The notes under the pieces are model-generated. The model made no database searches, was not told the origin of the DNA, and saw only the letters and a program-made list of their open reading frames with translations. 64,000 nt of DNA, from NCBI RefSeq assembly GCF_008711325.1, contig NZ_VXDB01000014.1, forward strand, positions 1 through 64,000, read 5' to 3'. This stretch comes from Roseibium sediminis. Its GTDB lineage: Bacteria; Pseudomonadota; Alphaproteobacteria; Rhizobiales; Stappiaceae. Below are positions 1 to 64,000 of this stretch, piece by piece (within the stretch, counting starts at the first letter, position 1; every line of letters starts with the position of its first letter). The translations under genes and the position numbers were made by a program.

Positions 1-89
1 GAAATGCAATTCAATTGATGGGCTGAGTGATGGGCTGAAAACCTACCCGATAAAATTATCTCGCAAATTCAATTTCTTGAAAAAGAAAA

Positions 90-179
90 TGGCGGAGAGA
101 GAGGGATTCGAACCCTCGGAACGCTTGCGCGCTCAACGGTTTTCGAGACCGCCCCGTTCGACCACTCCGGCACCTCTCC
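90..179 (-). tRNA. tRNA-Ser (anticodon CGA)
   Basis: Read on the minus strand, a 90-nt cloverleaf begins GGAGAGG and closes with the matching CCTCTCC-type strand, a G discriminator and an encoded CCA. The anticodon loop reads CTCGAAA, giving CGA, which reads UCG serine codons. The long variable arm (GAGCGCGCAAGCGTTC region) is the class II arm expected for tRNA-Ser, and the T arm contains GGTTCGAATCC. No integrase or attachment-site duplication is visible beside it. Confidence 0.95.
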
Positions 180-318
180 GCGGCGCTTATGGGTAAGCGG
201 GTCGTTTGGTGGCGCGGAACATAGACAAGGGAACTTCCAGCTGCAAGAGCGATTTCGGAAAATGCTGCAAGAAAATTCAACTGTATTCTGACGCTGAAAA
301 CCCGCACCTATAGAAGGT

Positions 319-350
319 GGAACCGGGTTAGTGTGAAATAACCCGGTTCC
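319..350 (-). terminator. Hairpin downstream of the amidohydrolase gene
   Basis: A perfect 12-bp inverted repeat (GGAACCGGGTTA / TAACCCGGTTCC) with an 8-nt loop lies 26 nt past the amidohydrolase stop codon. It has no strong T run, so it is either a weak intrinsic terminator or a 3' stabilising stem. It also separates that gene from tRNA-Ser on the same strand. Confidence 0.5.
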
Positions 351-375
351 ATGTGGATACGTTGCCGCCGCGGCC

Positions 376-2280
376 TTAATGCGGGGTGTCGCCCAGAGCC
401 GGTTCATGGTCTCCGCGATGGGCAGCCTGCAGGGCCACAGCGTGGGCGACCACCCGAACCGGAACATCGGCAGGCAGCGCGGCAGGTGTTTCGGCTTTCT
501 GTCCTGCAGCTCTTGAAACGGGCTGTACGCGGCCCTCCAGAACCGTGCCCCAGATACCGATATTCTTCAGTTTGTCCGGCGCCACATCGTATGGGCTGTC
601 GTCCAGCACCGTGAAATTCGCCATCTTGCCGGGCGTTATCGATCCGACTTCACTTTCAAGCTGGATGGAGTAGGCCGCATCAATTGTGATTGCTTTCAGG
701 GCCGTGTCGAGGGAAACGGCCTGATCGGGTCCGTTCACCTTGCCATCAGCCGTCAAGCGGGTCACAGCGGACCAGACAAGCTGCAGCGGTTTGGCCGGGG
801 CCATGGGCATGTCCGAGTGGAAGGATAGGGACAGTCCCAATCGTTCCGCCTCGCCCAGTGGAACCATTCGGGCAGTGCGCTCAGGTCCGATGCCGATCTC
901 CGCGTATCTGTCTGCAAGCGCGGTCACATAATAGGGATTGGCGCTGACAAGCGCGCCGAGCCGCGAAGCCCGGACGATCTGGTCCGAGGCGGCAAAGCCG
1001 TAGTGAACGATAACTGTCCGATGATCATAGCGAGGGTTTCGCCGTTGGGCTTCTTCCAGATTGTCGAGGAGAACGTCCAGGCCCTTGTCGCCGTTGTTGT
1101 GGATATGGATCTGGTATCCTGCATCCCAATAGGTCTGGAAAGCGCCATTGAAGACTTCGGGGTCCATGATCCACTCGCCGTGATGCCCATCGGTATAACC
1201 GTCCCGCATTTGCATCAGCTGACTGTAGATCGCGCCATCCATGAAGAGTTTCACTTGCTTGGGAAGGTACTTCGCCCGTCCATTGCCCCAACTTGTCACG
1301 GCCTCCGTTTCCAGCAGCAACTTGTCCGGGGCGTCCGGATAGAGCCCGAAAAGCGACTTCCCGTCGGGAATGAAATAGTGGTTGAAGGGTGTAGCATCAT
1401 CGCCATAGACCGAATTCACCACATTCTGCAGATCGCGCGAGAGAACGCCGCCAGGTTCAGCGGCAATGGTGATCCCGTTCCGGTGGTAGAAATCCTCGCT
1501 ATATTGCAGCCCCTTTACCAGTCGCTCCGGAGTTACCATGGCAGGGGCGACTTTCTCGATCACCTTGAAGAGCCCCTGTTCCCAGAAGTGGCCCTCCTCG
1601 AAATTGGACTGCTTGGTCTGGGAAGCGGTGAAGCCGGAAACATACTCCGAAGTCACGCCATATTTTTCCATGGCTTGGCTATTCAGATAGATCTCGTGCA
1701 TGGACCGGTGCCACACGATGACCGGAAAGTCGGGGGCCATTTCATCCAGCAGCGCACGGGACATCGGGCCATGAAAATAGTGATGGTAGCCCCATGTCAG
1801 AAAGGCGCTGTCGCCAGGCGTGTAACGCGCAAGTGCAGCTTTCAGGGCATTTTTGTAGGCATCTTCCGCGCGGGCGGCAGGTGCCGGACCATTGGCCGTT
1901 TCCCAGTCCTCAATCGCGATGACTGAATCGGCAACCAACATGAGGGATGTCAAAAGTGGATGTACGTGTTGTTCCACAAAGCCGGGCATGATGACCTTGT
2001 CGCGGAAGGTGTCATCGACCCTGTATTTCTGGGTGCCGGAAAGGGCTTCCAGCTCGCTGCGTAATCCAACAGCGGCGATCTTGCCACGAATGACAGCCAC
2101 GGCCTCTGCGCGCGGTCTGTTTGGATCCATCGTGATGATTTCTTTTGCGACATAGATCGTCGCCTCGGGAAGGGGTTTGCTTCCAGACATCACGTCCTGC
2201 AGGGAAATGCCCTGTGCGTGAGCGGCTGAAAAGCTGGCAAGCCCCGCAGAGGCGGTGATCAGAAAACGTTTGAGCTGCAT
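376..2280 (-). CDS. Exported YtcJ-type amidohydrolase
   Basis: A 634-residue member of the amidohydrolase superfamily (Amidohydro_3, YtcJ-like), metal-dependent hydrolases whose substrates are mostly unknown. The start was placed at the ATG giving MQLKRFLITASAG, because a clean signal peptide ending near AHA|QG follows at about residue 23. An ATG 30 codons upstream would bury this signal inside the protein. The first metal-binding motif is HVH at about residues 105-107 in a PGFVEQHVHP context. Later metal or catalytic segments include KLFMDGAIYSQ and the C-terminal FHSDMPMAP. It should act in the periplasm. It stands alone between tRNA-Ser and the divergent rplU, with no partner gene that hints at a substrate. 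Family assignment is secure; specific function is unknown. Confidence 0.85.
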   Translation of the reverse strand: MQLKRFLITASAGLASFSAAHAQGISLQDVMSGSKPLPEATIYVAKEIITMDPNRPRAEAVAVIRGKIAAVGLRSELEALSGTQKYRVDDTFRDKVIMPGFVEQHVHPLLTSLMLVADSVIAIEDWETANGPAPAARAEDAYKNALKAALARYTPGDSAFLTWGYHHYFHGPMSRALLDEMAPDFPVIVWHRSMHEIYLNSQAMEKYGVTSEYVSGFTASQTKQSNFEEGHFWEQGLFKVIEKVAPAMVTPERLVKGLQYSEDFYHRNGITIAAEPGGVLSRDLQNVVNSVYGDDATPFNHYFIPDGKSLFGLYPDAPDKLLLETEAVTSWGNGRAKYLPKQVKLFMDGAIYSQLMQMRDGYTDGHHGEWIMDPEVFNGAFQTYWDAGYQIHIHNNGDKGLDVLLDNLEEAQRRNPRYDHRTVIVHYGFAASDQIVRASRLGALVSANPYYVTALADRYAEIGIGPERTARMVPLGEAERLGLSLSFHSDMPMAPAKPLQLVWSAVTRLTADGKVNGPDQAVSLDTALKAITIDAAYSIQLESEVGSITPGKMANFTVLDDSPYDVAPDKLKNIGIWGTVLEGRVQPVSRAAGQKAETPAALPADVPVRVVAHAVALQAAHRGDHEPALGDTPH

Positions 2281-2647
2281 GTCAAAGGTCCAAGATGAAA
2301 GACTTGAAAGCTGTCGCAAAAGGTCAATGGCAAAAAATGCACGAAAAGGGTGCGGATTGGCCTGATACACGACAAGGATGCTGCTGTTTTACCGGCAGGT
2401 CAACGGTGAGGAGGATTTCTCCGCAGTGTTCGGGTTTAGAAGATTGACTCGGGCGCGGGGTAGGGTGTAAGGAACCCGACTGTAACTGGCGGGATGGGCT
2501 ACATCTCGCCTTTTGTGCTGTTCGAGGCCCTTATCTCCTGAGCGGACTGATCGCTAAAGTCGGACCATCAGGTCGATAACAAAAGACTGTTCCTTCACCA
2601 AGGGCAGCGCCGAAGAACGCAAGAACGAAAAGAAGGACGTGCGAGAC
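2281..2647. other. Divergent intergenic region upstream of rplU
   Basis: This stretch of about 370 nt separates the amidohydrolase from rplU and must hold both promoters. I see one weak candidate for rplU: TTGACT at 2444-2449, 18 nt, then TAAGGA at 2468-2473. That would leave a leader of about 165 nt before the L21 start, with a purine-rich GAAAAGAAGGACG ribosome binding region just before it. I recognise no small gene or known riboswitch here. Confidence 0.35.
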
Positions 2648-3274
2648 ATGTTCGCAGTAATCAAGACTGGCGGTAAGCAATACACCGTCGCTGCAGATGA
2701 CGTTTTGAAGATCGAAAAGCTGGAAGCCGAAGCCGGTTCCACTGTAACTTTCGACGAAGTACTGGTTGTTGGCAATGGCACCGACACCACGATTGGCGCT
2801 CCGACCATTGAAGGTGCGACTGTTGTGGCTGAGGTCGTCGAGCAGGGTCGCAACCGCAAGATCATCATTTTCAAGAAGCGCCGCCGTCAGAATTCCCGGC
2901 GCCGCAACGGCCACCGTCAGGCCTACACCCTCGTCAAGGTCACTGACATCCTGACCGGTGGCGCGAAGCCGGCCAAGAAGGCTGCGCCGAAGAAGGCCGC
3001 GCCGAAGGCTGAAGAAGCCAAGGAAGAAGCAGCTGGCGAAGACCTCGCTCCGCTCTTCACTGCGCCGGAAGGCAAGGCCGACGATCTGAAGAAGATCTCC
3101 GGCGTTGGTCCGGTTCTGGAGAAGAAGCTGAATGCTCTGGGCATCACCACCTATGAGCAGGTCCTGAACTTCTCTGCTGATGACATCGCCCGCGTTGACG
3201 AGGTCCTGAACTTCAAGGGCCGCATCGAGCGTGACAACTGGATCGAACAGGCCAAGGAACTGGCTGGCAAATAA
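2648..3274 (+). CDS. rplU: 50S ribosomal protein L21 with C-terminal helix-hairpin-helix extension
   Basis: L21 is an early-assembly protein of the large ribosomal subunit that binds 23S rRNA. Residues 1-104 match the family ([12 protein letters not shown] start, basic [17 protein letters not shown] segment). The ATG three codons after the first in-frame one was chosen because it gives the conserved [11 protein letters not shown] start. The 208-residue protein is about twice the usual length. Residues 105-130 form a Lys/Ala then Glu-rich linker, and residues 144-208 look like a helix-hairpin-helix domain ([12 protein letters not shown]). Such tails occur on L21 in several alphaproteobacteria; their role is not established. 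rpmA (L27) follows 49 nt downstream, the usual partner. Confidence 0.97.
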
Positions 3275-3323
3275 GCCGCCGTTTCAAACGCTGAAGCTAA
3301 CGAAATAATCGAGGAGTACCCTC

Positions 3324-3593
3324 ATGGCACATAAAAAGGCAGGCGGTTCATCCCGTAACGGTCGCGATTCCGCGGGCCGCCGTCTCGGCATCAAGAAGTT
3401 CGGCGGCGAAGCTGTCGTTCCGGGCAACATCATTGCGCGTCAGCGCGGCACGAAGTGGCATCCGGGCACGGGCGTTGGCATCGGCAAGGATCACACCATC
3501 TTCGCAACCGTCGAAGGCAAAGTGACTTTCCAGCCGAAATCCAACGGCCGAACCTTTATCAACGTGCTTCCGGTAGCGGAAGCAGCGGAGTAA
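3324..3593 (+). CDS. rpmA: 50S ribosomal protein L27
   Basis: An 89-residue L27 of standard length. Its N-terminus, [16 protein letters not shown], is the flexible tail that reaches the peptidyl transferase centre, and no N-terminal propeptide is present. The conserved [22 protein letters not shown] stretch is intact. A GAGGAG-type ribosome binding site precedes the ATG. It is cotranscribed with rplU and probably ends at the hairpin at 3666-3697. Confidence 0.98.
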
Positions 3594-3665
3594 CGCCGAC
3601 GTGTCACGAAAACTCGCCGGCGCCCCATAAGGCCCCGGAGAGCACGACACGACCAGTCAGAGTTC

Positions 3666-3697
3666 AAGGGGGAGATGGGGTGCCGTCTTCCCCTTTT
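3666..3697 (+). terminator. Terminator after rpmA
   Basis: A 10-bp stem (AAGGGGGAGA with TCTTCCCCTT, one G-U pair), a 10-nt loop and a trailing TTTT, placed between L27 and the first GNAT gene. The GNAT start codon lies only about 26 nt downstream, so the acetyltransferases and obg may depend partly on read-through. Confidence 0.6.
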
Positions 3698-3723
3698 GCT
3701 TTGAGCCCTGACTGGAGGAAAAC

Positions 3724-4329
3724 ATGGTTGTCGAAAGTGATGGTTTACTAGACGAAAGCTGTCTGGGTGCGGCCCCGTTGCCGCAGGAAGCGGTTCGCGT
3801 GAAGCTCGATGTGCCGGGCGCGGACGATATTGCGGATCTGGTGTTTTTGGCCAACAACCGAAAGGTTGCGGTCAACCTGCTCCAGCAGCCGTATCCCTTC
3901 ACGATGCAGGATGCCAAGGCGGTGATCACCCGCGCCGAGGCGGCGCATCGCGGCTCGGCAACCTTCGCAATCCGCCTCAAGGCGACGGGACGTCTGATTG
4001 GCCTCTCGCGCTATTGTCGGCTGGAGGGCGGCGGGCCGGTTCATATCGGCTACTGGATCGGCGAACCGTTCTGGGGCAATGGCTATGCGACGGAAGCGGT
4101 TCACTCGCTTGTGGACCATGCCTTCACCCATTCCGATACAGAAGAACTGACGGCTGCCTGCCGCGTGACCAATGCCGCGTCCCGCCGGGTCCTCGTCAAG
4201 TCAGGCTTCCAGTATCGGGACCAGAGCATGATCCGCTCCGTTGGGGCGGGAGGGTCGGTCCCCATTGAAAGATACGGGCTGGAGAAGCCGGTCTGGGGAG
4301 CTCTCAAGGCCTGGGGGAGGTTGCAATGA
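3724..4329 (+). CDS. GNAT family N-acetyltransferase (first of three)
   Basis: A 201-residue acetyl-CoA-dependent N-acetyltransferase of the RimJ/RimL-like GNAT group. The central part (HIGYWIGEPFWGNGYATEAV) carries the acetyl-CoA pyrophosphate-binding segment, followed by the family's NAASRRVLVKSGF motif in which the residue chain ends near the thiol. About 35 N-terminal residues precede the typical domain start (VRVKLDVPG). It starts after a good GGAGGAAAAC ribosome binding site. Its stop overlaps the next gene by 4 nt (ATGA), so the three GNATs are translationally coupled. Substrate unknown; a ribosomal protein N-terminus is possible given the rpmA-obg context, which is only inference. Confidence 0.9.
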   Translation: MVVESDGLLDESCLGAAPLPQEAVRVKLDVPGADDIADLVFLANNRKVAVNLLQQPYPFTMQDAKAVITRAEAAHRGSATFAIRLKATGRLIGLSRYCRLEGGGPVHIGYWIGEPFWGNGYATEAVHSLVDHAFTHSDTEELTAACRVTNAASRRVLVKSGFQYRDQSMIRSVGAGGSVPIERYGLEKPVWGALKAWGRLQ

Positions 4330-4891
4330 CCCTTTCCCGGATCACGACACGTCGTTTGGTCCTTCGTCCAATACGCATGGAGGATGCTGCGGCAATGATC
4401 GAACTTGGTGGGAAAGACTTCGAAGTCGCCCGCTGGATGACGTCGTTTCCCTGGCCTTACGAGGAAGGGGCCGTCGAGGGCTTTCTTCAGTCGGTGCTTG
4501 GCGAAGGCGCGGCGGCAAATGCGGCGGTATTTGCCATCACCCTCGGCGGTATCTTCATCGGGTTGGTGTCGATAGAGGTCCCGGGCGAACTTTCCGGAGA
4601 GGGGATTGATCATCCAACCATCGGATATTGGCTCGGTCGGCCTTTCCAGGGTTTTGGCTATGGCAGTGAAGCGGCGCAGGCTGCGGTTGAATGGGGATTT
4701 GAAAACCATACATGTGATGCCATCGCAGCCCGTGTCTTCGAGGACAACAAGGCGTCGCGCGGGCTGTTGAGAAAACTCGGTTTCAAGCCGTTCGGCAAGA
4801 CGCAGCGCTACTCCAGAGCGCTGGATCGTAAAATTGACAATGTTGTCGTGTGTTTGACGCGCAATGATTTTGACATGCAAAGGGCAGTGGC

Positions 4892-4895
<4 letters not shown>
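4326..4895 (+). CDS. GNAT family N-acetyltransferase (second of three)
   Basis: A 189-residue GNAT with the standard RimJ/RimL-like opening ITTRRLVLRPIRMEDA. The acetyl-CoA loop lies in GYWLGRPFQGFGYGSEAA, and the terminal motif is EDNKASRGLLRKLGF. ATGA overlaps join it to the genes on both sides, which indicates one mRNA and coupled translation. It resembles its two neighbours closely enough to suggest ancestral tandem duplication followed by strong divergence. Substrate unknown. Confidence 0.9.
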
Positions 4896-6511
<1,616 letters not shown>

Positions 6512-6512
<1 letters not shown>

Positions 6513-7642
6513 TGAGTAGCGCTCGTCGCTTGCGCGGACATGACCGCATTGTGGTCAAGATCGGCTCTGCGCTTCTGGTCGAGAAAGGATCATTAAAGCG
6601 CGAGTGGCTTCAGGCCCTCGTGGACGATGTCGTGTCTCTGGCCGAGAGTGGTTCGGAAATGCTCATTGTCTCTTCCGGCTCGATCGCGCTTGGACGGGGA
6701 ATTCTGGGATTGCCTTCCGGGCCTTTGAAGCTTGAAGACAGTCAGGCGGCGGCATCCGTTGGCCAGATTGCATTGGCGCAAGCCTATTCCGAGGCACTTG
6801 CGGGCCACGGCAAGAAGGCCGGTCAGATTCTTCTGACCCTCGGTGACACGGAAGAGCGCCGTCGTTACCTCAATGCGCGCGCAACCATCGGCACCTTGCT
6901 GCGCATGGGAGCGGTGCCGATCGTCAACGAGAATGATACGGTCGCGACCTCTGAAATCCGCTATGGCGACAATGATCGTCTGGCAGCGCGCGTTGCGACA
7001 ATGGCAAGCGCGGACTGCCTTGTTCTGCTGTCTGATATCGATGGCCTCTATACGGCGCCACCGGCAGATAATCCGGACGCGATTTTCCTTCCTGAAGTTC
7101 CGCGCATTACCCGCGAGATTGAATCCATGGCCGGCAGTGCCGGATCGGAGCTGTCTCGCGGTGGTATGAAAACGAAGATCGAGGCTGGCAAGATCGCCAC
7201 CTCCGCTGGCACCTCCATGGTCATCACCAGCGGCAAGGCGCTTAACCCGCTGAAGCGTCTGGACGAAGGCGCAAGATGTACCTGGTTCCCGGCGCTGGCC
7301 TCTCCGGCAAGTGCCCGCAAGGCGTGGATTGGCGGACATCTGGAGCTCAAGGGCGAAATTCATCTGGATCAGGGGGCCGTCAAGGCCCTGCTGTCGGGCA
7401 AGAGCCTGCTGCCAGCCGGTGTAACTCGGGTTGACGGCCAGTTCGGGCGCGGCGATGCGGTGACCCTTCGTGGGCCGGATGGCGGTCTGATTGGCCGCGG
7501 TCTGATTGCCTATGATCAATCGGAAGCTGTGCTGATCGCAGGACGGAACAGCCGGGAGATCGAGACGATCGTCGGCTATCCGGGCCGGGCGGAAATGATC
7601 CACCGCGATGATCTGGCGGTGGAAGATGCGTTATTGGCTTAG
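6512..7642 (+). CDS. proB: Glutamate 5-kinase
   Basis: The first enzyme of proline biosynthesis, phosphorylating L-glutamate with ATP. The 376-residue protein has an amino-acid-kinase domain ([11 protein letters not shown] at the N-terminus, [32 protein letters not shown]) and a C-terminal PUA domain of about 80 residues. The start at 6512 forms TAATG with the obg stop. An in-frame ATG at 6500 would lie almost inside the GGAAGAGGG ribosome binding site and is less likely. proA follows 39 nt downstream, completing the first two steps. Confidence 0.97.
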
Positions 7643-7681
7643 GGTTCGACGGGACGGGTCGAAAAAACGGGACTGAGGGCA

Positions 7682-8962
7682 ATGTTGGACAAGGTTGAAG
7701 CAGTAGACGTGACGGAGTTGATGGCGGAGCTGGGTCGTCGTGCCCGGGCCGCGACCCGGACACTTGCCACTGCCCCAACTGAAGCCAAGAACGCGGCCTT
7801 AAAAAACATGGCCTCTGCCATGCGGGCCGCCACGCCAGACATTCTGGCTGCCAATGCCATCGATCTTGAAACCATGCGCGCGAATGGCCAGACGGATGCC
7901 TTCCTCGACCGTGGCACACTGACGAAGGAGCGTGTCGAAGCTATTGCCAAGGCGCTTGAAGATATTGCCGAACTGGATGATCCGGTTGGAACCGTGATTG
8001 CAGGATGGGATCGCCCCAATGGCTTGCATATCGAACGTGTCCGCACACCACTTGGCGTGATCGGCGTGATTTACGAAAGTCGCCCGAACGTTACCGCGGA
8101 TGCTGGCGCCTTGTGCCTCAAGGCAGGCAATGCGGTGATCCTGCGCGGCGGGTCGGATACGATCAATTCCAATCGTGCAATCCATGCGGCCTTGCAGAAG
8201 GGGCTTGAGCAAGCCGGTCTGCCGGGAGACGCGATCCAGATCGTGCCGATTGCCGACCGTGCTGCCGTTGGCGAAATGCTGAAGGGCCTTGAAGGCAATC
8301 TCGATGTGATTGTCCCGCGCGGTGGCAAGAGCCTGGTGGCCCGTGTGCAAACGGAAGCTCGGGTGCCGGTCTTTGCCCACCTTGAAGGGCTGGTGCATAT
8401 TTTCATCGACAAGGCGGCAGACCTTTCCAAGGCGAGGGACATTGTCCTGAATTCCAAGCTGCGTCGCACCGGGATCTGCGGTGCGCTGGAGACCTTGCTG
8501 GTGGATGAAAGCCTTGCAGACAGCTTCCTGCCGGAGCTTATGGCTGCTCTTCAGGAAAAGGACTGCTGCATTCGGGGCGATGCTCGGACCCAAACTGTCG
8601 GAAACGGCATCGAGGCGGCGACCGATGAGGACTGGACGACCGAATATCTGGACAAGATCCTGTCGGTAAAGGTGGTCTCCGGCCTCGATGAGGCCATGGA
8701 CCATATCGCTCGTTACAGCTCCAGCCACACCGACTGTATCATCACCGAAGATCCGGCAGCGGCTGAAACCTTCCTGAACGAGGTGGATTCGGCGATTGTC
8801 CTGCACAACGCATCGACACAGTTTGCAGACGGCGGCGAATTCGGCATGGGGGCTGAAATCGGCATTGCCACGGGCCGCATGCATGCCCGCGGTCCGGTGG
8901 GTGTCGAGCAGCTGACCAGCTTCAAATACAAGGTGCGTGGCTCTGGACAAACGCGCCCATGA
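7682..8962 (+). CDS. proA: Gamma-glutamyl phosphate reductase
   Basis: A 426-residue aldehyde-dehydrogenase-fold enzyme that reduces glutamyl-5-phosphate with NADPH to the semialdehyde, which cyclises towards proline. Conserved elements are [18 protein letters not shown], the catalytic cysteine region [13 protein letters not shown], and the C-terminal [19 protein letters not shown]. The length is typical. Its stop overlaps the nadD start by 4 nt. Confidence 0.98.
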
Positions 8963-9585
8963 CACTTTCCTTCGTCTCGGAGAGCGTGGACCAGGCCTGG
9001 TTGACGTTGCCACATGCCGAAGCGGGAAACCGGATCGGCCTGTTCGGCGGGTCTTTCAATCCTCCCCATTCCGGGCATCTGCTGGTTGCCGAGACAGCGC
9101 GCAAGCGTCTGGCTCTGGATCAGGTCTGGTGGCTGGTCACACCGGGTAATCCGCTCAAGGACCATTCCCATCTTGCGCCGCTGGCACATCGCTTGGAGAT
9201 GACTTCAACGCTGGCAAGTGGCCCGCACATGAGGGTAACAGCCTATGAGCAAGTGCTTGGGTCGCCCTATACGGCGCGGACCGTGGACATGCTGAAGGCG
9301 AAACGGCCGAACCTGCGTTTTGTCTGGCTCATGGGAGCAGACAATCTGGCCACTTTCCATCGCTGGCAGGATTGGCGCTCGATCCTTGCGCAGGTGCCGG
9401 TGGCGGTGGTCAATCGCCCCGGAGCAACGCTCTCGGTTCTGTCGGCGCCCATGGCCCGAGCCTTTGGGTCCTGCCGTCTTCCGGAGAAAGACGCTGCCCT
9501 TTTGCCGGATCTGATGCCGCCGGCCTGGACTTTTCTGCACGCGCCGCTTGACGAGACCTCATCGACTGCATTACGGCGCAGCTGA
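8959..9585 (+). CDS. nadD: Nicotinate-nucleotide adenylyltransferase
   Basis: Forms nicotinate adenine dinucleotide from NaMN and ATP in NAD synthesis. The 208-residue protein has about 23 residues before the nucleotidyltransferase signature [14 protein letters not shown] (the H-x-G-H type site) and the adenylyl-binding WLMGADNL segment. The C-terminal STALR motif (SSTALRRS) matches the ISSTxIR element in weakened form, and the protein ends there, slightly shorter than many NadD. The ATGA overlap with proA supports the start. Confidence 0.94.
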
Positions 9586-9629
9586 GGCATCCGTCAGGGG
9601 ACGGAAAACCATTGCGAATACTGCTTGTC

Positions 9630-9659
9630 TTGAAAATGCCAAGGTAAGCGAGGTATCAT
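9630..9659 (+). promoter_or_regulatory. Candidate sigma-70 promoter for rsfS-rlmH
   Basis: TTGAAA (9630-9635), an 18-nt spacer and TATCAT (9654-9659), each 5 of 6 to consensus, lie in the 231-nt gap after nadD. A 7-bp hairpin (GACCGCA / TGCGGTC, 9666-9684) sits at the predicted transcription start. Seen by eye only. Confidence 0.45.
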
Positions 9660-9816
9660 GAATGCGACCGCAGGCTGTGCGGTCGAGGTACGGTCAACCG
9701 GTTTTGTCCCTGTTCCAGGCTCCAAAATTCCGGAGAACAGGTGACAGGAGACAGAACGGACATGAAAGCGAAAGGCGATTCCACTGACCATGACCTTTGA
9801 AAGTGAGGGGGCTTCA

Positions 9817-10197
9817 ATGTCCGCTCCTCATCAGGCAACCGTAAGCGAACTTGCGGCTGATCTGCTCGATACGGTCCTCTCCAGCCTTGACGGCTCCAAA
9901 GCAGAGGAAATCGTTACCCTCGACATCGCTGGAAAAAGCTCCCTGGCCGATCACATGGTGATCGTGTCCGGTCGCTCCCATCGTCACGTCGGTGCGATTG
10001 CGGACCATCTCCTGCGCGACTTGAAAAGCGCTGGGGTTCGTTCTGCAACCGTTGAAGGCCAATCAGCATGTGACTGGGTTCTCATCGACGCCGGAGATGT
10101 GATCGTACACATCTTCCGTCCGGAGGTGCGCGGCTTCTACAATCTTGAAAAGATGTGGGCGCCCGAGGAAGAACAGGCACCGCAGTTTATAGGCTGA
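9817..10197 (+). CDS. rsfS: Ribosome silencing factor
   Basis: RsfS binds L14 and blocks subunit joining when nutrients are short. The 126-residue protein carries the family core: AEEIVTLDIAGKSSLADHMV, SGRSHRHVGAIADHL and the C-terminal DWVLIDAGDVIVHIF. I chose the ATG at 9817 because GTGAGGGG sits at proper distance before it; an in-frame ATG nine codons upstream has no ribosome binding site. The gene order nadD-rsfS-rlmH is the normal one. Confidence 0.96.
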   Translation: MSAPHQATVSELAADLLDTVLSSLDGSKAEEIVTLDIAGKSSLADHMVIVSGRSHRHVGAIADHLLRDLKSAGVRSATVEGQSACDWVLIDAGDVIVHIFRPEVRGFYNLEKMWAPEEEQAPQFIG

Positions 10198-10278
10198 ACC
10201 AGGCAGGGCAGGTCTGCGGACCTGTTGATGCCCGCGAGAGCCAAGCTTGGACCCGGCCATCCGGCCGGGCGGTAGGAA

Positions 10279-10761
10279 ATGCGCCTGAAAATCGGATGCA
10301 TCGGACGCTTGAAGGCCGGTGCCGAAAAAGACCTTTTTGACCGCTACATCGACCGGGCCCGCAAGGCCGGTCGCCCGATCGGGGTAGGGGACGTCACCCT
10401 TCTGGAGCTTCCCGAAAGCCGGGCTGGTCGAGCGGCAGATCGCAAGCGCGAAGAAGCCGCAAACCTTCTGTCCCAACTCGATGCGCGCGCGCGTCTCGTT
10501 GTTCTCGACGAGAACGGGAAATCACTGTCGAGCGAAAGCTTTAGTGAAAAGGTCTTTTCGTGGGTTGATGAAGGGGTCGGCGAAATCGTTTTTGTTATCG
10601 GCGGCGCGGACGGGCATGGCGAGGAGGTCCTGCAGAGGGCGGACCTGAAACTCGCCATGGGGGCAATGACATGGCCGCATCAACTCGTTCGCATCCTGCT
10701 TACCGAACAGATTTACCGCGCAATTACCATTCGTTCCGGGCACCCTTACCACCGGAGCTGA
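10279..10761 (+). CDS. rlmH: 23S rRNA pseudouridine-1915 N3-methyltransferase
   Basis: A 160-residue SPOUT methyltransferase that methylates pseudouridine 1915 in helix 69 of 23S rRNA. The knot region is complete: VVLDENGKSLSSE, FVIGGADGHGEEV and the C-terminal MTWPHQLVRILLTEQIYRA, with the terminal HPYHR that closes the active site. The length is typical. Confidence 0.98.
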   Translation: MRLKIGCIGRLKAGAEKDLFDRYIDRARKAGRPIGVGDVTLLELPESRAGRAADRKREEAANLLSQLDARARLVVLDENGKSLSSESFSEKVFSWVDEGVGEIVFVIGGADGHGEEVLQRADLKLAMGAMTWPHQLVRILLTEQIYRAITIRSGHPYHRS

Positions 10762-10921
10762 ATGCGCCGGGCGAACTGCCTGCCTTTCGCCGTAATCCCC
10801 CCGCACAAAATCATTGGAAACCGCTTTGTTTGCGGGCTGTCGGTATCGTTCTCCACGACGAAGGCCGATAGCCTCGGATATGGTAAACGCTTCGTTAATT
10901 TTGGTGCGCCATAAATTCGGT

Positions 10922-12313
10922 ATGAATCACGAGCATCGCATCAGCAAGGGCATGAAGAACCGGTGGCTATCCCGGGCATTGCCGCTTGTCCTGTGTGCCG
11001 CCATACCGATTTTTGCCGTGGGGCAAAGAACGGCAGCGGCAACGGAAGTGCTCGAAGTGCCGGATGTGGCTCCGGAATCCGAATCAGATGCGGCCAAGGC
11101 AGAGATCAGAAAACAGGCTCGGGAAGCGGAACTTGCCGCGCTATCACGCGATATTGAACTGTCGACGGATGCGCAGGGCACCATCGAGCGGGAAATCGCG
11201 CTGATAGACCGTGACCGTGAAACGTTGAATGCGCGCATCATCAGCACCGCAGACAGCGTCAAGCGGATCGAGACTGACCTGACCGACACGGAGCGCCGAC
11301 TTGGCACGTTGGGAGAAAATGAGGATGCGATCCGTCAGTCTCTCAATGCGCGCAGAGGCGTTCTTGCCGAAGTGCTTGCCGGGTTGCAGAAACTCGGCCG
11401 CCGCCCTCCGCCCGCTCTGGCAGTTCGTCCCGATGACGCTCTTTCTGCGGTCCGCACTGCCATCCTCCTCAATGCCGTCATGCCGGAATTGAAGCTGGAG
11501 ACAGAAGCGTTGGCAGCAGATCTGGCCGAACTCAGCCGGCTTCGCACAAGCATCGCTGCCGAAAAGGATCGGCTGCGTGGTGATGCCCTTCGTCTTGTGG
11601 AAGAGCAGTCCCGGCTTGAGCTGCTGCTCAGCGCAAAGCGCAAGGAGCGCGAAGCAACGGCGCAGAACCTTGCTGCGGAAAAGCAGAAGGCGCAGGAACT
11701 CGCCGAGAAAGCAGCAAGCCTCAAGGAGCTGATTTCGGACCTGGAAAAGGAAATCGCCAGCGCGCAGAAGGCCGCCGAAGAGGCGCGACTGGCTGCGCTC
11801 AACAAGGCGAACACGCCCGCAGACATGGCGAATCCCTTCAGCGATGCAGGTCGGCTCGCTCCGGCAGTTGCCTTTGTGGACGTGCAAGGAAAGCTTCCTT
11901 TCCCGGTTTCCGGCGCACTTTTGCGTGATTATGGTGAAGAAGACGAATTCGGGAACTTGACTGAAGGACAATCCATTTCCAGCCGTGTAGGATCGACGGT
12001 AACGTCACCTGCCGATGGATGGGTTGTTTATGCCGGACCTTTTCGGTCCTTTGGCCAGCTCTTGATCCTGAATATGGGCGATGGATACCATGTGCTTCTG
12101 GCCGGTATGGACCGGATAGATGCAGAGCTTGGTCAATTTGTTCTGGCGGGTGAGCCTGTTGGTGTCATGGGGACAACCAAGTGGGCGAGCGCATCGACTA
12201 TTGGGTTGGGTTCCACTCAGCCCGTCCTATATGTAGAATTTCGGAAAGACGGACGTGCAATTGATCCTGCCCCGTGGTGGGAAAGCACTGAAAAAGAAAA
12301 GGCACGCGGATGA
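10922..12313 (+). CDS. EnvC-like murein hydrolase activator (degenerate LytM/M23)
   Basis: A 463-residue exported protein. A signal segment (LPLVLCAAIPIFAVG) follows a basic N-terminus. Roughly residues 60-300 are Lys/Glu/Ala-rich coiled coil, and the last 130 residues form an M23/LytM domain (VTSPADGWVVYAGPF, GDGYHVLLAGMD). The zinc-ligand histidines and aspartate of active M23 peptidases are not evident, so this should be a non-catalytic EnvC-type activator of cell-division amidases. The start is uncertain: ATG 10922 has a weak ribosome binding site, and ATG 10952 (after AGCAAGGG) is an alternative. It overlaps ctpA by 4 nt, the usual pairing. Confidence 0.88.
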   Translation: MNHEHRISKGMKNRWLSRALPLVLCAAIPIFAVGQRTAAATEVLEVPDVAPESESDAAKAEIRKQAREAELAALSRDIELSTDAQGTIEREIALIDRDRETLNARIISTADSVKRIETDLTDTERRLGTLGENEDAIRQSLNARRGVLAEVLAGLQKLGRRPPPALAVRPDDALSAVRTAILLNAVMPELKLETEALAADLAELSRLRTSIAAEKDRLRGDALRLVEEQSRLELLLSAKRKEREATAQNLAAEKQKAQELAEKAASLKELISDLEKEIASAQKAAEEARLAALNKANTPADMANPFSDAGRLAPAVAFVDVQGKLPFPVSGALLRDYGEEDEFGNLTEGQSISSRVGSTVTSPADGWVVYAGPFRSFGQLLILNMGDGYHVLLAGMDRIDAELGQFVLAGEPVGVMGTTKWASASTIGLGSTQPVLYVEFRKDGRAIDPAPWWESTEKEKARG

Positions 12314-13650
12314 TACGGAAAGCTTCCCTGCTGCTCGCCGGCACCCTGATCGGGGCTGTAGCAGTCACGACACTGTCACAAATTCCCTTCCGCGTATCCG
12401 ACGCGGCTAATGCAGCCCAATCCGACACCTACAGGCAATTGAACCTGTTTGGTGATGTGTTTGAACGTGTGCGCTCCGACTATGTCGAGGTTCCAGACGA
12501 CGCAGAGCTCATCGAAAGCGCCATCAATGGCATGCTGACGTCGCTCGATCCGCACTCAAGCTACATGTCTCCGAAAAGCTTCCGCGACATGCAGGTGCAG
12601 ACCCGTGGCGAGTTCGGGGGACTTGGTATCGAAGTCACCATGGAAGACGGACTGGTGAAGGTCGTGTCTCCGATCGATGAGACACCTGCAGCCAAGGCGG
12701 GCGTTCTGGCTGGCGATCTGATCACCTATATTGATGGTGAGCAGGTGCAGGGTCTGACGCTCAATCAGGCCGTTGAAAAGATGCGTGGCCCGGTCAATAC
12801 GGACATCATCATCACGGTTCGCCGGGCTGGCGCTGCAGACCCGATCGAGATCAAGATCACCCGCGACATCATCCGCATCCGTTCGGTTCGCTGGCGTGAG
12901 GAAGGCGATGTCGGCTATGTCCGCGTGACCCAGTTCAACGAGCAGACCTTCGACGGCTTGAAGAACGGTATCGAGGAAACCAGCAAGAATATCGGCAAGG
13001 ACCTCAAGGGCTACATCATCGACCTGCGCAACAATCCGGGTGGGTTGCTCGATCAAGCCATTGCAGTGTCTGATGCCTTCCTCGATCGTGGCGAAATCGT
13101 TTCCACGCGCGGGCGCAATGCTGACGAAACCCAGCGTTACAACGCACGTGGCGGCGACCTCACGGATGGCAAGCCAGTTATCGTTCTGGTGAACGGCGGT
13201 TCTGCCTCCGCGTCCGAAATTGTTGCGGGTGCACTTCAGGATCACCGCAGGGCAACCATTCTCGGTACCCGGTCCTTCGGTAAGGGTTCCGTCCAGACGA
13301 TCATCCCGCTGGGAGCGAACGGCGCGATCCGCCTGACCACCGCGCGCTACTACACCCCGTCTGGAACATCGATCCAGGCCAAGGGCATTACGCCGGACAT
13401 CGAGGTTCTGCAGGATCTGCCTGAAGAACTGATCGGCCGCGCCGAAACCAAGGGAGAGGCCGGTCTTCGTGGTCACCTGGAAGGTGAAGATGCTGCCGAA
13501 GGCAAGGAAGAATCCGGTAGCCAGGCCTATGTCCCGGCTGATCCGGCTGAAGACAAGCAGTTGCAGCTCGCGCTTGATCTGTTGCGCGGTGTGCAGGTGA
13601 ACAGCGCATTTCCGCCTCTCGCGGATGGCGCAACGGCAGTCCCCAACTGA
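12310..13650 (+). CDS. ctpA: Carboxy-terminal processing protease CtpA (S41)
   Basis: A 446-residue periplasmic or membrane-anchored S41 serine protease. An N-terminal hydrophobic signal/anchor (SLLLAGTLIGAVAVTTLSQ) is followed by a PDZ domain at about 85-170 (GLGIEVTMEDGLVKVVSP) and the protease core. The serine nucleophile is in NGGSASASEIVAGAL and the catalytic lysine in TRSFGKGSVQ. The last ~60 residues are acidic and low in complexity. Coupling to the EnvC-like gene (ATGA) suggests shared work in peptidoglycan remodelling. Confidence 0.95.
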   Translation: MIRKASLLLAGTLIGAVAVTTLSQIPFRVSDAANAAQSDTYRQLNLFGDVFERVRSDYVEVPDDAELIESAINGMLTSLDPHSSYMSPKSFRDMQVQTRGEFGGLGIEVTMEDGLVKVVSPIDETPAAKAGVLAGDLITYIDGEQVQGLTLNQAVEKMRGPVNTDIIITVRRAGAADPIEIKITRDIIRIRSVRWREEGDVGYVRVTQFNEQTFDGLKNGIEETSKNIGKDLKGYIIDLRNNPGGLLDQAIAVSDAFLDRGEIVSTRGRNADETQRYNARGGDLTDGKPVIVLVNGGSASASEIVAGALQDHRRATILGTRSFGKGSVQTIIPLGANGAIRLTTARYYTPSGTSIQAKGITPDIEVLQDLPEELIGRAETKGEAGLRGHLEGEDAAEGKEESGSQAYVPADPAEDKQLQLALDLLRGVQVNSAFPPLADGATAVPN

Positions 13651-13661
13651 TTGGGATCATG

Positions 13662-13691
13662 AAAGCCGCGCCGGACCCCCGGTGCGGCTTT
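13662..13691 (+). terminator. Terminator after ctpA
   Basis: A 13-bp stem (AAAGCCGCGCCGG with CCGGTGCGGCTTT, one G-U pair) and a 4-nt loop lie 12 nt after the ctpA stop. The T tract is short, so termination may be partial. Confidence 0.6.
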
Positions 13692-13764
13692 CCAGTATGC
13701 GTTTCATATTCGAATTGACTCAGATAGCTGCAGTTGCAGCAGACGCAGGACGCCCTTTTACGCC

Positions 13765-14901
13765 ATGGCGAATGAAGATCTCTCAGCTCCACTAGGCCTC
13801 GGAAAACGCCGATTTCTGCGCCTCCCTTTCGGTTTGATCGGGGTCGGCATCATTTCGGTTGTTGTAACCACCGGGCTGATCTGGATGGGCGTTGTCGAAG
13901 ATCCTCTGGGCGGGGAACCGAAAGCTGTCGTTCCGCTGAGTATTTCCAATGACGGTCTTGCGACCCGCGATATTGAAGTTGTCGAGATCAGGCCGGCTCT
14001 GGATGGAGCAGGCGCGCCAAGTGAACGGCGAAATCGGGGAGGGGTTGATCTTGGCCCCCGCTACAATCTGATCGATCAGACTGCTCTGCAGCAGGCCGGG
14101 AACGGGTTATCCAACTATCCGGACCCCCGCGTCATGGAGCGCTCGGGCTATGGGTTCCTTCCGAGAGTGGATTCAGAAGGCGTCCGTCCGCTTGATGCCT
14201 ATGCCAGACCGTTTGAAACCGACTTTTCCTCGATCCCGAAAATCGCTGTTGTAATCAACGGCCTCGGATTGAGTGAGGCCGGTACGCAAAACGTGATTGA
14301 TCGCCTGCCGGTCGATGTAACGCTCGGGTTCAGCCCATACGGCGCCGATCTTGATCGCTGGATGCAGGATGCCCGTTCGAAAGGGCATGAGTTGCTGCTG
14401 TCGGTTCCCATGGAGCCGTTTGATTATCCGGATAATGATCCGGGCCCGCATACCTTGCTTGTGAGCCTGTCTCCGACAGAACTGACCGAGCGACTGGCCT
14501 GGATCATGACGCGCATCACGAATTACGTGGGCATCATGCCTGACATGGGCGCACGCTTTACCTCCACTCGCACCTCCCTGCAGCTGTTCATGGAAGGATT
14601 GCGGGATCGCGGTCTGATGTTTGTCGACAACGGCGGGTCTTCCCGTTCGGTTGCCGGGGAGATCGCGTCGGAAACAAAGACGCCGTTCAGCGGTGTGGAT
14701 GTCGTGCTGGATGCCGTTCCCCGTGAAGATGAAATCAATGCCAAGCTTCTTCAGCTTGAAGGTCTTGCCCGTGCGCGTGGTATAGCCGTTGCCACCGGCT
14801 CGGCGCTGCCGGTCACCGTTCGCCAGATCGAGCGATGGGCGCAGGGACTTGAAGAGCGGGGCCTGTTGCTGGTCCCCATCAGCGCAACAATCGACAGGTA
14901 G
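13765..14901 (+). CDS. Divergent polysaccharide deacetylase family protein (YibQ-like)
   Basis: A 378-residue protein with a single membrane anchor (about residues 19-42: FGLIGVGIISVVVTTGL) and a C-terminal domain of about 220 residues of the divergent polysaccharide deacetylase (YibQ, formerly DUF610) family. Recognisable parts are PKIAVVINGLGLSEAGT, LLLSVPMEPFDYPDNDPG, GIMPDMGARFTS and MFVDNGGSSRSVA. It follows envC-ctpA as in many proteobacteria, pointing to the cell envelope. The enzymatic activity of this family is not settled. Confidence 0.9.
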   Translation: MANEDLSAPLGLGKRRFLRLPFGLIGVGIISVVVTTGLIWMGVVEDPLGGEPKAVVPLSISNDGLATRDIEVVEIRPALDGAGAPSERRNRGGVDLGPRYNLIDQTALQQAGNGLSNYPDPRVMERSGYGFLPRVDSEGVRPLDAYARPFETDFSSIPKIAVVINGLGLSEAGTQNVIDRLPVDVTLGFSPYGADLDRWMQDARSKGHELLLSVPMEPFDYPDNDPGPHTLLVSLSPTELTERLAWIMTRITNYVGIMPDMGARFTSTRTSLQLFMEGLRDRGLMFVDNGGSSRSVAGEIASETKTPFSGVDVVLDAVPREDEINAKLLQLEGLARARGIAVATGSALPVTVRQIERWAQGLEERGLLLVPISATIDR

Positions 14902-14908
14902 ATTTGAC

Positions 14909-15439
14909 GTGAGTAGTGATTGGCTCGGACCTGACTTTCCCAAAGGTATAGGAGAGCGGAGCTACCGCCCCTGCGTCGGTGTTTTCCTGATAAACCGCGA
15001 CGGACTTGTCTGGATCGGAAAGCGCGATGACGGCAGCGGAGAGTCTGCCTACGAATATTCATGGCAGATGCCTCAGGGCGGGATCGACAAGGATGAAGAT
15101 CCACAAGAGGCCGCGTTCCGGGAACTCTACGAAGAAACGTCCGTAAAATCGGTCTCTCTTCTGGAGGCTGCCCCTCAGTGGTTTGCCTACGATTACCCCC
15201 CTGAAGTTGCGGCAAAATCCCGAAAGGGAAAACATTGCGGTCAGGCACAGCGCTGGTACGCCCTTCGATTTGAAGGAAACGACAGTGAAGTCGATATTCT
15301 GAACCCACCAGATGGGCATTCTGCCGAATTCGGCGAGTGGCGTTGGGAGCGGGCGGAAAACCTTCCCGGCCTGATCGTGCCCTTCAAGCGCCCTGTCTAT
15401 GAGGCGGTGGTGCAAGCCTTTTCTCATCTAACAGCTTGA
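14909..15439 (+). CDS. rppH: RNA 5'-pyrophosphohydrolase (Nudix)
   Basis: RppH removes pyrophosphate from 5'-triphosphate RNA and so starts mRNA decay. The 176-residue protein has the Nudix box G-x5-E-x7-RE-x2-EE within GGIDKDEDPQEAAFRELYEE, and the RppH-type start YRPCVGVFLINRDGLVWIG. The start was taken as GTG at 14909 (VSSDWLG), 7 nt after the yibQ stop. Earlier ATG codons would extend the protein back into the preceding gene. Confidence 0.95.
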   Translation: MSSDWLGPDFPKGIGERSYRPCVGVFLINRDGLVWIGKRDDGSGESAYEYSWQMPQGGIDKDEDPQEAAFRELYEETSVKSVSLLEAAPQWFAYDYPPEVAAKSRKGKHCGQAQRWYALRFEGNDSEVDILNPPDGHSAEFGEWRWERAENLPGLIVPFKRPVYEAVVQAFSHLTA

Positions 15440-15489
15440 CTTGACGTCCAAATTGTCCTGCCATCCTGAAAAGGTTTGGGAGGACCGGT

Positions 15490-16254
15490 GTGACATTTGA
15501 CCTTACGGGCAAGCGGATACTCATAACAGGTGCATCGAGCGGCCTTGGGGCTCACTTTGCACATGTCTGTGCAGCTAGCGGCGCTTCCGTTGCCATCGCC
15601 GCACGGCGCGCCGATCGTCTTGCAGCGCTCGCCAGGGATCTTGAGGCAGCCGGGGCGGAAGCTGTCTCCATCCACACCCTGGATGTCACCGATGAAACCT
15701 CCATCAACACCTGTGTCACCGAGGCGGCCACCGCATTGGGCGGACTGGATGTGCTGGTCAACAATGCCGGCACCGCCCGAGACGGCTCGCCGTTGAACCA
15801 GACCGCTGCAGACTTTGACGCGGTGATGGATGTCAATCTGCGCGGTGTCTGGCTGATGGCCGTTGCCTGCGGCAGGTACTGGCGGCAGAGCGATACACCC
15901 GGTTCGATCATCAACACTGCGTCCGTCCTCGGCGAGCGGGTGGCATCCGGGGTTGCCGCCTATTGCGTCTCCAAGGCCGGGGTCGTGCAGATGACCAAGG
16001 CGCTTGCACTTGATCTGGCGCGCCACAACATCCGCGTCAACGCGCTGGCTCCCGGCTATTTCGAGACCGAGATCAATGCCGGTTTTTTCGAAACCGAAAA
16101 CGGCCGGAAGATGATCAGCCGCATCCCGATGCGCCGGATCGGGAATTACGAAGAACTTGATGGCCCGTTTCTGCTGCTCGCAAGCGATGCCTCCCGCTAT
16201 ATGACGGGGACAATCATTCCGGTTGATGGCGGGCATCTGGTTTCATCCATGTAA
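15490..16254 (+). CDS. Short-chain dehydrogenase/reductase (SDR)
   Basis: A 254-residue classical SDR. It shows the Rossmann cofactor motif TGASSGLG, the NNAG motif (LVNNAGTARD), and catalytic Ser plus YCVSK at about residues 157-161. It starts at GTG after a strong GGGAGGACC ribosome binding site. An acyl-CoA dehydrogenase follows 11 nt downstream and a LysR regulator after that, so the likely substrate is a hydroxyacyl-CoA or a related ketone/alcohol. That role is inferred from context only. Confidence 0.92.
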   Translation: MTFDLTGKRILITGASSGLGAHFAHVCAASGASVAIAARRADRLAALARDLEAAGAEAVSIHTLDVTDETSINTCVTEAATALGGLDVLVNNAGTARDGSPLNQTAADFDAVMDVNLRGVWLMAVACGRYWRQSDTPGSIINTASVLGERVASGVAAYCVSKAGVVQMTKALALDLARHNIRVNALAPGYFETEINAGFFETENGRKMISRIPMRRIGNYEELDGPFLLLASDASRYMTGTIIPVDGGHLVSSM

Positions 16255-16265
16255 GGGAGGCTGAC

Positions 16266-17471
16266 ATGGACTTCACTCTTTCGCAGCGCGCAGAAGACTT
16301 GCGCCAACGTGTGCGCAGTTTCGTGGCCGAACATGTCCTGCCTCTGGAAGCGGACCCTGCATCCTATAACGAGTTCGAAAACATCCGCATGGACCTGCGC
16401 GATACCTTGCGGGAAAAAGCAAGAGCAGCAGGCCTTTGGGCACCACAAATGCCGGAGGGCCGTGGCGGACTGGGCCTGACCATGGTCGAGCAGGCGGTTT
16501 TCTACGAAGAAGCCAATCGCTCCATCTTTGGACCCGCCGTCTTCAATTGCGCCGCTCCGGACGACGGCAATATGCGCTGTCTTGAGATGGTGGCGAGCGA
16601 AGCACAAAAAGCCAAATGGCTTCAGCCGATTATCGATGGCAAGGTCAATTCGTCCTTTGCGATGACGGAGCCGCACCCAGGCGGTGGGTCGGATCCTGGC
16701 ATGATCCAGACACGAGCCGAGCGACATGGCGATGTCTGGAAGGTCCATGGCCGTAAATGGTACATCTCCGGCGCCGCAGTCGCGAAGCACTTCATTCTCA
16801 TGGCCAGAACCGACCCGGATCCGGAGGAAAAACGCCGACATTTGACGGCTTTTCTGTTTCATGCAGACAGCCCCGGATGGCGGATCGTGCGTCGGATCGG
16901 AAATATGGGCCCGGACGAGCATGGCGGCGTGTGTGAACTGGAATTCGACGGGCTTGAAATCCCGGATGAGGACCGACTCATGGAGATTGGGGACGGCTTG
17001 CGCCTGACCCAAATTCGTCTGGGTCCGGCGCGCCTGACACACTGCATGCGCTGGCTCGGTCTCTCAAAACGCTGCATGGAAATCGCGCAGGATTACGTCT
17101 CAAGTCGTGAAGGGTTTGGCATCAAGCTGGCGGACCGGGAATCGGTTCAGCTCACCCTTGGCGAAGTAGCGCATGACATTCAGATTGGACGCCTGCTGAC
17201 CATGCACGCAGCCTGGAAACTTGATCAGGGCGATCGGGCACGCAAGGAAGTCTCATCCGCGAAAATCCATGTCGCGGACACGCTGTTCAAGGCCGTCGAT
17301 ACCGCTATCCAATTGAATGGAGCGAGAGGGTATTCGACCGACACAATTCTTGAATGGGTCTATCGTTATGCCCGTGCCGCGAAGCTGGTGGATGGGGCGT
17401 CCGAGGTTCACAAGATGGTGCTGGCCCGCTTCTATGGCAAGGAAAGCAGCGACTATTGGCAGTGGGGTTGA
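16266..17471 (+). CDS. Acyl-CoA dehydrogenase family protein
   Basis: A 401-residue FAD flavoenzyme of the acyl-CoA dehydrogenase family. It has the N-terminal helical domain (MDFTLSQRAEDLRQRVRSFV), the FAD-binding SSFAMTEPHPGGGSDPG and KWYISGAA segments, and the C-terminal QLNGARGYSTDTILEWVYR region. The layout resembles the long-chain/ACAD10-11-like branch more than short-chain enzymes. It is in one operon with the upstream SDR and probably the downstream LysR gene. Substrate unknown. Confidence 0.93.
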   Translation: MDFTLSQRAEDLRQRVRSFVAEHVLPLEADPASYNEFENIRMDLRDTLREKARAAGLWAPQMPEGRGGLGLTMVEQAVFYEEANRSIFGPAVFNCAAPDDGNMRCLEMVASEAQKAKWLQPIIDGKVNSSFAMTEPHPGGGSDPGMIQTRAERHGDVWKVHGRKWYISGAAVAKHFILMARTDPDPEEKRRHLTAFLFHADSPGWRIVRRIGNMGPDEHGGVCELEFDGLEIPDEDRLMEIGDGLRLTQIRLGPARLTHCMRWLGLSKRCMEIAQDYVSSREGFGIKLADRESVQLTLGEVAHDIQIGRLLTMHAAWKLDQGDRARKEVSSAKIHVADTLFKAVDTAIQLNGARGYSTDTILEWVYRYARAAKLVDGASEVHKMVLARFYGKESSDYWQWG

Positions 17472-17492
17472 GCAAGGACGCGATGTGACCTG

Positions 17493-18395
17493 ATGGAACG
17501 CTTGCCTCCCTATGACCTGATCGATTTGCGGCTGCTTGTTGCTCTGGCCGAGCACAGGCATTTTGCACGGGCCGCGGAGGCCTGTGCGCTTTCCCAGCCA
17601 GCCCTGTCATCCCGCATTCGCAGGCTGGAAACGGCACTGGATACGCCGCTCATCTTTCGCGGCAAACGTTTTGAAGGCTTTACTCCGGAAGGGGAAAAGG
17701 CGCTGGAATGGGCGCGGCGTATCCTGTCCGATTGCTCCGGTCTTGTTCAGGACCTGAAGGATGACGTCGAAGGACCGAAGGGAATCCTGCGATTGGGGGT
17801 CGTCCCGTCTGCAACACCATATGCCGGTCAGCTCAGCGGAGCGTTCGTCAGTCGCTATCCCAATGTGAAGGTTCAGGTCCTGTCCATGTCCTCAAAGGCA
17901 CTGGATGCGGGAATAGTCGACTTTTCGCTGGATGCCGCGATCACGTATCACGAGGCGCCCACCAAGAAGGTGGGCAGCATTATCCCGCTCTTTGAAGAGA
18001 CCTATTGTCTGGTGGCCCGACCGGAGGTGGTTGGCCGGGGCGCAGGACTGATGACATGGGAAGACGCGGCCAAACTGCCGCTCTGCCTTTTGACTGAGGA
18101 CATGCAGAACCGGCGGATCATTGATCAGGTGTTCAACACTGTTGGATGTTCCCCGGAGCCGCGGTTCGAAGCCAACAGTTTCAACGCGCTTTTCGCGCTT
18201 GTGCGCCGACACGCCTTTGCCACCATCTTGCCCCGTGTCCAGATAGATGCCGGTCTGACGGATGATCTGGGTGTGTGGGATCTGGTTGCTCCGGTTCACA
18301 AGAGCTTCATCGGGCTTGCTGTCGCGGACCGCGATCCGATGCTGCCGGTGACCCGGGCACTTGTCGATTTCCTTGCCAAGAATACGCTTGGTTGA
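17493..18395 (+). CDS. LysR family transcriptional regulator
   Basis: A 300-residue LTTR. The N-terminal winged HTH covers about residues 8-66 (DLRLLVALAEHRHFARAAEACALSQPALSSRI), followed by a periplasmic-binding-like effector domain. It lies 21 nt after the acyl-CoA dehydrogenase and 97 nt before the formate dehydrogenase genes, all on the same strand. It could control either set. In Cupriavidus a LysR protein (FdsR) regulates fds, which makes the downstream genes a reasonable target, but the sequence does not prove it. Confidence 0.92.
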   Translation: MERLPPYDLIDLRLLVALAEHRHFARAAEACALSQPALSSRIRRLETALDTPLIFRGKRFEGFTPEGEKALEWARRILSDCSGLVQDLKDDVEGPKGILRLGVVPSATPYAGQLSGAFVSRYPNVKVQVLSMSSKALDAGIVDFSLDAAITYHEAPTKKVGSIIPLFEETYCLVARPEVVGRGAGLMTWEDAAKLPLCLLTEDMQNRRIIDQVFNTVGCSPEPRFEANSFNALFALVRRHAFATILPRVQIDAGLTDDLGVWDLVAPVHKSFIGLAVADRDPMLPVTRALVDFLAKNTLG

Positions 18396-18408
18396 TTTGC
18401 TGGGCTTA

Positions 18409-18449
18409 TTACGTCATTGGCAATCACGATTTGCCCTTGTGTGACGTAA
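18409..18449 (+). promoter_or_regulatory. Paired TTACGTCA / TGACGTAA sites before the formate dehydrogenase genes
   Basis: TTACGTCA (18409-18416) and its exact inverse TGACGTAA (18442-18449) sit 33 bp apart start to start, about three helical turns, in the short LysR-fds gap. An ATTGGCAAT near-palindrome lies between them. This has the look of an operator for a dimeric or tetrameric regulator, possibly the LysR product encoded just upstream. Confidence 0.3.
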
Positions 18450-18492
18450 CGTCTTTATCTGGTTGGAAAAATCGCCAGCCAGAGAGAACAAT

Positions 18493-20169
18493 ATGACATT
18501 CGGCAAGGGGCTTTCCAGAAAGCCGTCCCAGCCCAAGGGTCGTCAGCTAGACGATGTGGCGCTGGAAGAAGTACGAAAGCTGCTCAAGGACGAGCCGCGA
18601 CGTCGCGATCTTCTGATCGAGCATCTTCACAAGATTCAGGATGCCTACGGTCATCTCTCGGCTGCCCATCTCAGGGCACTTGCAGACGAAATGCGCCTGT
18701 CTCAGGCGGAGGTTTATGAAGTCGCCAGCTTCTACCACCACTTTGACATCGTGAAGGAAGGCGAAGCCGCTCCCGCCCCGCTGACGATCCGTGTGTGTGA
18801 CAGCGTAACCTGTTCCCTGAAAGGCGCAGATGCTCTGGCAAAGGTGCTGGGTGAGACGCTGGATCCCGCCAAGATCCGCATCCAGAAAGTGCCGTGCATT
18901 GGGCGTTGTGCGTCGGCGCCTGCCGTGCAGGTCGGAAAACGCGCTGTCGATAATGCCAGCGAACTCTCCGTGAAAGCTGCTGTCTTTGAAGGGGCAAGCG
19001 AAGCGGAAATCCCGGCCTGTGTGGACCTTGAAGCTTACCGGAAAGACGGCGGCTACCAGAAGCTGGAGGATGTGCGCTCCGGCAAGGTCGGGGCGCTGGA
19101 CATCGCGGATCAGCTTCTTGCGGCCGGCCTCCGCGGCCTTGGCGGTGCGGGTTTTCCAACTGGCACGAAATGGAAGATTGTCAACGATCTGCCGGGGCCG
19201 AAATACCTCACCATCAATGGCGATGAAGGGGAACCGGGAACCTTCAAGGACCGGTTTCATCTGGAGCGCGACCCGCATCGGTTGCTTGAAGGCGCGCTGA
19301 TTGCCGCTCACGCTGTCGGTGTCGAGCGCATTTATCTCTACATGCGCGATGAGTATCCGGCGATTCTGGAAATCCTGAAGCGGGAAATTTCAGCGCTTCG
19401 GGACGCAGGTATCATCACGACCATCGATTTCGATCTCCGCCGTGGCGCTGGCGCCTATATCTGCGGCGAGGAAAGCGCGATGATCGAGTCGATAGAAGGC
19501 AAGCGCGGCCTGCCGCGCCACCGTCCCCCCTTCATTGCGCAAGTAGGCCTCTTCGGACGCCCAACCCTCAACCACAACGTAGAGACCCTGTTCTGGATTC
19601 GCGACATTCTGGAAAAGGGGTCTGACTGGTTCGCAAATCAGGGGCGGCGCGGTCACAAAGGGTTCCGGTCGTTCTCGGTGTCAGGCCGTGTGAAGGAGCC
19701 GGGCGTAAAGCTAGCCCCTGCCGGGGTCACCATTAACGAGCTGCTCACTGAGTTCTGCGGCGGTATGGAAGAAGGCCACAATTTCAAGGGCTACCTGCCT
19801 GGCGGCGCTTCGGGAGGAATCTTGCCAGCTTCCCTTGCCGACGAACCATTGGACTTTGGCACGCTCGACAAGCATGGCTGTTTCATCGGCAGCCACGCCA
19901 TCGTGGTTTTCTCGGACAAGGATAACATGCGCGATGTCGCCCTTAACCTGATGCAGTTCTTCAAGCATGAAAGCTGCGGGCAATGCACGCCATGTCGTTC
20001 GGGCACCGAAAAGATGGTTGGCCTTTTGAAAGACCCGAGCTGGGACAAGGAGAAAATCGCCGATCTTGATGCTGTCATGCGCTCTGCGTCCATTTGCGGG
20101 CTCGGGCAGGCTGCCAGCAATCCCGTCGCATCCGTCCTGAAGTTCTTCCCCGAGGAGTTTGACCGATGA
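18493..20169 (+). CDS. Formate dehydrogenase, fused FdsG-FdsB (NuoE-NuoF-like) subunit
   Basis: The diaphorase part of a soluble NAD-dependent molybdenum formate dehydrogenase, in a single 558-residue chain. About residues 30-160 are a NuoE/FdsG-type thioredoxin-like [2Fe-2S] domain with cysteines in CDSVTC and CIGRC. The rest is NuoF/FdsB-like: FMN-binding GLRGLGGAGFPTGTKW, NADH-binding GDEGEPGTFKDR, and the [4Fe-4S] ligands in ESCGQCTPCRSGT plus a later ICGLG cysteine. The ATG at 18493 was chosen because AGAGAGAA precedes it at good spacing. It overlaps the catalytic subunit gene by 4 nt. Confidence 0.93.
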   Translation: MTFGKGLSRKPSQPKGRQLDDVALEEVRKLLKDEPRRRDLLIEHLHKIQDAYGHLSAAHLRALADEMRLSQAEVYEVASFYHHFDIVKEGEAAPAPLTIRVCDSVTCSLKGADALAKVLGETLDPAKIRIQKVPCIGRCASAPAVQVGKRAVDNASELSVKAAVFEGASEAEIPACVDLEAYRKDGGYQKLEDVRSGKVGALDIADQLLAAGLRGLGGAGFPTGTKWKIVNDLPGPKYLTINGDEGEPGTFKDRFHLERDPHRLLEGALIAAHAVGVERIYLYMRDEYPAILEILKREISALRDAGIITTIDFDLRRGAGAYICGEESAMIESIEGKRGLPRHRPPFIAQVGLFGRPTLNHNVETLFWIRDILEKGSDWFANQGRRGHKGFRSFSVSGRVKEPGVKLAPAGVTINELLTEFCGGMEEGHNFKGYLPGGASGGILPASLADEPLDFGTLDKHGCFIGSHAIVVFSDKDNMRDVALNLMQFFKHESCGQCTPCRSGTEKMVGLLKDPSWDKEKIADLDAVMRSASICGLGQAASNPVASVLKFFPEEFDR

Positions 20170-22940
20170 GCTCCGAAATCAAATTCACTCTCGATGGCCG
20201 TGAAGTCTCGGCAAGCGAAGGCGAAACCATCTGGCAGGTGGCCAAGCGCGAAGGCGTTGCCATTCCGCATTTGTGCCACAAGGATGCGCCGGGTTATCGC
20301 TCTGATGGAAATTGCCGCGCCTGCATGGTCGACGTTCAGGGCGAACGCACTTTGACGGCGTCCTGTGTGCGAACCCCGTCCGAGGGGATGGTCGTCAACA
20401 CGGCGACCGAGCGGGCAGAAAAGGCCCGCGAGATGGTGTTCGAACTCCTGATGGCCGACCAGCCGTCCCGCGACCAGCATCCGGACCCGGAGAGCGATTT
20501 CTGGAAATGGTCCGACCGGGTCGGTGTCACGGAAAGCCGGTATGCAGCTTGCGGAAAACCGGCGCAGGACATCTCCCACCCTGCGATCGCAGTCAATCTG
20601 GATGCCTGCATCGCCTGTAATCTCTGCGAACGGGCCTGCCGGGAAGTCCAGGTCAATGACGTGATCGGCATGGCTGACCGCGGATCCCATACGATACCGG
20701 TCTTTGACTTGATGGACCCGATGGGTCTCAGCTCCTGTGTGGCTTGCGGCGAGTGCATATCGGCCTGCCCGACTGGTGCGTTGATGGAAAAGAGCCTGCT
20801 GGACGAGGCGGCAAAAGTCCGTACGGTCTATGCAGAAGAGAGCATCGACAGTGTCTGCCCGTTCTGCGGCGTTGGCTGCTTGACGTCCGTAAAGGTCAAG
20901 GACGGCAAGATCGTTCAAGTGGAAGGCCGGGATGGTCCGGCGAATGAAAACCGGCTTTGCGTAAAGGGCCGTTTCGGCTTTGACTATGTCTCAAATCCTG
21001 AACGCCTGACCAAGCCGCTGGTCCGCCGCGACGATGCGCCGAAGAATGCCAACGCAGGTCTCAAGTGGGAAGACCGGTTTGACGTGTTCCGCGAAGCCAC
21101 GTGGGAAGAGGCGCTGGACCGGGCTGCCAATGGTCTGAAAGCCTCCCACGCTGCCAAGGGTGGGGCCGGGATTGCCGGATTTGGATCAGCCAAGGGATCG
21201 AACGAGGAAGCCTATCTCTTCCAGAAATTCATCCGTCAGGGTTTCGGCACCAACAATGTCGACCATTGCACCCGGCTGTGTCATGCCTCGTCTGTAGCCG
21301 CCCTGATGGAGGGCATTGGCTCTGGCGCAGTGACAGCACCGTTTACGGCGGCCGCTGATGCCGACTGCATGATCGTGATTGGCGCACGTCCCGAACAGAA
21401 TCACCCCGTTGCGGCGACCTACATCAAGCAGGCTGCGAAGAACGGCACGAAGCTGATCGTCATGGATCCACGCGGTCAGGGCCTGATGCGGCATGCCGAC
21501 TATGGCCTGAAGTTCAAGCCAGGCACTGATGTGGCCATGCTGAACGCGATCCTGAATGTCATCGTGACCGAAAAGCTCTACGACGAGCAGTATATTGCAG
21601 CTCATGTGGATGGCTTCGAGACCTTGAGGGAGAAGATCGCGGACTTCACACCGGAAGCGATGGAACCGGTTTGCGGGATTGACGCCCAGACCTTGCGCGA
21701 AGTCGCCCGCCTTTATGCGACGAGTGCCAAGTCGATCATCTATTGGGGCATGGGCGTGTCGCAACACGTTCACGGCACTGACAATGTCCGTTGCCTGATC
21801 GCCATGGCGCTGACGACGGGCCAGATCGGCCGTCCCGGCACGGGTCTTCACCCGCTGCGCGGCCAGAACAATGTCCAGGGCGCGTCGGATGCAGGTCTGA
21901 TCCCGATGGTTTATCCGGACTATCGTTCCGTTGAAAATGCGGACATTCGCGCCGAATTCGAGGACGCCTGGGGGCGAACCCTCGATCCTGTGCGTGGATT
22001 GACCGTTGTCGAGATCATGGACGACATTCTGGCGGGTGGCATCGAGGCCATGTATGTGATGGGTGAAAACCCGGCCATGTCTGATCCGGACCAGAACCAT
22101 GCAAGGGCGGCTCTCGCCAGCCTGAAACATCTGGTGGTTCAGGACATCTTCATGACCGAGACAGCGTGGCATGCGGATGTGATCCTGCCAGCGTCTGCCC
22201 ATGCCGAAAAGCTCGGAACCTTCACCAACACCAACCGTCAGGTCCAGATCGGACGTCCTTGTGTTCCAATGCCCGGAGAGGCGCGGGCCGATCACGAGAT
22301 CATTGTCGATCTTGCGAACCGGATGGGACTGAACTGGTCCTATGACGGGGTGCCGGCGGTCTATGAGGAGATGCGCTCGCATATGAAGTCGCTCTCCAAC
22401 ATCTCCTGGGAGCGCTTGGAACGAGATGGCACCGTGACGTATCCGGCCGATGCGCCGGACGAGCCGGGCAACGAAATCCTGTTCGGCCAGTCGTTCCCGA
22501 CAGCCGATGGCCGCGCGCGGATTGTGCCGACCGACCTTGTCCCGCCCGATGAAGTGCCGGATGAGGATTTCCCGCTGGTGCTGACAACGGGCCGCATGCT
22601 GGAACACTGGCATACGGGTGCCATGACCCGGCGTGCGACCGTGCTGGACGCCATCGAGCCGGAACCGGTCGTGTCGATGAACCCGAAGGACATCGGGCGT
22701 CAGGGGCTGGATATCGGTCAGCAGGTAACCGTCGAAACGCGGCGCGGCGCCATCACGCTGACCCTTCGGGCAGACAGGGATGTTTCGGAAGGCATGATGT
22801 TCATACCGTTCTGCTTTTTTGAGGCCCCGGCGAACTTCCTGACCAATCCGCAGCTGGATCCGTTCGGGAAAATCCCGGAGTTCAAATTCTGCGCGGCTCG
22901 TATTGGTCCTGCGAACCTCTCGGCTGAAGCAGCCGAATAG
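20166..22940 (+). CDS. fdsA: Formate dehydrogenase catalytic alpha subunit
   Basis: A 924-residue molybdenum (bis-MGD) subunit that oxidises formate to CO2. The N-terminal [2Fe-2S] domain has cysteines around residues 37-68. Two ferredoxin-like [4Fe-4S] motifs follow (CIACNLCERAC near 148-158, CVACGECISACP near 191-201). The MopB domain then carries its own cluster motif CPFCGVGC (231-238). The predicted Mo ligand is Cys372 followed by His373 in DHCTRLCHAS, matching the Cys-His pair of non-selenium FdsA. The usual companions fdsC/fdhD and fdsD are not adjacent; a strong terminator follows instead. Confidence 0.95.
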   Translation: MSSEIKFTLDGREVSASEGETIWQVAKREGVAIPHLCHKDAPGYRSDGNCRACMVDVQGERTLTASCVRTPSEGMVVNTATERAEKAREMVFELLMADQPSRDQHPDPESDFWKWSDRVGVTESRYAACGKPAQDISHPAIAVNLDACIACNLCERACREVQVNDVIGMADRGSHTIPVFDLMDPMGLSSCVACGECISACPTGALMEKSLLDEAAKVRTVYAEESIDSVCPFCGVGCLTSVKVKDGKIVQVEGRDGPANENRLCVKGRFGFDYVSNPERLTKPLVRRDDAPKNANAGLKWEDRFDVFREATWEEALDRAANGLKASHAAKGGAGIAGFGSAKGSNEEAYLFQKFIRQGFGTNNVDHCTRLCHASSVAALMEGIGSGAVTAPFTAAADADCMIVIGARPEQNHPVAATYIKQAAKNGTKLIVMDPRGQGLMRHADYGLKFKPGTDVAMLNAILNVIVTEKLYDEQYIAAHVDGFETLREKIADFTPEAMEPVCGIDAQTLREVARLYATSAKSIIYWGMGVSQHVHGTDNVRCLIAMALTTGQIGRPGTGLHPLRGQNNVQGASDAGLIPMVYPDYRSVENADIRAEFEDAWGRTLDPVRGLTVVEIMDDILAGGIEAMYVMGENPAMSDPDQNHARAALASLKHLVVQDIFMTETAWHADVILPASAHAEKLGTFTNTNRQVQIGRPCVPMPGEARADHEIIVDLANRMGLNWSYDGVPAVYEEMRSHMKSLSNISWERLERDGTVTYPADAPDEPGNEILFGQSFPTADGRARIVPTDLVPPDEVPDEDFPLVLTTGRMLEHWHTGAMTRRATVLDAIEPEPVVSMNPKDIGRQGLDIGQQVTVETRRGAITLTLRADRDVSEGMMFIPFCFFEAPANFLTNPQLDPFGKIPEFKFCAARIGPANLSAEAAE

Positions 22941-22963
22941 TTCAGATCACAAGAGCAAAGAAA

Positions 22964-22997
22964 AAACGGAGCGGACAGTGTCCGCTCCGTTTGTTTT
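22964..22997. terminator. Bidirectional terminator between fdsA and the convergent gene
   Basis: A perfect 12-bp stem (AAACGGAGCGGA / TCCGCTCCGTTT) with a 5-nt loop has a T-rich tail on the plus strand. An A run on the left gives a T run when read from the minus strand. It lies between two convergent genes and should stop transcription from both. Confidence 0.9.
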
Positions 22998-23021
22998 TGA
23001 AGGTCCGGATGTTTGATCCGA

Positions 23022-25172
23022 TCAGTTGGCCGTGACCTGAATGTTCAGGAGATCAGGCAAGGTCTGCGGAGCTGCAAGGCTTCCGAGGATTTGCGTGACA
23101 GGCACGCTCTTGACCGGCTTCAGGCTGATCTTGATCGCTTCCGGGTTCTCCAGGAATTTGGAAACGGCATCTCGAACCATCGACGTGAAGGCTTCGTTCT
23201 GAAGAGCTGCCGTTGACTGGGCAGCCTGTTCAACAAGACCGATCTTGAGCGCCTCCACCGGAACGCCGGCATCCTGCGCTGCCAGAGCGAGACCCTTTTC
23301 CGTGCCACCTTCATCGGTGAACTGGAATTCGGCTTCCACAAAGCTGGCCATGGCCAAGGCAAACTGACCCTGACCCTGCGGGTCTTCAAACACTTCGCGC
23401 GCAACATTGGCGAAGCGGAATGTGCCTTCCACCGTGCCGAGGTCCTTCAGCGACATCACCAGTTTTTCAAGATGGAGGTCTTTGGTTTCCTCGTCCCAGT
23501 AAAGACGGGTTTCATCCGACCAGGTGACGGTCTCAAGTCCGAGTGCCTGCAGGATTGCCTGCGCTTCCGGTTCCTCAATGGCTTCAACCGGCATGACCAG
23601 ACTGTCGGTCTTGGTATAGATGCTTGTCGGGATCGGCGGCACTGTGGAGGCCAGATCAAGCACGTAACTGTTCAGCGAAACAGCAACCTCACCCGGGACG
23701 TTGAGGTCCAAACCGTCAATTGCGACGGACAGGGAATGCGGGGTGAAGGTCTTTGCCATCAGGAACGGGTCGCGTGAGGCAAGGTCCGGATCTGCAACGA
23801 GCTGGGAAATAATGCCCTGCATCGGTGCGAACTCGGCAAACTCGATGTTGCCCAGGCTCGCGCGATCAAGCTTGAAGCTGGCTCCATCCGGAAGGTCCGG
23901 AGCGGAAATGTCGGAAACCGACATCTCTCCAATGCCGTTGGAGCTGAAGTTGACCATCTTCATCTCTCCAATCGCCACCCGGATTTCCTCATCCGGTTGT
24001 TCCGGATTTGGAGCGGTGACGGTCATGTCCATCAATCCGAGGTCCTTGACGCCGAAAGAGCGATAAAGCTGCAGGGCACCCACACCGAGATTTTCAATGC
24101 TGGGTTCTTGTCCTGCCAGCAGGCCGTCGAGCAGACCAAGGAAGTCAAAGTCACGCTTGACCACAAAGAAGTCGTTTGCGTGGACATTGCCGGTGGTCAT
24201 GCGAATGGCAAACCCGGGCGCGACTTCCTGTGTCGACTCGTAGCTTTCCACGGTCTGGGAGCCAACAACGGTCAGCCGGTCATCGGAGGCCGCCACAGCC
24301 GGATCGAAAAGGTCGATAAACGCGGCGTTGTTGACGTCCTCGTAGACCGTGCCGATCTGGGTGGTCGTCTGGGATACCATGTCGTCGGAATGTTCGGCCC
24401 GCGTCAGGATGTTTTGCGTGACCTTGTCCATGACATAGCGTTCGACCTTGCCATCACGGGAGTTCAGGACGCTGTAGCCGTCCATCTGCATGGTCCCGGA
24501 GACGATCAGCTGTTCGTCGTCCTTTGAGCCTTCATAAGCCTCCAGGGTCATCGCAACGGCGTCGACCTTGGTTTCATCGAAGTTCTGGAGCATCAAGGTG
24601 CGCAGGAACGGAAGCCAGCGGCTCACCTTCTTGTCTGCATTGTCAGCAGGGACGTCCGGTACATCGAAGCCGTAGTTGCTGATGGACATGCCGTTGATGC
24701 GCGCAACCAGCTTGCCGCGGCCCTTGCCCTCGACAGACCCGATCGCCTCGAACTGGGTGTCGTTGGAAAAGCTCCAGCTGGATGCCGTGTAAACACCGTC
24801 CTTTTCGCTGAGGCCGTCGATGGTCGTGGTGCCGCTCGAATAGGTAAACTTGTAGGCGGCTTCGACAGTCTCACCATCCGCTTCGGTGCCACCGGCACTG
24901 ACCGGAAGCGCCCCTTCAAAAACCCATTGATCATTTGAAATGATCAGCTGATCCGTAGAGGAATTGTACTCGATCCCGCTGTTGGAGCTCTTGAAGCCGA
25001 GTGCTTCCAACTCCTGAATATAGGCGCGATAGGCCTCTTCCCCGGTGCTGTCTGCAAAAGCAGGTTGGGTGAGGACAAGAGCCAGAGCGGTGCCGGTCAA
25101 CACTGTCGCGACCTTTACGGTCAGCGCACCGTGTGTGCGACTGGCGAATGGAGATTGAAATAGGTTTTGCAA
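23022..25172 (-). CDS. Large exported protein of unknown function, TTG start
   Basis: A protein of about 716 residues with no domain I can name. I place the start at TTG (25172), because an exact AGGAGG lies 8 nt upstream and the product then opens with a normal signal peptide (VATVLTGTALALVLTQPAFA|DS). ATG codons further upstream overlap the end of queG and would put 45 residues before the signal. The mature part is acidic and beta-rich in appearance, with repeated DLGTVEGTF/LGNIEFAEF-like strands reminiscent of AsmA or DUF945 proteins, but I would not assign it. It follows queG by 115 nt on the same strand. Probable location: periplasm or outer envelope. Confidence 0.8.
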   Translation of the reverse strand: MQNLFQSPFASRTHGALTVKVATVLTGTALALVLTQPAFADSTGEEAYRAYIQELEALGFKSSNSGIEYNSSTDQLIISNDQWVFEGALPVSAGGTEADGETVEAAYKFTYSSGTTTIDGLSEKDGVYTASSWSFSNDTQFEAIGSVEGKGRGKLVARINGMSISNYGFDVPDVPADNADKKVSRWLPFLRTLMLQNFDETKVDAVAMTLEAYEGSKDDEQLIVSGTMQMDGYSVLNSRDGKVERYVMDKVTQNILTRAEHSDDMVSQTTTQIGTVYEDVNNAAFIDLFDPAVAASDDRLTVVGSQTVESYESTQEVAPGFAIRMTTGNVHANDFFVVKRDFDFLGLLDGLLAGQEPSIENLGVGALQLYRSFGVKDLGLMDMTVTAPNPEQPDEEIRVAIGEMKMVNFSSNGIGEMSVSDISAPDLPDGASFKLDRASLGNIEFAEFAPMQGIISQLVADPDLASRDPFLMAKTFTPHSLSVAIDGLDLNVPGEVAVSLNSYVLDLASTVPPIPTSIYTKTDSLVMPVEAIEEPEAQAILQALGLETVTWSDETRLYWDEETKDLHLEKLVMSLKDLGTVEGTFRFANVAREVFEDPQGQGQFALAMASFVEAEFQFTDEGGTEKGLALAAQDAGVPVEALKIGLVEQAAQSTAALQNEAFTSMVRDAVSKFLENPEAIKISLKPVKSVPVTQILGSLAAPQTLPDLLNIQVTAN

Positions 25173-25287
25173 ACTGAAATCCTCCTGACGGAAAACGAGT
25201 TTTGGGAAACAGAAACAGACCGTCATCGGCGGAATGTCATGTTTGAACATGTCGGATTTTTTAAGAACGGACCGTGACCATATTTTG

Positions 25288-26454
25288 TCAATGGCCAAAC
25301 TGCGCATTCCATTCTGCCCTTACGGTATTTTCCGCCTCTTTGGCAAGGGCAGCTGCTTTCAGGGTTAAAAATGTATCTTTGGGCAAAAGTTTGGACGAGG
25401 CCCACACGGCCGTGCCACGAACAACCGGGTCCGGGTCTTCAAGATGGGCAACAACCCTGTCGCCAAGCGCCGCAATGCCGGAGTTTCCGGCGGCAACAAG
25501 CACATTGCGCAGGAACCTGTTGCGACCAATACGCTTGATCGGGGAGCCGGAAAACAGTTTGCGGAAACTCTGGTCATCGAGTTCCAGCAGATCAGCAAGC
25601 CTTGGCGAGATCAGATCATCTCGTGCCTGCAGCTTTGCCTCGCGTGCTGCGCTGGCAAACTTGTTCCATGGACAGGCGGCAAGGCAATCGTCGCAGCCAT
25701 AGATCCTGTTGCCCATCTTTTCCCGAAACTCGTTCGGAATTGGCCCGGCATGCTCAATGGTCAGATAGGAAATGCAGCGGCGCGCATCGAGCTGATAGGG
25801 ATTGGGAAACGCGTCGGTGGGGCAGCTGTCGAGACAGGCCCTGCATGACCCGCAATGATCCCGTTCCGCAGAGCCGACCGGCAAGTCAAGAGTGGTGAAG
25901 ATGGAACCGAGAAAGAACCAGGAGCCGAGTTTTCGCGACACAAGATTGGTGTGTTTGCCTTGCCAGCCAAGCCCGGCAGCCGCAGCCAGAGGCTTTTCCA
26001 TGACCGGCGCAGTGTCGACGAAGACTTTCACATCCGGGCTTGCGAAATCCTTGGCACGCGACACCAGAAAACTTGCAAGTTCCTTCAGTCGTCCCTTGAT
26101 GATGTCGTGATAGTCGCGGTGCCGCGCATAGACCGAGATGCCGCCGGTTTCGGGATCCGACAGATGGGCAAGCGGTTCTTCGCCAACTTGCGGTCCGTAG
26201 TTCATGGCCAACATGATGATGGATCCGGTTTCCGGCCACAGCACCTTCGGGTCTGCGCGCCGGTCCTCCGTTTCTGCCATCCAGGCCATGGAGGCATGAT
26301 AGCCTTCGTTCAGGAAGTCGCGCAGTCTTGCCGGTGCCTGCGAAATGGCGTCCGGGGTGGTGATTTCAAGTCCGTCAAAGCCTAGCTGCTCAGCCTTGGC
26401 TCTAAGCGCGGAAACCAGTTTTTGGAGTTTCGGATCGCCTGAGGCGGCAGGCAT
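25288..26454 (-). CDS. queG: Epoxyqueuosine reductase
   Basis: The last step of queuosine tRNA modification: a cobalamin-dependent reduction of epoxyqueuosine at the wobble base. The 388-residue protein shows the iron-sulfur motifs [15 protein letters not shown] and [15 protein letters not shown], the TAPVMEK and GWQGKHTNL segments around the active site, and a C-terminal HEAT-like repeat region. The ATG at 26454 overlaps the GST stop by one base (TGATG), which supports this start over upstream alternatives. This overlap also places it in one operon with the GST gene. Confidence 0.96.
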
Positions 26455-27146
26455 CAAAAGTCGAGATCCGCGTAAGTCGGAGCGGGGGGCATGCCGAGGA
26501 TCTTTTCCTGCAGCAGCGGGCGCATCGCCGGGCGGGACTTCACCTTGGCGTACCAGTTCTTGACGTTTTCTTCGTTCGCCCATGGCACTTCGCCGAGATA
26601 GTCCGCACAAGAAAGTTCAGCGGCCAGCGCAAAGTCGGCAAAGGAAAGACGCTCACCCGCCAGCCATCTTCTATAGGCGACAAGATAGCCGAAATATTTC
26701 AGGTGGTGCTGGATATTTGCCCTCGCAACGCGCAGCGCGTTTGAATCCGGCTCGCCACCGCCTGCAGAGCGCGGCATCGCCTGCTTGTAGATTCGCTCTC
26801 GAACGAAATGGCCGATGACCTCGTTGTCGAACTTCACCAGACACCAGTCGACCAGTCGGCGCGTTTCCGCGCGGGCTTCCGGGTGGTCCGGCATCAGGCG
26901 TCGGTCTGCAAGCGCATAGCCTCTCGTCTCGTCCAGATACTCCATGATGGCGCCTGCGCCACAGATGGCGGGGCCGTCATTCTCCACGATGACAGGAACC
27001 GTTCCAGCCGCATTGAGCGACAAAAGATCCTGCGGGCGCTCCCAGGGATTGATGTGAACGATCTGAAAATCTGCGCCATATTCAGACAGAATCATCCGCA
27101 CGAAGCGTGAGGAGGGGGAGAAGGGATGTTGATAGAGCGTCAGCAT
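26454..27146 (-). CDS. Glutathione S-transferase family protein
   Basis: A 230-residue GST. The N-terminal thioredoxin-like domain ([34 protein letters not shown], with the cis-proline in TVPV) is followed by an alpha-helical domain ([20 protein letters not shown]). A serine pair near residues 10-13 sits where GSTs activate glutathione. It is coupled to queG (TGATG). GST genes often lie beside queG in Rhizobiales; the specific substrate is unknown. Confidence 0.92.
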
Positions 27147-27334
27147 GGCGCCGGGGTACAGCCTTGAATTGAAAAGAAATCACCAGCTCGCAGTAGCTGT
27201 TAGTCGAACACTATGGCGCAAACTTGGTTATCAATGACTTGACGACGTCACGTCATTGAAAGGTTATTTTGACCATTTACAAACGCTGTCCGGGGGGGCA
27301 CTGAGATGCCACTTGCCGCCAAAACGGAATCACG

Positions 27335-28141
27335 ATGGACAATCAGACAATCATCAATGCCCTCATTCTCGGAATTGTGGAGGGCCTTACCGAGTTCATT
27401 CCGGTCTCTTCAACAGGTCATTTGCTTTTGCTGGGACATTTCCTCGGATTTGAGAGCAATGGCAAGACATTTGAGGTCCTGATCCAACTCGGTGCGATCC
27501 TTGCGATCCTGTCTGTCTATTTCTCCCGCCTCTGGAATTTGACGACAAGCCTGCCGAACGACCCTTCCAGCCGCCGTTTTGTATTCGGCATTCTCCTTGC
27601 CTTCCTTCCGGCCGCAATTATCGGCGTCATGGCTCACGGTTTCATCAAGGAAGTGTTGTTTGAAACTCCGGCGCTGGTTTGCAGCACACTGCTGATCGGC
27701 GGAGTGATTCTTCTCTGGATTGATCGGCTTCCGCTGAAGCCGCGCTATACTGACGTCTCCCAATATCCGATCAGCCTGTGCATCAAGATCGGGTTTTGTC
27801 AGTGTCTGGCGATGGTGCCGGGGGTTTCGCGATCCGGGGCAACGATCGCCGGTGCGCTGTTGATGGGAACGGACAAGCGGTCGGCAGCCGAGTTTTCCTT
27901 CTTTCTGGCCATGCCGACAATGGCTGGAGCTTTCGTCTATGACCTTTACAAGAACAAGGACGTTCTGACGGCTGACGATGCGATGCTGATCGGCATCGGA
28001 TTTGTCGCCTCGTTCATAGCGGGCGTGATCGTGGTCAAGGGATTGCTCGACTTCGTCTCCAAACACGGATTTGCGCCCTTTGCCTACTGGCGGATAGCTG
28101 TCGGCCTTCTCGGCTTTGCGGGACTTTACATCTTCGGCTGA
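27335..28141 (+). CDS. uppP: Undecaprenyl-diphosphate phosphatase
   Basis: An integral membrane enzyme that recycles the undecaprenyl carrier lipid for peptidoglycan and O-antigen synthesis; its overproduction gives bacitracin resistance. The 268-residue protein has both signature blocks, [17 protein letters not shown] near the N-terminus and [17 protein letters not shown] in the middle, and about seven or eight hydrophobic segments. Its promoter probably lies near TTGACG at about 27238, in the 188-nt gap it shares with the divergent GST operon. It ends 6 nt from the stop of the convergent WYL gene. Confidence 0.97.
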
Positions 28142-28147
28142 ACGACT

Positions 28148-29149
28148 TCAGGCATGGCGCGCGCTCATGTCTTTGAGTTCGCGCGCCAACTCCTGTCTGA
28201 GCTCGGGTGGACCAAGAAGTTCGGCCTCCGGCCCGAGCCAGCGAACGAGTGGCAGGATTTTGGTCATGCCTGTCACTGGCACCTGCATCACAAGGCTGGT
28301 TTCCGTGTCCGGCAGGAACACTGCGTGCCGGTAATACCAGTCGGCTTGGAGCCGTGTTGCTTGCGCTGCAGTGATGCGAATCTCGGCAACGCGATGATCT
28401 GCTTCCCATCGGCGCATGGCTCGGTTCAGCCACACTCCGCCCAGTAGATCCTGAATGGTGAAGTCCGCATCAGGCCTGAACCGCATGCCGCTAACTTCGC
28501 TGCTTCGCACACGGTCCGCCCGATAGACCTTGACCTCGTTCGTATCAACGCACCGCCCGGCCAGATACCAGAGATCGCGGTCCAGAATCGCGCCGCGCGG
28601 CTCGACGTCATGCTCCTTCACGTCCTGTCGGGATGGATTGAAATACTGAAACCGCACCCTGCGGCTCTCCAGCAACCCAATCATGAAATCGTCCAGCGCC
28701 TGTTGCCAAAGCGGCGTGGGGTCGGCTTTCGTGCCGGAGTGAAAGATATCTGCCGGAACCGGTTCCGTTCCGATGATGCGTTCCGCTTGCGCCAGCAGCT
28801 TGTGGACGCTGGAGGGCAGGGAGGCAATCAGCTTGCGTTCGGCAGCTTCAAGATCGGAGGCAAGAGGCATGACCCGCATTACCCGGAACAGCGAGAGGGC
28901 AGCAAGGAGTGCGGCCGTTTCATTGCGGTTCAAGGCAACCGGGGGCTGGATGTAGCCCTTTGCGAGGCGATATCCGCCCTCTGCCCCGCGTGCAGCCTCC
29001 ACCGGGACACCTAGGGCAATGAGACGGTCAATGTCCCTGTAGATGGTGCGAAGGGAAACCCCGAAGCGTTCGGACAATGTTGTCGCGCTGACAAGCTTGC
29101 CACCAGACATCAAGAGAAGGATCGCAAGGGCGCGTTCAATGGAATTCAT
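28148..29149 (-). CDS. YafY/WYL-family transcriptional regulator
   Basis: A 333-residue helix-turn-helix protein. Residues 1-60 are an HTH_11 domain (LVSATTLSERFGVSLRTIYRDID), residues about 140-310 form the WYL domain (DLWYLAGRCVDTNEVKVYRADRV), and a WCX-type tail follows. WYL domains bind small ligands or nucleic acid. The start is the first ATG of the frame and gives the conserved MNSIERALAILLLMSGG opening. The regulated target is not evident; uppP converges on it and a DUF1127 gene is divergent. Confidence 0.92.
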   Translation of the reverse strand: MNSIERALAILLLMSGGKLVSATTLSERFGVSLRTIYRDIDRLIALGVPVEAARGAEGGYRLAKGYIQPPVALNRNETAALLAALSLFRVMRVMPLASDLEAAERKLIASLPSSVHKLLAQAERIIGTEPVPADIFHSGTKADPTPLWQQALDDFMIGLLESRRVRFQYFNPSRQDVKEHDVEPRGAILDRDLWYLAGRCVDTNEVKVYRADRVRSSEVSGMRFRPDADFTIQDLLGGVWLNRAMRRWEADHRVAEIRITAAQATRLQADWYYRHAVFLPDTETSLVMQVPVTGMTKILPLVRWLGPEAELLGPPELRQELARELKDMSARHA

Positions 29150-29290
29150 GGACAGGGCCTGTCATGTCGATTCGAAGAAAAAGAACATACCGTGATCATA
29201 CATGACTCCATGCTGTCAGGTATGCCGCGTCATTCTCCTTTTTGTCATCGCATCCGGGTCGCGTCGGCCCTTACTTGAAGGAGTTTGATC

Positions 29291-29509
29291 ATGTCTTATT
29301 ACGAACATCAGTTTCTGACGTCCCGACTGCGGGGTCGCGGTCTCCTGTTCGATCTGGCCAGCAGAATGGTTGGTGCCTGGGCGCAGGCCTACAAGCGAGA
29401 CCAGACCTTGCGTTCCCTGCAGCAGCTGGATGACCGGCTGCTGGATGACATCGGGCTGGAACGCGGACCGAACGGATATCGTCGCCGGAACACGGGAGCA
29501 GGCGAATGA
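29291..29509 (+). CDS. DUF1127 small protein
   Basis: A 72-residue protein whose C-terminal half is a DUF1127 (YjiS-like) helical motif: LQQLDDRLLDDIGLERG. DUF1127 proteins are abundant in alphaproteobacteria. Some are arginine-rich RNA-interacting proteins involved in small-RNA turnover and phosphate or carbon metabolism. The ATG at 29291 follows GAAGGAG at normal spacing. It sits alone, divergent from the WYL regulator, and ends at the strong hairpin just downstream. Confidence 0.88.
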   Translation: MSYYEHQFLTSRLRGRGLLFDLASRMVGAWAQAYKRDQTLRSLQQLDDRLLDDIGLERGPNGYRRRNTGAGE

Positions 29510-29521
29510 TCTGGCAACAAA

Positions 29522-29548
29522 AAAGACCGCCCTTGGCGGGCGGTCTTT
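29522..29548. terminator. Bidirectional terminator after the DUF1127 gene
   Basis: An 11-bp perfect stem (AAAGACCGCCC / GGGCGGTCTTT) with a 5-nt loop is flanked by an A run on one side and T residues on the other. It lies between convergent genes. Confidence 0.9.
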
Positions 29549-29574
29549 CCAACATTCATCGATTTTTCGTCGGA

Positions 29575-30549
29575 CTATGTTGTCCGGTATGTATCGTACT
29601 GGCCGTGCTCGGAGAACATGCCGAGATAGGTCGGCAGAATGGCCGCCAGGGTGCTTGGCTCAATGTTGAGGCCCTGCAGGGTCCGCCCGGACTTGATCGC
29701 GTCTTCGGAGACGATGTTGTCTGACTTGAGCAGTTCCACCTGATCAGCCGTCAGCATTGGAGACGGCAGGATCTGCAGCAGCTTGCCCATGACGGACGCG
29801 ACCGGGAATGGCAGCGGAACCAGAAGGCGTTGCCGGTTGATGACTGTCAGCATGACTTCAAGGCACTCCTTGAAGCTGAGGACTTCCGGGCCACCGAGTT
29901 CATAGACGGATCCAGCGGTGAGCTGACCATCCACGGACTGCGCTACGGCCTCGGCAACATCGCGCACATAAACCGGCTGGAACAGCGTGTGACCGCCGCC
30001 GATCAACGGCAAGGCCGGTGTCATGGCAGACATTGCAGCAAACTTGTTGAAGAACCCGTCTTCCGGTCCAAAGATGATGGACGGGCGCAGGACAACACTG
30101 TCGGCCAGGGTTTCAAAGACTGCGGCTTCCCCGGCAGCCTTCGTCTGGGCATAGGTGGAAGGGGAGTCCGCGTCAGCGCCAATGGCAGAGATGTGCGTGA
30201 TCCCGGAAAGACCTGCGCCACGTGCAGCTTCCGCGATGGCGCGCGGGCCGAAGCTTTGCACGGCCTCGAAGGTCTGCTTGCCCGTGGGAGCTAGAATGCC
30301 GACAGCGTTTACGACGGCATCGGCCCCATCAACGGCCCGGTCCACAGACCAGCGATAGCGGAGATTCGCCTGCACGGGCATGATCTGTCCGGGTGCGCCA
30401 AGCGGCTGCAGGTGGGTCGCAAGGTCGGGGCGGCGAACTGCCGCGCGGATGCGATAGCCTTTGCGGGCGAGAGCCCGGATCACATGCCGGCCGACAAAGC
30501 CTGAGCCGCCGAATACCGTAACCAGTTTGCCATTCAGTGCCGTGGACAT
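29575..30549 (-). CDS. NDUFA9-like NAD(P)-binding protein (complex I-associated SDR)
   Basis: A 324-residue atypical SDR close to the mitochondrial complex I subunit NDUFA9. The Rossmann motif is FGGSGFVGRHVIRAL at the N-terminus. The substrate domain includes AVVNAVGILAPTGKQTF, THISAIGADADSPSTYAQTKAAGE (an S-x-YxxxK-like arrangement) and RPSIIFGPEDGFFNKFAAM, as in the family. Alphaproteobacterial homologues are thought to bind NADPH and associate with the respiratory chain. It is a single gene here, with no nuo genes nearby. Confidence 0.92.
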   Translation of the reverse strand: MSTALNGKLVTVFGGSGFVGRHVIRALARKGYRIRAAVRRPDLATHLQPLGAPGQIMPVQANLRYRWSVDRAVDGADAVVNAVGILAPTGKQTFEAVQSFGPRAIAEAARGAGLSGITHISAIGADADSPSTYAQTKAAGEAAVFETLADSVVLRPSIIFGPEDGFFNKFAAMSAMTPALPLIGGGHTLFQPVYVRDVAEAVAQSVDGQLTAGSVYELGGPEVLSFKECLEVMLTVINRQRLLVPLPFPVASVMGKLLQILPSPMLTADQVELLKSDNIVSEDAIKSGRTLQGLNIEPSTLAAILPTYLGMFSEHGQYDTYRTT

Positions 30550-30717
30550 GCCTCTGCCCTCTCCGAATCCTGATAGTTGCCAGTGTCTATATCACGCGTC
30601 AGCTTGTCTCATAGCCCTTTGAGAGGGGCCTGTGAAGGGCTGGATGTGAATGAATAATTTTCTCGGCAAAATGTTGATTGACAAGTGTGAAGGAGACCCT
30701 TACAAGCCCCCCTCACA

Positions 30718-30804
30718 GCCCAGGTGGCGGAATTGGTAGACGCACTAGCTTCAGGTGCTAGCGCTCGAAAGGGCGTGGAGGTTCGAGTCCTCTCCTGGGC
30801 ACCA
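30718..30804 (+). tRNA. tRNA-Leu (anticodon CAG)
   Basis: An 87-nt class II tRNA. The acceptor strands are GCCCAGG (30718-30724) and CCTGGGC, with discriminator A and encoded CCA. The anticodon loop TTCAGGT between CTAGC/GCTAG stems gives CAG, which reads CUG. A long variable arm (GCTCGAAAGGGCGT) and T loop GGTTCGAGTCC are present. Confidence 0.96.
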
Positions 30805-30834
30805 AATTCCTGATTTACCAGCAGGAATCAAAAG

Positions 30835-30858
30835 AAACCGGCCTTTGGCCGGTTTTTT
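30835..30858 (+). terminator. Terminator after tRNA-Leu
   Basis: A 9-bp stem AAACCGGCC / GGCCGGTTT with a TTT loop, running straight into six T residues, 31 nt after the tRNA 3' end. Confidence 0.9.
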
Positions 30859-31190
30859 CTTTTGTGCTTTCCTTCGAGCCCAACGCGGCTTTGAACCTTT
30901 AAAAAATCCCCCAAAACGTCCTGACCTACCAAACCGGAACAGCCGGATATCCCGCCTGCGCACCCAGCTGACCATTCATTGCCAAGCGCCTGAGCGTCCC
31001 CTGGGCTAGCTTGCCGAGGCCGCATCCCTCAACAGTTCGAATTTCGATCTCGCTCCCATTGATGATGTTTCCAAACCCTGCGGCAAGTCGGTGAATGTTT
31101 CATTGGGTTTGAAAGTAAAAATCGTGTAATTTCATATGTTAATAATAGAAGAAGCTGCAGTCGTTAAGGCGAACAGTGGCAAAAATTGAG

Positions 31191-31220
31191 TTGAAAAGGC
31201 CACCTACCTAGCGGTAGTCT
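31191..31220 (+). promoter_or_regulatory. Candidate promoter with CTACC/GGTAG palindrome before the response regulator
   Basis: TTGAAA (31191-31196), 18 nt, then TAGTCT (31215-31220) overlaps a palindrome CTACC-TAGC-GGTAG (31204-31217). A palindrome over the -10 region upstream of a LuxR-type regulator gene may be a binding site for that regulator. Visual call only. Confidence 0.3.
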
Positions 31221-31244
31221 TATTCTCTCAATGGAGGAGGAACC

Positions 31245-31967
31245 ATGAAAAAAGAGGGGGAGTCGCAAGATCAGTTGGTAATCAAGTCGGTTCTTGTGAT
31301 TGACGACCATCCACTCTATTGCGATGCGCTTGCGGCAACTTTGGAGAAATACTTCAGGTCGAAAACTGTTCGAACTGCAACTTCGCTGAAGGAGGGGCTG
31401 CGGAAAATCGGCGTCCGGTTCCAGCCGGATCTGGTCGTACTGGACCTGAGATTGCCGGATGTTACGGGCCTGAGTGGCTTCATCAAGGTGAAGAATCGGC
31501 TGCCCGATGTTCCGGTGCTTGTAGTATCTGCCGATTCGTCCGACGAAATGATCACCGCGCTGACAAACGCCGGTGCGGCAGGCTTCCTCCCGAAGGATGC
31601 CTCTCACAAGGTGTTGCAGCATGCCTTGTCCGAAATCCGGGAAGGGCGGAGGTTCCTGCCACCGGGCTACAAGCCGCCAAAGCGGCCGACACGGGCCGAC
31701 GTGACCGTGCAGGAAGTGGCCAACAAGATTGCCGAGCTGACGCCGCAGCAAAACCGGATCATGAAACTGATCTGCGACGGCAAACCCAACAAGCAGATTG
31801 CCTATGAACTGTCTTTGGCCGAAGCGACGGTGAAAGCCCATATCACGGCGCTCTTGCGACGTTTGGGCGTCAACAACAGAACCCAGGCGGCTCTTCTGGT
31901 GCGAAGCGCCAGTCTGGAAGGAAATCAGCGGCTGTCGGATGCAGATACCCGGGCCCTTTTGAGCTGA
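31245..31967 (+). CDS. LuxR-family response regulator (NarL/FixJ type)
   Basis: A 240-residue regulator. The receiver domain (about 13-130) has the acidic pair in VLVIDDHP, the phosphorylated Asp in DLVVLDLRLPD and a conserved Lys in FLPKDAS. The C-terminal LuxR HTH (about 165-225) is LTPQQNRIMKLICDGKPNKQIA. A GGAGGAGGAACC ribosome binding site lies just before the ATG. It heads a tight operon with the FIST sensor (7-nt gap) and the hybrid kinase, so it is probably the output of that kinase. By neighbourhood with pqq genes it recalls AgmR/ErbR-type regulators of PQQ-dependent alcohol oxidation in Pseudomonas (from memory, not aligned). Confidence 0.92.
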   Translation: MKKEGESQDQLVIKSVLVIDDHPLYCDALAATLEKYFRSKTVRTATSLKEGLRKIGVRFQPDLVVLDLRLPDVTGLSGFIKVKNRLPDVPVLVVSADSSDEMITALTNAGAAGFLPKDASHKVLQHALSEIREGRRFLPPGYKPPKRPTRADVTVQEVANKIAELTPQQNRIMKLICDGKPNKQIAYELSLAEATVKAHITALLRRLGVNNRTQAALLVRSASLEGNQRLSDADTRALLS

Positions 31968-31974
31968 AAGCATA

Positions 31975-33144
31975 ATGACCCAACCGAGTTCACCAGTGAC
32001 TGCTCCGCCCGCCACTGCAACCGTTCGTGTATCGAGGTGCGAGCAGGCTGTGGAGGCCGTTGCCGAGGTTCTCAATGGCCTGAACGTGCAGTCCATGTGC
32101 TTCGCACTGGTGTTTGTGCCTGATAGTCTCGATCCGCGTGATGTCGCGCGGCATCTGGCAGCGCTCGCTCCCTCAGGCACATTCTTTGGGTGCTCCACTG
32201 CCGGTCAGATTACGCGGGAGGGGTATGAGGACAAGGCCCTGGTCCTGCTGGGGTTCCCGAAAGCGCATTTCCGGTGCTGCTCGGCGCTCTACAGGTCGCT
32301 GCGTCCAATGTCGATTGAACGCATGGCGTCGGAGGCCGAAACACTCGCAGCCCGGTTCCCGAAGACGGCAAACTGGAAGCGGATGGGGCTCGTCTTTGCC
32401 GATGGCCTTTCCAAACAGGAAGACCTTATCGTGGCGGCGATAACAGCCGGGTTGGGCGATGTTCCCGTGTTTGGGGGATCTGCTGGCCACGGTCTTGCCT
32501 TTGACGAAACCTTTGTGCTGCATGGCGGGCAGGCGCATTCGGACGCTGCCCTGTTGTTGCTTCTGGAGACCAATCTGGATTTCCGCGGTCTGGGGTTCGA
32601 CCACTTTCTGCCAACGAGCACCCATATGGTGGTCACACATGCCGTTCCGGAAGAGCGTCTGGTTCTGGAGATCAACGGAGCTCCGGCCGCCGAGGAATAT
32701 GCACGCTGTGTCGGTCGGGAATTATCGGAGTTGTCGCCGCGGATCTTTGCCGAAAATCCGGTTCTCGTGCGCAATGGGCAGACCTGGCACGTACGGGCGA
32801 TCCAGCAGGTGACGGACTCCGGCGGGTTGCGATTCCTGTCCGCCATTGACGATGGGCTCGTGCTGACCCTCGGTCAGGGAACGGAAATCCTCAAGACGCT
32901 GGAAAACGGGCTGACTGCTCCCTCTTCCACCGGGCAAGCGCCCGACTTCGTTCTTGGATTTGACTGCTATCTTCGCCGCCTTGAGATCGAGCAAAACGGC
33001 ATCTCCTCTGAAGCCTCCGAAATCTTGAGCAAACACAAGGTGCTTGGCTTCAACACTTATGGCGAACAGCATCTTGGAGTGCATGTGAACCAGACCTTTG
33101 TCGGCGTCGCATTCTATCCGCCAAAGGACGGCAATCCGTTTTGA
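31975..33144 (+). CDS. FIST-domain sensor protein, NosP-like
   Basis: A 389-residue cytoplasmic protein made of FIST N (about 40-235; FGCSTAGQITREGYEDKALVL, VFGGSAGHGLAFDETFV) and FIST C (about 236-370; VLEINGAPAAEEYARCVG, FDCYLRRLE). FIST proteins are signal input modules. The member NosP is a haem protein that senses nitric oxide and inhibits its partner kinase NahK. Here the next gene, overlapping by TTGA, is a hybrid histidine kinase, the same pairing. Haem or ligand binding cannot be judged from sequence alone. Confidence 0.88.
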   Translation: MTQPSSPVTAPPATATVRVSRCEQAVEAVAEVLNGLNVQSMCFALVFVPDSLDPRDVARHLAALAPSGTFFGCSTAGQITREGYEDKALVLLGFPKAHFRCCSALYRSLRPMSIERMASEAETLAARFPKTANWKRMGLVFADGLSKQEDLIVAAITAGLGDVPVFGGSAGHGLAFDETFVLHGGQAHSDAALLLLLETNLDFRGLGFDHFLPTSTHMVVTHAVPEERLVLEINGAPAAEEYARCVGRELSELSPRIFAENPVLVRNGQTWHVRAIQQVTDSGGLRFLSAIDDGLVLTLGQGTEILKTLENGLTAPSSTGQAPDFVLGFDCYLRRLEIEQNGISSEASEILSKHKVLGFNTYGEQHLGVHVNQTFVGVAFYPPKDGNPF

Positions 33145-35396
33145 TCGATCCGGACATCCCTCTGGAGAAGCAGGTCGAGCGCCAGGCGAAGGTCATCGAG
33201 GCGCTGATCCGAAGGGCAAACCGGGAGGACGGGGTTGGCGGATCTGTCTATTCCCTGTTTCAGTCTGCCATTGCCCTGCAAGGAGAGGTCTGGGCTAAGA
33301 CACGGGATCTGGAGCAGGCACTCGACACGCTTGGGCGAGCCAGCAGCAAGCTGAAGATTGCCGAATACGCCCGCGAGCAGACCGAACGAAATCTCGCCGA
33401 CGCGCTGGATGCCATGGAGGGCGGATTTGCGCTCTTCACGGATGGGAAACTGGAAGTCTTCAACGACCAGTTCAAGGGGTTGCTGTCGGATCTGAAAGAA
33501 CGGATCACTCCCGGTCTGCCGCTGGAAGATTTCTTTGCCGCGCTGGAGCAAAGCAAAAGCGTCACGTCGGTCGCGCCGCCCCTGTCCGGGCAGCCGAGCC
33601 TGACGGGCGGAGGGTTCGATCCCGGATGGAACACGCCGTCCGTTGTGGAACTTGTCGGGGATCGCTGGTTCCAGATTACGCGCAAGACGGCATCGGCCGA
33701 CAAGACCGTTCTGTTGTCGACGGAAATCACGCATATCGTTCGCCAGAACCGGCTCGAAAAGAACCGCCTCATTGATGAGCACGGCTTCTTTCTGCAGGCC
33801 GCCTTCGATCATATGACGCAAGGGGTGTGTACCTTTTCAAGTGAAGGAACCCTGCTGATCAACAACGAGCGGTTCAGGGAGTTGCTCTATCTGCCCATCG
33901 GTCTGGTGCAGAAGGGTACGGCCATCCGTCAGATCGTAGATTTCGTCAAGAAACACCAACTTCTGGCAGGTATGTCGACTGACGATGAATTCGGGCAATT
34001 ACTGGAGGAAATCCGGCGTAGTGGGGGGTTCGAGCGGATCGTGCGGCATGCGCGCGGCAGCATCCTAAACATTCGTGTGCATGAACTGCCCGATCAGGGG
34101 TTCATCATGAACGTGCTGGATATAACGGCCGAGACACGTTCGAAGGAAACGCTGGAGGAAATGGTTCGCGAGCGGACAGGGGAACTGACCGAAGCGAACC
34201 GGCGCCTGCGCGAGCAGCATGAAGAGCAGATCCTGATCGATGAGGAATTGCGCCGGGCGAAAACACAGGCCGAAGAGGCCGTGCGCTCCAAGACCCGGTT
34301 TTTTGCGGCTGCCAGTCACGACCTCTTGCAGCCGGTAAATGCGGCAAAGCTTCTGATTTCCACGATGAGCGACAGTGCCGCAGACACCCCGTTTGCCGAT
34401 ATGGTCGGGCGACTGGGACGGTCATTTGAATCCGTCGAAACCCTGTTGCATACGCTCCTTGATATCTCGCGCCTTGATTCTGTCGGAGCGGAATTCACGA
34501 TCTCGACCTTTCCAATCGGCGACCTCCTGAACTCGGTTCGGGAGGACTACACCCCGGTCGCAGAGAAGAAAAAGATCGAGCTTCGCGTTGTTCCGTGCAG
34601 CGTGTGGGTGGAAAGCGACCATCGCTATCTTTTGCGCTCGCTGCAAAATCTGGTCACCAATGCCATTCAGTACACAAAGACCGGCAAGGTACTGGTTGGC
34701 TGCCGGCGCATTGGCGAGACTGTTTGCCTCGAAGTCTGGGATACGGGTATCGGCATTTCCGAAGCCGATCAGCCACGCATCTTTTCCGAATTTACCCGGG
34801 TGACCTCGGAGCGCTCGGAATTCGGGATGGGGCTGGGCCTCTCCATTGTCGACCGGGCCTGCCAACGTCTTGGCCATGCCCTGTCTGTGCGATCCAAGGT
34901 GGGAGAAGGATCTGTCTTTTCCATCGTCCTGCCGGTTACGCCAACGCCGCCGGTTGAAGAACTGCCGCTGCAGATGGAAACCGCAGATCTCTCCGAAGGG
35001 ATGGATCTGATCGTCCTGATCGTGGAAGACAACCCGGATGTCTTGTTCGCGACCGCAAGGCAGGTGGAAAGCTGGGGCGGGAGTGTGCTCACGGCCTCTT
35101 CCACACCGCAGGCGCTGGAACAGGTGCGCGAGATTGGAATGGCGCCGGATATCATCTTGGCTGACTATCAGCTTGGGGAAGATGATGACGGTGTGAAGGC
35201 CATTATGGCAATTCGCCAAGAAACCGGCACCCGGGTGCCCGCCGTTGTCATTACGGCCAGCCCGCCGGAAGAGCTTGCAGAAAGCGCTCGCGTATACGGC
35301 TTTACAGTGCTCCCCAAGCCGGTGAAGCTGTCACGGTTGCGGTCATTGATGGACTGGAAGACCCGTCAGCCTGTGGTGGTTTGTGCTCCAAAGTGA
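33141..35396 (+). CDS. PAS hybrid sensor histidine kinase, NahK/ErcS'-like
   Basis: A 751-residue soluble kinase with no membrane segments. It has a coiled N-terminus, then PAS-like regions at about 75-200 and 215-330 (the first weak, the second LQAAFDHMTQGVCTFSSEG), and a helical linker. HisKA carries the phospho-His in AAASHDLLQPVNAAKLL. HATPase_c has N box LQNLVTNAIQYTK and G boxes WDTGIGIS and GMGLGLSIV. The C-terminal receiver has acidic VEDNPD, phospho-Asp in ILADYQLGEDDDG and Lys in LPKPVKL. It starts at TTG overlapping the FIST stop (TTGA), so translation is coupled. With the FIST partner this is a NosP-NahK-type pair; the upstream LuxR regulator is a plausible target. Confidence 0.9.
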   Translation: MIDPDIPLEKQVERQAKVIEALIRRANREDGVGGSVYSLFQSAIALQGEVWAKTRDLEQALDTLGRASSKLKIAEYAREQTERNLADALDAMEGGFALFTDGKLEVFNDQFKGLLSDLKERITPGLPLEDFFAALEQSKSVTSVAPPLSGQPSLTGGGFDPGWNTPSVVELVGDRWFQITRKTASADKTVLLSTEITHIVRQNRLEKNRLIDEHGFFLQAAFDHMTQGVCTFSSEGTLLINNERFRELLYLPIGLVQKGTAIRQIVDFVKKHQLLAGMSTDDEFGQLLEEIRRSGGFERIVRHARGSILNIRVHELPDQGFIMNVLDITAETRSKETLEEMVRERTGELTEANRRLREQHEEQILIDEELRRAKTQAEEAVRSKTRFFAAASHDLLQPVNAAKLLISTMSDSAADTPFADMVGRLGRSFESVETLLHTLLDISRLDSVGAEFTISTFPIGDLLNSVREDYTPVAEKKKIELRVVPCSVWVESDHRYLLRSLQNLVTNAIQYTKTGKVLVGCRRIGETVCLEVWDTGIGISEADQPRIFSEFTRVTSERSEFGMGLGLSIVDRACQRLGHALSVRSKVGEGSVFSIVLPVTPTPPVEELPLQMETADLSEGMDLIVLIVEDNPDVLFATARQVESWGGSVLTASSTPQALEQVREIGMAPDIILADYQLGEDDDGVKAIMAIRQETGTRVPAVVITASPPEELAESARVYGFTVLPKPVKLSRLRSLMDWKTRQPVVVCAPK

Positions 35397-35506
35397 TCCC
35401 GCGGATTGGTGGGAGACGAATTGCCGACCAAAGGACAGGTGTCCTGCGTCATCAATCCTGCTTTACTCGAAGAAACACAAGGCGTTTTCACGTGTCGGGA
35501 GGAAAC

Positions 35507-35938
35507 ATGAAAACTCGATTGGCTTTGGCAATGGCAGCTGTCCTGTCCCTCGGACCGGCCTCGGCGCATGAGTTTGGCTTTGCGGGGATTTTGGACAATT
35601 CCAACAAGGAAGAACTACCGCCATTGAAGCTCTCTTCCGGAAAGCCGATTTCCGATGCGCCCCTCGTTCTCAAGTCTGGGACGCTCTACGAACTGGAGAT
35701 CATCTCAGACGGGTCCGCCGAACTGGCTCTTGAGGGCTCGGGGTTCTTTCGGGCGATCTGGATAAACGAGGTGGTGGTGAACGATCTCGAAATTCGGCCC
35801 TACGGTATTGAAAGCGTCGAATTCGACGACGAGGGAACGATGGAAATCGAATTCCTTGCGATCAAGCCCGGACGCTACTTCCTGCGCCAGCCCGGATCAA
35901 CCGGCGAAGGCCAAAGGGTCGAGATCACCATTCAATAG
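35507..35938 (+). CDS. Small exported beta-rich protein, possibly cupredoxin-like
   Basis: A 143-residue protein with a clear signal peptide (MKTRLALAMAAVLSLGPASA|HE). The mature part looks all-beta, and the C-terminal EFLAIKPGRYFLRQPGSTGEG resembles the last strands of cupredoxins. The Cys/Met copper ligands expected there are absent; only one His (mature N-terminus) remains. The ATG at 35507 follows GGGAGGAAAC. It is 110 nt after the hybrid kinase and converges on pqqE with 17 nt between stops, so a periplasmic role next to a PQQ enzyme is conceivable. Function unknown. Confidence 0.82.
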   Translation: MKTRLALAMAAVLSLGPASAHEFGFAGILDNSNKEELPPLKLSSGKPISDAPLVLKSGTLYELEIISDGSAELALEGSGFFRAIWINEVVVNDLEIRPYGIESVEFDDEGTMEIEFLAIKPGRYFLRQPGSTGEGQRVEITIQ

Positions 35939-35955
35939 GGCCGAATTGGTTCTGG

Positions 35956-37059
35956 TTACGCTTGTTCGGCAGGCGCCTTTTGTTTGGCGCCGCCAATAAT
36001 GCGTTTTTGCACCGTATCCGTGAAGGGGATTTCCGAAATCCGGTCGTGATACGGAGACTTGATGCAGGTGGGATCGGTTTCTGTCGCGTCGCCGGTTAGT
36101 GCCAGTGCCTGACAGCGGCAGCCGCCAAAATCAATATCCCGCCTTGGGCACGCCTTGCAGCGCGGGTTCATCCAGTCAGTTCCGCGATAGGCATTGAACG
36201 CGTCAGACTCTCGCCAGATTTTTTCCAAAGGCATGTCCCGGACAGAGGAAAATGCCAGGGTCTTGATTGATTGGGCCGCATGACACGGAAGCATCATGCC
36301 ATCCGGCGTAATCACGAAGGCGTCTTTCGCCCATCCACCCATGCAAGGCTTGGGGTAGTCGGCATAATAGTCCGGGGGAACAAAATCGATGTTCAAGATG
36401 CCGGTCAGCTGCTCGCGAATGCCGGTTACATATTCGACCTGACGGTCGACATCTTCCCGCCCCGGCAGCAAGGCGGCCTTGTTGAGTTCCGCCCAGCCGT
36501 AATACTGGACATTGGCGATCTCGAGCCGGTCCGCATCCAGATCCAGCGCCAGCTGGACGAACTCCGGAACTTCCGCAATGTTCAAGCGGTGAATCGGTGC
36601 GTTGATCGTCACAGGCAATCCGAGCTGTCGGGCAGCCTTGGCCACCTCGATCTTTTTTGCGTGGGCATTGCGGTAGTGACCGATCTTTTCCGTGGTTTCA
36701 GGGCGCGCGCCCTGAAAACTGATCTGGATGTGGTCCAGCCCGGCAGATTTGAGGTCCTTTAGCCGCTCCTGAGACAGAGAGACGGCCGCAGTGATCAGAT
36801 TGGTGTAAACGCCATTCTCGGCGAGGGTCGCGACAATCTGCTCGAGATCCTGGCGCAATGTCGGTTCGCCACCGGACAGATGGACCTGCAGGACCCCCAT
36901 TCGAGCGGCTTGCCGAAAGACGTCCAGCCACACGTCCGTTTCAAGTTCGCGGTTGGCCTTCAGGAGTTCTAGCGGGTTGGAGCAGTAGCCGCATTGCAGC
37001 GGGCACCGGTGGGTAAGCTCTGCCAGAATTCCCAGAGGGGGAAGAATATCGTGTGTCAT
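35956..37059 (-). CDS. pqqE: PQQ biosynthesis radical SAM enzyme PqqE
   Basis: PqqE forms the first carbon-carbon bond, linking Glu and Tyr side chains of PqqA. The 367-residue protein has the radical SAM motif C-x3-C-x2-C (THRCPLQCGYC), GGEPTLR, and SPASM-type auxiliary cluster cysteines in the C-terminal part (LPCHAAQ, CKACPRRDIDFGGCRCQA, DPTC). The length is typical. It overlaps pqqD by 3 nt and is the last gene of a complete pqqABCDE set on this strand. Confidence 0.98.
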   Translation of the reverse strand: MTHDILPPLGILAELTHRCPLQCGYCSNPLELLKANRELETDVWLDVFRQAARMGVLQVHLSGGEPTLRQDLEQIVATLAENGVYTNLITAAVSLSQERLKDLKSAGLDHIQISFQGARPETTEKIGHYRNAHAKKIEVAKAARQLGLPVTINAPIHRLNIAEVPEFVQLALDLDADRLEIANVQYYGWAELNKAALLPGREDVDRQVEYVTGIREQLTGILNIDFVPPDYYADYPKPCMGGWAKDAFVITPDGMMLPCHAAQSIKTLAFSSVRDMPLEKIWRESDAFNAYRGTDWMNPRCKACPRRDIDFGGCRCQALALTGDATETDPTCIKSPYHDRISEIPFTDTVQKRIIGGAKQKAPAEQA

Positions 37060-37379
37060 GCCTGCGCCTCCGCCGGACCAAGAACGACAATGAGGCGTCG
37101 GTCACTCCATTCCTGCAGGAATTCAAGGACGTCCGCAGCCACTTCGGCAAGGGGAGCGTCGTACTCGCTCGCCAGCGCGTTTGAAATCGCGTCAATGCTG
37201 GCGGCTCCGTCACATTTCTTCAGGATCTCGATGCTGATTTCATCAGGCCACATCACCTTTTCGGGCGCCAGAACAGCCCATTGCTCGCGAACCTTATCGA
37301 ACAACAGTCGCACGTAAGGCGGAATGCCCGGCACGGTGGTTCCCGAGAGGACCGCTCGGGTGCGTGTGGTCGCGACCAC
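37056..37379 (-). CDS. pqqD: PQQ biosynthesis peptide chaperone PqqD
   Basis: PqqD binds the PqqA peptide and presents it to PqqE. I start it at GTG 37379 because AAGGAG sits 7 nt before it and the product opens with the typical TTRTRAVLSGTTVPGIPPYVR. The 107-residue protein contains the usual WAVLAPEKVMWPDE and helical IDAISNALASEYDAP segments. The only in-frame ATG upstream would overlap pqqC by about 100 nt. Confidence 0.96.
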   Translation of the reverse strand: MVATTRTRAVLSGTTVPGIPPYVRLLFDKVREQWAVLAPEKVMWPDEISIEILKKCDGAASIDAISNALASEYDAPLAEVAADVLEFLQEWSDRRLIVVLGPAEAQA

Positions 37380-37381
37380 GG

Positions 37382-38218
37382 TCAGTCTCCTTCGGGCGGG
37401 ACGAAGGCGCCCGGCGGAATAAGACCGGGGGAGACATAGGCATGATAGAGAGCATCCAGCTGCGCCCAGAGGATATCGCATTTGCTCAACAGGGCATCGA
37501 CCGCATCAGCCTGTTTCTCCGGGGTATCTGCCCATGTGGTGACGAGGTCCAGCGCATGATCGGCGTCCCTGGGCGCCTGTTTCAGGCGCGGTGTGAAGTA
37601 GGACAACGTATCTTCGGTGATGTAATCGTATCTCGCCAGCATGGCCGGAACCCGTTCGCCAATTGCGATTGGCGAGAACAGCTCCGTCAACGAAGAGGCA
37701 ACGGCAACGAGCAGTGACGAGTTCGAGACCAGATCGATATAAGCCCCAACCGCAAAGCGCGTGGCTGGCAAGGCGTATTTGCGAGAGCGCACCATGTCGA
37801 GGTCAAGTCCGAGATCCTCGGCAAGCTTCAGCCACCGCTTGATGCCGCCATCAAGCCCCTTTTCATCATTGCCGTCATGGTCGACGATCCGCTCGATCCA
37901 CTTGCGGCGAAACTCCGGATCATTCGATTTGGCGAGAATGATCGCATCCTTTTTCGGGATGGCATCCTGATAACAAAAGCGGTTGAGCGCCCATGCGCGC
38001 AGCTGCGTCTTGCTCAGCTCTCCGGCATTCATCATTTTGTGGAACGGGTGATGAATGTGGTAGCGGTCAAAACCCGCGCTTCGCAGAGCTTCTGTCAGTT
38101 CTGCCGGTGACAGGAGGCGGCCTTCCTTGCGGATAATGTCCGCCCGGTTCAGCGCAATGCCGCTGCCAATGGCCTGAGCACCCGATGGTTCGTCGAGTTT
38201 CTTGGCAACGTCACTCAT
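37382..38218 (-). CDS. pqqC: Pyrroloquinoline-quinone synthase PqqC
   Basis: PqqC performs the final cofactor-free eight-electron oxidation and ring closure to PQQ. The 278-residue protein is slightly longer than the usual ~250 owing to about 35 N-terminal residues. It has the active-site segments RYHIHHPFHKMMNAG, LRAWALNRFCYQDAIPKKDA, RIVDHDG and LTELFSPIA. Its start overlaps the pqqB stop by 4 nt. Confidence 0.98.
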   Translation of the reverse strand: MSDVAKKLDEPSGAQAIGSGIALNRADIIRKEGRLLSPAELTEALRSAGFDRYHIHHPFHKMMNAGELSKTQLRAWALNRFCYQDAIPKKDAIILAKSNDPEFRRKWIERIVDHDGNDEKGLDGGIKRWLKLAEDLGLDLDMVRSRKYALPATRFAVGAYIDLVSNSSLLVAVASSLTELFSPIAIGERVPAMLARYDYITEDTLSYFTPRLKQAPRDADHALDLVTTWADTPEKQADAVDALLSKCDILWAQLDALYHAYVSPGLIPPGAFVPPEGD

Positions 38219-39156
38219 AGTTCCAACTCCATACCGTCGTGGGCCACTTCCCAGCCTGCCTCAGCCACGATTCTGGCTTCGCGAGAGGCCGGGTCCAGGA
38301 CCGGGTTCGTGTTGTTGATGTGGATGTAGACACGCCGTTTGAGTTCGACGTCGGCAAGCGCAGAGAGGCTGCCACTCGGCCCGTTCATCGAAATGTGGCC
38401 CATCCGCGCGCCTGTTTTGGACCCGACCCCGGTTCGGGCCATCTCGTCGTCCTCAAATACGGTACCATCAAACATCAGGCATCCGCCGCCGGATATCCGG
38501 GATTTGAGGTCTGCTTCGACCGCCGCACATCCCGGGACATAGAACAGTGTTCGACCGGCGCTTGCCTCCGCTCCGCTGACACGAATGGCAAGGCCAACGG
38601 TGTCGCCGTCCTTGGTGCCAAATCCGGTTTCGTTCGTGTTTTCCAGAAACAGGGCAACCTTGCCTGGCACCAGAAAGCTTTCGACCGTAAGGCCGATCGG
38701 ACCTTCAGGTCCCTCAAGTTCCGTTATTCCTTCAAGGGGCAATTCACGTCGTTCCACAAATGCCGGATCAAGCACATTGAAAATGCTGTTGGCCGACAAC
38801 GTGTCGAGAACGCGGCGAGTTGCGTAGAGAGTGAAGGGCTCCTTCTCGCGAAGTGTCAGCAGGCCCGCGATATGATCCACATCCGCATTCGTAAGAACAA
38901 CTGCGCGGATGGGGGTGGAACGTAAAGGACCGTCTGCTGCGGGCTGCAGCTCCGGGGTCTGCGCGATCTGCTGGCGTATGTCGGGAGAAGCATTAAAAAC
39001 AGCCCAGCTTCTACCGTTGGAACTCGCAGCTATACTGGACTGCGTTCTGGGCAGGAAGCCGGGCTGTTGAGTGCGCGCTGCGCGGCTGAGGGGAGCGTTG
39101 CAATTCCACTGGGGAAATCCGCCCCCTGCCGCTGCGCCGAGTGCCCTAATTTTCAT
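38215..39156 (-). CDS. pqqB: PQQ biosynthesis protein PqqB
   Basis: A metallo-beta-lactamase-fold protein needed for PQQ formation, probably an iron-dependent hydroxylase acting on the Glu-Tyr intermediate. The 313-residue protein starts with the PqqB signature RALGAAAGGGFPQWNC and has the metal motif NADVDHIAGLLTLRE, which replaces the classical HxHxDH. It lies 21 nt after pqqA and overlaps pqqC by 4 nt. Confidence 0.98.
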   Translation of the reverse strand: MKIRALGAAAGGGFPQWNCNAPLSRAARTQQPGFLPRTQSSIAASSNGRSWAVFNASPDIRQQIAQTPELQPAADGPLRSTPIRAVVLTNADVDHIAGLLTLREKEPFTLYATRRVLDTLSANSIFNVLDPAFVERRELPLEGITELEGPEGPIGLTVESFLVPGKVALFLENTNETGFGTKDGDTVGLAIRVSGAEASAGRTLFYVPGCAAVEADLKSRISGGGCLMFDGTVFEDDEMARTGVGSKTGARMGHISMNGPSGSLSALADVELKRRVYIHINNTNPVLDPASREARIVAEAGWEVAHDGMELEL

Positions 39157-39177
39157 CGGGGTCTCTTTTAGGTCCGC

Positions 39178-39273
39178 TTATTTCTTGCAGCTGCCGATTT
39201 CAGCTGGCATGTAGCGAGTGACTTCAAAGCCAGCTTCAACGGCTTTCATGGTCGGCTTCTTCCAAGTTTTCAT
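39178..39273 (-). CDS. pqqA: PQQ precursor peptide PqqA
   Basis: A 31-residue ribosomal peptide, MKTWKKPTMKAVEAGFEVTR and then YMPAEIGSCKK, whose Glu and Tyr in the E-V-T-R-Y motif become the PQQ skeleton. A strong GGAGGAGGA ribosome binding site precedes the ATG. It is the first gene of the operon; the promoter should lie in the 130-nt gap to the creatinase gene. An 8-bp inverted repeat there (CTTTGGTG 39338-39345, CACCAAAG 39367-39374) may act as terminator or operator. Confidence 0.97.
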   Translation of the reverse strand: MKTWKKPTMKAVEAGFEVTRYMPAEIGSCKK

Positions 39274-39403
39274 GTAATCCTCCTCCAAAAATTACGCATG
39301 GGCACCTTAGCATTTGTGTCGAGGGAAGCGACTAGGACTTTGGTGCTGGTTTTTTTGCTCTTCAGACACCAAAGCCGATCGTTCCGGACCAGAGTTGCCC
39401 CAT

Positions 39404-40633
39404 CTATCGCTTTGGAATGATGTTGTGTTCCGGTCCAAACGGGAAGCCGGTGATGTTTTCAGCGCCCGTTTCGGTCACGATCAAGATATCGTGTTCCCGG
39501 TAGCCGCCAGCCCCCGGAGTTCCTTCCGGAACCATGATCATGGGCTCCATCGAGACGACCATGCCAGGTTCCAGAACCGTGTCGATATCCTCGCGCAGCT
39601 CGACCGAAGCCTCGCGGCCATAATAGTGACTGAGTACGCCGAAGGAGTGGCCATAACCAAAGCTTCGATATTGCAGCAGGTCATGACGCCGGTAGATATC
39701 ATTCAGTTCCGAGGCAATGTCGCAGCAGCGCGCGCCCGGCTTGATGAGGTCGAGGCCGGCACGATGAACGTCACAGTTGATCTCCCAGAGGCGAAGGTGT
39801 TCGTCTGAGGCATGTTCGCAAAAGAGCGTGCGTTCAAGGGCGGTATAGTAGCCGAAGATCATCGGGAAACAGTTGAGCGACAGGATGTCACCGGCCTCTA
39901 TGATCTTGTTGGTGACCGGATTGTGGGCGCCATCTGTGTTGATGCCCGACTGGAACCAGGTCCAGGTGTCCATCAGTTCGACAAACGGAAACGACTTCGC
40001 AATCTCCCGGATCATGGCGTTGGTCGAGGCGATGGCGACTTCATGTTCCGCAACGCCTGCCTCAACGGCGTCCACGAGGGCAGCTCCTCCCACATCACAG
40101 ATACGAGCGCCCTCGCGGATGAGGACATGCTCTTCTGCGCTCTTGATGGTGCGCTGGGCCATGACATCCATCGAAACGTCAATGAACTCGACTCCCGGCA
40201 GTGCGGCTTCCAGCTTGGTTTTCAGGTCCAGAGAGACGTGATCGAATTCAAGGCCAATTCGCTTTACTGACGCATTCGGCATTTTCAGCAGCGACTGGAT
40301 GGCGTGGAAATAGTTGTCCCTGCGCCAGTCCGTATAGATCAGGCAGTCACCATGCGTGCGGCGCCATGGCTGTCCGCCATCGATACCGGCGGCAATCGTG
40401 GTCGCATCATCCTGGGTGACGAGAAACCCGTATTTGCGCCCGAAGGAGCAATACAGGAAGCCGGAGAAGTAGCAGATGTTGTGATAGGAGGTGAACAGGC
40501 AGGCATCGATCTGCCGGTCTTCCATCAGCTTGCGTAAGCGGTTCTGGCGACCATCCATCTCGCCCTTGGAAAAGGGGAGATAGGCCTTCTCGCCATTGTT
40601 CATTTCATAAACGCGGATCATGTCGTCGCTCAT
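39404..40633 (-). CDS. Creatinase (creatine amidinohydrolase)
   Basis: Hydrolyses creatine to sarcosine and urea. The 409-residue protein has the two-domain pita-bread (M24-like) fold but, as in known creatinases, no metal-ligand set. It matches creatinase over long stretches I recognise: FTSYHNICYFSGFLYCSFGR, IDGGQPWRRT, LMDTWTWFQSGINTDGAHNP (containing the catalytic His as I recall the Pseudomonas enzyme), LNCFPMIFGYYTALERTLF and FGYGHSFGVLSHYYGREA. The ATG at 40633 was chosen for its GGAGGAA spacing; ATG 40636 and 40645 are close alternatives. It is the last gene of an operon with a four-part ABC importer. Confidence 0.93.
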   Translation of the reverse strand: MSDDMIRVYEMNNGEKAYLPFSKGEMDGRQNRLRKLMEDRQIDACLFTSYHNICYFSGFLYCSFGRKYGFLVTQDDATTIAAGIDGGQPWRRTHGDCLIYTDWRRDNYFHAIQSLLKMPNASVKRIGLEFDHVSLDLKTKLEAALPGVEFIDVSMDVMAQRTIKSAEEHVLIREGARICDVGGAALVDAVEAGVAEHEVAIASTNAMIREIAKSFPFVELMDTWTWFQSGINTDGAHNPVTNKIIEAGDILSLNCFPMIFGYYTALERTLFCEHASDEHLRLWEINCDVHRAGLDLIKPGARCCDIASELNDIYRRHDLLQYRSFGYGHSFGVLSHYYGREASVELREDIDTVLEPGMVVSMEPMIMVPEGTPGAGGYREHDILIVTETGAENITGFPFGPEHNIIPKR

Positions 40634-40667
40634 CATTTCCTCCATATGTGGCCCTGAAACGGAAAAC

Positions 40668-40696
40668 GGGCCGGCCTCCTGAAAAGAAGCCGGCCC
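40668..40696 (-). other. GC-rich hairpin between the permease and creatinase genes
   Basis: An 11-bp stem (GGGCCGGCTTC with GAGGCCGGCCC, one T-G pair) and a 7-nt loop lie in the 164-nt gap upstream of creatinase, followed by only four T residues. It could attenuate transcription into creatinase or protect the upstream transporter mRNA. Confidence 0.5.
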
Positions 40697-40797
40697 GCCA
40701 GGCCAATTTCGCGATGTCTTGCTGCCGCGGTGTCGGTGAACACCTCCCGGTGGCTGGCGTGCCGCCACCAGTCCTCTCGGAAACAGCGGTTAGGGTC

Positions 40798-41652
40798 TTA
40801 ACCCGGTGTCAGTCCTCTCAGCCGCTCGGACCGGCGCCGAAGCATTTCCAGCACGGACAAGAGCACGATCGAGATCGCGACCATCAGCGATGCCACTGCG
40901 AGAATGGTTGGTGAGATCTGTTCGCGCAGGCCGGTGAACATCTGCCAGGGCAGGGTCTTCTGTCCGGCAGAGCCAAGGAACAGCACCACGACCACCTCGT
41001 CAAAGGACGTGATGAACGCAAACAGGGCACCGGACACAACACCCGGAACGATCAGCGGCATCTGCACCTTGAAGAAGGTCGTGACCGGATTTGCGCCCAT
41101 ACTTGCTGCCGCGCGAACCAGGCTGCGGTCAAAGCCGACCAGCGTGGCCGTCACGGTGATGATGACGAATGGCGTGCCAAGGGCAGCATGCGCAAGCACG
41201 ACCCCCCAGTAAGTGCCCTGAAGACCGACGCGGGAATAGAAGAAATACATGCCGGCAGCGGAGATGATGAGTGGCACGATCATCGGAGAGATCAGAATCG
41301 CCATGATGGCGGAGCGATAGGGTACGTGCTGCTGGGACAGTCCGATGGCCGCAAGAGTGCCGAATGTCGTCGCAAGGATCGTTGCGGTCGGTGCAATCAG
41401 GACCGAATTCGTCAGCGCCTGCTGCCAGTCCGGATTGGTGAAGAAGTCCTCATAGTGCTTGAAGGAAAACCCTTCCGGCTTCAGGGCCAGCATTTCCGGG
41501 GTGAAGGTGAAGAAGTCCTGAGCGTTGAAGCTCAAGGGCAGGATCACCAGGATCGGAAAGATCAGGAAGAAGAAGATCAGTCCGCAGATGAACCGGAACG
41601 TATAGTGCCAGGTTCTCTGAAGCGGGGAGGCATAAGGGGGAAGTGAACTCAT
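40798..41652 (-). CDS. ABC transporter permease, PotC-like
   Basis: A 284-residue inner-membrane permease of the spermidine/putrescine-type (MOI) importer family. It shows about six membrane segments and the cytoplasmic EAA loop (VRAAASMGANPVTTFFKVQMPL) that contacts the ATPase. It begins 7 nt after the PotB-like permease gene. With the downstream creatinase, the likely cargo is creatine or a related guanidino compound, inferred from operon context only. Confidence 0.92.
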   Translation of the reverse strand: MSSLPPYASPLQRTWHYTFRFICGLIFFFLIFPILVILPLSFNAQDFFTFTPEMLALKPEGFSFKHYEDFFTNPDWQQALTNSVLIAPTATILATTFGTLAAIGLSQQHVPYRSAIMAILISPMIVPLIISAAGMYFFYSRVGLQGTYWGVVLAHAALGTPFVIITVTATLVGFDRSLVRAAASMGANPVTTFFKVQMPLIVPGVVSGALFAFITSFDEVVVVLFLGSAGQKTLPWQMFTGLREQISPTILAVASLMVAISIVLLSVLEMLRRRSERLRGLTPG

Positions 41653-41659
41653 TTTTCTT

Positions 41660-42925
41660 TTATCCCAGCTTCACGTTGTCGATGCCCACGATCTTGTCAT
41701 AGACCACGAAGAGGATCATGACCGCGATCAGGAGGAGCGCGCCAAGAGCAGCGCCAAGGCCCCAGTTCAACGAACTTGAAATGTGATAGGCGATCCGGTT
41801 CGAGATGAAGATGCCCGAAGTGCCGCCAACCAGTTCCGGCGTGATGTAGTAGCCGATTGCCAAAATGAACACGAGAACCGCGCCTGCGCCGATCCCCGGA
41901 ACGCTCTGCGGGAAATAGACCCTCCAGAATGCGATCCAGTCATTGGCCCCAAGGCTCTTGGCCGCCCGTACATAGCTGGGCGAGATTGTCTTCATCACCG
42001 AATAGAGCGGCAGGATCATGAAGGGCAGCAGGATATGTGTCATCGCGATGATCGTGCCGGTCTGGTTGTTGATCATCACAAGCCTGTCGGCATCGCTGAC
42101 AAACCCTGTCCAGACGAGGAAGTCATTGATGACACCCTGTTGCTGGAGGAGCACCTTCCATGCGGACGTTCGCACCAGGAGACTGGTCCAGAACGGTAAC
42201 AGCACGAGGATCATCAGGATATTGGATGTGCGAAGCGGCAGAGCGGCCAGAAGGAAAGCGATCGGATAGCCCAGGAGCAGGCAGCAAAGTGTTATGACGA
42301 CAGATAGAAACAGCGTTCTCCAGAACAGGAACAGATAAATCTGTTCATCTGCCGGCTTCATCTTTATACCGTCAGGCGTTAGTTGCGCATCACCTGCAGC
42401 AAGAAAGTAGGCTGGTGTGATGCGGGGGGAAAACAGTTTCAGCGTTGCCCAAGTCTCAACTTCGTCCCATTTGTCATCGGCCTTGATGAACTGGGCTTTC
42501 AGGGGCTCAGCGGCATCCATCTTTCCGACTCTTCTTCCGGTCTTGCGGAAGAGGCTTGAAATTCCGGTTTTCTCGTAATTCAGGCGCGAGCCAAGCCGTG
42601 TATGTGTCTTGTTTTCGACTGCGACAACCATGTCGTCGTAAAGCGCAGCGAAAACAGCCTCGCCCGGACTTTGTCCACTTTGAGGATCCCATGCCTGCAA
42701 GGCATCCACAGTCTTGGGCAAAGTATCTTCGACAATACCGTTTTCGACTGACCGAAACAGCATGTCGGCAATCGGTGCGGCAAATGTCAAGAGGACGAAA
42801 ATAAGGAGCGGCGCAATCAGCAAAAGGGCGCGCAACTTTTCCCTGCGCAGAGCAGAAGCAAGAGCCTGTTTAAGGGGTTTGCCGTCTTGCGTTGTTAGCA
42901 CCTGTTGTGACGCGGTATCGCTCAT
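41660..42925 (-). CDS. ABC transporter permease, PotB-like with large periplasmic insertion
   Basis: A 421-residue permease. The start was placed at ATG 42925 (MSDTASQQV), since the upstream ATG would run back to the solute-binding gene without a ribosome binding site. The first membrane segment is at about 36-56 (ALLLIAPLLIFVLLTFAAPIA). Around 140 polar residues follow before the second, where ordinary PotB proteins have a short loop. The conventional C-terminal core contains the EAA loop VRAAKSLGANDWIAFWRVYFP. The insertion would lie in the periplasm near the binding protein. Second gene upstream of creatinase. Confidence 0.9.
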   Translation of the reverse strand: MSDTASQQVLTTQDGKPLKQALASALRREKLRALLLIAPLLIFVLLTFAAPIADMLFRSVENGIVEDTLPKTVDALQAWDPQSGQSPGEAVFAALYDDMVVAVENKTHTRLGSRLNYEKTGISSLFRKTGRRVGKMDAAEPLKAQFIKADDKWDEVETWATLKLFSPRITPAYFLAAGDAQLTPDGIKMKPADEQIYLFLFWRTLFLSVVITLCCLLLGYPIAFLLAALPLRTSNILMILVLLPFWTSLLVRTSAWKVLLQQQGVINDFLVWTGFVSDADRLVMINNQTGTIIAMTHILLPFMILPLYSVMKTISPSYVRAAKSLGANDWIAFWRVYFPQSVPGIGAGAVLVFILAIGYYITPELVGGTSGIFISNRIAYHISSSLNWGLGAALGALLLIAVMILFVVYDKIVGIDNVKLG

Positions 42926-43009
42926 ACAGCCGTTCTTTCCAATTCCGGGAAGGGAAGGTGGATGGGGAGCCCCCATCCACCGTTTTGTAGATCGCAAGGC
43001 GATGTTTGA

Positions 43010-44107
43010 TTACTGGGCGAGCCAAGCCTGGAACTTTGCGTCCAGATCGTCGCGGTAATCTGCCCACCACTCGTAGTTATAGAGGAAGGTGTTCTTGGCA
43101 TTGTTCGGGTCGGTCGGCATGTGCGGCGCCATGTCGATGCCGAGCGAATCGTGCTTGCCAACGAGCGGAGCGGAAGACTTGCGAGCCGGGCCGTAGGAGA
43201 TGTACTTCGCCTGATCAGCAAGACGCTGTGTATCGGTCGCGAAATGGAGGTAGTCCATGACGCGCTTTTGACGCTCTTCGGAAAGGCCTGCCGGTACAAT
43301 CCAGCCGTCCAGATCAAATACCTGAGCATCCCAGAGCATGGCAACCGGTTGTTTCTGCTCTTCAATGAGAGCAAACAGACGACCATTGTAGGTGGAGCCG
43401 ATCACGACTTCCTTGTCAGCCAGAAGCTGGGGGGTTTCCGCGCCTGCAGACCACCAGACAACATTGTCCTTGATGGTGTCCAGCTTGGCGAAAGCCTTGG
43501 CCTGACCTTCTTCGGTTTCCAGTACGTCATAGACGTCTGCTTTTGCAACGCCGTCACACAGCAGGGCCCATTCCATGTTGTTGATCGGGCGCTTCTCAAG
43601 CGAGCGTTTGCCCGGGAATGTTTCCAGATCAAATACGTCACAGATGTCGTCCGGGCTCTTTCCGCCCCATTCTTCAACATCGGTGCGATAGCCAAATGTC
43701 GTAGAGTAAACGATTTGCGGAATGAAGCAGCCGGACACGATCAGGTCGCCAAAGTCTTCAGAAGCATGCGTCCCGTCCGGAGCAGCAGCTAGCACCTTGT
43801 CGTGATCGATCTCAAGGGCCAGACCTTCATCGCAAAGACGGATGGCGTCAGAAGCAACAACATCCACCAGATCCCAGGTGATGTTGCCAGCTTCGTTCAT
43901 GGCGCGCAGCTTTGCCACTGCTTCTGCAGACGACTCATCGTTGATGATGTTAATGCCGGACTTTTCCATGTAAGGCTTGTGATAGGCATTGTTCTGGGAT
44001 GCGGAATAGGCGCCACCCCAGGAAACAATTGTCATGTCTTCCGCAACTGCAGCGCCGCTGACCATGGCCAGAGCGGTGGTTGCAAGTACGATAGTCTTGA
44101 GCTTCAT
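43010..44107 (-). CDS. ABC transporter substrate-binding protein, PotD-like
   Basis: A 365-residue periplasmic binding protein of the spermidine/putrescine type. It has a signal peptide (MKLKTIVLATTALAMVSGAAVA|ED), the family opening MTIVSWGGAYSASQ, and the hinge/ligand region VVWWSAGAETPQLLADKEV and GWIVPAGLSEERQKRVMDYL. It is 81 nt after the ATPase gene and the most highly expressed part of such importers as a rule. Predicted cargo is a small cationic or zwitterionic guanidino compound such as creatine; this is inferred from the creatinase gene. Confidence 0.93.
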   Translation of the reverse strand: MKLKTIVLATTALAMVSGAAVAEDMTIVSWGGAYSASQNNAYHKPYMEKSGINIINDESSAEAVAKLRAMNEAGNITWDLVDVVASDAIRLCDEGLALEIDHDKVLAAAPDGTHASEDFGDLIVSGCFIPQIVYSTTFGYRTDVEEWGGKSPDDICDVFDLETFPGKRSLEKRPINNMEWALLCDGVAKADVYDVLETEEGQAKAFAKLDTIKDNVVWWSAGAETPQLLADKEVVIGSTYNGRLFALIEEQKQPVAMLWDAQVFDLDGWIVPAGLSEERQKRVMDYLHFATDTQRLADQAKYISYGPARKSSAPLVGKHDSLGIDMAPHMPTDPNNAKNTFLYNYEWWADYRDDLDAKFQAWLAQ

Positions 44108-44188
44108 TTTTAGCTCCCTCTTTCAGGTTTGAAACGGATTGGTTCCGTCTTTTGCCACTGACGCGCAGCCAAGGCGCGTCTGTGTTTG

Positions 44189-45283
44189 TCAGGCAACGGG
44201 GTCCAGTGCCTTGCAGTCGTTGAGTGACCAACCGATTGGCACGGTGTCTCCCACACTCAACTGGCGTTTTTCGCCCCGGTTGCGAACCTTTGCGATGAAC
44301 TCGTCGTTGCCGGCGACATTCATGCGAACGCGAATATGGTCCCCGAGATAGATGAGTTCCTCGATGCGTCCCTTGATCAGATTGTCCATTGAATCCGTCG
44401 TGTCGAATTCAACGCGTTCCGGACGCAGGGAAATTGTCGTCCTGTCCCCGATAGCGGACACATTCACCTTGTCTGCCTTGAGGCGCGTACCATCGTCGAG
44501 TTCGACAAGGCATTCCTTGCCCTGAATGTCGACGACCTTGCCGCTCAGCTTGTTGTTTTCGCCGATGAACTGCGCAACGAACGAGTTTTGCGGATCTTCA
44601 TAAAGAACATCCGGAGACGAGAGCTGCTGGATGACCCCGTCGTTAAAGACAGCCACGCGATCGGACATGGTCAGTGCCTCGGTCTGATCATGGGTCACGT
44701 AGACCACAGTCACACCAAGGTTCTCGTGGATGTGCTTGATCTCGTACTGCATCTGCTCGCGCAGCTGCTTGTCCAGAGCGCCAAGAGGCTCATCCATCAA
44801 AACCAGTTCCGGATCGAAAACGAGCGCTCGGGCAACGGCAACACGCTGTTGCTGCCCCCCGGAAAGCTGTGCCGGACGGCGGTTTCCGAACGCGCCCAAC
44901 TCAACCATTTCCAGCGCGCGTTTGACCTTCTCTTCCTGTTCAGCCTTGCCGATGTTGCGAACCTGAAGCGGGAACGCAAGGTTCTCGGCAACGGTCATGT
45001 GCGGGAACAGCGCATAGTTCTGAAACACCATGCCGATGCCGCGCTTGTGCGGTGGCACGTTGTTGATCGGCCGGTCATTCAGGAAGATCTCGCCATGGGT
45101 CGCAGGCTCGAAACCTGCAAGCATCATGAGACAGGTGGTCTTGCCGGACCCTGATGGTCCGAGCATGGTGAGAAACTCGCCGGGTGGAATGTCGAGGTTC
45201 AGATTTTTGACGACAAGGCTGACCCCGTCATAGCTCTTTTGCACACTCTCATAGCGGACAGCCGCGCCGCGTGTGTTTGCCAT
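44189..45283 (-). CDS. ABC transporter ATP-binding protein, PotA-like
   Basis: A 364-residue ATPase. The nucleotide-binding domain has Walker A GPSGSGKTT, signature LSGGQQQRVAVARAL, Walker B LVLMDEPLGALD and the switch His in VTHDQTEAL. A TOBE_2 domain occupies about 285-360 (RPERVEFDTTDSM, HIRVRMNVAGNDEFIAKV). It is the promoter-proximal gene of the importer-creatinase operon; GAGGGGAAGC precedes its ATG. Confidence 0.95.
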   Translation of the reverse strand: MANTRGAAVRYESVQKSYDGVSLVVKNLNLDIPPGEFLTMLGPSGSGKTTCLMMLAGFEPATHGEIFLNDRPINNVPPHKRGIGMVFQNYALFPHMTVAENLAFPLQVRNIGKAEQEEKVKRALEMVELGAFGNRRPAQLSGGQQQRVAVARALVFDPELVLMDEPLGALDKQLREQMQYEIKHIHENLGVTVVYVTHDQTEALTMSDRVAVFNDGVIQQLSSPDVLYEDPQNSFVAQFIGENNKLSGKVVDIQGKECLVELDDGTRLKADKVNVSAIGDRTTISLRPERVEFDTTDSMDNLIKGRIEELIYLGDHIRVRMNVAGNDEFIAKVRNRGEKRQLSVGDTVPIGWSLNDCKALDPVA

Positions 45284-45840
45284 GCTTCCCCTCAGTTTTG
45301 TTCTCGTTATTGCATGCAGACTTCAACGTTAAGACTTGCGTCACCGTCGATGACCTATTGCTATTTTGTGCAACAGAAAAGCAAAATCCGAACAGTATTG
45401 GAAGGGGGCATTTCGAAAAAAAATGAAAATTAATGTTTGAAGGTGCGTATGTTTAAGAATGAAGGCTGGGCAGATAATGAATACTGGTATCGCCCACGCA
45501 ATTATGAATTTTATTTGCGCGGTCTTAATATCAGATTGCACCTTACGCTTCGTAAGGTAGGGCGATTTTAGTCAATCATACAATCTGGGCCCATGTTGTC
45601 AGTTCCCGACGCACAGTGGAACATTTTCGCCATGACTGACTTGTTTGATTTGGCAATGCCCAAAGATTCCCTTCTGATATTCTTGCCGAAGAGTGTTCGA
45701 AAAAAATGGAAATTGCAATCTATAGTCGCTGCGAAATCTGGCCCGAGTGAAAGGGCATAGACATGGAGGTTGATTCAACGGGCCGCGAACTCGTCAGTGA
45801 CGGGGATGGAGGACCGCGGTAAGCACCAATACGGACGCGC
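45284..45840. other. AT-rich divergent intergenic region
   Basis: About 560 nt between the importer operon (leftward) and the copper ATPase promoter (rightward). It is clearly richer in A and T than the flanks, especially 45340-45720, with several short A and T runs. It must hold the importer promoter; I could not fix it. A small candidate gene (45449-45571) and a 7-bp hairpin CCTTACG-CTT-CGTAAGG (45541-45557) inside it are the only structures I see. A minus-strand hydrophobic frame of 66 codons there is probably an artefact of base composition. Confidence 0.5.
45449..45571 (+). CDS. Possible small protein, 40 residues
   Basis: ATG preceded by GAAGGTG opens a 40-codon frame (MFKNEGWADNEYWYRPRNYE, then a basic tail ending RKVGRF). 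It is rich in aromatic and basic residues and has no signal or membrane segment. It overlaps the small hairpin at its end. I do not recognise a family; it may be chance coding in an AT-rich gap. Confidence 0.22.
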   Translation: MFKNEGWADNEYWYRPRNYEFYLRGLNIRLHLTLRKVGRF

Positions 45841-45871
45841 TTGACCTTCCTGTGACTGGAAGGAATATCCT
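45841..45871 (+). promoter_or_regulatory. CueR-type promoter/operator of the copper ATPase gene
   Basis: TTGACC (-35, 45841-45846) and TATCCT (-10, 45866-45871) are separated by 19 nt. The spacer contains the exact MerR-family dyad CCTTCC-N7-GGAAGG (45845-45863), the same half-sites as the Escherichia coli copA operator. A long spacer with a central dyad is the hallmark of promoters that a MerR-type activator untwists on metal binding. The cueR gene lies just downstream of the ATPase. Confidence 0.85.
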
Positions 45872-45902
45872 TTCTTCAGCAGATCTAAGGAAGGGTACCA
45901 AC

Positions 45903-48305
45903 GTGACATCACATGACACCCAGCAAAAGTCGGCATCGTCCTGCGGCTCGGGCTGTTGCGGAGGACACAGTGTCTCGCCAGACAAGGCGGCATCGGCAGC
46001 TGTAGAGACGAGAATTGACCCGGTTTGCGGGATGACAGTGACCCTTGGCAAGGGCAAGCCGCAACTGGTCTACAAGGGGCAGGACTACCATTTCTGCAAT
46101 CCCAAGTGTCACGCACGCTTTGATGCCGATCCATATTTTTTCCTCTCGGGAAACAACAAGATCAAGAAGGCTGCTGATGCGGCCAAATCCTCGGATGTCA
46201 TGTTTACGTGCCCCATGGACCCGGAGATCGAGCAGATTGGTCCCGGAACATGTCCAATCTGCGGAATGGCACTGGAACCGATGAACGGGGTGTCGGATGA
46301 GCCGAACCATGAATTGATCGATTTCACGCGGCGGTTCTGGGTCAGTGCGGCTGCGGCCGTGCCTCTCCTCGTTCTGACCATGGGGCCAATGCTCGGCCTT
46401 CCCGTTCGCGATTGGTTCGGGGAACGCTTGTCGCTGGTGCTTGAAGCTGCCTTGGCGACCCCGGTTGTTCTGTGGGCCGCATTGCCGTTCTTTCAGCGTG
46501 GCTGGATGTCGGTGCGGACCGGGCACTACAACATGTGGACGCTGATCATGCTGGGTGTCGGCGCTGCCTACGCCTATTCACTTGTGGCTGCCTTCTTGCC
46601 CGGACTGTTTCCAGATAGCCTGAAGCAGCCGGGCGGGCACATGCCGGTCTATTTCGAAGCCGCTGTAGTCATCATTGCGCTGGTTTTTGTGGGGCAGGTG
46701 CTGGAACTGAAGGCGCGCGAGAAAACCGGCGATGCTATCCGCGCGTTGTTGGACCTGTCTCCCAAGACTGCCCGCAGAATAACACCTGAGGGCGATGAAT
46801 ATGATGCTCCGCTGGAAAATATTCTTGCTGGCGACAAGCTGCGGGTTCGGCCAGGCGAAAGCGTTCCTGTCGACGGAAGAATTCTGGAAGGAGCGTCCGC
46901 GATTGACGAAAGCCTTGTAACCGGCGAGCCGATCCCTGTCGAAAAGGCCTCCGGCGATCCGGTGACCGGCGGAACCGTCAACAAGACAGGGTCCTTTGTC
47001 ATGGAGGCAACCCATGTGGGATCGGAAACGCTGCTTGCAAAGGTGGTGGATATGGTGGCAGCAGCCCAGAGGTCCAAGGCTCCCATTCAGGGATTGGCGG
47101 ACAAGGTGGCGTCGATATTCGTGCCAACTGTTGTTGCCTGTGCGCTGATCGCATTCGCGATCTGGTGGCTTGTCGGACCTGAGCCTGCCTTTGTTCATGC
47201 GGTTGTTGCTGCAGTCTCTGTTCTGATCATCGCCTGCCCCTGCGCACTGGGGCTCGCAACCCCGATGTCGATCACCACGGCCACAGGACGCGGTGCCCGT
47301 GCGGGGGTTCTGGTGAAGAATGCCGAAGCGCTGGAATTGTTTGCAAAGGTAGACGCAATCATCGTCGACAAGACAGGAACGCTTACAGAGGGCAAGCCGA
47401 CCCTGACCCGGATCATCACGGCGACCGGAGTTGAGGAATCCGATCTCCTGACAACAGCCGCAAGTCTTGAAATGGCCTCCGAACACCCGCTGGCCCATGC
47501 AATTGTCAGCGCGGCGAAGGAAGCCGGTTTGGAACTGTTGGAGGTCTCGAATTTCGAGGCTCCCACCGGCAAGGGCGTGTTCGGACAGCTAGGGGGTGAG
47601 GACGCCCTGATCGGTAACAGGGCGCTCATGGAAGACCATGGGATCGAGATTGGAGCGCTGGCTGACGATGTCGCGCAGCATCAGGAACAAGGCCGGACAG
47701 TGATGTATGTCGCAAGGTCAGGTCAGCTTCTTGGAATTGTCGCCGTGGAAGACAGGGTAAAGGCGTCCGCTCCTGCTGCTTTGAAAGCACTGAAGGACGC
47801 GGGCCTGATGATCATCATGGCAACAGGAGACAACGAACAAACCGCTCAGGCCGTCGCAGCGCGCCTCGGGATCGAGGAGGTTCTGGCAGACGCCCTTCCA
47901 GCCGACAAGCAGGCTCTGGTACGCAAGCTGCAAGGTGAAGGGTTGTCTGTGGCCATGGCCGGTGACGGCGTGAATGATGCGCCAGCGCTTGCCGCTGCAG
48001 ATGTCGGTATCGCCATGGGAACAGGCGCGGATGTGGCGGTAGAAAGCGCCGGTATCACCTTGCTCAAAGGAGATCTGGATGGTCTGGTAAAGGCTCGGCA
48101 TCTCGCCCAGGCCACTATCCGGAATATCCGGCAGAACCTCTTCTTCGCGTTCATCTACAACACCGCTGGTGTTCCGATTGCTGCGGGAATTCTCTATCCG
48201 GTGTTTGGTCTTCTGCTCTCGCCGATGTTAGCAGCCGCCGCGATGAGCCTCTCGTCGGTTTCCGTGATCACCAATGCGCTTCGGTTGCGTGCCCTCAAGC
48301 TCTAG
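45903..48305 (+). CDS. copA: Copper-translocating P1B-type ATPase with YHS and metal-binding N-domains
   Basis: An 800-residue Cu(I) export ATPase. It begins at GTG 45903 after AAGGAAGGG; a GTG further up lies inside the promoter and is excluded. In order, it has a Cys-rich start ([11 protein letters not shown]), a YHS domain (about 40-85; DPVCGMTV), a heavy-metal-binding domain (about 98-125; [19 protein letters not shown]), and eight membrane helices. The metal site is CPC in [12 protein letters not shown], the phosphorylation site [11 protein letters not shown], with [21 protein letters not shown] in helix 7 and M-x2-SS in helix 8, the Cu(I) pattern. No HMA domain is present. cueR follows by 9 nt. 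Confidence 0.94.
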
Positions 48306-48314
48306 GAGGCAAGC

Positions 48315-48707
48315 ATGAATATTGGATCGGCAGCGAAAATGTCCGGGCTTCCGGCAAAGACTATTCGCTACTACGAGGACATTGAACTCATTCAACCGGC
48401 AAGGGCTGGCAATGGATATCGCGACTATTCGCAGACGGATGTTCACCGGCTCCGGTTCCTTCAGCGATCCCGAAGCCTCGGCTTCAGCATCGAGGAGTGC
48501 CGATCACTTTTGTCCCTCTATGAAGACAAGAACAGGGCCAGTGCGGATGTTAAGGAGTTGGCGCTCGCCAAGATCGAGGAGGTCGATCGCAAGATCCGCG
48601 AACTGAAATCGCTCAAGTCCACCCTCTCGGCACTTGCATCGAATTGCCACGGCGACGAACGGCCCGATTGTCCGATCATGGACGATCTTGCAGGGAGAAG
48701 GCTATGA
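48315..48707 (+). CDS. cueR: Copper-responsive MerR-family regulator CueR
   Basis: A 130-residue MerR-type activator. The winged HTH is at residues 1-70 (MNIGSAAKMSGLPAKTIRYYEDIELI), followed by a dimerisation helix. The metal loop C-x7-C (NCHGDERPDCP) is the CueR signature for Cu(I). It should bind the dyad at 45845-45863 upstream of the ATPase gene and so control its own operon. It overlaps the next gene by 4 nt. Confidence 0.95.
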   Translation: MNIGSAAKMSGLPAKTIRYYEDIELIQPARAGNGYRDYSQTDVHRLRFLQRSRSLGFSIEECRSLLSLYEDKNRASADVKELALAKIEEVDRKIRELKSLKSTLSALASNCHGDERPDCPIMDDLAGRRL

Positions 48708-49099
48708 CACGAAAAGGTGTTATCGGAGTGATCGTGCTGGCGGCGATGTGCGCTGGCATATTGGCATTGATCCTGCGACCGGCCCAGGACACAGCCTCGA
48801 TACAGCCCGGTGCGGCTGTTGATCTTGTCCTCGGCGAGAGGCTCTTTTCCCAGAACTGCGCGGTCTGCCATGGGCAAGAGGCTGCAGGCACAGCCCAATC
48901 CGGGCCGCCACTGGTGCACAAGATCTACGAGCCGTCCCATCATGCGGACGGTGCTTTCTATCTTGCAGTTTCCAAGGGTGTGCGGGCGCATCACTGGCAA
49001 TTTGGCAACATGCCGCCGATAAATGACGTTAGTATGGAAGAAACGGCTCACATCATAGGATATGTAAGAGCCCTGCAGAGGCAGAACGGAATTTACTGA
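48704..49099 (+). CDS. c-type cytochrome, membrane-anchored or exported
   Basis: A 131-residue protein with an N-terminal hydrophobic segment (GVIGVIVLAAMCAGILALI) that is a signal anchor or signal peptide. A class I cytochrome c domain follows, with haem motif CAVCH at about residues 52-56 and distal Met in GNMPPI. The ATG at 48704 overlaps cueR by 4 nt, so it belongs to the copper-induced operon. Similar small cytochromes with copper ATPases are common in alphaproteobacteria; the role may be electron transfer to or from copper enzymes, which is not proven. Confidence 0.9.
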   Translation: MTRKGVIGVIVLAAMCAGILALILRPAQDTASIQPGAAVDLVLGERLFSQNCAVCHGQEAAGTAQSGPPLVHKIYEPSHHADGAFYLAVSKGVRAHHWQFGNMPPINDVSMEETAHIIGYVRALQRQNGIY

Positions 49100-49114
49100 A
49101 CATTGGGAGAGGTC

Positions 49115-49573
49115 ATGCCGAGAAGAAATACAGTTGGTGTTTGTGTGGCGGTGCTGTTGGCAGCAGGGTCTGCAAGTCTCGCCCACGATGGCGCCACTGG
49201 CGTAATCAAACAGCGCATGGATCAGATGGGAACCCTGAAGTCGGCCATGAAAATGATTGGCGATATGCTGAAGGCCGACGCAGAACCGAAGCAAAAGACG
49301 GTGAGCGAGGCTGCAGCGCTCGTTCAGGCAGCTTCGGGCGCACATCTGGTCGCACTTTTCCCGGAAGGAAGCCTTATGGCGCCGAGCGAAGCCACTGCTG
49401 CGGTCTGGCAAAATCGAACGGAATTCGAGATGCTAGCCCGCCGTCTTGAAGAAGCTGGGGGTTCACTTGCTCAATCTGCAGAAGGAACCCGCCAGGATGT
49501 GGTTGGCGCGTTCACGGCTTTGGCGGAAACCTGCAAGTCTTGTCACGAGCAGTTCCGGCTGAAGTCAAACTGA
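49115..49573 (+). CDS. Cytochrome c' family protein
   Basis: A 152-residue exported protein. Its signal peptide is RRNTVGVCVAVLLAAGSASLA, followed by a four-helix-type sequence starting VIKQRMDQMGTLKSAMKMIG. The haem motif CKSCH lies almost at the C-terminus (about 144-148), the class II arrangement of cytochrome c'. These proteins bind NO or CO, and some bind copper-related stress signals. The ATG at 49115 follows GGGAGAGG, 15 nt after the preceding cytochrome. Last gene of the copper operon. Confidence 0.92.
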   Translation: MPRRNTVGVCVAVLLAAGSASLAHDGATGVIKQRMDQMGTLKSAMKMIGDMLKADAEPKQKTVSEAAALVQAASGAHLVALFPEGSLMAPSEATAAVWQNRTEFEMLARRLEEAGGSLAQSAEGTRQDVVGAFTALAETCKSCHEQFRLKSN

Positions 49574-49717
49574 TCGCTGTCGTTTATCGGGTCGCTTGCC
49601 AATTCGCCGAGCATGAATTACCTGCTTGGCAGTATCGCCTTAAGCTGGCCATGAAGACCGTGTTTGACTGTCGGCCAATTTCCGGGAAAGTCCCGGCAAA
49701 ACGGAGCTACCCCCTTT

Positions 49718-50338
49718 ATGACCATCCGGTTTCACAAGAACGACCTGCCTGACCTGACCCAGTATGTATCAGCGGATGCTGTTGCGGTGGATACGGAAAC
49801 GCTGGGTCTGAACCTCTTGCGGGATCGTTTGTGTGTGGTGCAGCTGTCTCCTGGAGACGGCACGGCTGATGTGGTTCAGATCGAGAAGGGGCAGAAGGCA
49901 GCACCAAACCTGACCGCGCTTCTCAGTGATCCCGACAAAACGAAGATTTTTCATTTCGCGCGGTTTGATGTCGCGATCCTTCGTCAAAATCTCGGAATCC
50001 ATGTCAATCCGGTCTGGTGCACCAAGATTGCCTCAAAACTGTGCCGCACATACACGGACCGCCACGGACTGAAGGACGTGACGCGCGAATTGCTCAGTGT
50101 TGATCTTTCCAAGCAGCAGCAGAGTTCCGACTGGGCCGCTGAAACGCTTACAGATGCCCAACTGGAATACGCCGCGTCTGACGTCCTGCATCTTCACGGA
50201 TTGAAAGCGCGGCTGGAGTTCATGCTGGAGCGCGAGGAGCGCCTGCACCTTGCCAAAGCCTGTTTCGATTTTCTGCCGACCCGCGGCGAACTTGATCTGA
50301 AGGGCTGGGGCGAGGTCGACATTTTTGCGCATGCCTGA
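49718..50338 (+). CDS. rnd: Short ribonuclease D (3'-5' exonuclease)
   Basis: A 206-residue DEDD-family exonuclease. Catalytic acidic residues are in VAVDTETLGL (D-x-E), HFARFDVAIL and YAASDVLHL. It lacks the HRDC domain of full-length RNase D, which fits the short alphaproteobacterial form commonly placed before lptC. The ATG at 49718 was chosen because an upstream in-frame start has no ribosome binding site. The likely role is tRNA 3'-end trimming. Confidence 0.93.
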   Translation: MTIRFHKNDLPDLTQYVSADAVAVDTETLGLNLLRDRLCVVQLSPGDGTADVVQIEKGQKAAPNLTALLSDPDKTKIFHFARFDVAILRQNLGIHVNPVWCTKIASKLCRTYTDRHGLKDVTRELLSVDLSKQQQSSDWAAETLTDAQLEYAASDVLHLHGLKARLEFMLEREERLHLAKACFDFLPTRGELDLKGWGEVDIFAHA

Positions 50339-50392
50339 AATCAGGAAGTGACGCGAGCCTGATCGGTGAGACGCAACGGAGATTGCTGAACG

Positions 50393-51067
50393 GTGACTTT
50401 GGGATCGGCAGATCTCGGCATGATGCCGGGAACGCCTGCTGGAGGCAGAAGGGAGTCGGCGCGCCAGAGAGCAGCGCGGCGGCATAGCCGACTTGTACGC
50501 ATTCTCAGGTTCCTGTTTCCGGCACTCGGAGTTCTCATCTTTGTCGGGATGATTGGGCTGATCGTTCTTTTCAATCTGTTTTCAAGCGTCGGGGCGACAA
50601 ACCTGATTCTCACTGCCGATGGTTTGGTGATGGATTTTCCGGTTCTGTCAGGTCATGACGGCGAAAAATCCTACAAGGTGACAGCCCGCCGCGCGATTCA
50701 GCGGCTGAGCGATCCCAGGATTCTGGACCTTGAATTCATCGATGCTGATATCGTGTTGAGCCCAACGGAAAAGGCGAGAGTGACCTCGGTAAAGGGCATT
50801 TACAACAACTCGCTGGAGAGCCTGAAGCTCTATGACGGCGTGCAGGTGGATTGGAGCCAAGGCTACAAGGTCGATGTTAGTGAAGTCGACATTGACATGA
50901 AGTCTGGTGCCTTGAATACGAGCGAGCCGGTTGCCATTCGGTCTGACAAGGGGCAATTGCAGGGTGGCAATATGGATTATGATCAGGACAAGGGCGTCGT
51001 CCGGTTCACAGATGGCGTGAAAATGACGATCGCACCGCCGGAAAAGACGGACGAGGGACAGCAATGA
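50393..51067 (+). CDS. lptC: LPS export ABC transporter periplasmic protein LptC
   Basis: A 224-residue bitopic protein: a basic cytoplasmic start, one membrane helix at about 38-62 (ILRFLFPALGVLIFVGMIGLI), then a beta-jellyroll periplasmic domain (YKVTARRAIQR, VKGIYNNSLESLKLYDGVQV). It links LptBFG to LptA in LPS transport. It starts at GTG 50393; ATG 50420 is an alternative. It overlaps lptA by 4 nt. Confidence 0.92.
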   Translation: MTLGSADLGMMPGTPAGGRRESARQRAARRHSRLVRILRFLFPALGVLIFVGMIGLIVLFNLFSSVGATNLILTADGLVMDFPVLSGHDGEKSYKVTARRAIQRLSDPRILDLEFIDADIVLSPTEKARVTSVKGIYNNSLESLKLYDGVQVDWSQGYKVDVSEVDIDMKSGALNTSEPVAIRSDKGQLQGGNMDYDQDKGVVRFTDGVKMTIAPPEKTDEGQQ

Positions 51068-51615
51068 CAAGATTTTTTGCCAAATGGATCGGATACCTTG
51101 TAGCGGTGCTCGCGTTGGGCGTAACTGGGCTTTCGGCCCAGACATTTTCCAATGCCTTTGCAGGTTTTGGTTCCAATGATGACGAACCGATCCAGATCGA
51201 GGCTGCGGAGCTTCAGGTTGAAGACAAGAACAATCTGGCCATCTTTACCGGCAATGTAGTTGTGACCCAAGGGGAAACCCAGCTGCAGACCCATCGCCTG
51301 AAGGTGTTTTACGACGGTAAGGCGTCGGGCGCTGTCCAGCAGAGCATTTCCCGACTTGAGGCTTCCGGCAAGGTCTTCATTTCCTCTCAGGATCAAGTTG
51401 CCACCGGCGATGAGGCCAGCTTCGACATGAAGAAGGATCTCATGATCATGACCGGGGAAGAAGTTGTCTTGAGCCAAGGACCCAACGTTGCCGTTGGAAA
51501 CAAGCTGACTGTGAACCTTACGACCGGTCAGGCTGATCTGCAGGCAGCTCCCAAACAAGGCAAGTCGGGCAGGATCAAGTTGCTGCTTCAGCCGAATTCG
51601 ACCAATAGCAACTGA
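51064..51615 (+). CDS. lptA: LPS transport periplasmic protein LptA
   Basis: A 183-residue periplasmic protein with a signal peptide ([16 protein letters not shown]) and a single OstA/LptA beta-jellyroll domain: [40 protein letters not shown]. It forms the bridge filament carrying LPS to the outer membrane. It sits between lptC and lptB as usual. Confidence 0.94.
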
Positions 51616-51688
51616 TTGGCATACAAGTCCCCTCGACAAAGCCACATGGCGTGCCTATTTCGAAGCGGGAAAAAAGGAAACCGCTGAC

Positions 51689-52480
51689 GTGAATTTTTCG
51701 CCTTTTCAATCTGCGGATGACGAGAGCACCCAGTCCGGTTCGCATGAGCCCGGGCTGGAAAATGCACTTGTCGTCGAAGGGATTGGCAAGACATACGGGC
51801 GCCGACAGGTTGTGAAGTATGTTGGCCTGTCCGTGCGACCGGGCGAGGCGGTTGGCCTGCTTGGCCCGAACGGCGCGGGCAAGACCACCACGTTCTACAT
51901 GATCACGGGTCTCATTCGTCCCGATCAGGGTAAGATTACCCTTGAAGGGTTCGACATCACCCGTATGCCCATGTACCGCCGGGCGCGTCTGGGAATTGGG
52001 TATCTGCCGCAGGAAGCTTCGATATTTCGCGGGCTGACGGTGGAAGAAAATATTCGAGCGGTCCTTGAGGTGATCGAGCCTAACCGCAAAATTCGTGCCG
52101 AAGAGCTGGATTCGCTGCTGGAAGAATTCGGCCTGACGCATCTTCGCAAATCACCTTCAATCGCCTTGTCCGGGGGTGAGCGCCGCCGCGTAGAAATTGC
52201 ACGAGCTCTTGCCAGCCGCCCCTCCTTCATGCTGCTGGACGAACCCTTTGCCGGCATTGACCCCATCGCTGTGGGAGACATTCAGGCGCTTGTTCGGCAT
52301 CTGACGCAGCGCGGGATTGGTGTTTTGATCACCGATCACAACGTTCGTGAAACGTTGGGCCTTATCGATCGGGCCTACATTATCGCAGCCGGAGAGGTGC
52401 TGACGCACGGCTTGCCTGCTGACATTGTCGCAAATCCGGATGTTCGCCGTCTTTATCTCGGAGAGCAATTTACTCTTTGA
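51689..52480 (+). CDS. lptB: LPS export ABC transporter ATPase LptB
   Basis: A 263-residue ATPase that powers LPS extraction. It has Walker [10 protein letters not shown], signature [15 protein letters not shown], Walker [14 protein letters not shown] and switch His in ITDHNVRET. About 25 residues precede the ATPase domain ([15 protein letters not shown]). The start is GTG at 51689 after AAAAGGAAA, which gives this N-terminal extension; an internal start would remove it. rpoN follows 72 nt later. Confidence 0.96.
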
Positions 52481-52508
52481 TGACAGGTCGCCGGATAGGG
52501 TGTAAGCA

Positions 52509-52526
52509 AGAAGTGGACCACTTTTT
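52509..52526. repeat. Short palindrome AAGTGGACCACTT before rpoN
   Basis: AGAAGTGGACCACTTTTT in the lptB-rpoN gap contains AAGTGG-A-CCACTT, a near-perfect inverted repeat with one central base. This is too tight to fold as a hairpin, so protein binding is more likely. Related AAAAGTGG-type palindromes are dispersed in rhizobial genomes as I remember them. Confidence 0.35.
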
Positions 52527-52552
52527 GCAAGCGAAGGCTGTAGCGAACCCGG

Positions 52553-54088
52553 ATGGCATTGTCGACAAAGTTGGAGTTGCGTCAGAGCCAGTCTCTGATC
52601 ATGACGCCGCAGCTGATGCAGGCGATCAAACTGCTGCAATTGTCCAATCTCGACTTGAGCGCCTATGTGGAAGCCGAACTGGAGCGAAACCCACTCCTTG
52701 AGAAGTCGGATTCTGAAGCAGGTTTGCCCGGAGAAGAGGCTCAAGGTCAATCAGATACAGGTGATGAAGGCGGTTCTGCAGCGGGGTCCGACGCTGAAGC
52801 CTCCGACTGGATGGAAAACCAGCTGGAGATCAACTCTGAATCGATCGCGTCACGCATGGACACCGATCTTGGGAACGTCTTTCAGGACGAGCCGGGAGCG
52901 CCCACCCATAAGGATGCACCGGTTCTCACAGCTTCGGAGAGCATTCGCCCCGCAAGCGGCGGTCTGAGCGAAGACTACAATCTGGAAGCCTTTGTCGCCG
53001 AGAGCGAAACGCTGTCCCAGATGCTGGAAGACCAGATGCACATGGCCTTGAGCGATCCGGTCGACAAGCTCATTGCGGCTAATCTCATCAACTCGCTGGA
53101 TGACAACGGCTATCTGGAGCTTGATACCGAGGCGACAGCCGGAAGTTTCGGGGTTTCACCGGAGCGGATCGAAGCTGTTTTAGCTGTCTTGCAGACCTTT
53201 GAGCCTGCGGGGGTATTTGCCAGAAACCTCGCCGAATGCCTGAAGTTGCAGCTTTTGGAGCGCAATCGGTTCGACCCCGCCATGGCAGCACTGCTTGAGA
53301 ATATCGATCTTCTGGCAAAGCGGGATCTTGCCGCCCTGAAGCGGATTTGCCGCGTTGACGAGGAAGATCTTGCCGAGATGATCCAGGAAATCCGGGCTCT
53401 CGACCCCAAGCCCGGGGCGGTATTTGGCGTTGCGCCCGTTCAGCCACTTGTTCCGGACGTGTTTGTCCGTCCTGCAAGTGACGGGACATGGCACGTGGAG
53501 CTTAATAGCGACACCCTGCCGAAAGTGCTGGTCAACCAGACCTACTACGCGACAATCACCAAGCGCACTCGTGGAGAATCAGAGCGGGAATATCTGACTG
53601 ACTGTCTCCAGACTGCCAACTGGCTGGTGAAAAGCCTCGACCAGCGGGCGAAAACGATTTTGAAGGTTTCCACTGAAATCGTGCGTCAGCAGGACGGGTT
53701 CCTGACCCATGGGATCGAATATCTGCGCCCTTTGAATCTCAAGGTTGTCGCGGATGCAATCGGGATGCACGAGTCGACCGTGAGCCGTGTAACTTCAAAT
53801 AAATACATGGCAACACCGCGCGGCATTTTCGAGTTGAAGTACTTCTTTACCTCCGCGATATCTGCGACGGACGGTGAGGATGCGCATTCGGCAGAGTCGG
53901 TGCGCTACAAAATCAAGCAACTTATAGATGCGGAAGACCCCAAGGCGATCCTTTCGGATGATACGATCGTCAAGATTCTTGTTGGCGAGGGCGTGAATAT
54001 CGCGCGCCGTACAGTTGCAAAGTACCGCGAAGCCATGAAGTTGGGATCGTCCGTTCAAAGACGCAGAGAAAAACGCTCCAGATTATAG
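52553..54088 (+). CDS. rpoN: RNA polymerase sigma-54 factor
   Basis: A 511-residue sigma-54. Region I is glutamine/leucine-rich (LELRQSQSLIMTPQLMQAIKLLQLS), region II is acidic, and region III holds the core-binding part and an HTH (MHESTVSRVTSNKYMATPRG). The RpoN box ARRTVAKYREAM near the C-terminus recognises the -24 element. The position after lptB and before hpf and ptsN is the classical proteobacterial arrangement. Confidence 0.97.
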   Translation: MALSTKLELRQSQSLIMTPQLMQAIKLLQLSNLDLSAYVEAELERNPLLEKSDSEAGLPGEEAQGQSDTGDEGGSAAGSDAEASDWMENQLEINSESIASRMDTDLGNVFQDEPGAPTHKDAPVLTASESIRPASGGLSEDYNLEAFVAESETLSQMLEDQMHMALSDPVDKLIAANLINSLDDNGYLELDTEATAGSFGVSPERIEAVLAVLQTFEPAGVFARNLAECLKLQLLERNRFDPAMAALLENIDLLAKRDLAALKRICRVDEEDLAEMIQEIRALDPKPGAVFGVAPVQPLVPDVFVRPASDGTWHVELNSDTLPKVLVNQTYYATITKRTRGESEREYLTDCLQTANWLVKSLDQRAKTILKVSTEIVRQQDGFLTHGIEYLRPLNLKVVADAIGMHESTVSRVTSNKYMATPRGIFELKYFFTSAISATDGEDAHSAESVRYKIKQLIDAEDPKAILSDDTIVKILVGEGVNIARRTVAKYREAMKLGSSVQRRREKRSRL

Positions 54089-54385
54089 ACCTCTTACTTG
54101 ATGTCTGGATCTTGTTGCCCGGCAAATATTTGGGTTGGAGCAAGAAATCTTCAGAAATCGGCAGACGGCTTAGGCGAGGCTTGTAATCATGCGGGTAACC
54201 CTGCTGGATTCTTTGATTTGACAGCGTCAACTCACCCAGCTATACGCCCGCGTCGGTTCGTTTGCGGAAGGGGATGGCGCTTCGGCGCAGACTGGTTCAT
54301 TCTGTGGTCTTGAAACGTCCGCTGTTTCAAGCGCTGGCCACCCAGTCAGCGACCATAATGGTCCACACAAAAAGAAGAGGTCCCC
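54089..54385 (+). other. Gap between rpoN and hpf
   Basis: About 300 nt without a gene. It contains an 8-bp hairpin (CTTGAAAC / GTTTCAAG, 54309-54331) about 55 nt before the hpf start and presumably the hpf promoter, which I could not place with confidence. Confidence 0.5.
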
Positions 54386-54973
54386 ATGGCATTGCGGATT
54401 TCAGGCAAGCACGTTGATGTAGGCGATGCGTTACGCACCCACATTACAGACCGAGTTGAAGACGCCCTTTCGAAGTATTTCAATGGCGGCTACACCGGGC
54501 ACGTGACCCTGAGCAGGGAAGGTGCTGGATTCAAGTCGGAGTGTTCGCTGCATCTGGACACCGGCATCGTGTTGCAGGTGTCCGCACAGGACCACGATCC
54601 GCGCGCAAGTTTTGATCTTGCCGCTGAAAAGGTTGAAAAGCGACTTCGCCGTTACAAGCGTCGTCTCAAGGATCATCATGCCAGCAACAGCAATGGCAGG
54701 GATGATTATGAGGCCGCTGCCTATGTTCTGGCGTCCACCGAGGATGAGGAAGAACTGCCGGAGGACTACAATCCTCTGGTGATTGCCGAGACCGCGTCCA
54801 AGGTGAAGACAATGACGGTCGGAATGGCTGTCATGGAGCTGGACTTGACGGAAGCACCGGTTGTGATGTTCAAGAACGCCGCGAATGGCGGCCTGAACGT
54901 CGTCTACCGGCGCGCTGACGGCAATGTGGGCTGGATCGATCCGGCTCTGGTGGCGCAAGCTGCCGCTGAATGA
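54386..54973 (+). CDS. hpf: Long-form ribosome hibernation promoting factor
   Basis: A 195-residue protein with an N-terminal S30AE/YfiA domain (residues 1-100; LRISGKHVDVGDALRTHI) and a C-terminal dimerisation domain (VVMFKNAANGGLNVVYRRADGNVGWIDP). Long HPF pairs two 70S ribosomes into inactive 100S dimers. It was formerly called the sigma-54 modulation protein because of its place after rpoN. A good AAAGAAGAGG ribosome binding region precedes it. Confidence 0.96.
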   Translation: MALRISGKHVDVGDALRTHITDRVEDALSKYFNGGYTGHVTLSREGAGFKSECSLHLDTGIVLQVSAQDHDPRASFDLAAEKVEKRLRRYKRRLKDHHASNSNGRDDYEAAAYVLASTEDEEELPEDYNPLVIAETASKVKTMTVGMAVMELDLTEAPVVMFKNAANGGLNVVYRRADGNVGWIDPALVAQAAAE

Positions 54974-55048
54974 AATTAACGGGCGCGGCCCGTCCGGTCG
55001 ATGGGATCGGACGGGCCGACCTTTGAAAAGAATGCGTGTAGGCAAATC

Positions 55049-55516
55049 ATGGATCTGAGTGATCTCCTGAACAAGGATGCGGTCAGCGTTGGCTTCAAGG
55101 CCAAGAGCAAGAAGCAGGTCATCCAGGAATTGGCGGGGCAGGCAGCGGCAAAGACCGGACTGTCAGAACGCGAAATTTTCGACACCTTGTTGCAGCGCGA
55201 GCGACTGGGCTCGACCGGCGTCGGTCACGGGATCGCCATTCCGCACGGAAAGCTGACACGGCTTGGAGAGCTGGTCGGCTTCTTTGCCAAGTTGGACAAG
55301 CCGATTGATTTCGACGCGCTGGATGACGAGCCCGTCGATCTGGTCTTTTTGCTGCTGGCTCCGGAAGGCGCGGGCGCGGATCATCTGAAGGCCCTGGCCA
55401 GGGTGGCAAGACAACTCAGAGATCCCGAGATTGCACGGGGACTGCGCGAGGCACAGGATGCCGAAGCCGTTTATGCCCTGCTGGTGCAGCCGCTGGCTTC
55501 GTCAAACGCCGCCTGA
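55049..55516 (+). CDS. ptsN: PTS IIA-like nitrogen regulatory protein
   Basis: A 155-residue EIIA-Ntr. The phosphorylated His is in GVGHGIAIPHGK at about residue 66, followed by VDLVFLLLAPEGAGADHLKAL. It receives phosphate from the PTS-Ntr chain and influences potassium transport, stress and nitrogen control. I start at ATG 55049 (MDLSDLL), as in the family; an in-frame start 16 codons up gives an extra tail with no counterpart. Confidence 0.96.
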   Translation: MDLSDLLNKDAVSVGFKAKSKKQVIQELAGQAAAKTGLSEREIFDTLLQRERLGSTGVGHGIAIPHGKLTRLGELVGFFAKLDKPIDFDALDDEPVDLVFLLLAPEGAGADHLKALARVARQLRDPEIARGLREAQDAEAVYALLVQPLASSNAA

Positions 55517-55639
55517 AAAATTCCCTTATTATCTCTGACCACGGGAAAGCAGATCCCGTAGGCGAAGTATTTTGCCTGAGGGCGTCAAAATCCCTTCAAG
55601 GCAGTCTGGCATTGCTACCTCGGGATCGCCCATGGTGCC

Positions 55640-57469
55640 TCAAGCGCGTACGGTCGCAGAGGCTTGTTCGGGTGCTGCGACCAGAGTGTCCTGTTGATCG
55701 TCAGACTGCCCAAGGGCCGGAAGGCCAAGGTCTGACAAGAGCAGTGAAGGCGCCCGTTCTTCCGGCAGCTTCCACAGGCCCGAACGCATTGCGAGCCGTC
55801 CGAGCGTAATGGTTGACGTTGCCATGGCAATCGGAACGGCCAGCAAGGGGCCAAGCGCGATGGGCAGCACAGGCCAGATAAACTCGATTGGCTGAGTCGA
55901 GACCCATGCAAAGGCGAAAATTCCGAACGCGGTTTGCGGCCAGAGCTTTCGGAAGCTGAGGCCAAGCGGCAAGCTTTGCAGGCCGCGGGCCTGTGCGCCC
56001 CAGCCGATCGATTTGCCAAAAAGCAGGCCTGTCATGAAGACAGTGTGCGCAATCGCCATGATCGGCGCTATCAGTGCCGAATAAAGCAGCTCGCCAAATG
56101 CGCTGGAGAGAACTCGAAGTCCGCCACCAAAGCGCTCCCGGGTTTCCTTGTGGGCGACAATATCAATCACAGTGGCGAATTTGGGCGCAAAGACCATCGT
56201 CATGATGACAACGAAGAGCAGGCCGCCAGCGGCCGTATGCAGCGGCAATTCTCCCGGCTCCATCATCAGGGAGACAGCGGCGATACATCCCATGAAGATC
56301 ATCCATGCAGGCGAGCCGATGAACATAAGGATGGCAAGGCCAAGCTGGATGCGGCTTGTCAGGCGCAGGCCCGGATGGCGAAGCAGGCGGAAATACTGCA
56401 GATTGCCCTGGCACCAGCGCAGGTCGCGGCGGATGAACTCCAGAAGATGCGGCGGATTTTCCTCATAACTGCCGCCCTCTACCGGCAGGACTCGGATCTC
56501 GTATCCGGCCTTGCGCATCAAGACGGCTTCGACCTGATCATGGGAAAGGATGGTTCCGGAGAGCGGACCGGTTCCGTTCAGATGCGGCAGACGGCAATGT
56601 TCGCGGAACGGTGCAATGCGGATAATGGCGTTATGTCCCCAATAGGGTCCGCAGTCGCCTTGCCACCACGCGCTACCGAGTGTGTAGGACCGCATGCCGA
56701 GCCGCATTCCATATTGAAAGACGCGGGCGAAGGCGCTGTCAGTCGGCAATCCGACCGCAAGGCTCTGCAGAATGCCAAGATTGGGGTTCGATTCCATGGC
56801 CCGCACGAGTTCCACCAGCTTTTCGCCGGACACGACACTGTCCGCGTCGAGGGTCACGGCGAAGTCGAACTCACTGCCCCAGCGGTCACAAAAGTCCATG
56901 ATATTGCCGGCCTTGAAGCCGGTGTTATCGGTGCGCCGACGATAGGTGATCCGAAGTGCTTCACCCCAACGGGCCTTGAGTGCGTCCACCATGGCCGCTT
57001 CTTCTGCCGCAATGTCAGCCTTTGACGTGTCACTTAGGACAAAAAGCGAGAAGTGTCCGAGTGCCTTGTTCCGCTCAAGATCGACCAGCATGGCGGTCAG
57101 CTTGCGGGACAAGGGAGCAATATCTTCATCTCGAATGCAGGACAAAAGGGCTGTTCTGGAGGTGGGTGCCTGATCTTTGCGTCCCAGATCAATCGGGCAT
57201 ACGCTCGCCACCGGATCAGAGCTGAACCGCATGAGCATGAGACCGATGACAGCGTTCAGAAAGCCGATGATCGTCCAGGGAAGCGTGATCATGAAGCAGA
57301 TCAGCAACAGAATATCGATCTTGCTATAGCCGCCCGGCATCAGGGTCAGCGCCATCAGCGCGGTCAGACCAACAAAAGCCACTATGAACATCGAAACAAA
57401 CAGCAGGCGCCGACGTGTCATTCGATCCGCGAAGGATCCGGAGGCGGACATGGTAGGTTGATCACGCAT
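55640..57469 (-). CDS. opgH: Glucans biosynthesis glucosyltransferase (OpgH/MdoH-like)
   Basis: A 609-residue membrane glycosyltransferase of family GT2 that polymerises the beta-1,2-glucan backbone of osmoregulated periplasmic glucans. Two N-terminal helices (LLFVSMFIVAFVGLTALMAL and the following one) precede the catalytic domain with FAVTLDADSV (DxD-type), ILSHDQVEA and RRDLRWCQGNLQY (QxxRW-like). Several C-terminal helices follow. The start is ATG 57469; ATG 57451 is possible. No opgG/opgD partner is adjacent. It converges on ptsN and is nearly back to back with the dehydrogenase cluster. Confidence 0.9.
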   Translation of the reverse strand: MRDQPTMSASGSFADRMTRRRLLFVSMFIVAFVGLTALMALTLMPGGYSKIDILLLICFMITLPWTIIGFLNAVIGLMLMRFSSDPVASVCPIDLGRKDQAPTSRTALLSCIRDEDIAPLSRKLTAMLVDLERNKALGHFSLFVLSDTSKADIAAEEAAMVDALKARWGEALRITYRRRTDNTGFKAGNIMDFCDRWGSEFDFAVTLDADSVVSGEKLVELVRAMESNPNLGILQSLAVGLPTDSAFARVFQYGMRLGMRSYTLGSAWWQGDCGPYWGHNAIIRIAPFREHCRLPHLNGTGPLSGTILSHDQVEAVLMRKAGYEIRVLPVEGGSYEENPPHLLEFIRRDLRWCQGNLQYFRLLRHPGLRLTSRIQLGLAILMFIGSPAWMIFMGCIAAVSLMMEPGELPLHTAAGGLLFVVIMTMVFAPKFATVIDIVAHKETRERFGGGLRVLSSAFGELLYSALIAPIMAIAHTVFMTGLLFGKSIGWGAQARGLQSLPLGLSFRKLWPQTAFGIFAFAWVSTQPIEFIWPVLPIALGPLLAVPIAMATSTITLGRLAMRSGLWKLPEERAPSLLLSDLGLPALGQSDDQQDTLVAAPEQASATVRA

Positions 57470-57587
57470 TCTTGTGCAGTCCAGTATTGCCGAGAAAAGC
57501 GAATTCTCTTTTGGTTTGGGATGTTACGCGCGAAAACGCGTGATAGTTCAGGACGGAGCGAAAATCCATCACAAGGGTGTCGAGATT

Positions 57588-58568
57588 GTGTCTGAAACTC
57601 GGAATGTAGAAGCGTTGTGGTACTCGGCTCCCGGCACCTGCGAACTGAGGAGCGAGCCTCTTGCTGCAATGGGCATTGGAGAAGTCGAGGTCCATACCCG
57701 CTTCAGTGCGATCAGCCGTGGCACCGAGCGCCTTGTTCTTGAGGGCAGGGTTCCCGAATCCGAGTATGAGCGCATGCAGGCACCGTTCCAGAAGGGGGCT
57801 TTCCCCTTCCCGGTCAAATATGGCTACGCCTGCACGGGTGAAGTCGTGCAGGGACCATCCGAGTGGCTTGGTCGCCATGTGTTCTGCCTTCATCCTCATC
57901 AAACCGGCTTCATTGCCGATCCCGCCAATCTCGTCTCTGTTCCAGCGGCTGTTCCGCTCAAAAGAGCGATCCTTGCCGCGAACATGGAGACTGCACTCAA
58001 CGGTTTATGGGACGGAAATCCTTCACCTGCAGATCAAATTTGCGTGGTTGGAGCGGGAGTTGTCGGCCTTTTGACGGCCTATTTGTGCGCTCGCATACCC
58101 GGAACCGAAGTAACGGTGGTGGATGTGAACCCGGGCCGGCGCACCATCGCAGAGGCGTTCGGTTGCCGGTTTGCCTCATTAGCAGACGCGCCTGTCGACC
58201 AGGACCTTGTTTTCCACGCCAGTGCTAACGCGAGAGGACTGGAAACGGCGCTGAAAGCTGCGGGAAAAGACGCAACCGTCGTGGAATTGAGCTGGTATGG
58301 CGACAAACCGGTCGAGGTGATGCTGGGCGCTGATTTTCACAGCCGTCGTTTGACCCTGCGCTCCAGCCAGGTCGGCACCATCCCGGCCCACCGGCAGGCG
58401 CGGTGGACCTATCAACGGCGTCTGACTGCGGCGATCAATCTTTTGGCAGATCCGGTTATCGACAAACTTTTGACCCATGAGATTGCTTTCCATGACTTGC
58501 CAAAGCAGCTGCTGGAGCATTTAACCGGAAACCCGAATGTTCTGACGCCCGTCGTCCGGTATCCGTAA
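57588..58568 (+). CDS. Medium-chain dehydrogenase/reductase lacking catalytic zinc ligands
   Basis: About 326 residues of the MDR superfamily, usually labelled zinc-binding alcohol dehydrogenase. The cofactor motif is CVVGAGVVGLLTAYL, followed by an acidic strand end (VVDVNPGRR) suggesting NAD. The usual Cys and GHE zinc motif are replaced (SAISRGTERLVLEGR, VKYGYACTGEVV), as in BchC-like and quinone-reductase-like members, so it is probably a zinc-independent reductase. GTG 57588 was chosen since AAGGGTG precedes it and the product opens TRNVEALWYSAPG; the true start is not certain. It leads a four-gene cluster with a pterin-synthase homologue 34 nt downstream. Confidence 0.85.
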   Translation: MSETRNVEALWYSAPGTCELRSEPLAAMGIGEVEVHTRFSAISRGTERLVLEGRVPESEYERMQAPFQKGAFPFPVKYGYACTGEVVQGPSEWLGRHVFCLHPHQTGFIADPANLVSVPAAVPLKRAILAANMETALNGLWDGNPSPADQICVVGAGVVGLLTAYLCARIPGTEVTVVDVNPGRRTIAEAFGCRFASLADAPVDQDLVFHASANARGLETALKAAGKDATVVELSWYGDKPVEVMLGADFHSRRLTLRSSQVGTIPAHRQARWTYQRRLTAAINLLADPVIDKLLTHEIAFHDLPKQLLEHLTGNPNVLTPVVRYP

Positions 58569-58602
58569 TTTCATTCCAATCCCAGTTCTGGAAAGCCTGA
58601 CC

Positions 58603-59004
58603 ATGTTTGCTGTTGAAGTCCGCGACCACATCATGATTGCTCACTCCTTCCGGGGTGAACTGTTTGGACCTGCGCAGGCCCTCCACGGAGCGACCTTCGT
58701 TGTCGATGCCGCCTTTCTGTCGGAAGCCCTTGATGAAAACGGGGTCGTGATCGATATCGGCCGGGCACACGAGGCGCTGAAGGAAGTCCTTGGCCCGCTC
58801 AACTACAAGAATCTTGATGACATCGAAGAGTTTCGGGGAAAGAACACCACCACGGAATTCCTGACCAAACACATTCACGACCATCTCGCAAAAGCGGCAA
58901 GGGAAAATCGTCTGGGCCGCGCCGGAGACGAGTTGAAGGCAATTCGGGTCACTCTGTCAGAATCCCATGTGGCCCGCGCCTGGTACGAAGCGCCGGTCGC
59001 CTGA
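58603..59004 (+). CDS. 6-pyruvoyl-tetrahydropterin synthase/QueD-like protein without the catalytic triad
   Basis: A 133-residue T-fold protein aligned by eye with QueD/PTPS. Two zinc histidines remain (His14 in IAHSF, His28 in LHGA), but the third is Ala30 (HGA for HGH). The catalytic Cys is Ala24, and the Asp-His pair is Asn67-Tyr68 (LNYKNLDD for LDHHYLND). The pterin-anchoring Glu is kept (Glu120 in LSESHVARA), as is the TTTEFL segment. It therefore probably still binds a pterin-like ring but cannot do the standard reaction. It is 3 nt from the glycosyltransferase gene. Often annotated 6-carboxytetrahydropterin synthase; I doubt that function. Confidence 0.85.
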   Translation: MFAVEVRDHIMIAHSFRGELFGPAQALHGATFVVDAAFLSEALDENGVVIDIGRAHEALKEVLGPLNYKNLDDIEEFRGKNTTTEFLTKHIHDHLAKAARENRLGRAGDELKAIRVTLSESHVARAWYEAPVA

Positions 59005-59006
59005 TC

Positions 59007-60083
59007 ATGACAGAGCTGACATTCGCCTATCCGGGGGATATCGACACGCCGACCGGCGGATATGTCTATGACCGAAGGATCATCGCCGGGCTGAAGCGGC
59101 TCGGTTGGACGGTTGATCTTCTTCCACTTGGGGAGGGGTTTCCGTTTCCGGACAAAGCCGTGGTTGAGAATGCTGTTGCACGGCTGCTGGAGCTTCCTGA
59201 AGGAAGACGGGTGGTGGTGGATGGTCTTGCTTATGGGGTTCTGGACGAAGCCGCGGCACGTCTTGGCGCGCATCTCGACCTGACCGCCCTTGTGCATCAT
59301 CCTCTTTGCAAGGAGACGGGACTGTCAGCGGATGTTGCAGAAGCTTTTCTCGTGCAAGAGAAAGCAGCTGTTCGCGCTGTCGGTCGGATCATTGTCACCA
59401 GCCCGGCAACGGCAATGCAGGTGTCTGAACTGTTCGGCATCGCACCGGATGATATCCATGTCGTGCTGCCCGGAACAGAAGCAGAGCGACCGTCGGTCAA
59501 GCAGGTTTCTGACCCGACCGACGTGTGCGTGCGGTTGCTGTGCGTGGCAACGGTCACCCGCCGCAAAGGTTATGACCTTCTCATCCGGGCGCTGTCGACT
59601 TTGACCGCGTATCCCTGGCATCTTGATATTGTCGGAGACACAAGCCGCGATCCGGCGTGCTTTGCCGAAATTGAAACCCTGCTTGCGGAAGCGGGTTTGC
59701 AGGATCATGTCACTTTTCATGGCGCGGTGACGGCAGAAGAGCTTCCGGGCTTTTACGCGTCTGCCGACATCTTTGTGCTCGCAAGCCGCTATGAGGGCTA
59801 TGGGATGGCGTTTACAGAGGCTCTGGCTCACGGTCTTCCAGTGATCGGCAGTGGTGGCGGTGCGGTGCGTGATACCTTGCCTGATGACGCCAGCATCTAC
59901 TGTGAGACTGATGATGTGGAAGGTTTGAGAGCGGCGTTGGAGCAGCTGATCTCCTCGCCCGCTCGGCGGCAGCAGCTCTCCAGTGCAGCGCTGGTTGCTG
60001 CCGCACGATTGCCTTCCTGGTCAGATGCGGCAGACCGTTTTGCCAAAGCCCTGACTTCCAGACCTGCCGGAGCCCGCCCATGA
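59007..60083 (+). CDS. GT4-like glycosyltransferase
   Basis: A 358-residue GT-B fold retaining glycosyltransferase. The acceptor domain opens with FAYPGDIDTPTGGYVYDRRI (the N-terminal Gly-rich loop). The donor domain has CVATVTRRKGYDLLIRAL and the E-x7-E signature in SRYEGYGMAFTEALAHGLP followed by VIGSGGGA. It has no membrane segment, so it acts on a soluble or loosely bound acceptor. It is tightly packed between the pterin-synthase homologue (2-nt gap) and the methyltransferase (4-nt overlap), which implies one pathway. Donor and acceptor unknown. Confidence 0.9.
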   Translation: MTELTFAYPGDIDTPTGGYVYDRRIIAGLKRLGWTVDLLPLGEGFPFPDKAVVENAVARLLELPEGRRVVVDGLAYGVLDEAAARLGAHLDLTALVHHPLCKETGLSADVAEAFLVQEKAAVRAVGRIIVTSPATAMQVSELFGIAPDDIHVVLPGTEAERPSVKQVSDPTDVCVRLLCVATVTRRKGYDLLIRALSTLTAYPWHLDIVGDTSRDPACFAEIETLLAEAGLQDHVTFHGAVTAEELPGFYASADIFVLASRYEGYGMAFTEALAHGLPVIGSGGGAVRDTLPDDASIYCETDDVEGLRAALEQLISSPARRQQLSSAALVAAARLPSWSDAADRFAKALTSRPAGARP

Positions 60084-60892
60084 GCACCTTTGACGCCGAA
60101 TGGCTGGCGCTTCGGGAGGCCTACGATCTGCCTGCCCGCTCGGATGAAGTAGAGCAGGCGTTCATTCAGGCTTTGCCAAACGATCGTGTTCAGCTGATGG
60201 ATCTTGCCAGCGGTTCTGGGGCAACTGTCACCGCGCTTTCGCATAAACTCCGGCAGTCCGGTCGGCAGGAGCAGAATTGGACGCTGATTGATTTTGATGC
60301 AGGTCTTTTGGCACGAGCGGTTGAAAAGCATGCAGGCAAGCCCGATCTGAGCGTTAGCGCCAGAACAGTCAATCTGGCCACCGATCTCTCCGCTCTGCCC
60401 TATCAGGATATCGATGCGGTGACGGCTTCGGCATTCTTTGATCTGGTCAGTCAGGAATTTATTGTCGAGCTCGTGGGGCATCTCGCGCGCCACCGGCTTC
60501 CGCTTCTTGCAAGCCTGACTTACGACGGGCGCACCGAGTGGACACCGCACAATGGGTCAGATGCAACGATCCTGGGCGCTTTCAATCAGCATCAGACTGG
60601 CAACAAGGGATTTGGTGCGGCATTGGGCCCAAATGCTCCGGCAATCCTTGCTGGTGAGCTGGAAAAGGCAGGCTACCGCGTGATCCGGCAAACATCAGAC
60701 TGGGTGATTCCAACCGGACATCTGCCGATGCAGACCGCGCTTCTGGAGGGCTGGCTGCAGGTTGCCATGGAGTTGGAAGTAGATCCGCGGATACGCGCGA
60801 ACTGGGATGCTGACCGACGTCGCCAGATGGCAGCAAATGGCCTGTCGATGACCGTTGGGCATGTCGATCTTTGTGCTATTCCTGAGGATTGA
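60080..60892 (+). CDS. Class I SAM-dependent methyltransferase-like protein
   Basis: A 270-residue protein with a Rossmann-type SAM-binding core. Motif I is LMDLASGSGATVTAL at about 35-50, the acidic end of strand 2 is TLIDFDAGLL, and motif IV lies around DAVTASAFFDLVSQEF. The later part (LPLLASLTYDGRTEWTPH) looks like a substrate-binding lid. It overlaps the glycosyltransferase by 4 nt. Which atom it methylates is unknown; by context it would finish or decorate the product of the upstream three genes. Confidence 0.82.
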   Translation: MSTFDAEWLALREAYDLPARSDEVEQAFIQALPNDRVQLMDLASGSGATVTALSHKLRQSGRQEQNWTLIDFDAGLLARAVEKHAGKPDLSVSARTVNLATDLSALPYQDIDAVTASAFFDLVSQEFIVELVGHLARHRLPLLASLTYDGRTEWTPHNGSDATILGAFNQHQTGNKGFGAALGPNAPAILAGELEKAGYRVIRQTSDWVIPTGHLPMQTALLEGWLQVAMELEVDPRIRANWDADRRRQMAANGLSMTVGHVDLCAIPED

Positions 60893-61186
60893 CGGCCAGG
60901 GAGGCGATTTCCTTAGGGTTATTAGGGGTCTTCCAGCTAAGTCATTCCGCGGCAGAAATATTGAGAAACAAATCATATTTCAGAGAAAATGGTGCGGCAT
61001 GGGGTCAGTTGAAAGAAAAACTAAAGATTGCACAAAATAAATAATACAACTGATGGGATATGTTCTTGTAATTAAGGTGGTTAGACAACGTAATTTAGAT
61101 TTTGTTTACCAATAATATTGAGTCATTTTTTAACATTCATTGCAAGGATGCGTTAACTGAGTTGTTAGTTTTCAGGACGCGTATCC
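60893..61186 (+). other. AT-rich region upstream of bcsA
   Basis: About 290 nt without a gene, notably AT-rich from 60955 to 61150. It contains two TTAAC-type elements (near 61130 and 61152) and must carry the cellulose operon promoter. I see no clear -35/-10 pair. Confidence 0.45.
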
Positions 61187-63439
61187 ATGTCCCAAGTTAT
61201 AAAAATCAGCCTGTGGGCGCTGTCTGCCCTGCTATTGGCTGGTCTGGTGGCCCTTCCCATAGGCACATCATCCCAGCTGGTGGTCGGACTCAGCCTTCTG
61301 GGAGCCCTGATTCTTATCTGGGCTTTCGTCCGGGCACCCATTCAAAGACCGCTGATGATGTGTGTCGGTACCATTCTGGTGCTGCGCTATCTCTATTGGC
61401 GCGTTTTTTACACGCTCCCCAACGTCCATGATCTTCCGGACTTTATCCCGGGCGTGATTCTTCTGGCGGCAGAATTGTTCTGCATCGGAATGCTGTTCAT
61501 CAGCTTGTTTGTCGTCATGCGTCCCCTCGATCGGCCGCGTGCGCCGCAATTGAGTGATGAAGATCTGCCGACCGTTGACGTCTTCATTCCGACCTACAAT
61601 GAGGAGATCGGGATTCTGATGGCGACCTTGGCAGCCGCCATCGGTCTCGACTACCCGACCCACAAGCGCACGGTTTACCTGCTGGATGATGGCGGCACGG
61701 ACCAGAAGTGCATGTCGGATAACCCGGAAGCGGCTGCCGCTGCCAGGGAGCGCCGCAAGAAGCTCATGGCTTTGTGCGACGAAATGGGCGCGGTCTATCT
61801 CACCCGGTCGCGCAACATTTCAGCCAAGGCTGGTAACCTGAACAATGGCCTGCAGCATTCGACCGGAGAGCTCGTTGTCGTCTTTGATGCCGACCATGCG
61901 CCGACGCGGGAATTCCTGCGCGAAACTGTTGGGCATTTTTCGGTCGATCCGAAACTGTTTCTCGTTCAGACACCTCACTTCTTCCTTAATCCGGACCCGA
62001 TTGAAAAGAACCTGTCGACCTGGCGTCGCATGCCGTCCGAAAACGAGATGTTCTACTCGGTCATCCAGCGCGGACTGGACTACTGGAATGCTGCCTTTTT
62101 CTGTGGTTCGGCCGCAGTGCTGCGTCGCTCGGCCCTCGCTGAAACGAACGGTTTCTCCGGCATCTCGATCACCGAGGATTGCGAAACTGCGCTTGAGTTG
62201 CACTCACGTGGCTGGAACAGCCTCTATGTCGACAAGCCCATGATCGCCGGTCTCCAGCCGGAGACGTTCTCGAGCTTCATTGGCCAGCGGTCCCGCTGGT
62301 GTCAGGGCATGATCCAGATCCTTTTGATGAAGAATCCGGTCTTCAAGCGAGGTCTGTCGCCAGCCCAGCGTATTTGTTACCTGTCGTCGGCGCTGTTCTG
62401 GGCGTTCCCGTTTCCGCGCCTGACCTTTCTGGTCGCACCGCTGCTGTTCATTTTCTTTGAACTTCGGATTTTCGTGGCTAACGGCCAGGAGTTTCTCGCC
62501 TATGCGGTGACCTATCTGTTGGCGAACATGATTCTCCAGAACTACCTCTTCGGGAAGGTCCGTTGGCCGTGGGTGTCCGAACTCTACGAGTACATCCAGT
62601 CGTTCTATCTCGGCCCGGCGATTGTTTCTGTTCTGCTGCGCCCCAAGAAGCCGACCTTCAACGTGACCGAGAAGGGACTCACCACTGATCGCGATTCGCT
62701 GTCCTCTCTGGCAGGTCCCTATTTCGCGTTCTTCGGCATCCTTCTTGTCGCGATGATCTATGGCGGATGGAAGTATTTCGATCAGGCCGTCGACAAGGAT
62801 CTTCTGATCGTTGTTCTCATCTGGAACACGGCGAACCTTGTGCTCGCGGCGGGCGCGCTCGGTTGCGTGACCGAACGGTCGGAAAAGCGCAAGACACAGC
62901 GCCTTGAAGTCAACCGCAGCGGCTATCTGGAATATTGCGGGAAATACTACCCGGTCAGCATCTTTGATGCGTCAAGCGAAGGCGCCGGGGTGTTCTTCCT
63001 GCCGAGCGCATCGCTGCCACCGCGCATCGAGGGGCATGCCTTGGGTAACCTCTACATCACGCCGGTCGATGGCAGCGAAACCACCACAAGCGTACCGATT
63101 ATCGTGCGGCGCGGCCTCTCGTCGGGCGGGCGCACGGGCTATGGCGTGCAGTTCTGCGCCGTCTCCAGCCTGCACCACAAGCTGATCGCCGAGCTGATGT
63201 TCGGACGCGCGGATCCGCTCGCCGACTTCTGGAATGTTCGGCGGGTTGGCAAGGGCATCATTCGGGGGACGGCACACTTCCTCTCCATGTCCGCTCGCCA
63301 GATCTTCCGTGCAATCAAGATTGCCTGGCGCGACTGGGTGCCCCGGTCTTCGGGCACTCCGGAAACAAATCCGCCGGTTCCCCTTCAGGGCGCGTCTAGC
63401 CCACCGGCCGGGGTCCTCGCACCGGTGATGGAGAAATAG
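61187..63439 (+). CDS. bcsA: Cellulose synthase catalytic subunit with PilZ domain
   Basis: A 750-residue inner-membrane GT2 enzyme that polymerises UDP-glucose to cellulose and exports it. Several N-terminal helices lead to the catalytic loop: DVFIPTYNEEIG, LLDDGGTDQK, DxD in VVFDADHAPTREF, TED in SITEDCETA and Q-x2-RW in GQRSRWCQGM. More helices follow, then a PilZ domain with RxxxR (RKTQR) and D-x-S-x2-G (DASSEGAG), the cyclic di-GMP binding pair. So synthesis should be switched on by c-di-GMP. bcsB follows 4 nt later. Confidence 0.96.
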   Translation: MSQVIKISLWALSALLLAGLVALPIGTSSQLVVGLSLLGALILIWAFVRAPIQRPLMMCVGTILVLRYLYWRVFYTLPNVHDLPDFIPGVILLAAELFCIGMLFISLFVVMRPLDRPRAPQLSDEDLPTVDVFIPTYNEEIGILMATLAAAIGLDYPTHKRTVYLLDDGGTDQKCMSDNPEAAAAARERRKKLMALCDEMGAVYLTRSRNISAKAGNLNNGLQHSTGELVVVFDADHAPTREFLRETVGHFSVDPKLFLVQTPHFFLNPDPIEKNLSTWRRMPSENEMFYSVIQRGLDYWNAAFFCGSAAVLRRSALAETNGFSGISITEDCETALELHSRGWNSLYVDKPMIAGLQPETFSSFIGQRSRWCQGMIQILLMKNPVFKRGLSPAQRICYLSSALFWAFPFPRLTFLVAPLLFIFFELRIFVANGQEFLAYAVTYLLANMILQNYLFGKVRWPWVSELYEYIQSFYLGPAIVSVLLRPKKPTFNVTEKGLTTDRDSLSSLAGPYFAFFGILLVAMIYGGWKYFDQAVDKDLLIVVLIWNTANLVLAAGALGCVTERSEKRKTQRLEVNRSGYLEYCGKYYPVSIFDASSEGAGVFFLPSASLPPRIEGHALGNLYITPVDGSETTTSVPIIVRRGLSSGGRTGYGVQFCAVSSLHHKLIAELMFGRADPLADFWNVRRVGKGIIRGTAHFLSMSARQIFRAIKIAWRDWVPRSSGTPETNPPVPLQGASSPPAGVLAPVMEK

Positions 63440-63443
63440 GTTC

Positions 63444-64000
63444 ATGACCGCAATTTCAGAAAAAAAGCGCCAGAAGGCGAGTGGGCGTCATATGGCTCGG
63501 CTGAAATACTCTCTGGGGATTCTGGCATGCGTGGGGTTTGCGAGCCTGCCCGCGTTCGGTTTGGAACTCCAGACACTGGAGCTTCCCGATACCGCGTTCC
63601 GGCCGCTTCCAGCTCTTTCGACCGACCTTCGCCTGACCGGGGAGGCCGACTATCGCGAATGGCCGGTTTATCTCACCGCGTCGCAGGCGGAACAGAAGCT
63701 CGTTTTCGAGGCCGCTCTGACATCTGCTGTTTCCGTCATGCCAGAAGGATCGCTGATGCGCGTGACCGTCAATGGTCATGTCATTGACGAGCGGTCGATT
63801 GAGGCAATCGGCAAGCAGCAGCTGATTGCGTTCGATGTTACTCCCGGTGCATTTCAGCCTGGCTACAACGTGGTGCGTATGCAGATGCTGCAAAGGCACC
63901 GTGTCTCTTGCGAAACGGCTGCCACCTATGAATTGTGGACCGAGATAGATCCCTCACGGACAGGCCTGCGCTTTGAAAAGCCCAGCCTGGATCTCCTGTC
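63444..64000 (+). CDS. bcsB: Cellulose synthase regulatory subunit BcsB (3' end beyond window)
   Basis: The first 185 residues of a BcsB protein that continues past the window edge. A signal segment (YSLGILACVGFASLPAFG) is followed by an N-terminal carbohydrate-binding-like domain: LRLTGEADYREWPVYLTASQ, ALTSAVSVMPEGSLMRVTVN, and the BcsB-typical QMLQRHRVSCETAATYELW. It would form the periplasmic channel part for the emerging glucan. It is tightly linked to bcsA, with no other bcs gene visible. Confidence 0.93.
   Translation, partial: MTAISEKKRQKASGRHMARLKYSLGILACVGFASLPAFGLELQTLELPDTAFRPLPALSTDLRLTGEADYREWPVYLTASQAEQKLVFEAALTSAVSVMPEGSLMRVTVNGHVIDERSIEAIGKQQLIAFDVTPGAFQPGYNVVRMQMLQRHRVSCETAATYELWTEIDPSRTGLRFEKPSLDLL

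Follow-up and report, generated by a model that had tools for sequence, protein, structure and literature searches.

A patchily inherited gene cluster around a PTPS-fold protein in Roseibium sediminis and its relatives, with riboflavin-type partners and a probable end step at the membrane

Introduction

The 6-pyruvoyl- and 6-carboxytetrahydropterin synthases (PTPS and QueD) are T-fold proteins (PF01242). Their ring-anchoring Thr/Glu and Glu residues recur in the protein examined here, which has other residues in place of the catalytic Cys, the Asp/His pair and the third zinc-binding His. The same family and the same changed motifs are found in SCO6650 of Streptomyces coelicolor. The study of that protein reportedly found neither zinc nor a catalytic triad, and SCO6650 is said not to perform the PTPS reaction. 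Its structure (PDB 3d7j) is listed as that of an 'uncharacterized protein', with no assigned function.

Stand-alone RibD_C reductases lacking a deaminase, as seen in one of the clusters described below, are known from archaea. At the start of riboflavin synthesis, archaeal ArfB and the creatininase-like bacterial BrbF are described, in the excerpted account of PMC9478397, as separate enzymes that remove the formyl group after GTP opening, and the combination of RibA and a creatininase in some of our loci can be likened to this arrangement. The cluster differs in adding an MDR-family dehydrogenase, a methyltransferase, a GT4-type glycosyltransferase and a membrane transferase. In the cyanobacterial cyanopterin system, the glycosyltransferase PgtA acts in a pteridine context (PMC3546692); a glycosyltransferase is likewise encoded in the operon, and the excerpted account of cyanopterin mentions no RibA or RibD_C partner. 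Finally, an MdoH-like GT2 enzyme, as used in MdoGH-dependent synthesis of osmoregulated periplasmic glucans, likewise adjoins the operon, but in this case its subtype tracks the PTPS-like gene and MdoG is absent from the genome.

Results

A compact operon and its divergent neighbour

The window is the whole 64,000-nucleotide stretch of Roseibium sediminis DNA that was analysed (contig NZ_VXDB01000014.1). It contains the following features:

55640..57469, minus strand: orphan, divergent MdoH-like GT2 membrane glycosyltransferase (DAD and R..RW motifs)
57470..57587, no strand: divergent intergenic stretch of 118 bp, presumed control region
57588..58568, plus strand: MDR-family dehydrogenase, zinc-less, GTG start
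58603..59004, plus strand: PTPS-fold protein of the SCO6650 type (PF01242 profile and motifs)
59007..60083, plus strand: GT4-type glycosyltransferase (PF00534; EX7E motif at residues 263-271)
60080..60892, plus strand: class I SAM-dependent methyltransferase (weak class I profile matches)

The first-pass annotation had described four tightly packed genes, and we recovered the same plus-strand ORFs with identical spacing, namely intervals of 34 and 2 nt followed by a 4-nt overlap. Its inventory holds for these four members but overlooked a fifth, the MdoH-like gene on the opposite strand. A promoter scan (3 sites observed against 1.7 expected) placed no promoter-like site in the divergent intergenic stretch; the terminator scan returned 6 sites against 4.1 expected, and no RNA element reached gathering scores in 55000-62000. 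A link to cellulose synthesis was rejected: the BcsA and BcsB encoded in the window have no match in loci from L032 onward (E<=1e-30) and are therefore regarded as mere local neighbours.

Distribution and co-inheritance

In a sample of 387 genomes of the class, drawn without regard to the cluster, the PTPS-like protein is present in 51 (about one in eight), and the same 51 genomes carry the MDR dehydrogenase. In 48 of the 51 genomes with both genes, the MDR gene directly precedes the PTPS-like gene in the same orientation, a packing that is far from chance. The prediction that the genes form a single conserved, co-inherited unit is thus borne out, as conserved synteny, on which that prediction hinged, is found across genomes of the class. 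The genomes in the sample are related, so that Fisher values for co-occurrence overstate independence, and scoring of MDR, RibD_C, MdoH and RibA was confined to the top 3 to 6 candidates in each genome.

Neighbourhoods were compared over 95 loci, of which 94 were fetched (23 of these under 15 kb); 80 of the loci represent the nearest among 574 or more relatives. Owing to this choice and to the short loci, the resulting counts favour near relatives and miss partners. By profile count, the PTPS-like protein occurs in all 95 loci, the MDR dehydrogenase in 87, the methyltransferase in 81 and RibA in 38. Dropping overlapping ORFs lowers these values to 89, 83, 76 and 37, respectively. In 13 of the 95 loci, plain ORF choice, which may for instance prefer longer antisense ORFs, had masked the PTPS-like gene, and the loci were recounted with profiles. 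Some Rhodobacterales loci, L038, L113 and L121 among them, have no GT4 gene next to the PTPS-like gene, and the fetched stretches of four Streptomyces plasmid loci (L041-L044) contain the PTPS-like gene with no profile match for MDR, GT4, this type of methyltransferase or RibD_C. A cluster of Streptomyces fungicidicus, for its part, comprises CDP-alcohol transferase, MDR, PTPS-like, GT4, methyltransferase, creatininase and ribA genes. The gene set was also observed in beta- and gammaproteobacteria and in actinobacteria.

Catalytic residues of PTPS and QueD are replaced in the PTPS-fold protein

The PTPS-like protein matches PF01242 with 80.3 bits (cut-off 22.4), whereas its scores against the QueD and 6PTHBS models fall short of their curated cut-offs. 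Catalytic positions were mapped by alignment to 1b66 and counted in 91 sequences, a set that omits the four loci L041-L044; two of these have identical Ala and HGA residues in a separate alignment. The catalytic Cys position (A24 in the window's protein), which we take to be equivalent to rat Cys42, is Ala in 90 of the 91 sequences and Gly in one. The zinc ligands H14 and H28 are kept throughout, while the third (H-G-H) position is invariably Ala (A30 here). Position 67, the catalytic Asp, is Asn in 77/91 sequences and Asp in only 3/91, and position 68, the catalytic His, is Tyr in 90/91 (Y68 here) and Phe in the remaining one. T84, E85 and E120, presumably the counterparts of the ring-anchoring residues of PTPS and QueD, are present in all 91. 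With the catalytic Cys, the catalytic His and one zinc His replaced, a canonical PTPS/QueD enzyme was ruled out, and the pterin-synthase-like reading first given to the protein is not upheld in its original form.

A full-length match to SCO6650 (phmmer E 2.1e-42 over residues 1-130) and the common motifs FGPAQ.LHGAT, LNY.NLD and ESH place the protein, as judged from its sequence, in the SCO6650-type family.

Partner genes point to riboflavin-type chemistry

One subtype of RibD_C reductase occurs in 45 of the 51 genomes with the PTPS-like protein and in none of the 336 others, with the cut-off set post hoc where scores drop from 130 to 109 bits. The subtype lies within 8 kb of the cluster in 40 of these 45 genomes; in the remaining five it is on another contig (three cases) or more than 60 kb away (two). 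The best solved relatives of the cluster RibD_C of L061, 2azn and 6p8c, are named riboflavin-type pyrimidine reductases, and this RibD_C has no deaminase domain, which implies that the 2-amino group should stay. The genome of the window is among the six lacking the subtype: its sole RibD_C sits in a 376-aa RibD-type frame and its sole GTP_cyclohydro2 domain is degenerate, with CDCG missing, so that it has neither a dedicated RibA nor a dedicated RibD_C.

RibA adjoins the cluster only in the 38 loci counted above, and its type occurs in 173/387 class genomes (E<=1e-60), which led us to reject it as a specific marker. All 36 proteobacterial RibA found by a CDCG-based pattern keep a Tyr, and CDCG and this Tyr are both invariant in 16 RibA picked by length instead. 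Two Streptomyces RibA carry Met at this position and have an adjacent creatininase gene. The pairing of Met-type RibA with creatininase rests on these two loci and is not strict, as the Tyr-type RibA of L053, L069 and L093 also have a creatininase-family neighbour.

According to the first-pass annotation, similar clusters in other alphaproteobacteria sometimes include ribA and a CDP-alcohol transferase; both were found, the latter in 16 of the 95 loci. It had also proposed a check for co-occurrence with folE or ribA, which was seen for ribA but not for folE: the genome of the window carries folE, but a search of the 94 fetched loci with its FolE as query gave no match (E<=1e-5). Taken together, these partner genes point to riboflavin-type chemistry (RibA and RibD_C) rather than to FolE.

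These data bear on the idea of a classical pterin glycoside, in which dihydroneopterin from FolE would pass to the PTPS-like protein, be reduced by the MDR enzyme and be given a methyl group and a sugar, along the lines of cyanobacterial cyanopterin. The retained ring anchors and the GT4 enzyme within the operon fit this idea, for which cyanopterin offers a precedent (PMC3546692, as excerpted), and a FolE source would suit a genome with folE and no dedicated RibA or RibD_C. Given, however, the replaced catalytic residues, a tightest partner of riboflavin type and the missing FolE relatives, we consider it unlikely. The earlier proposal of a pterin glycoside is thus supported in part, the partner genes suggesting riboflavin-type chemistry in place of FolE and an end step at the membrane.

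A modified flavin, deazaflavin or lumazine, with the RibA/RibD_C branch leading to a ribityl-lumazine-like pigment or light antenna, would account for both riboflavin-type partners. Yet no lumazine synthase, riboflavin synthase or photolyase is found among the recurrent neighbour families (those in at least five loci; 38 of 39 annotated by Pfam, three without a match), a feature that also sets the cluster apart from the riboflavin start, and the expected retention of the 2-amino group likewise speaks against such a product, which we regard as very improbable.

Alternative membrane enzymes accompany the cluster

The closest MdoH-like subtype (at least 460 bits, a cut-off chosen post hoc where scores fall from 463 to 397 bits) is present in 21/51 genomes with the PTPS-like protein and in 0/336 others; at a preset E<=1e-100 the values are 26/51 and 2/336. 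MdoG was not found in the genome of the window by a search that was positive in the E. coli control, and canonical MdoGH glucan (OPG) synthesis was therefore discarded. The divergent MdoH-like glycosyltransferase is assigned to the PTPS-like system. It occurs in 62 of the 95 loci and never in the same locus as the CDP-alcohol transferase; an FkbM methyltransferase is found in 24 and a flippase-like protein in 10. The picture drawn at first had left out such a membrane step, by an MdoH-like enzyme or a CDP-alcohol transferase.

The frequency of these four families, together with an orphan MdoH, could also be explained if the cluster made a membrane glycolipid or glucan, with the MdoH-like or CDP-alcohol transferase, GT4, FkbM and flippase-like proteins producing a lipid or a glycan of the periplasm and pterin sensing as the only role of the PTPS-like protein. 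The PTPS-like protein is, however, the best conserved of all, with a mean identity of 62% (the means of nine partners, measured on differing sets of loci, are 35-51%), and RibD_C, for which a sensor would have no need, is kept in most genomes. We therefore hold this explanation to be improbable as well.

The dehydrogenase, the GT4 enzyme and the methyltransferase

The best profile matches of the MDR protein, BchC and ADH_zinc_N, are both under curated cut-offs, and the fold of its model resembles that of zinc-type MDR enzymes, butanediol and L-idonate dehydrogenases among them. Relatives are annotated elsewhere as 'zinc-binding alcohol dehydrogenase'. Among 40 relatives no Cys is invariant or nearly so; a zinc-dependent alcohol dehydrogenase was rejected for lack of the conserved zinc-binding Cys, in agreement with the original description as zinc-less. 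Asp179 is invariant in the same set, which suggests NAD as the cofactor. The GT4 enzyme matches PF00534 with 102.1 bits (cut-off 26.4). All class I profile matches of the methyltransferase are below cut-off, and no convincing sequence relative was found in the PDB. The 50 fold matches listed for its AlphaFold model (mean pLDDT 97) were all of a generic class I kind, with TM 0.41-0.61, and none of them indicated a substrate.

Discussion

We tentatively propose, as a reading that is quite possible though short of probable, that a widespread biosynthetic system with patchy inheritance has this operon at its core and modifies a 2-amino-4-oxo-pyrimidine derived from GTP. To judge by the co-inherited genes, the pathway probably starts from ring-opened GTP, as that of vitamin B2 does, and ends at the cell membrane. 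We infer the following chemical steps and their order. In the fuller clusters, GTP cyclohydrolase II (RibA) would yield 2,5-diamino-6-ribosylaminopyrimidinone 5'-phosphate; in the two Streptomyces clusters, Met-type RibA and a creatininase-type formamidase would reach the same product in two steps. The stand-alone RibD_C reductase would then convert the ribosyl into a ribityl chain, and the PTPS-fold protein may bind the pyrimidine or pterin ring, without the zinc- and Cys-dependent PTPS reaction. The zinc-less MDR enzyme could oxidize or reduce a side-chain alcohol, the methyltransferase and the GT4 enzyme would decorate the compound, and the MdoH-like enzyme, or a CDP-alcohol transferase with the flippase-like protein, would glycosylate, anchor or export the product. 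Having no dedicated gene for the first two steps, the genome of the window would have to borrow them or start from another pteridine.

The statement that no product had been assigned to such clusters agrees with the literature, in which none turned up (subscription papers and preprints lay outside the scope). A more specific and more doubtful proposal, which we think rather unlikely as a whole, is that the product is a novel kind of glycoconjugate, exported or linked to the membrane, its head a ribityl-pterin or a ring-opened diaminopyrimidine branched off before riboflavin; the MdoH-like enzyme and the CDP-alcohol transferase would then be interchangeable at the last step, and the PTPS-fold protein would work as an enzyme without zinc.

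If the product is a pteridine- or diaminopyrimidine-headed membrane compound, the metabolism derived from GTP would gain a new branch. The solved but unexplained structure of SCO6650 would also be accounted for, and about ten co-inherited gene families would acquire a testable function.

A conserved four-gene unit

The first-pass annotation had read four closely packed genes as a possible pterin glycoside pathway and called for a check of their synteny. The observation was confirmed, and a divergent MdoH-like gene was added to the system:

57588-60892, + strand: four-ORF operon of MDR-type dehydrogenase, PTPS-fold protein, GT4 glycosyltransferase and class I methyltransferase
55640-57469, - strand: MdoH-like gene, divergent, 118 bp upstream of the operon
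61187-63998: CelA/BcsA gene (with PilZ domain), then the start of bcsB, directly downstream of the operon

Successive genes are spaced by 34, 2 and -4 nt, the MDR gene starts with GTG, and the classes of the four proteins are upheld by Pfam and NCBIfam, the MDR and methyltransferase proteins scoring under the curated cut-off for all models listed. Upstream of mdoH (52553-55516) lie genes that, from their translations, we take to be rpoN, hpf and ptsN-like; sigma-54, S30AE and EIIA genes likewise lie upstream of the cluster in three Roseibium loci (L046-L048).

The PTPS-like protein was matched in 60 of 387 sampled alphaproteobacterial genomes, strongly in 51 (E<=4.1e-30) and at E 3e-6 or weaker in nine. 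Strong MDR matches (E<=1e-30) are found in all of these 51 genomes and in none of the rest, and in 48 the MDR gene lies immediately upstream of the PTPS-like gene on the same strand. The gene is present in 12 of 13 genomes of the window's genus, own genome counted, the exception being a 560-contig assembly, and is patchy inside families: in family f94 it occurs in genomes G091, G321 and G383 and is absent from G180 and G256. It is plasmid-borne in 20 records; among 15 inspected, MDR adjoins it in 11 and is missing in four Streptomyces records. In the stretch fetched, these solo genes (L041-L044) also stand without GT4 and methyltransferase partners. Cupin and sigma-70 family genes lie near them, and three of the four have a MEKHLA-domain gene nearby as well.

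Partners of the PTPS-like gene

We annotated 95 neighbourhoods by profiles with a floor of 60 bits (80 on genome contigs, the closest of at least 574 relatives; 14 on plasmids; and the window). Pfam look-ups covered 38 of the 39 neighbour families found in at least five loci; the remaining one is antisense to the PTPS-like gene.

Occurrence of partner families in 95 loci
Core: PTPS 95, MDR 87, GT4 86, methyltransferase 81
Further: MdoH 62, RibD_C 60, RibA 38, cytochrome b561 33
Rarer: FkbM methyltransferase 24, CDP-alcohol transferase 16, flippase-like 10, creatininase 6

The four genes are a conserved unit. MdoH and the CDP-alcohol transferase co-occur in none of the 95 loci, and 17 have neither. 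Seven betaproteobacterial loci (L054, L064, L066, L068, L070, L071 and L094) retain the methyltransferase gene, but on the mdoH side. None of the loci from L032 onward matched the CelA/BcsA or BcsB of the window. In Beijerinckiaceae-like loci (L072, L073, L078, L081, L087), ECF sigma and HGSNAT-type acyltransferase genes recur upstream of the cluster, with a PhyR-type regulator gene also in L072; these are possibly regulators of the cluster and a tailoring enzyme.

The strongest evidence comes from outside the neighbourhood. With cuts chosen after the score gap was seen, the RibD_C subtype (>=130 bits) occurs in 45 of the 387 genomes and the MdoH subtype (>=460 bits) in 21, every one within the 51. 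RibD_C is missing from the 8 kb around the PTPS-like gene in five of the 45 (three on another contig, two over 60 kb off), and by coordinates MdoH is distant in nine of the 21 (seven on another contig, two over 500 kb). In G383, G321 and G028 the unlinked MdoH gene lies within 1.2 kb of the unlinked RibD_C gene. At a preset E<=1e-100, MdoH is found in 26/51 versus 2/336 genomes; Fisher values are descriptive, since genomes are not independent. Inheritance of RibD_C and MdoH together with the PTPS-like gene, though unlinked, points to shared function.

Predicted properties of the proteins

The sole close solved relative of the PTPS-like protein is SCO6650 of Streptomyces coelicolor (PDB 3d7j; E 2.1e-42); with a profile, rat PTPS and E. 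coli QueD come within reach as well. Across 91 sequences, the catalytic Cys and His positions hold Ala and Tyr, respectively, in 90 each, all 91 have Ala for the third zinc His, and at the Asp position 77 carry Asn and three retain Asp; H14, Q25, H28, D51, D72, T84, E85 and E120 are invariant. The protein is also the best conserved member (mean identity 62% versus 35-51% for nine partners, over differing locus sets). Replaced catalytic positions, invariant anchors and high conservation together argue for a fold recast rather than decayed. The retained anchors presumably recognise the 2-amino-4-oxo face, which is common to pterins and ring-opened guanine.

The MDR model (mean pLDDT 95) resembles zinc-type MDR enzymes, among them threonine, butanediol and L-idonate dehydrogenases (TM as high as 0.80, with identities of 13-18%, among the 50 matches listed), yet the protein has no conserved Cys. 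The methyltransferase model (mean pLDDT 97) gave generic fold matches only, with no convincing sequence relative found in the PDB. Catalytic motifs are retained in the MdoH-like and GT4 proteins.

A possible riboflavin-type start

The cluster RibD_C examined (L061) is stand-alone, lacks a deaminase domain and has 2azn and 6p8c as its best solved relatives; judging from this, the 2-amino group should stay. By coordinates, at least 15 of the 51 genomes carry RibA no more than 6 kb from the PTPS-like gene. A Tyr corresponding to E. coli Tyr105 is present in 36/36 RibA sequences retrieved by a CDCG-based pattern, which presupposes the Cys motif and leaves outside two of the 38 RibA loci, L060 (a partial match only) and L035 (Streptomyces, Met-type); in 16 sequences picked by length, CDCG and this Tyr are both invariant. 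The L093 RibA (L093:12977-14428) has Cys for Arg in QEGR and a creatininase-family gene beside it. For the N-terminal part of RibA, hhalign gives a weak alignment to the RibB domain (probability 85%); absence of the acidic motif from the alignment shown suggests that this part would not synthesise butanone phosphate. S. fungicidicus and S. globisporus RibA have Met at the Tyr position and an adjacent creatininase gene; Sinorhizobium BrbF demonstrates that a creatininase-like protein can serve as formamidase for this intermediate (PMC9478397).

The own genome holds one folE, one creatininase-family gene and a single RibD_C, inside a RibD-type frame. Its only GTP cyclohydrolase II domain found is that of a RibBA (G000:C106:149892-150359; L138) that has lost CDCG and QEGR, so another source of DARPP for riboflavin is probable; the BrbF route reported from Sinorhizobium offers a comparison. 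With only these RibD_C and RibBA proteins, the window's cluster is a reduced form, which would have to borrow the first two steps or start from another pteridine.

Against a riboflavin start stand the wide occurrence of cluster-type RibA elsewhere (173/387 genomes) and the RibD_C and RibBA of the own genome. The evidence nonetheless speaks more for a pathway that branches from the riboflavin start and ends at the membrane than for the classical FolE-derived pterin glycoside. The original proposal is upheld in part: a dedicated pathway built on a pterin-type ring is likely.
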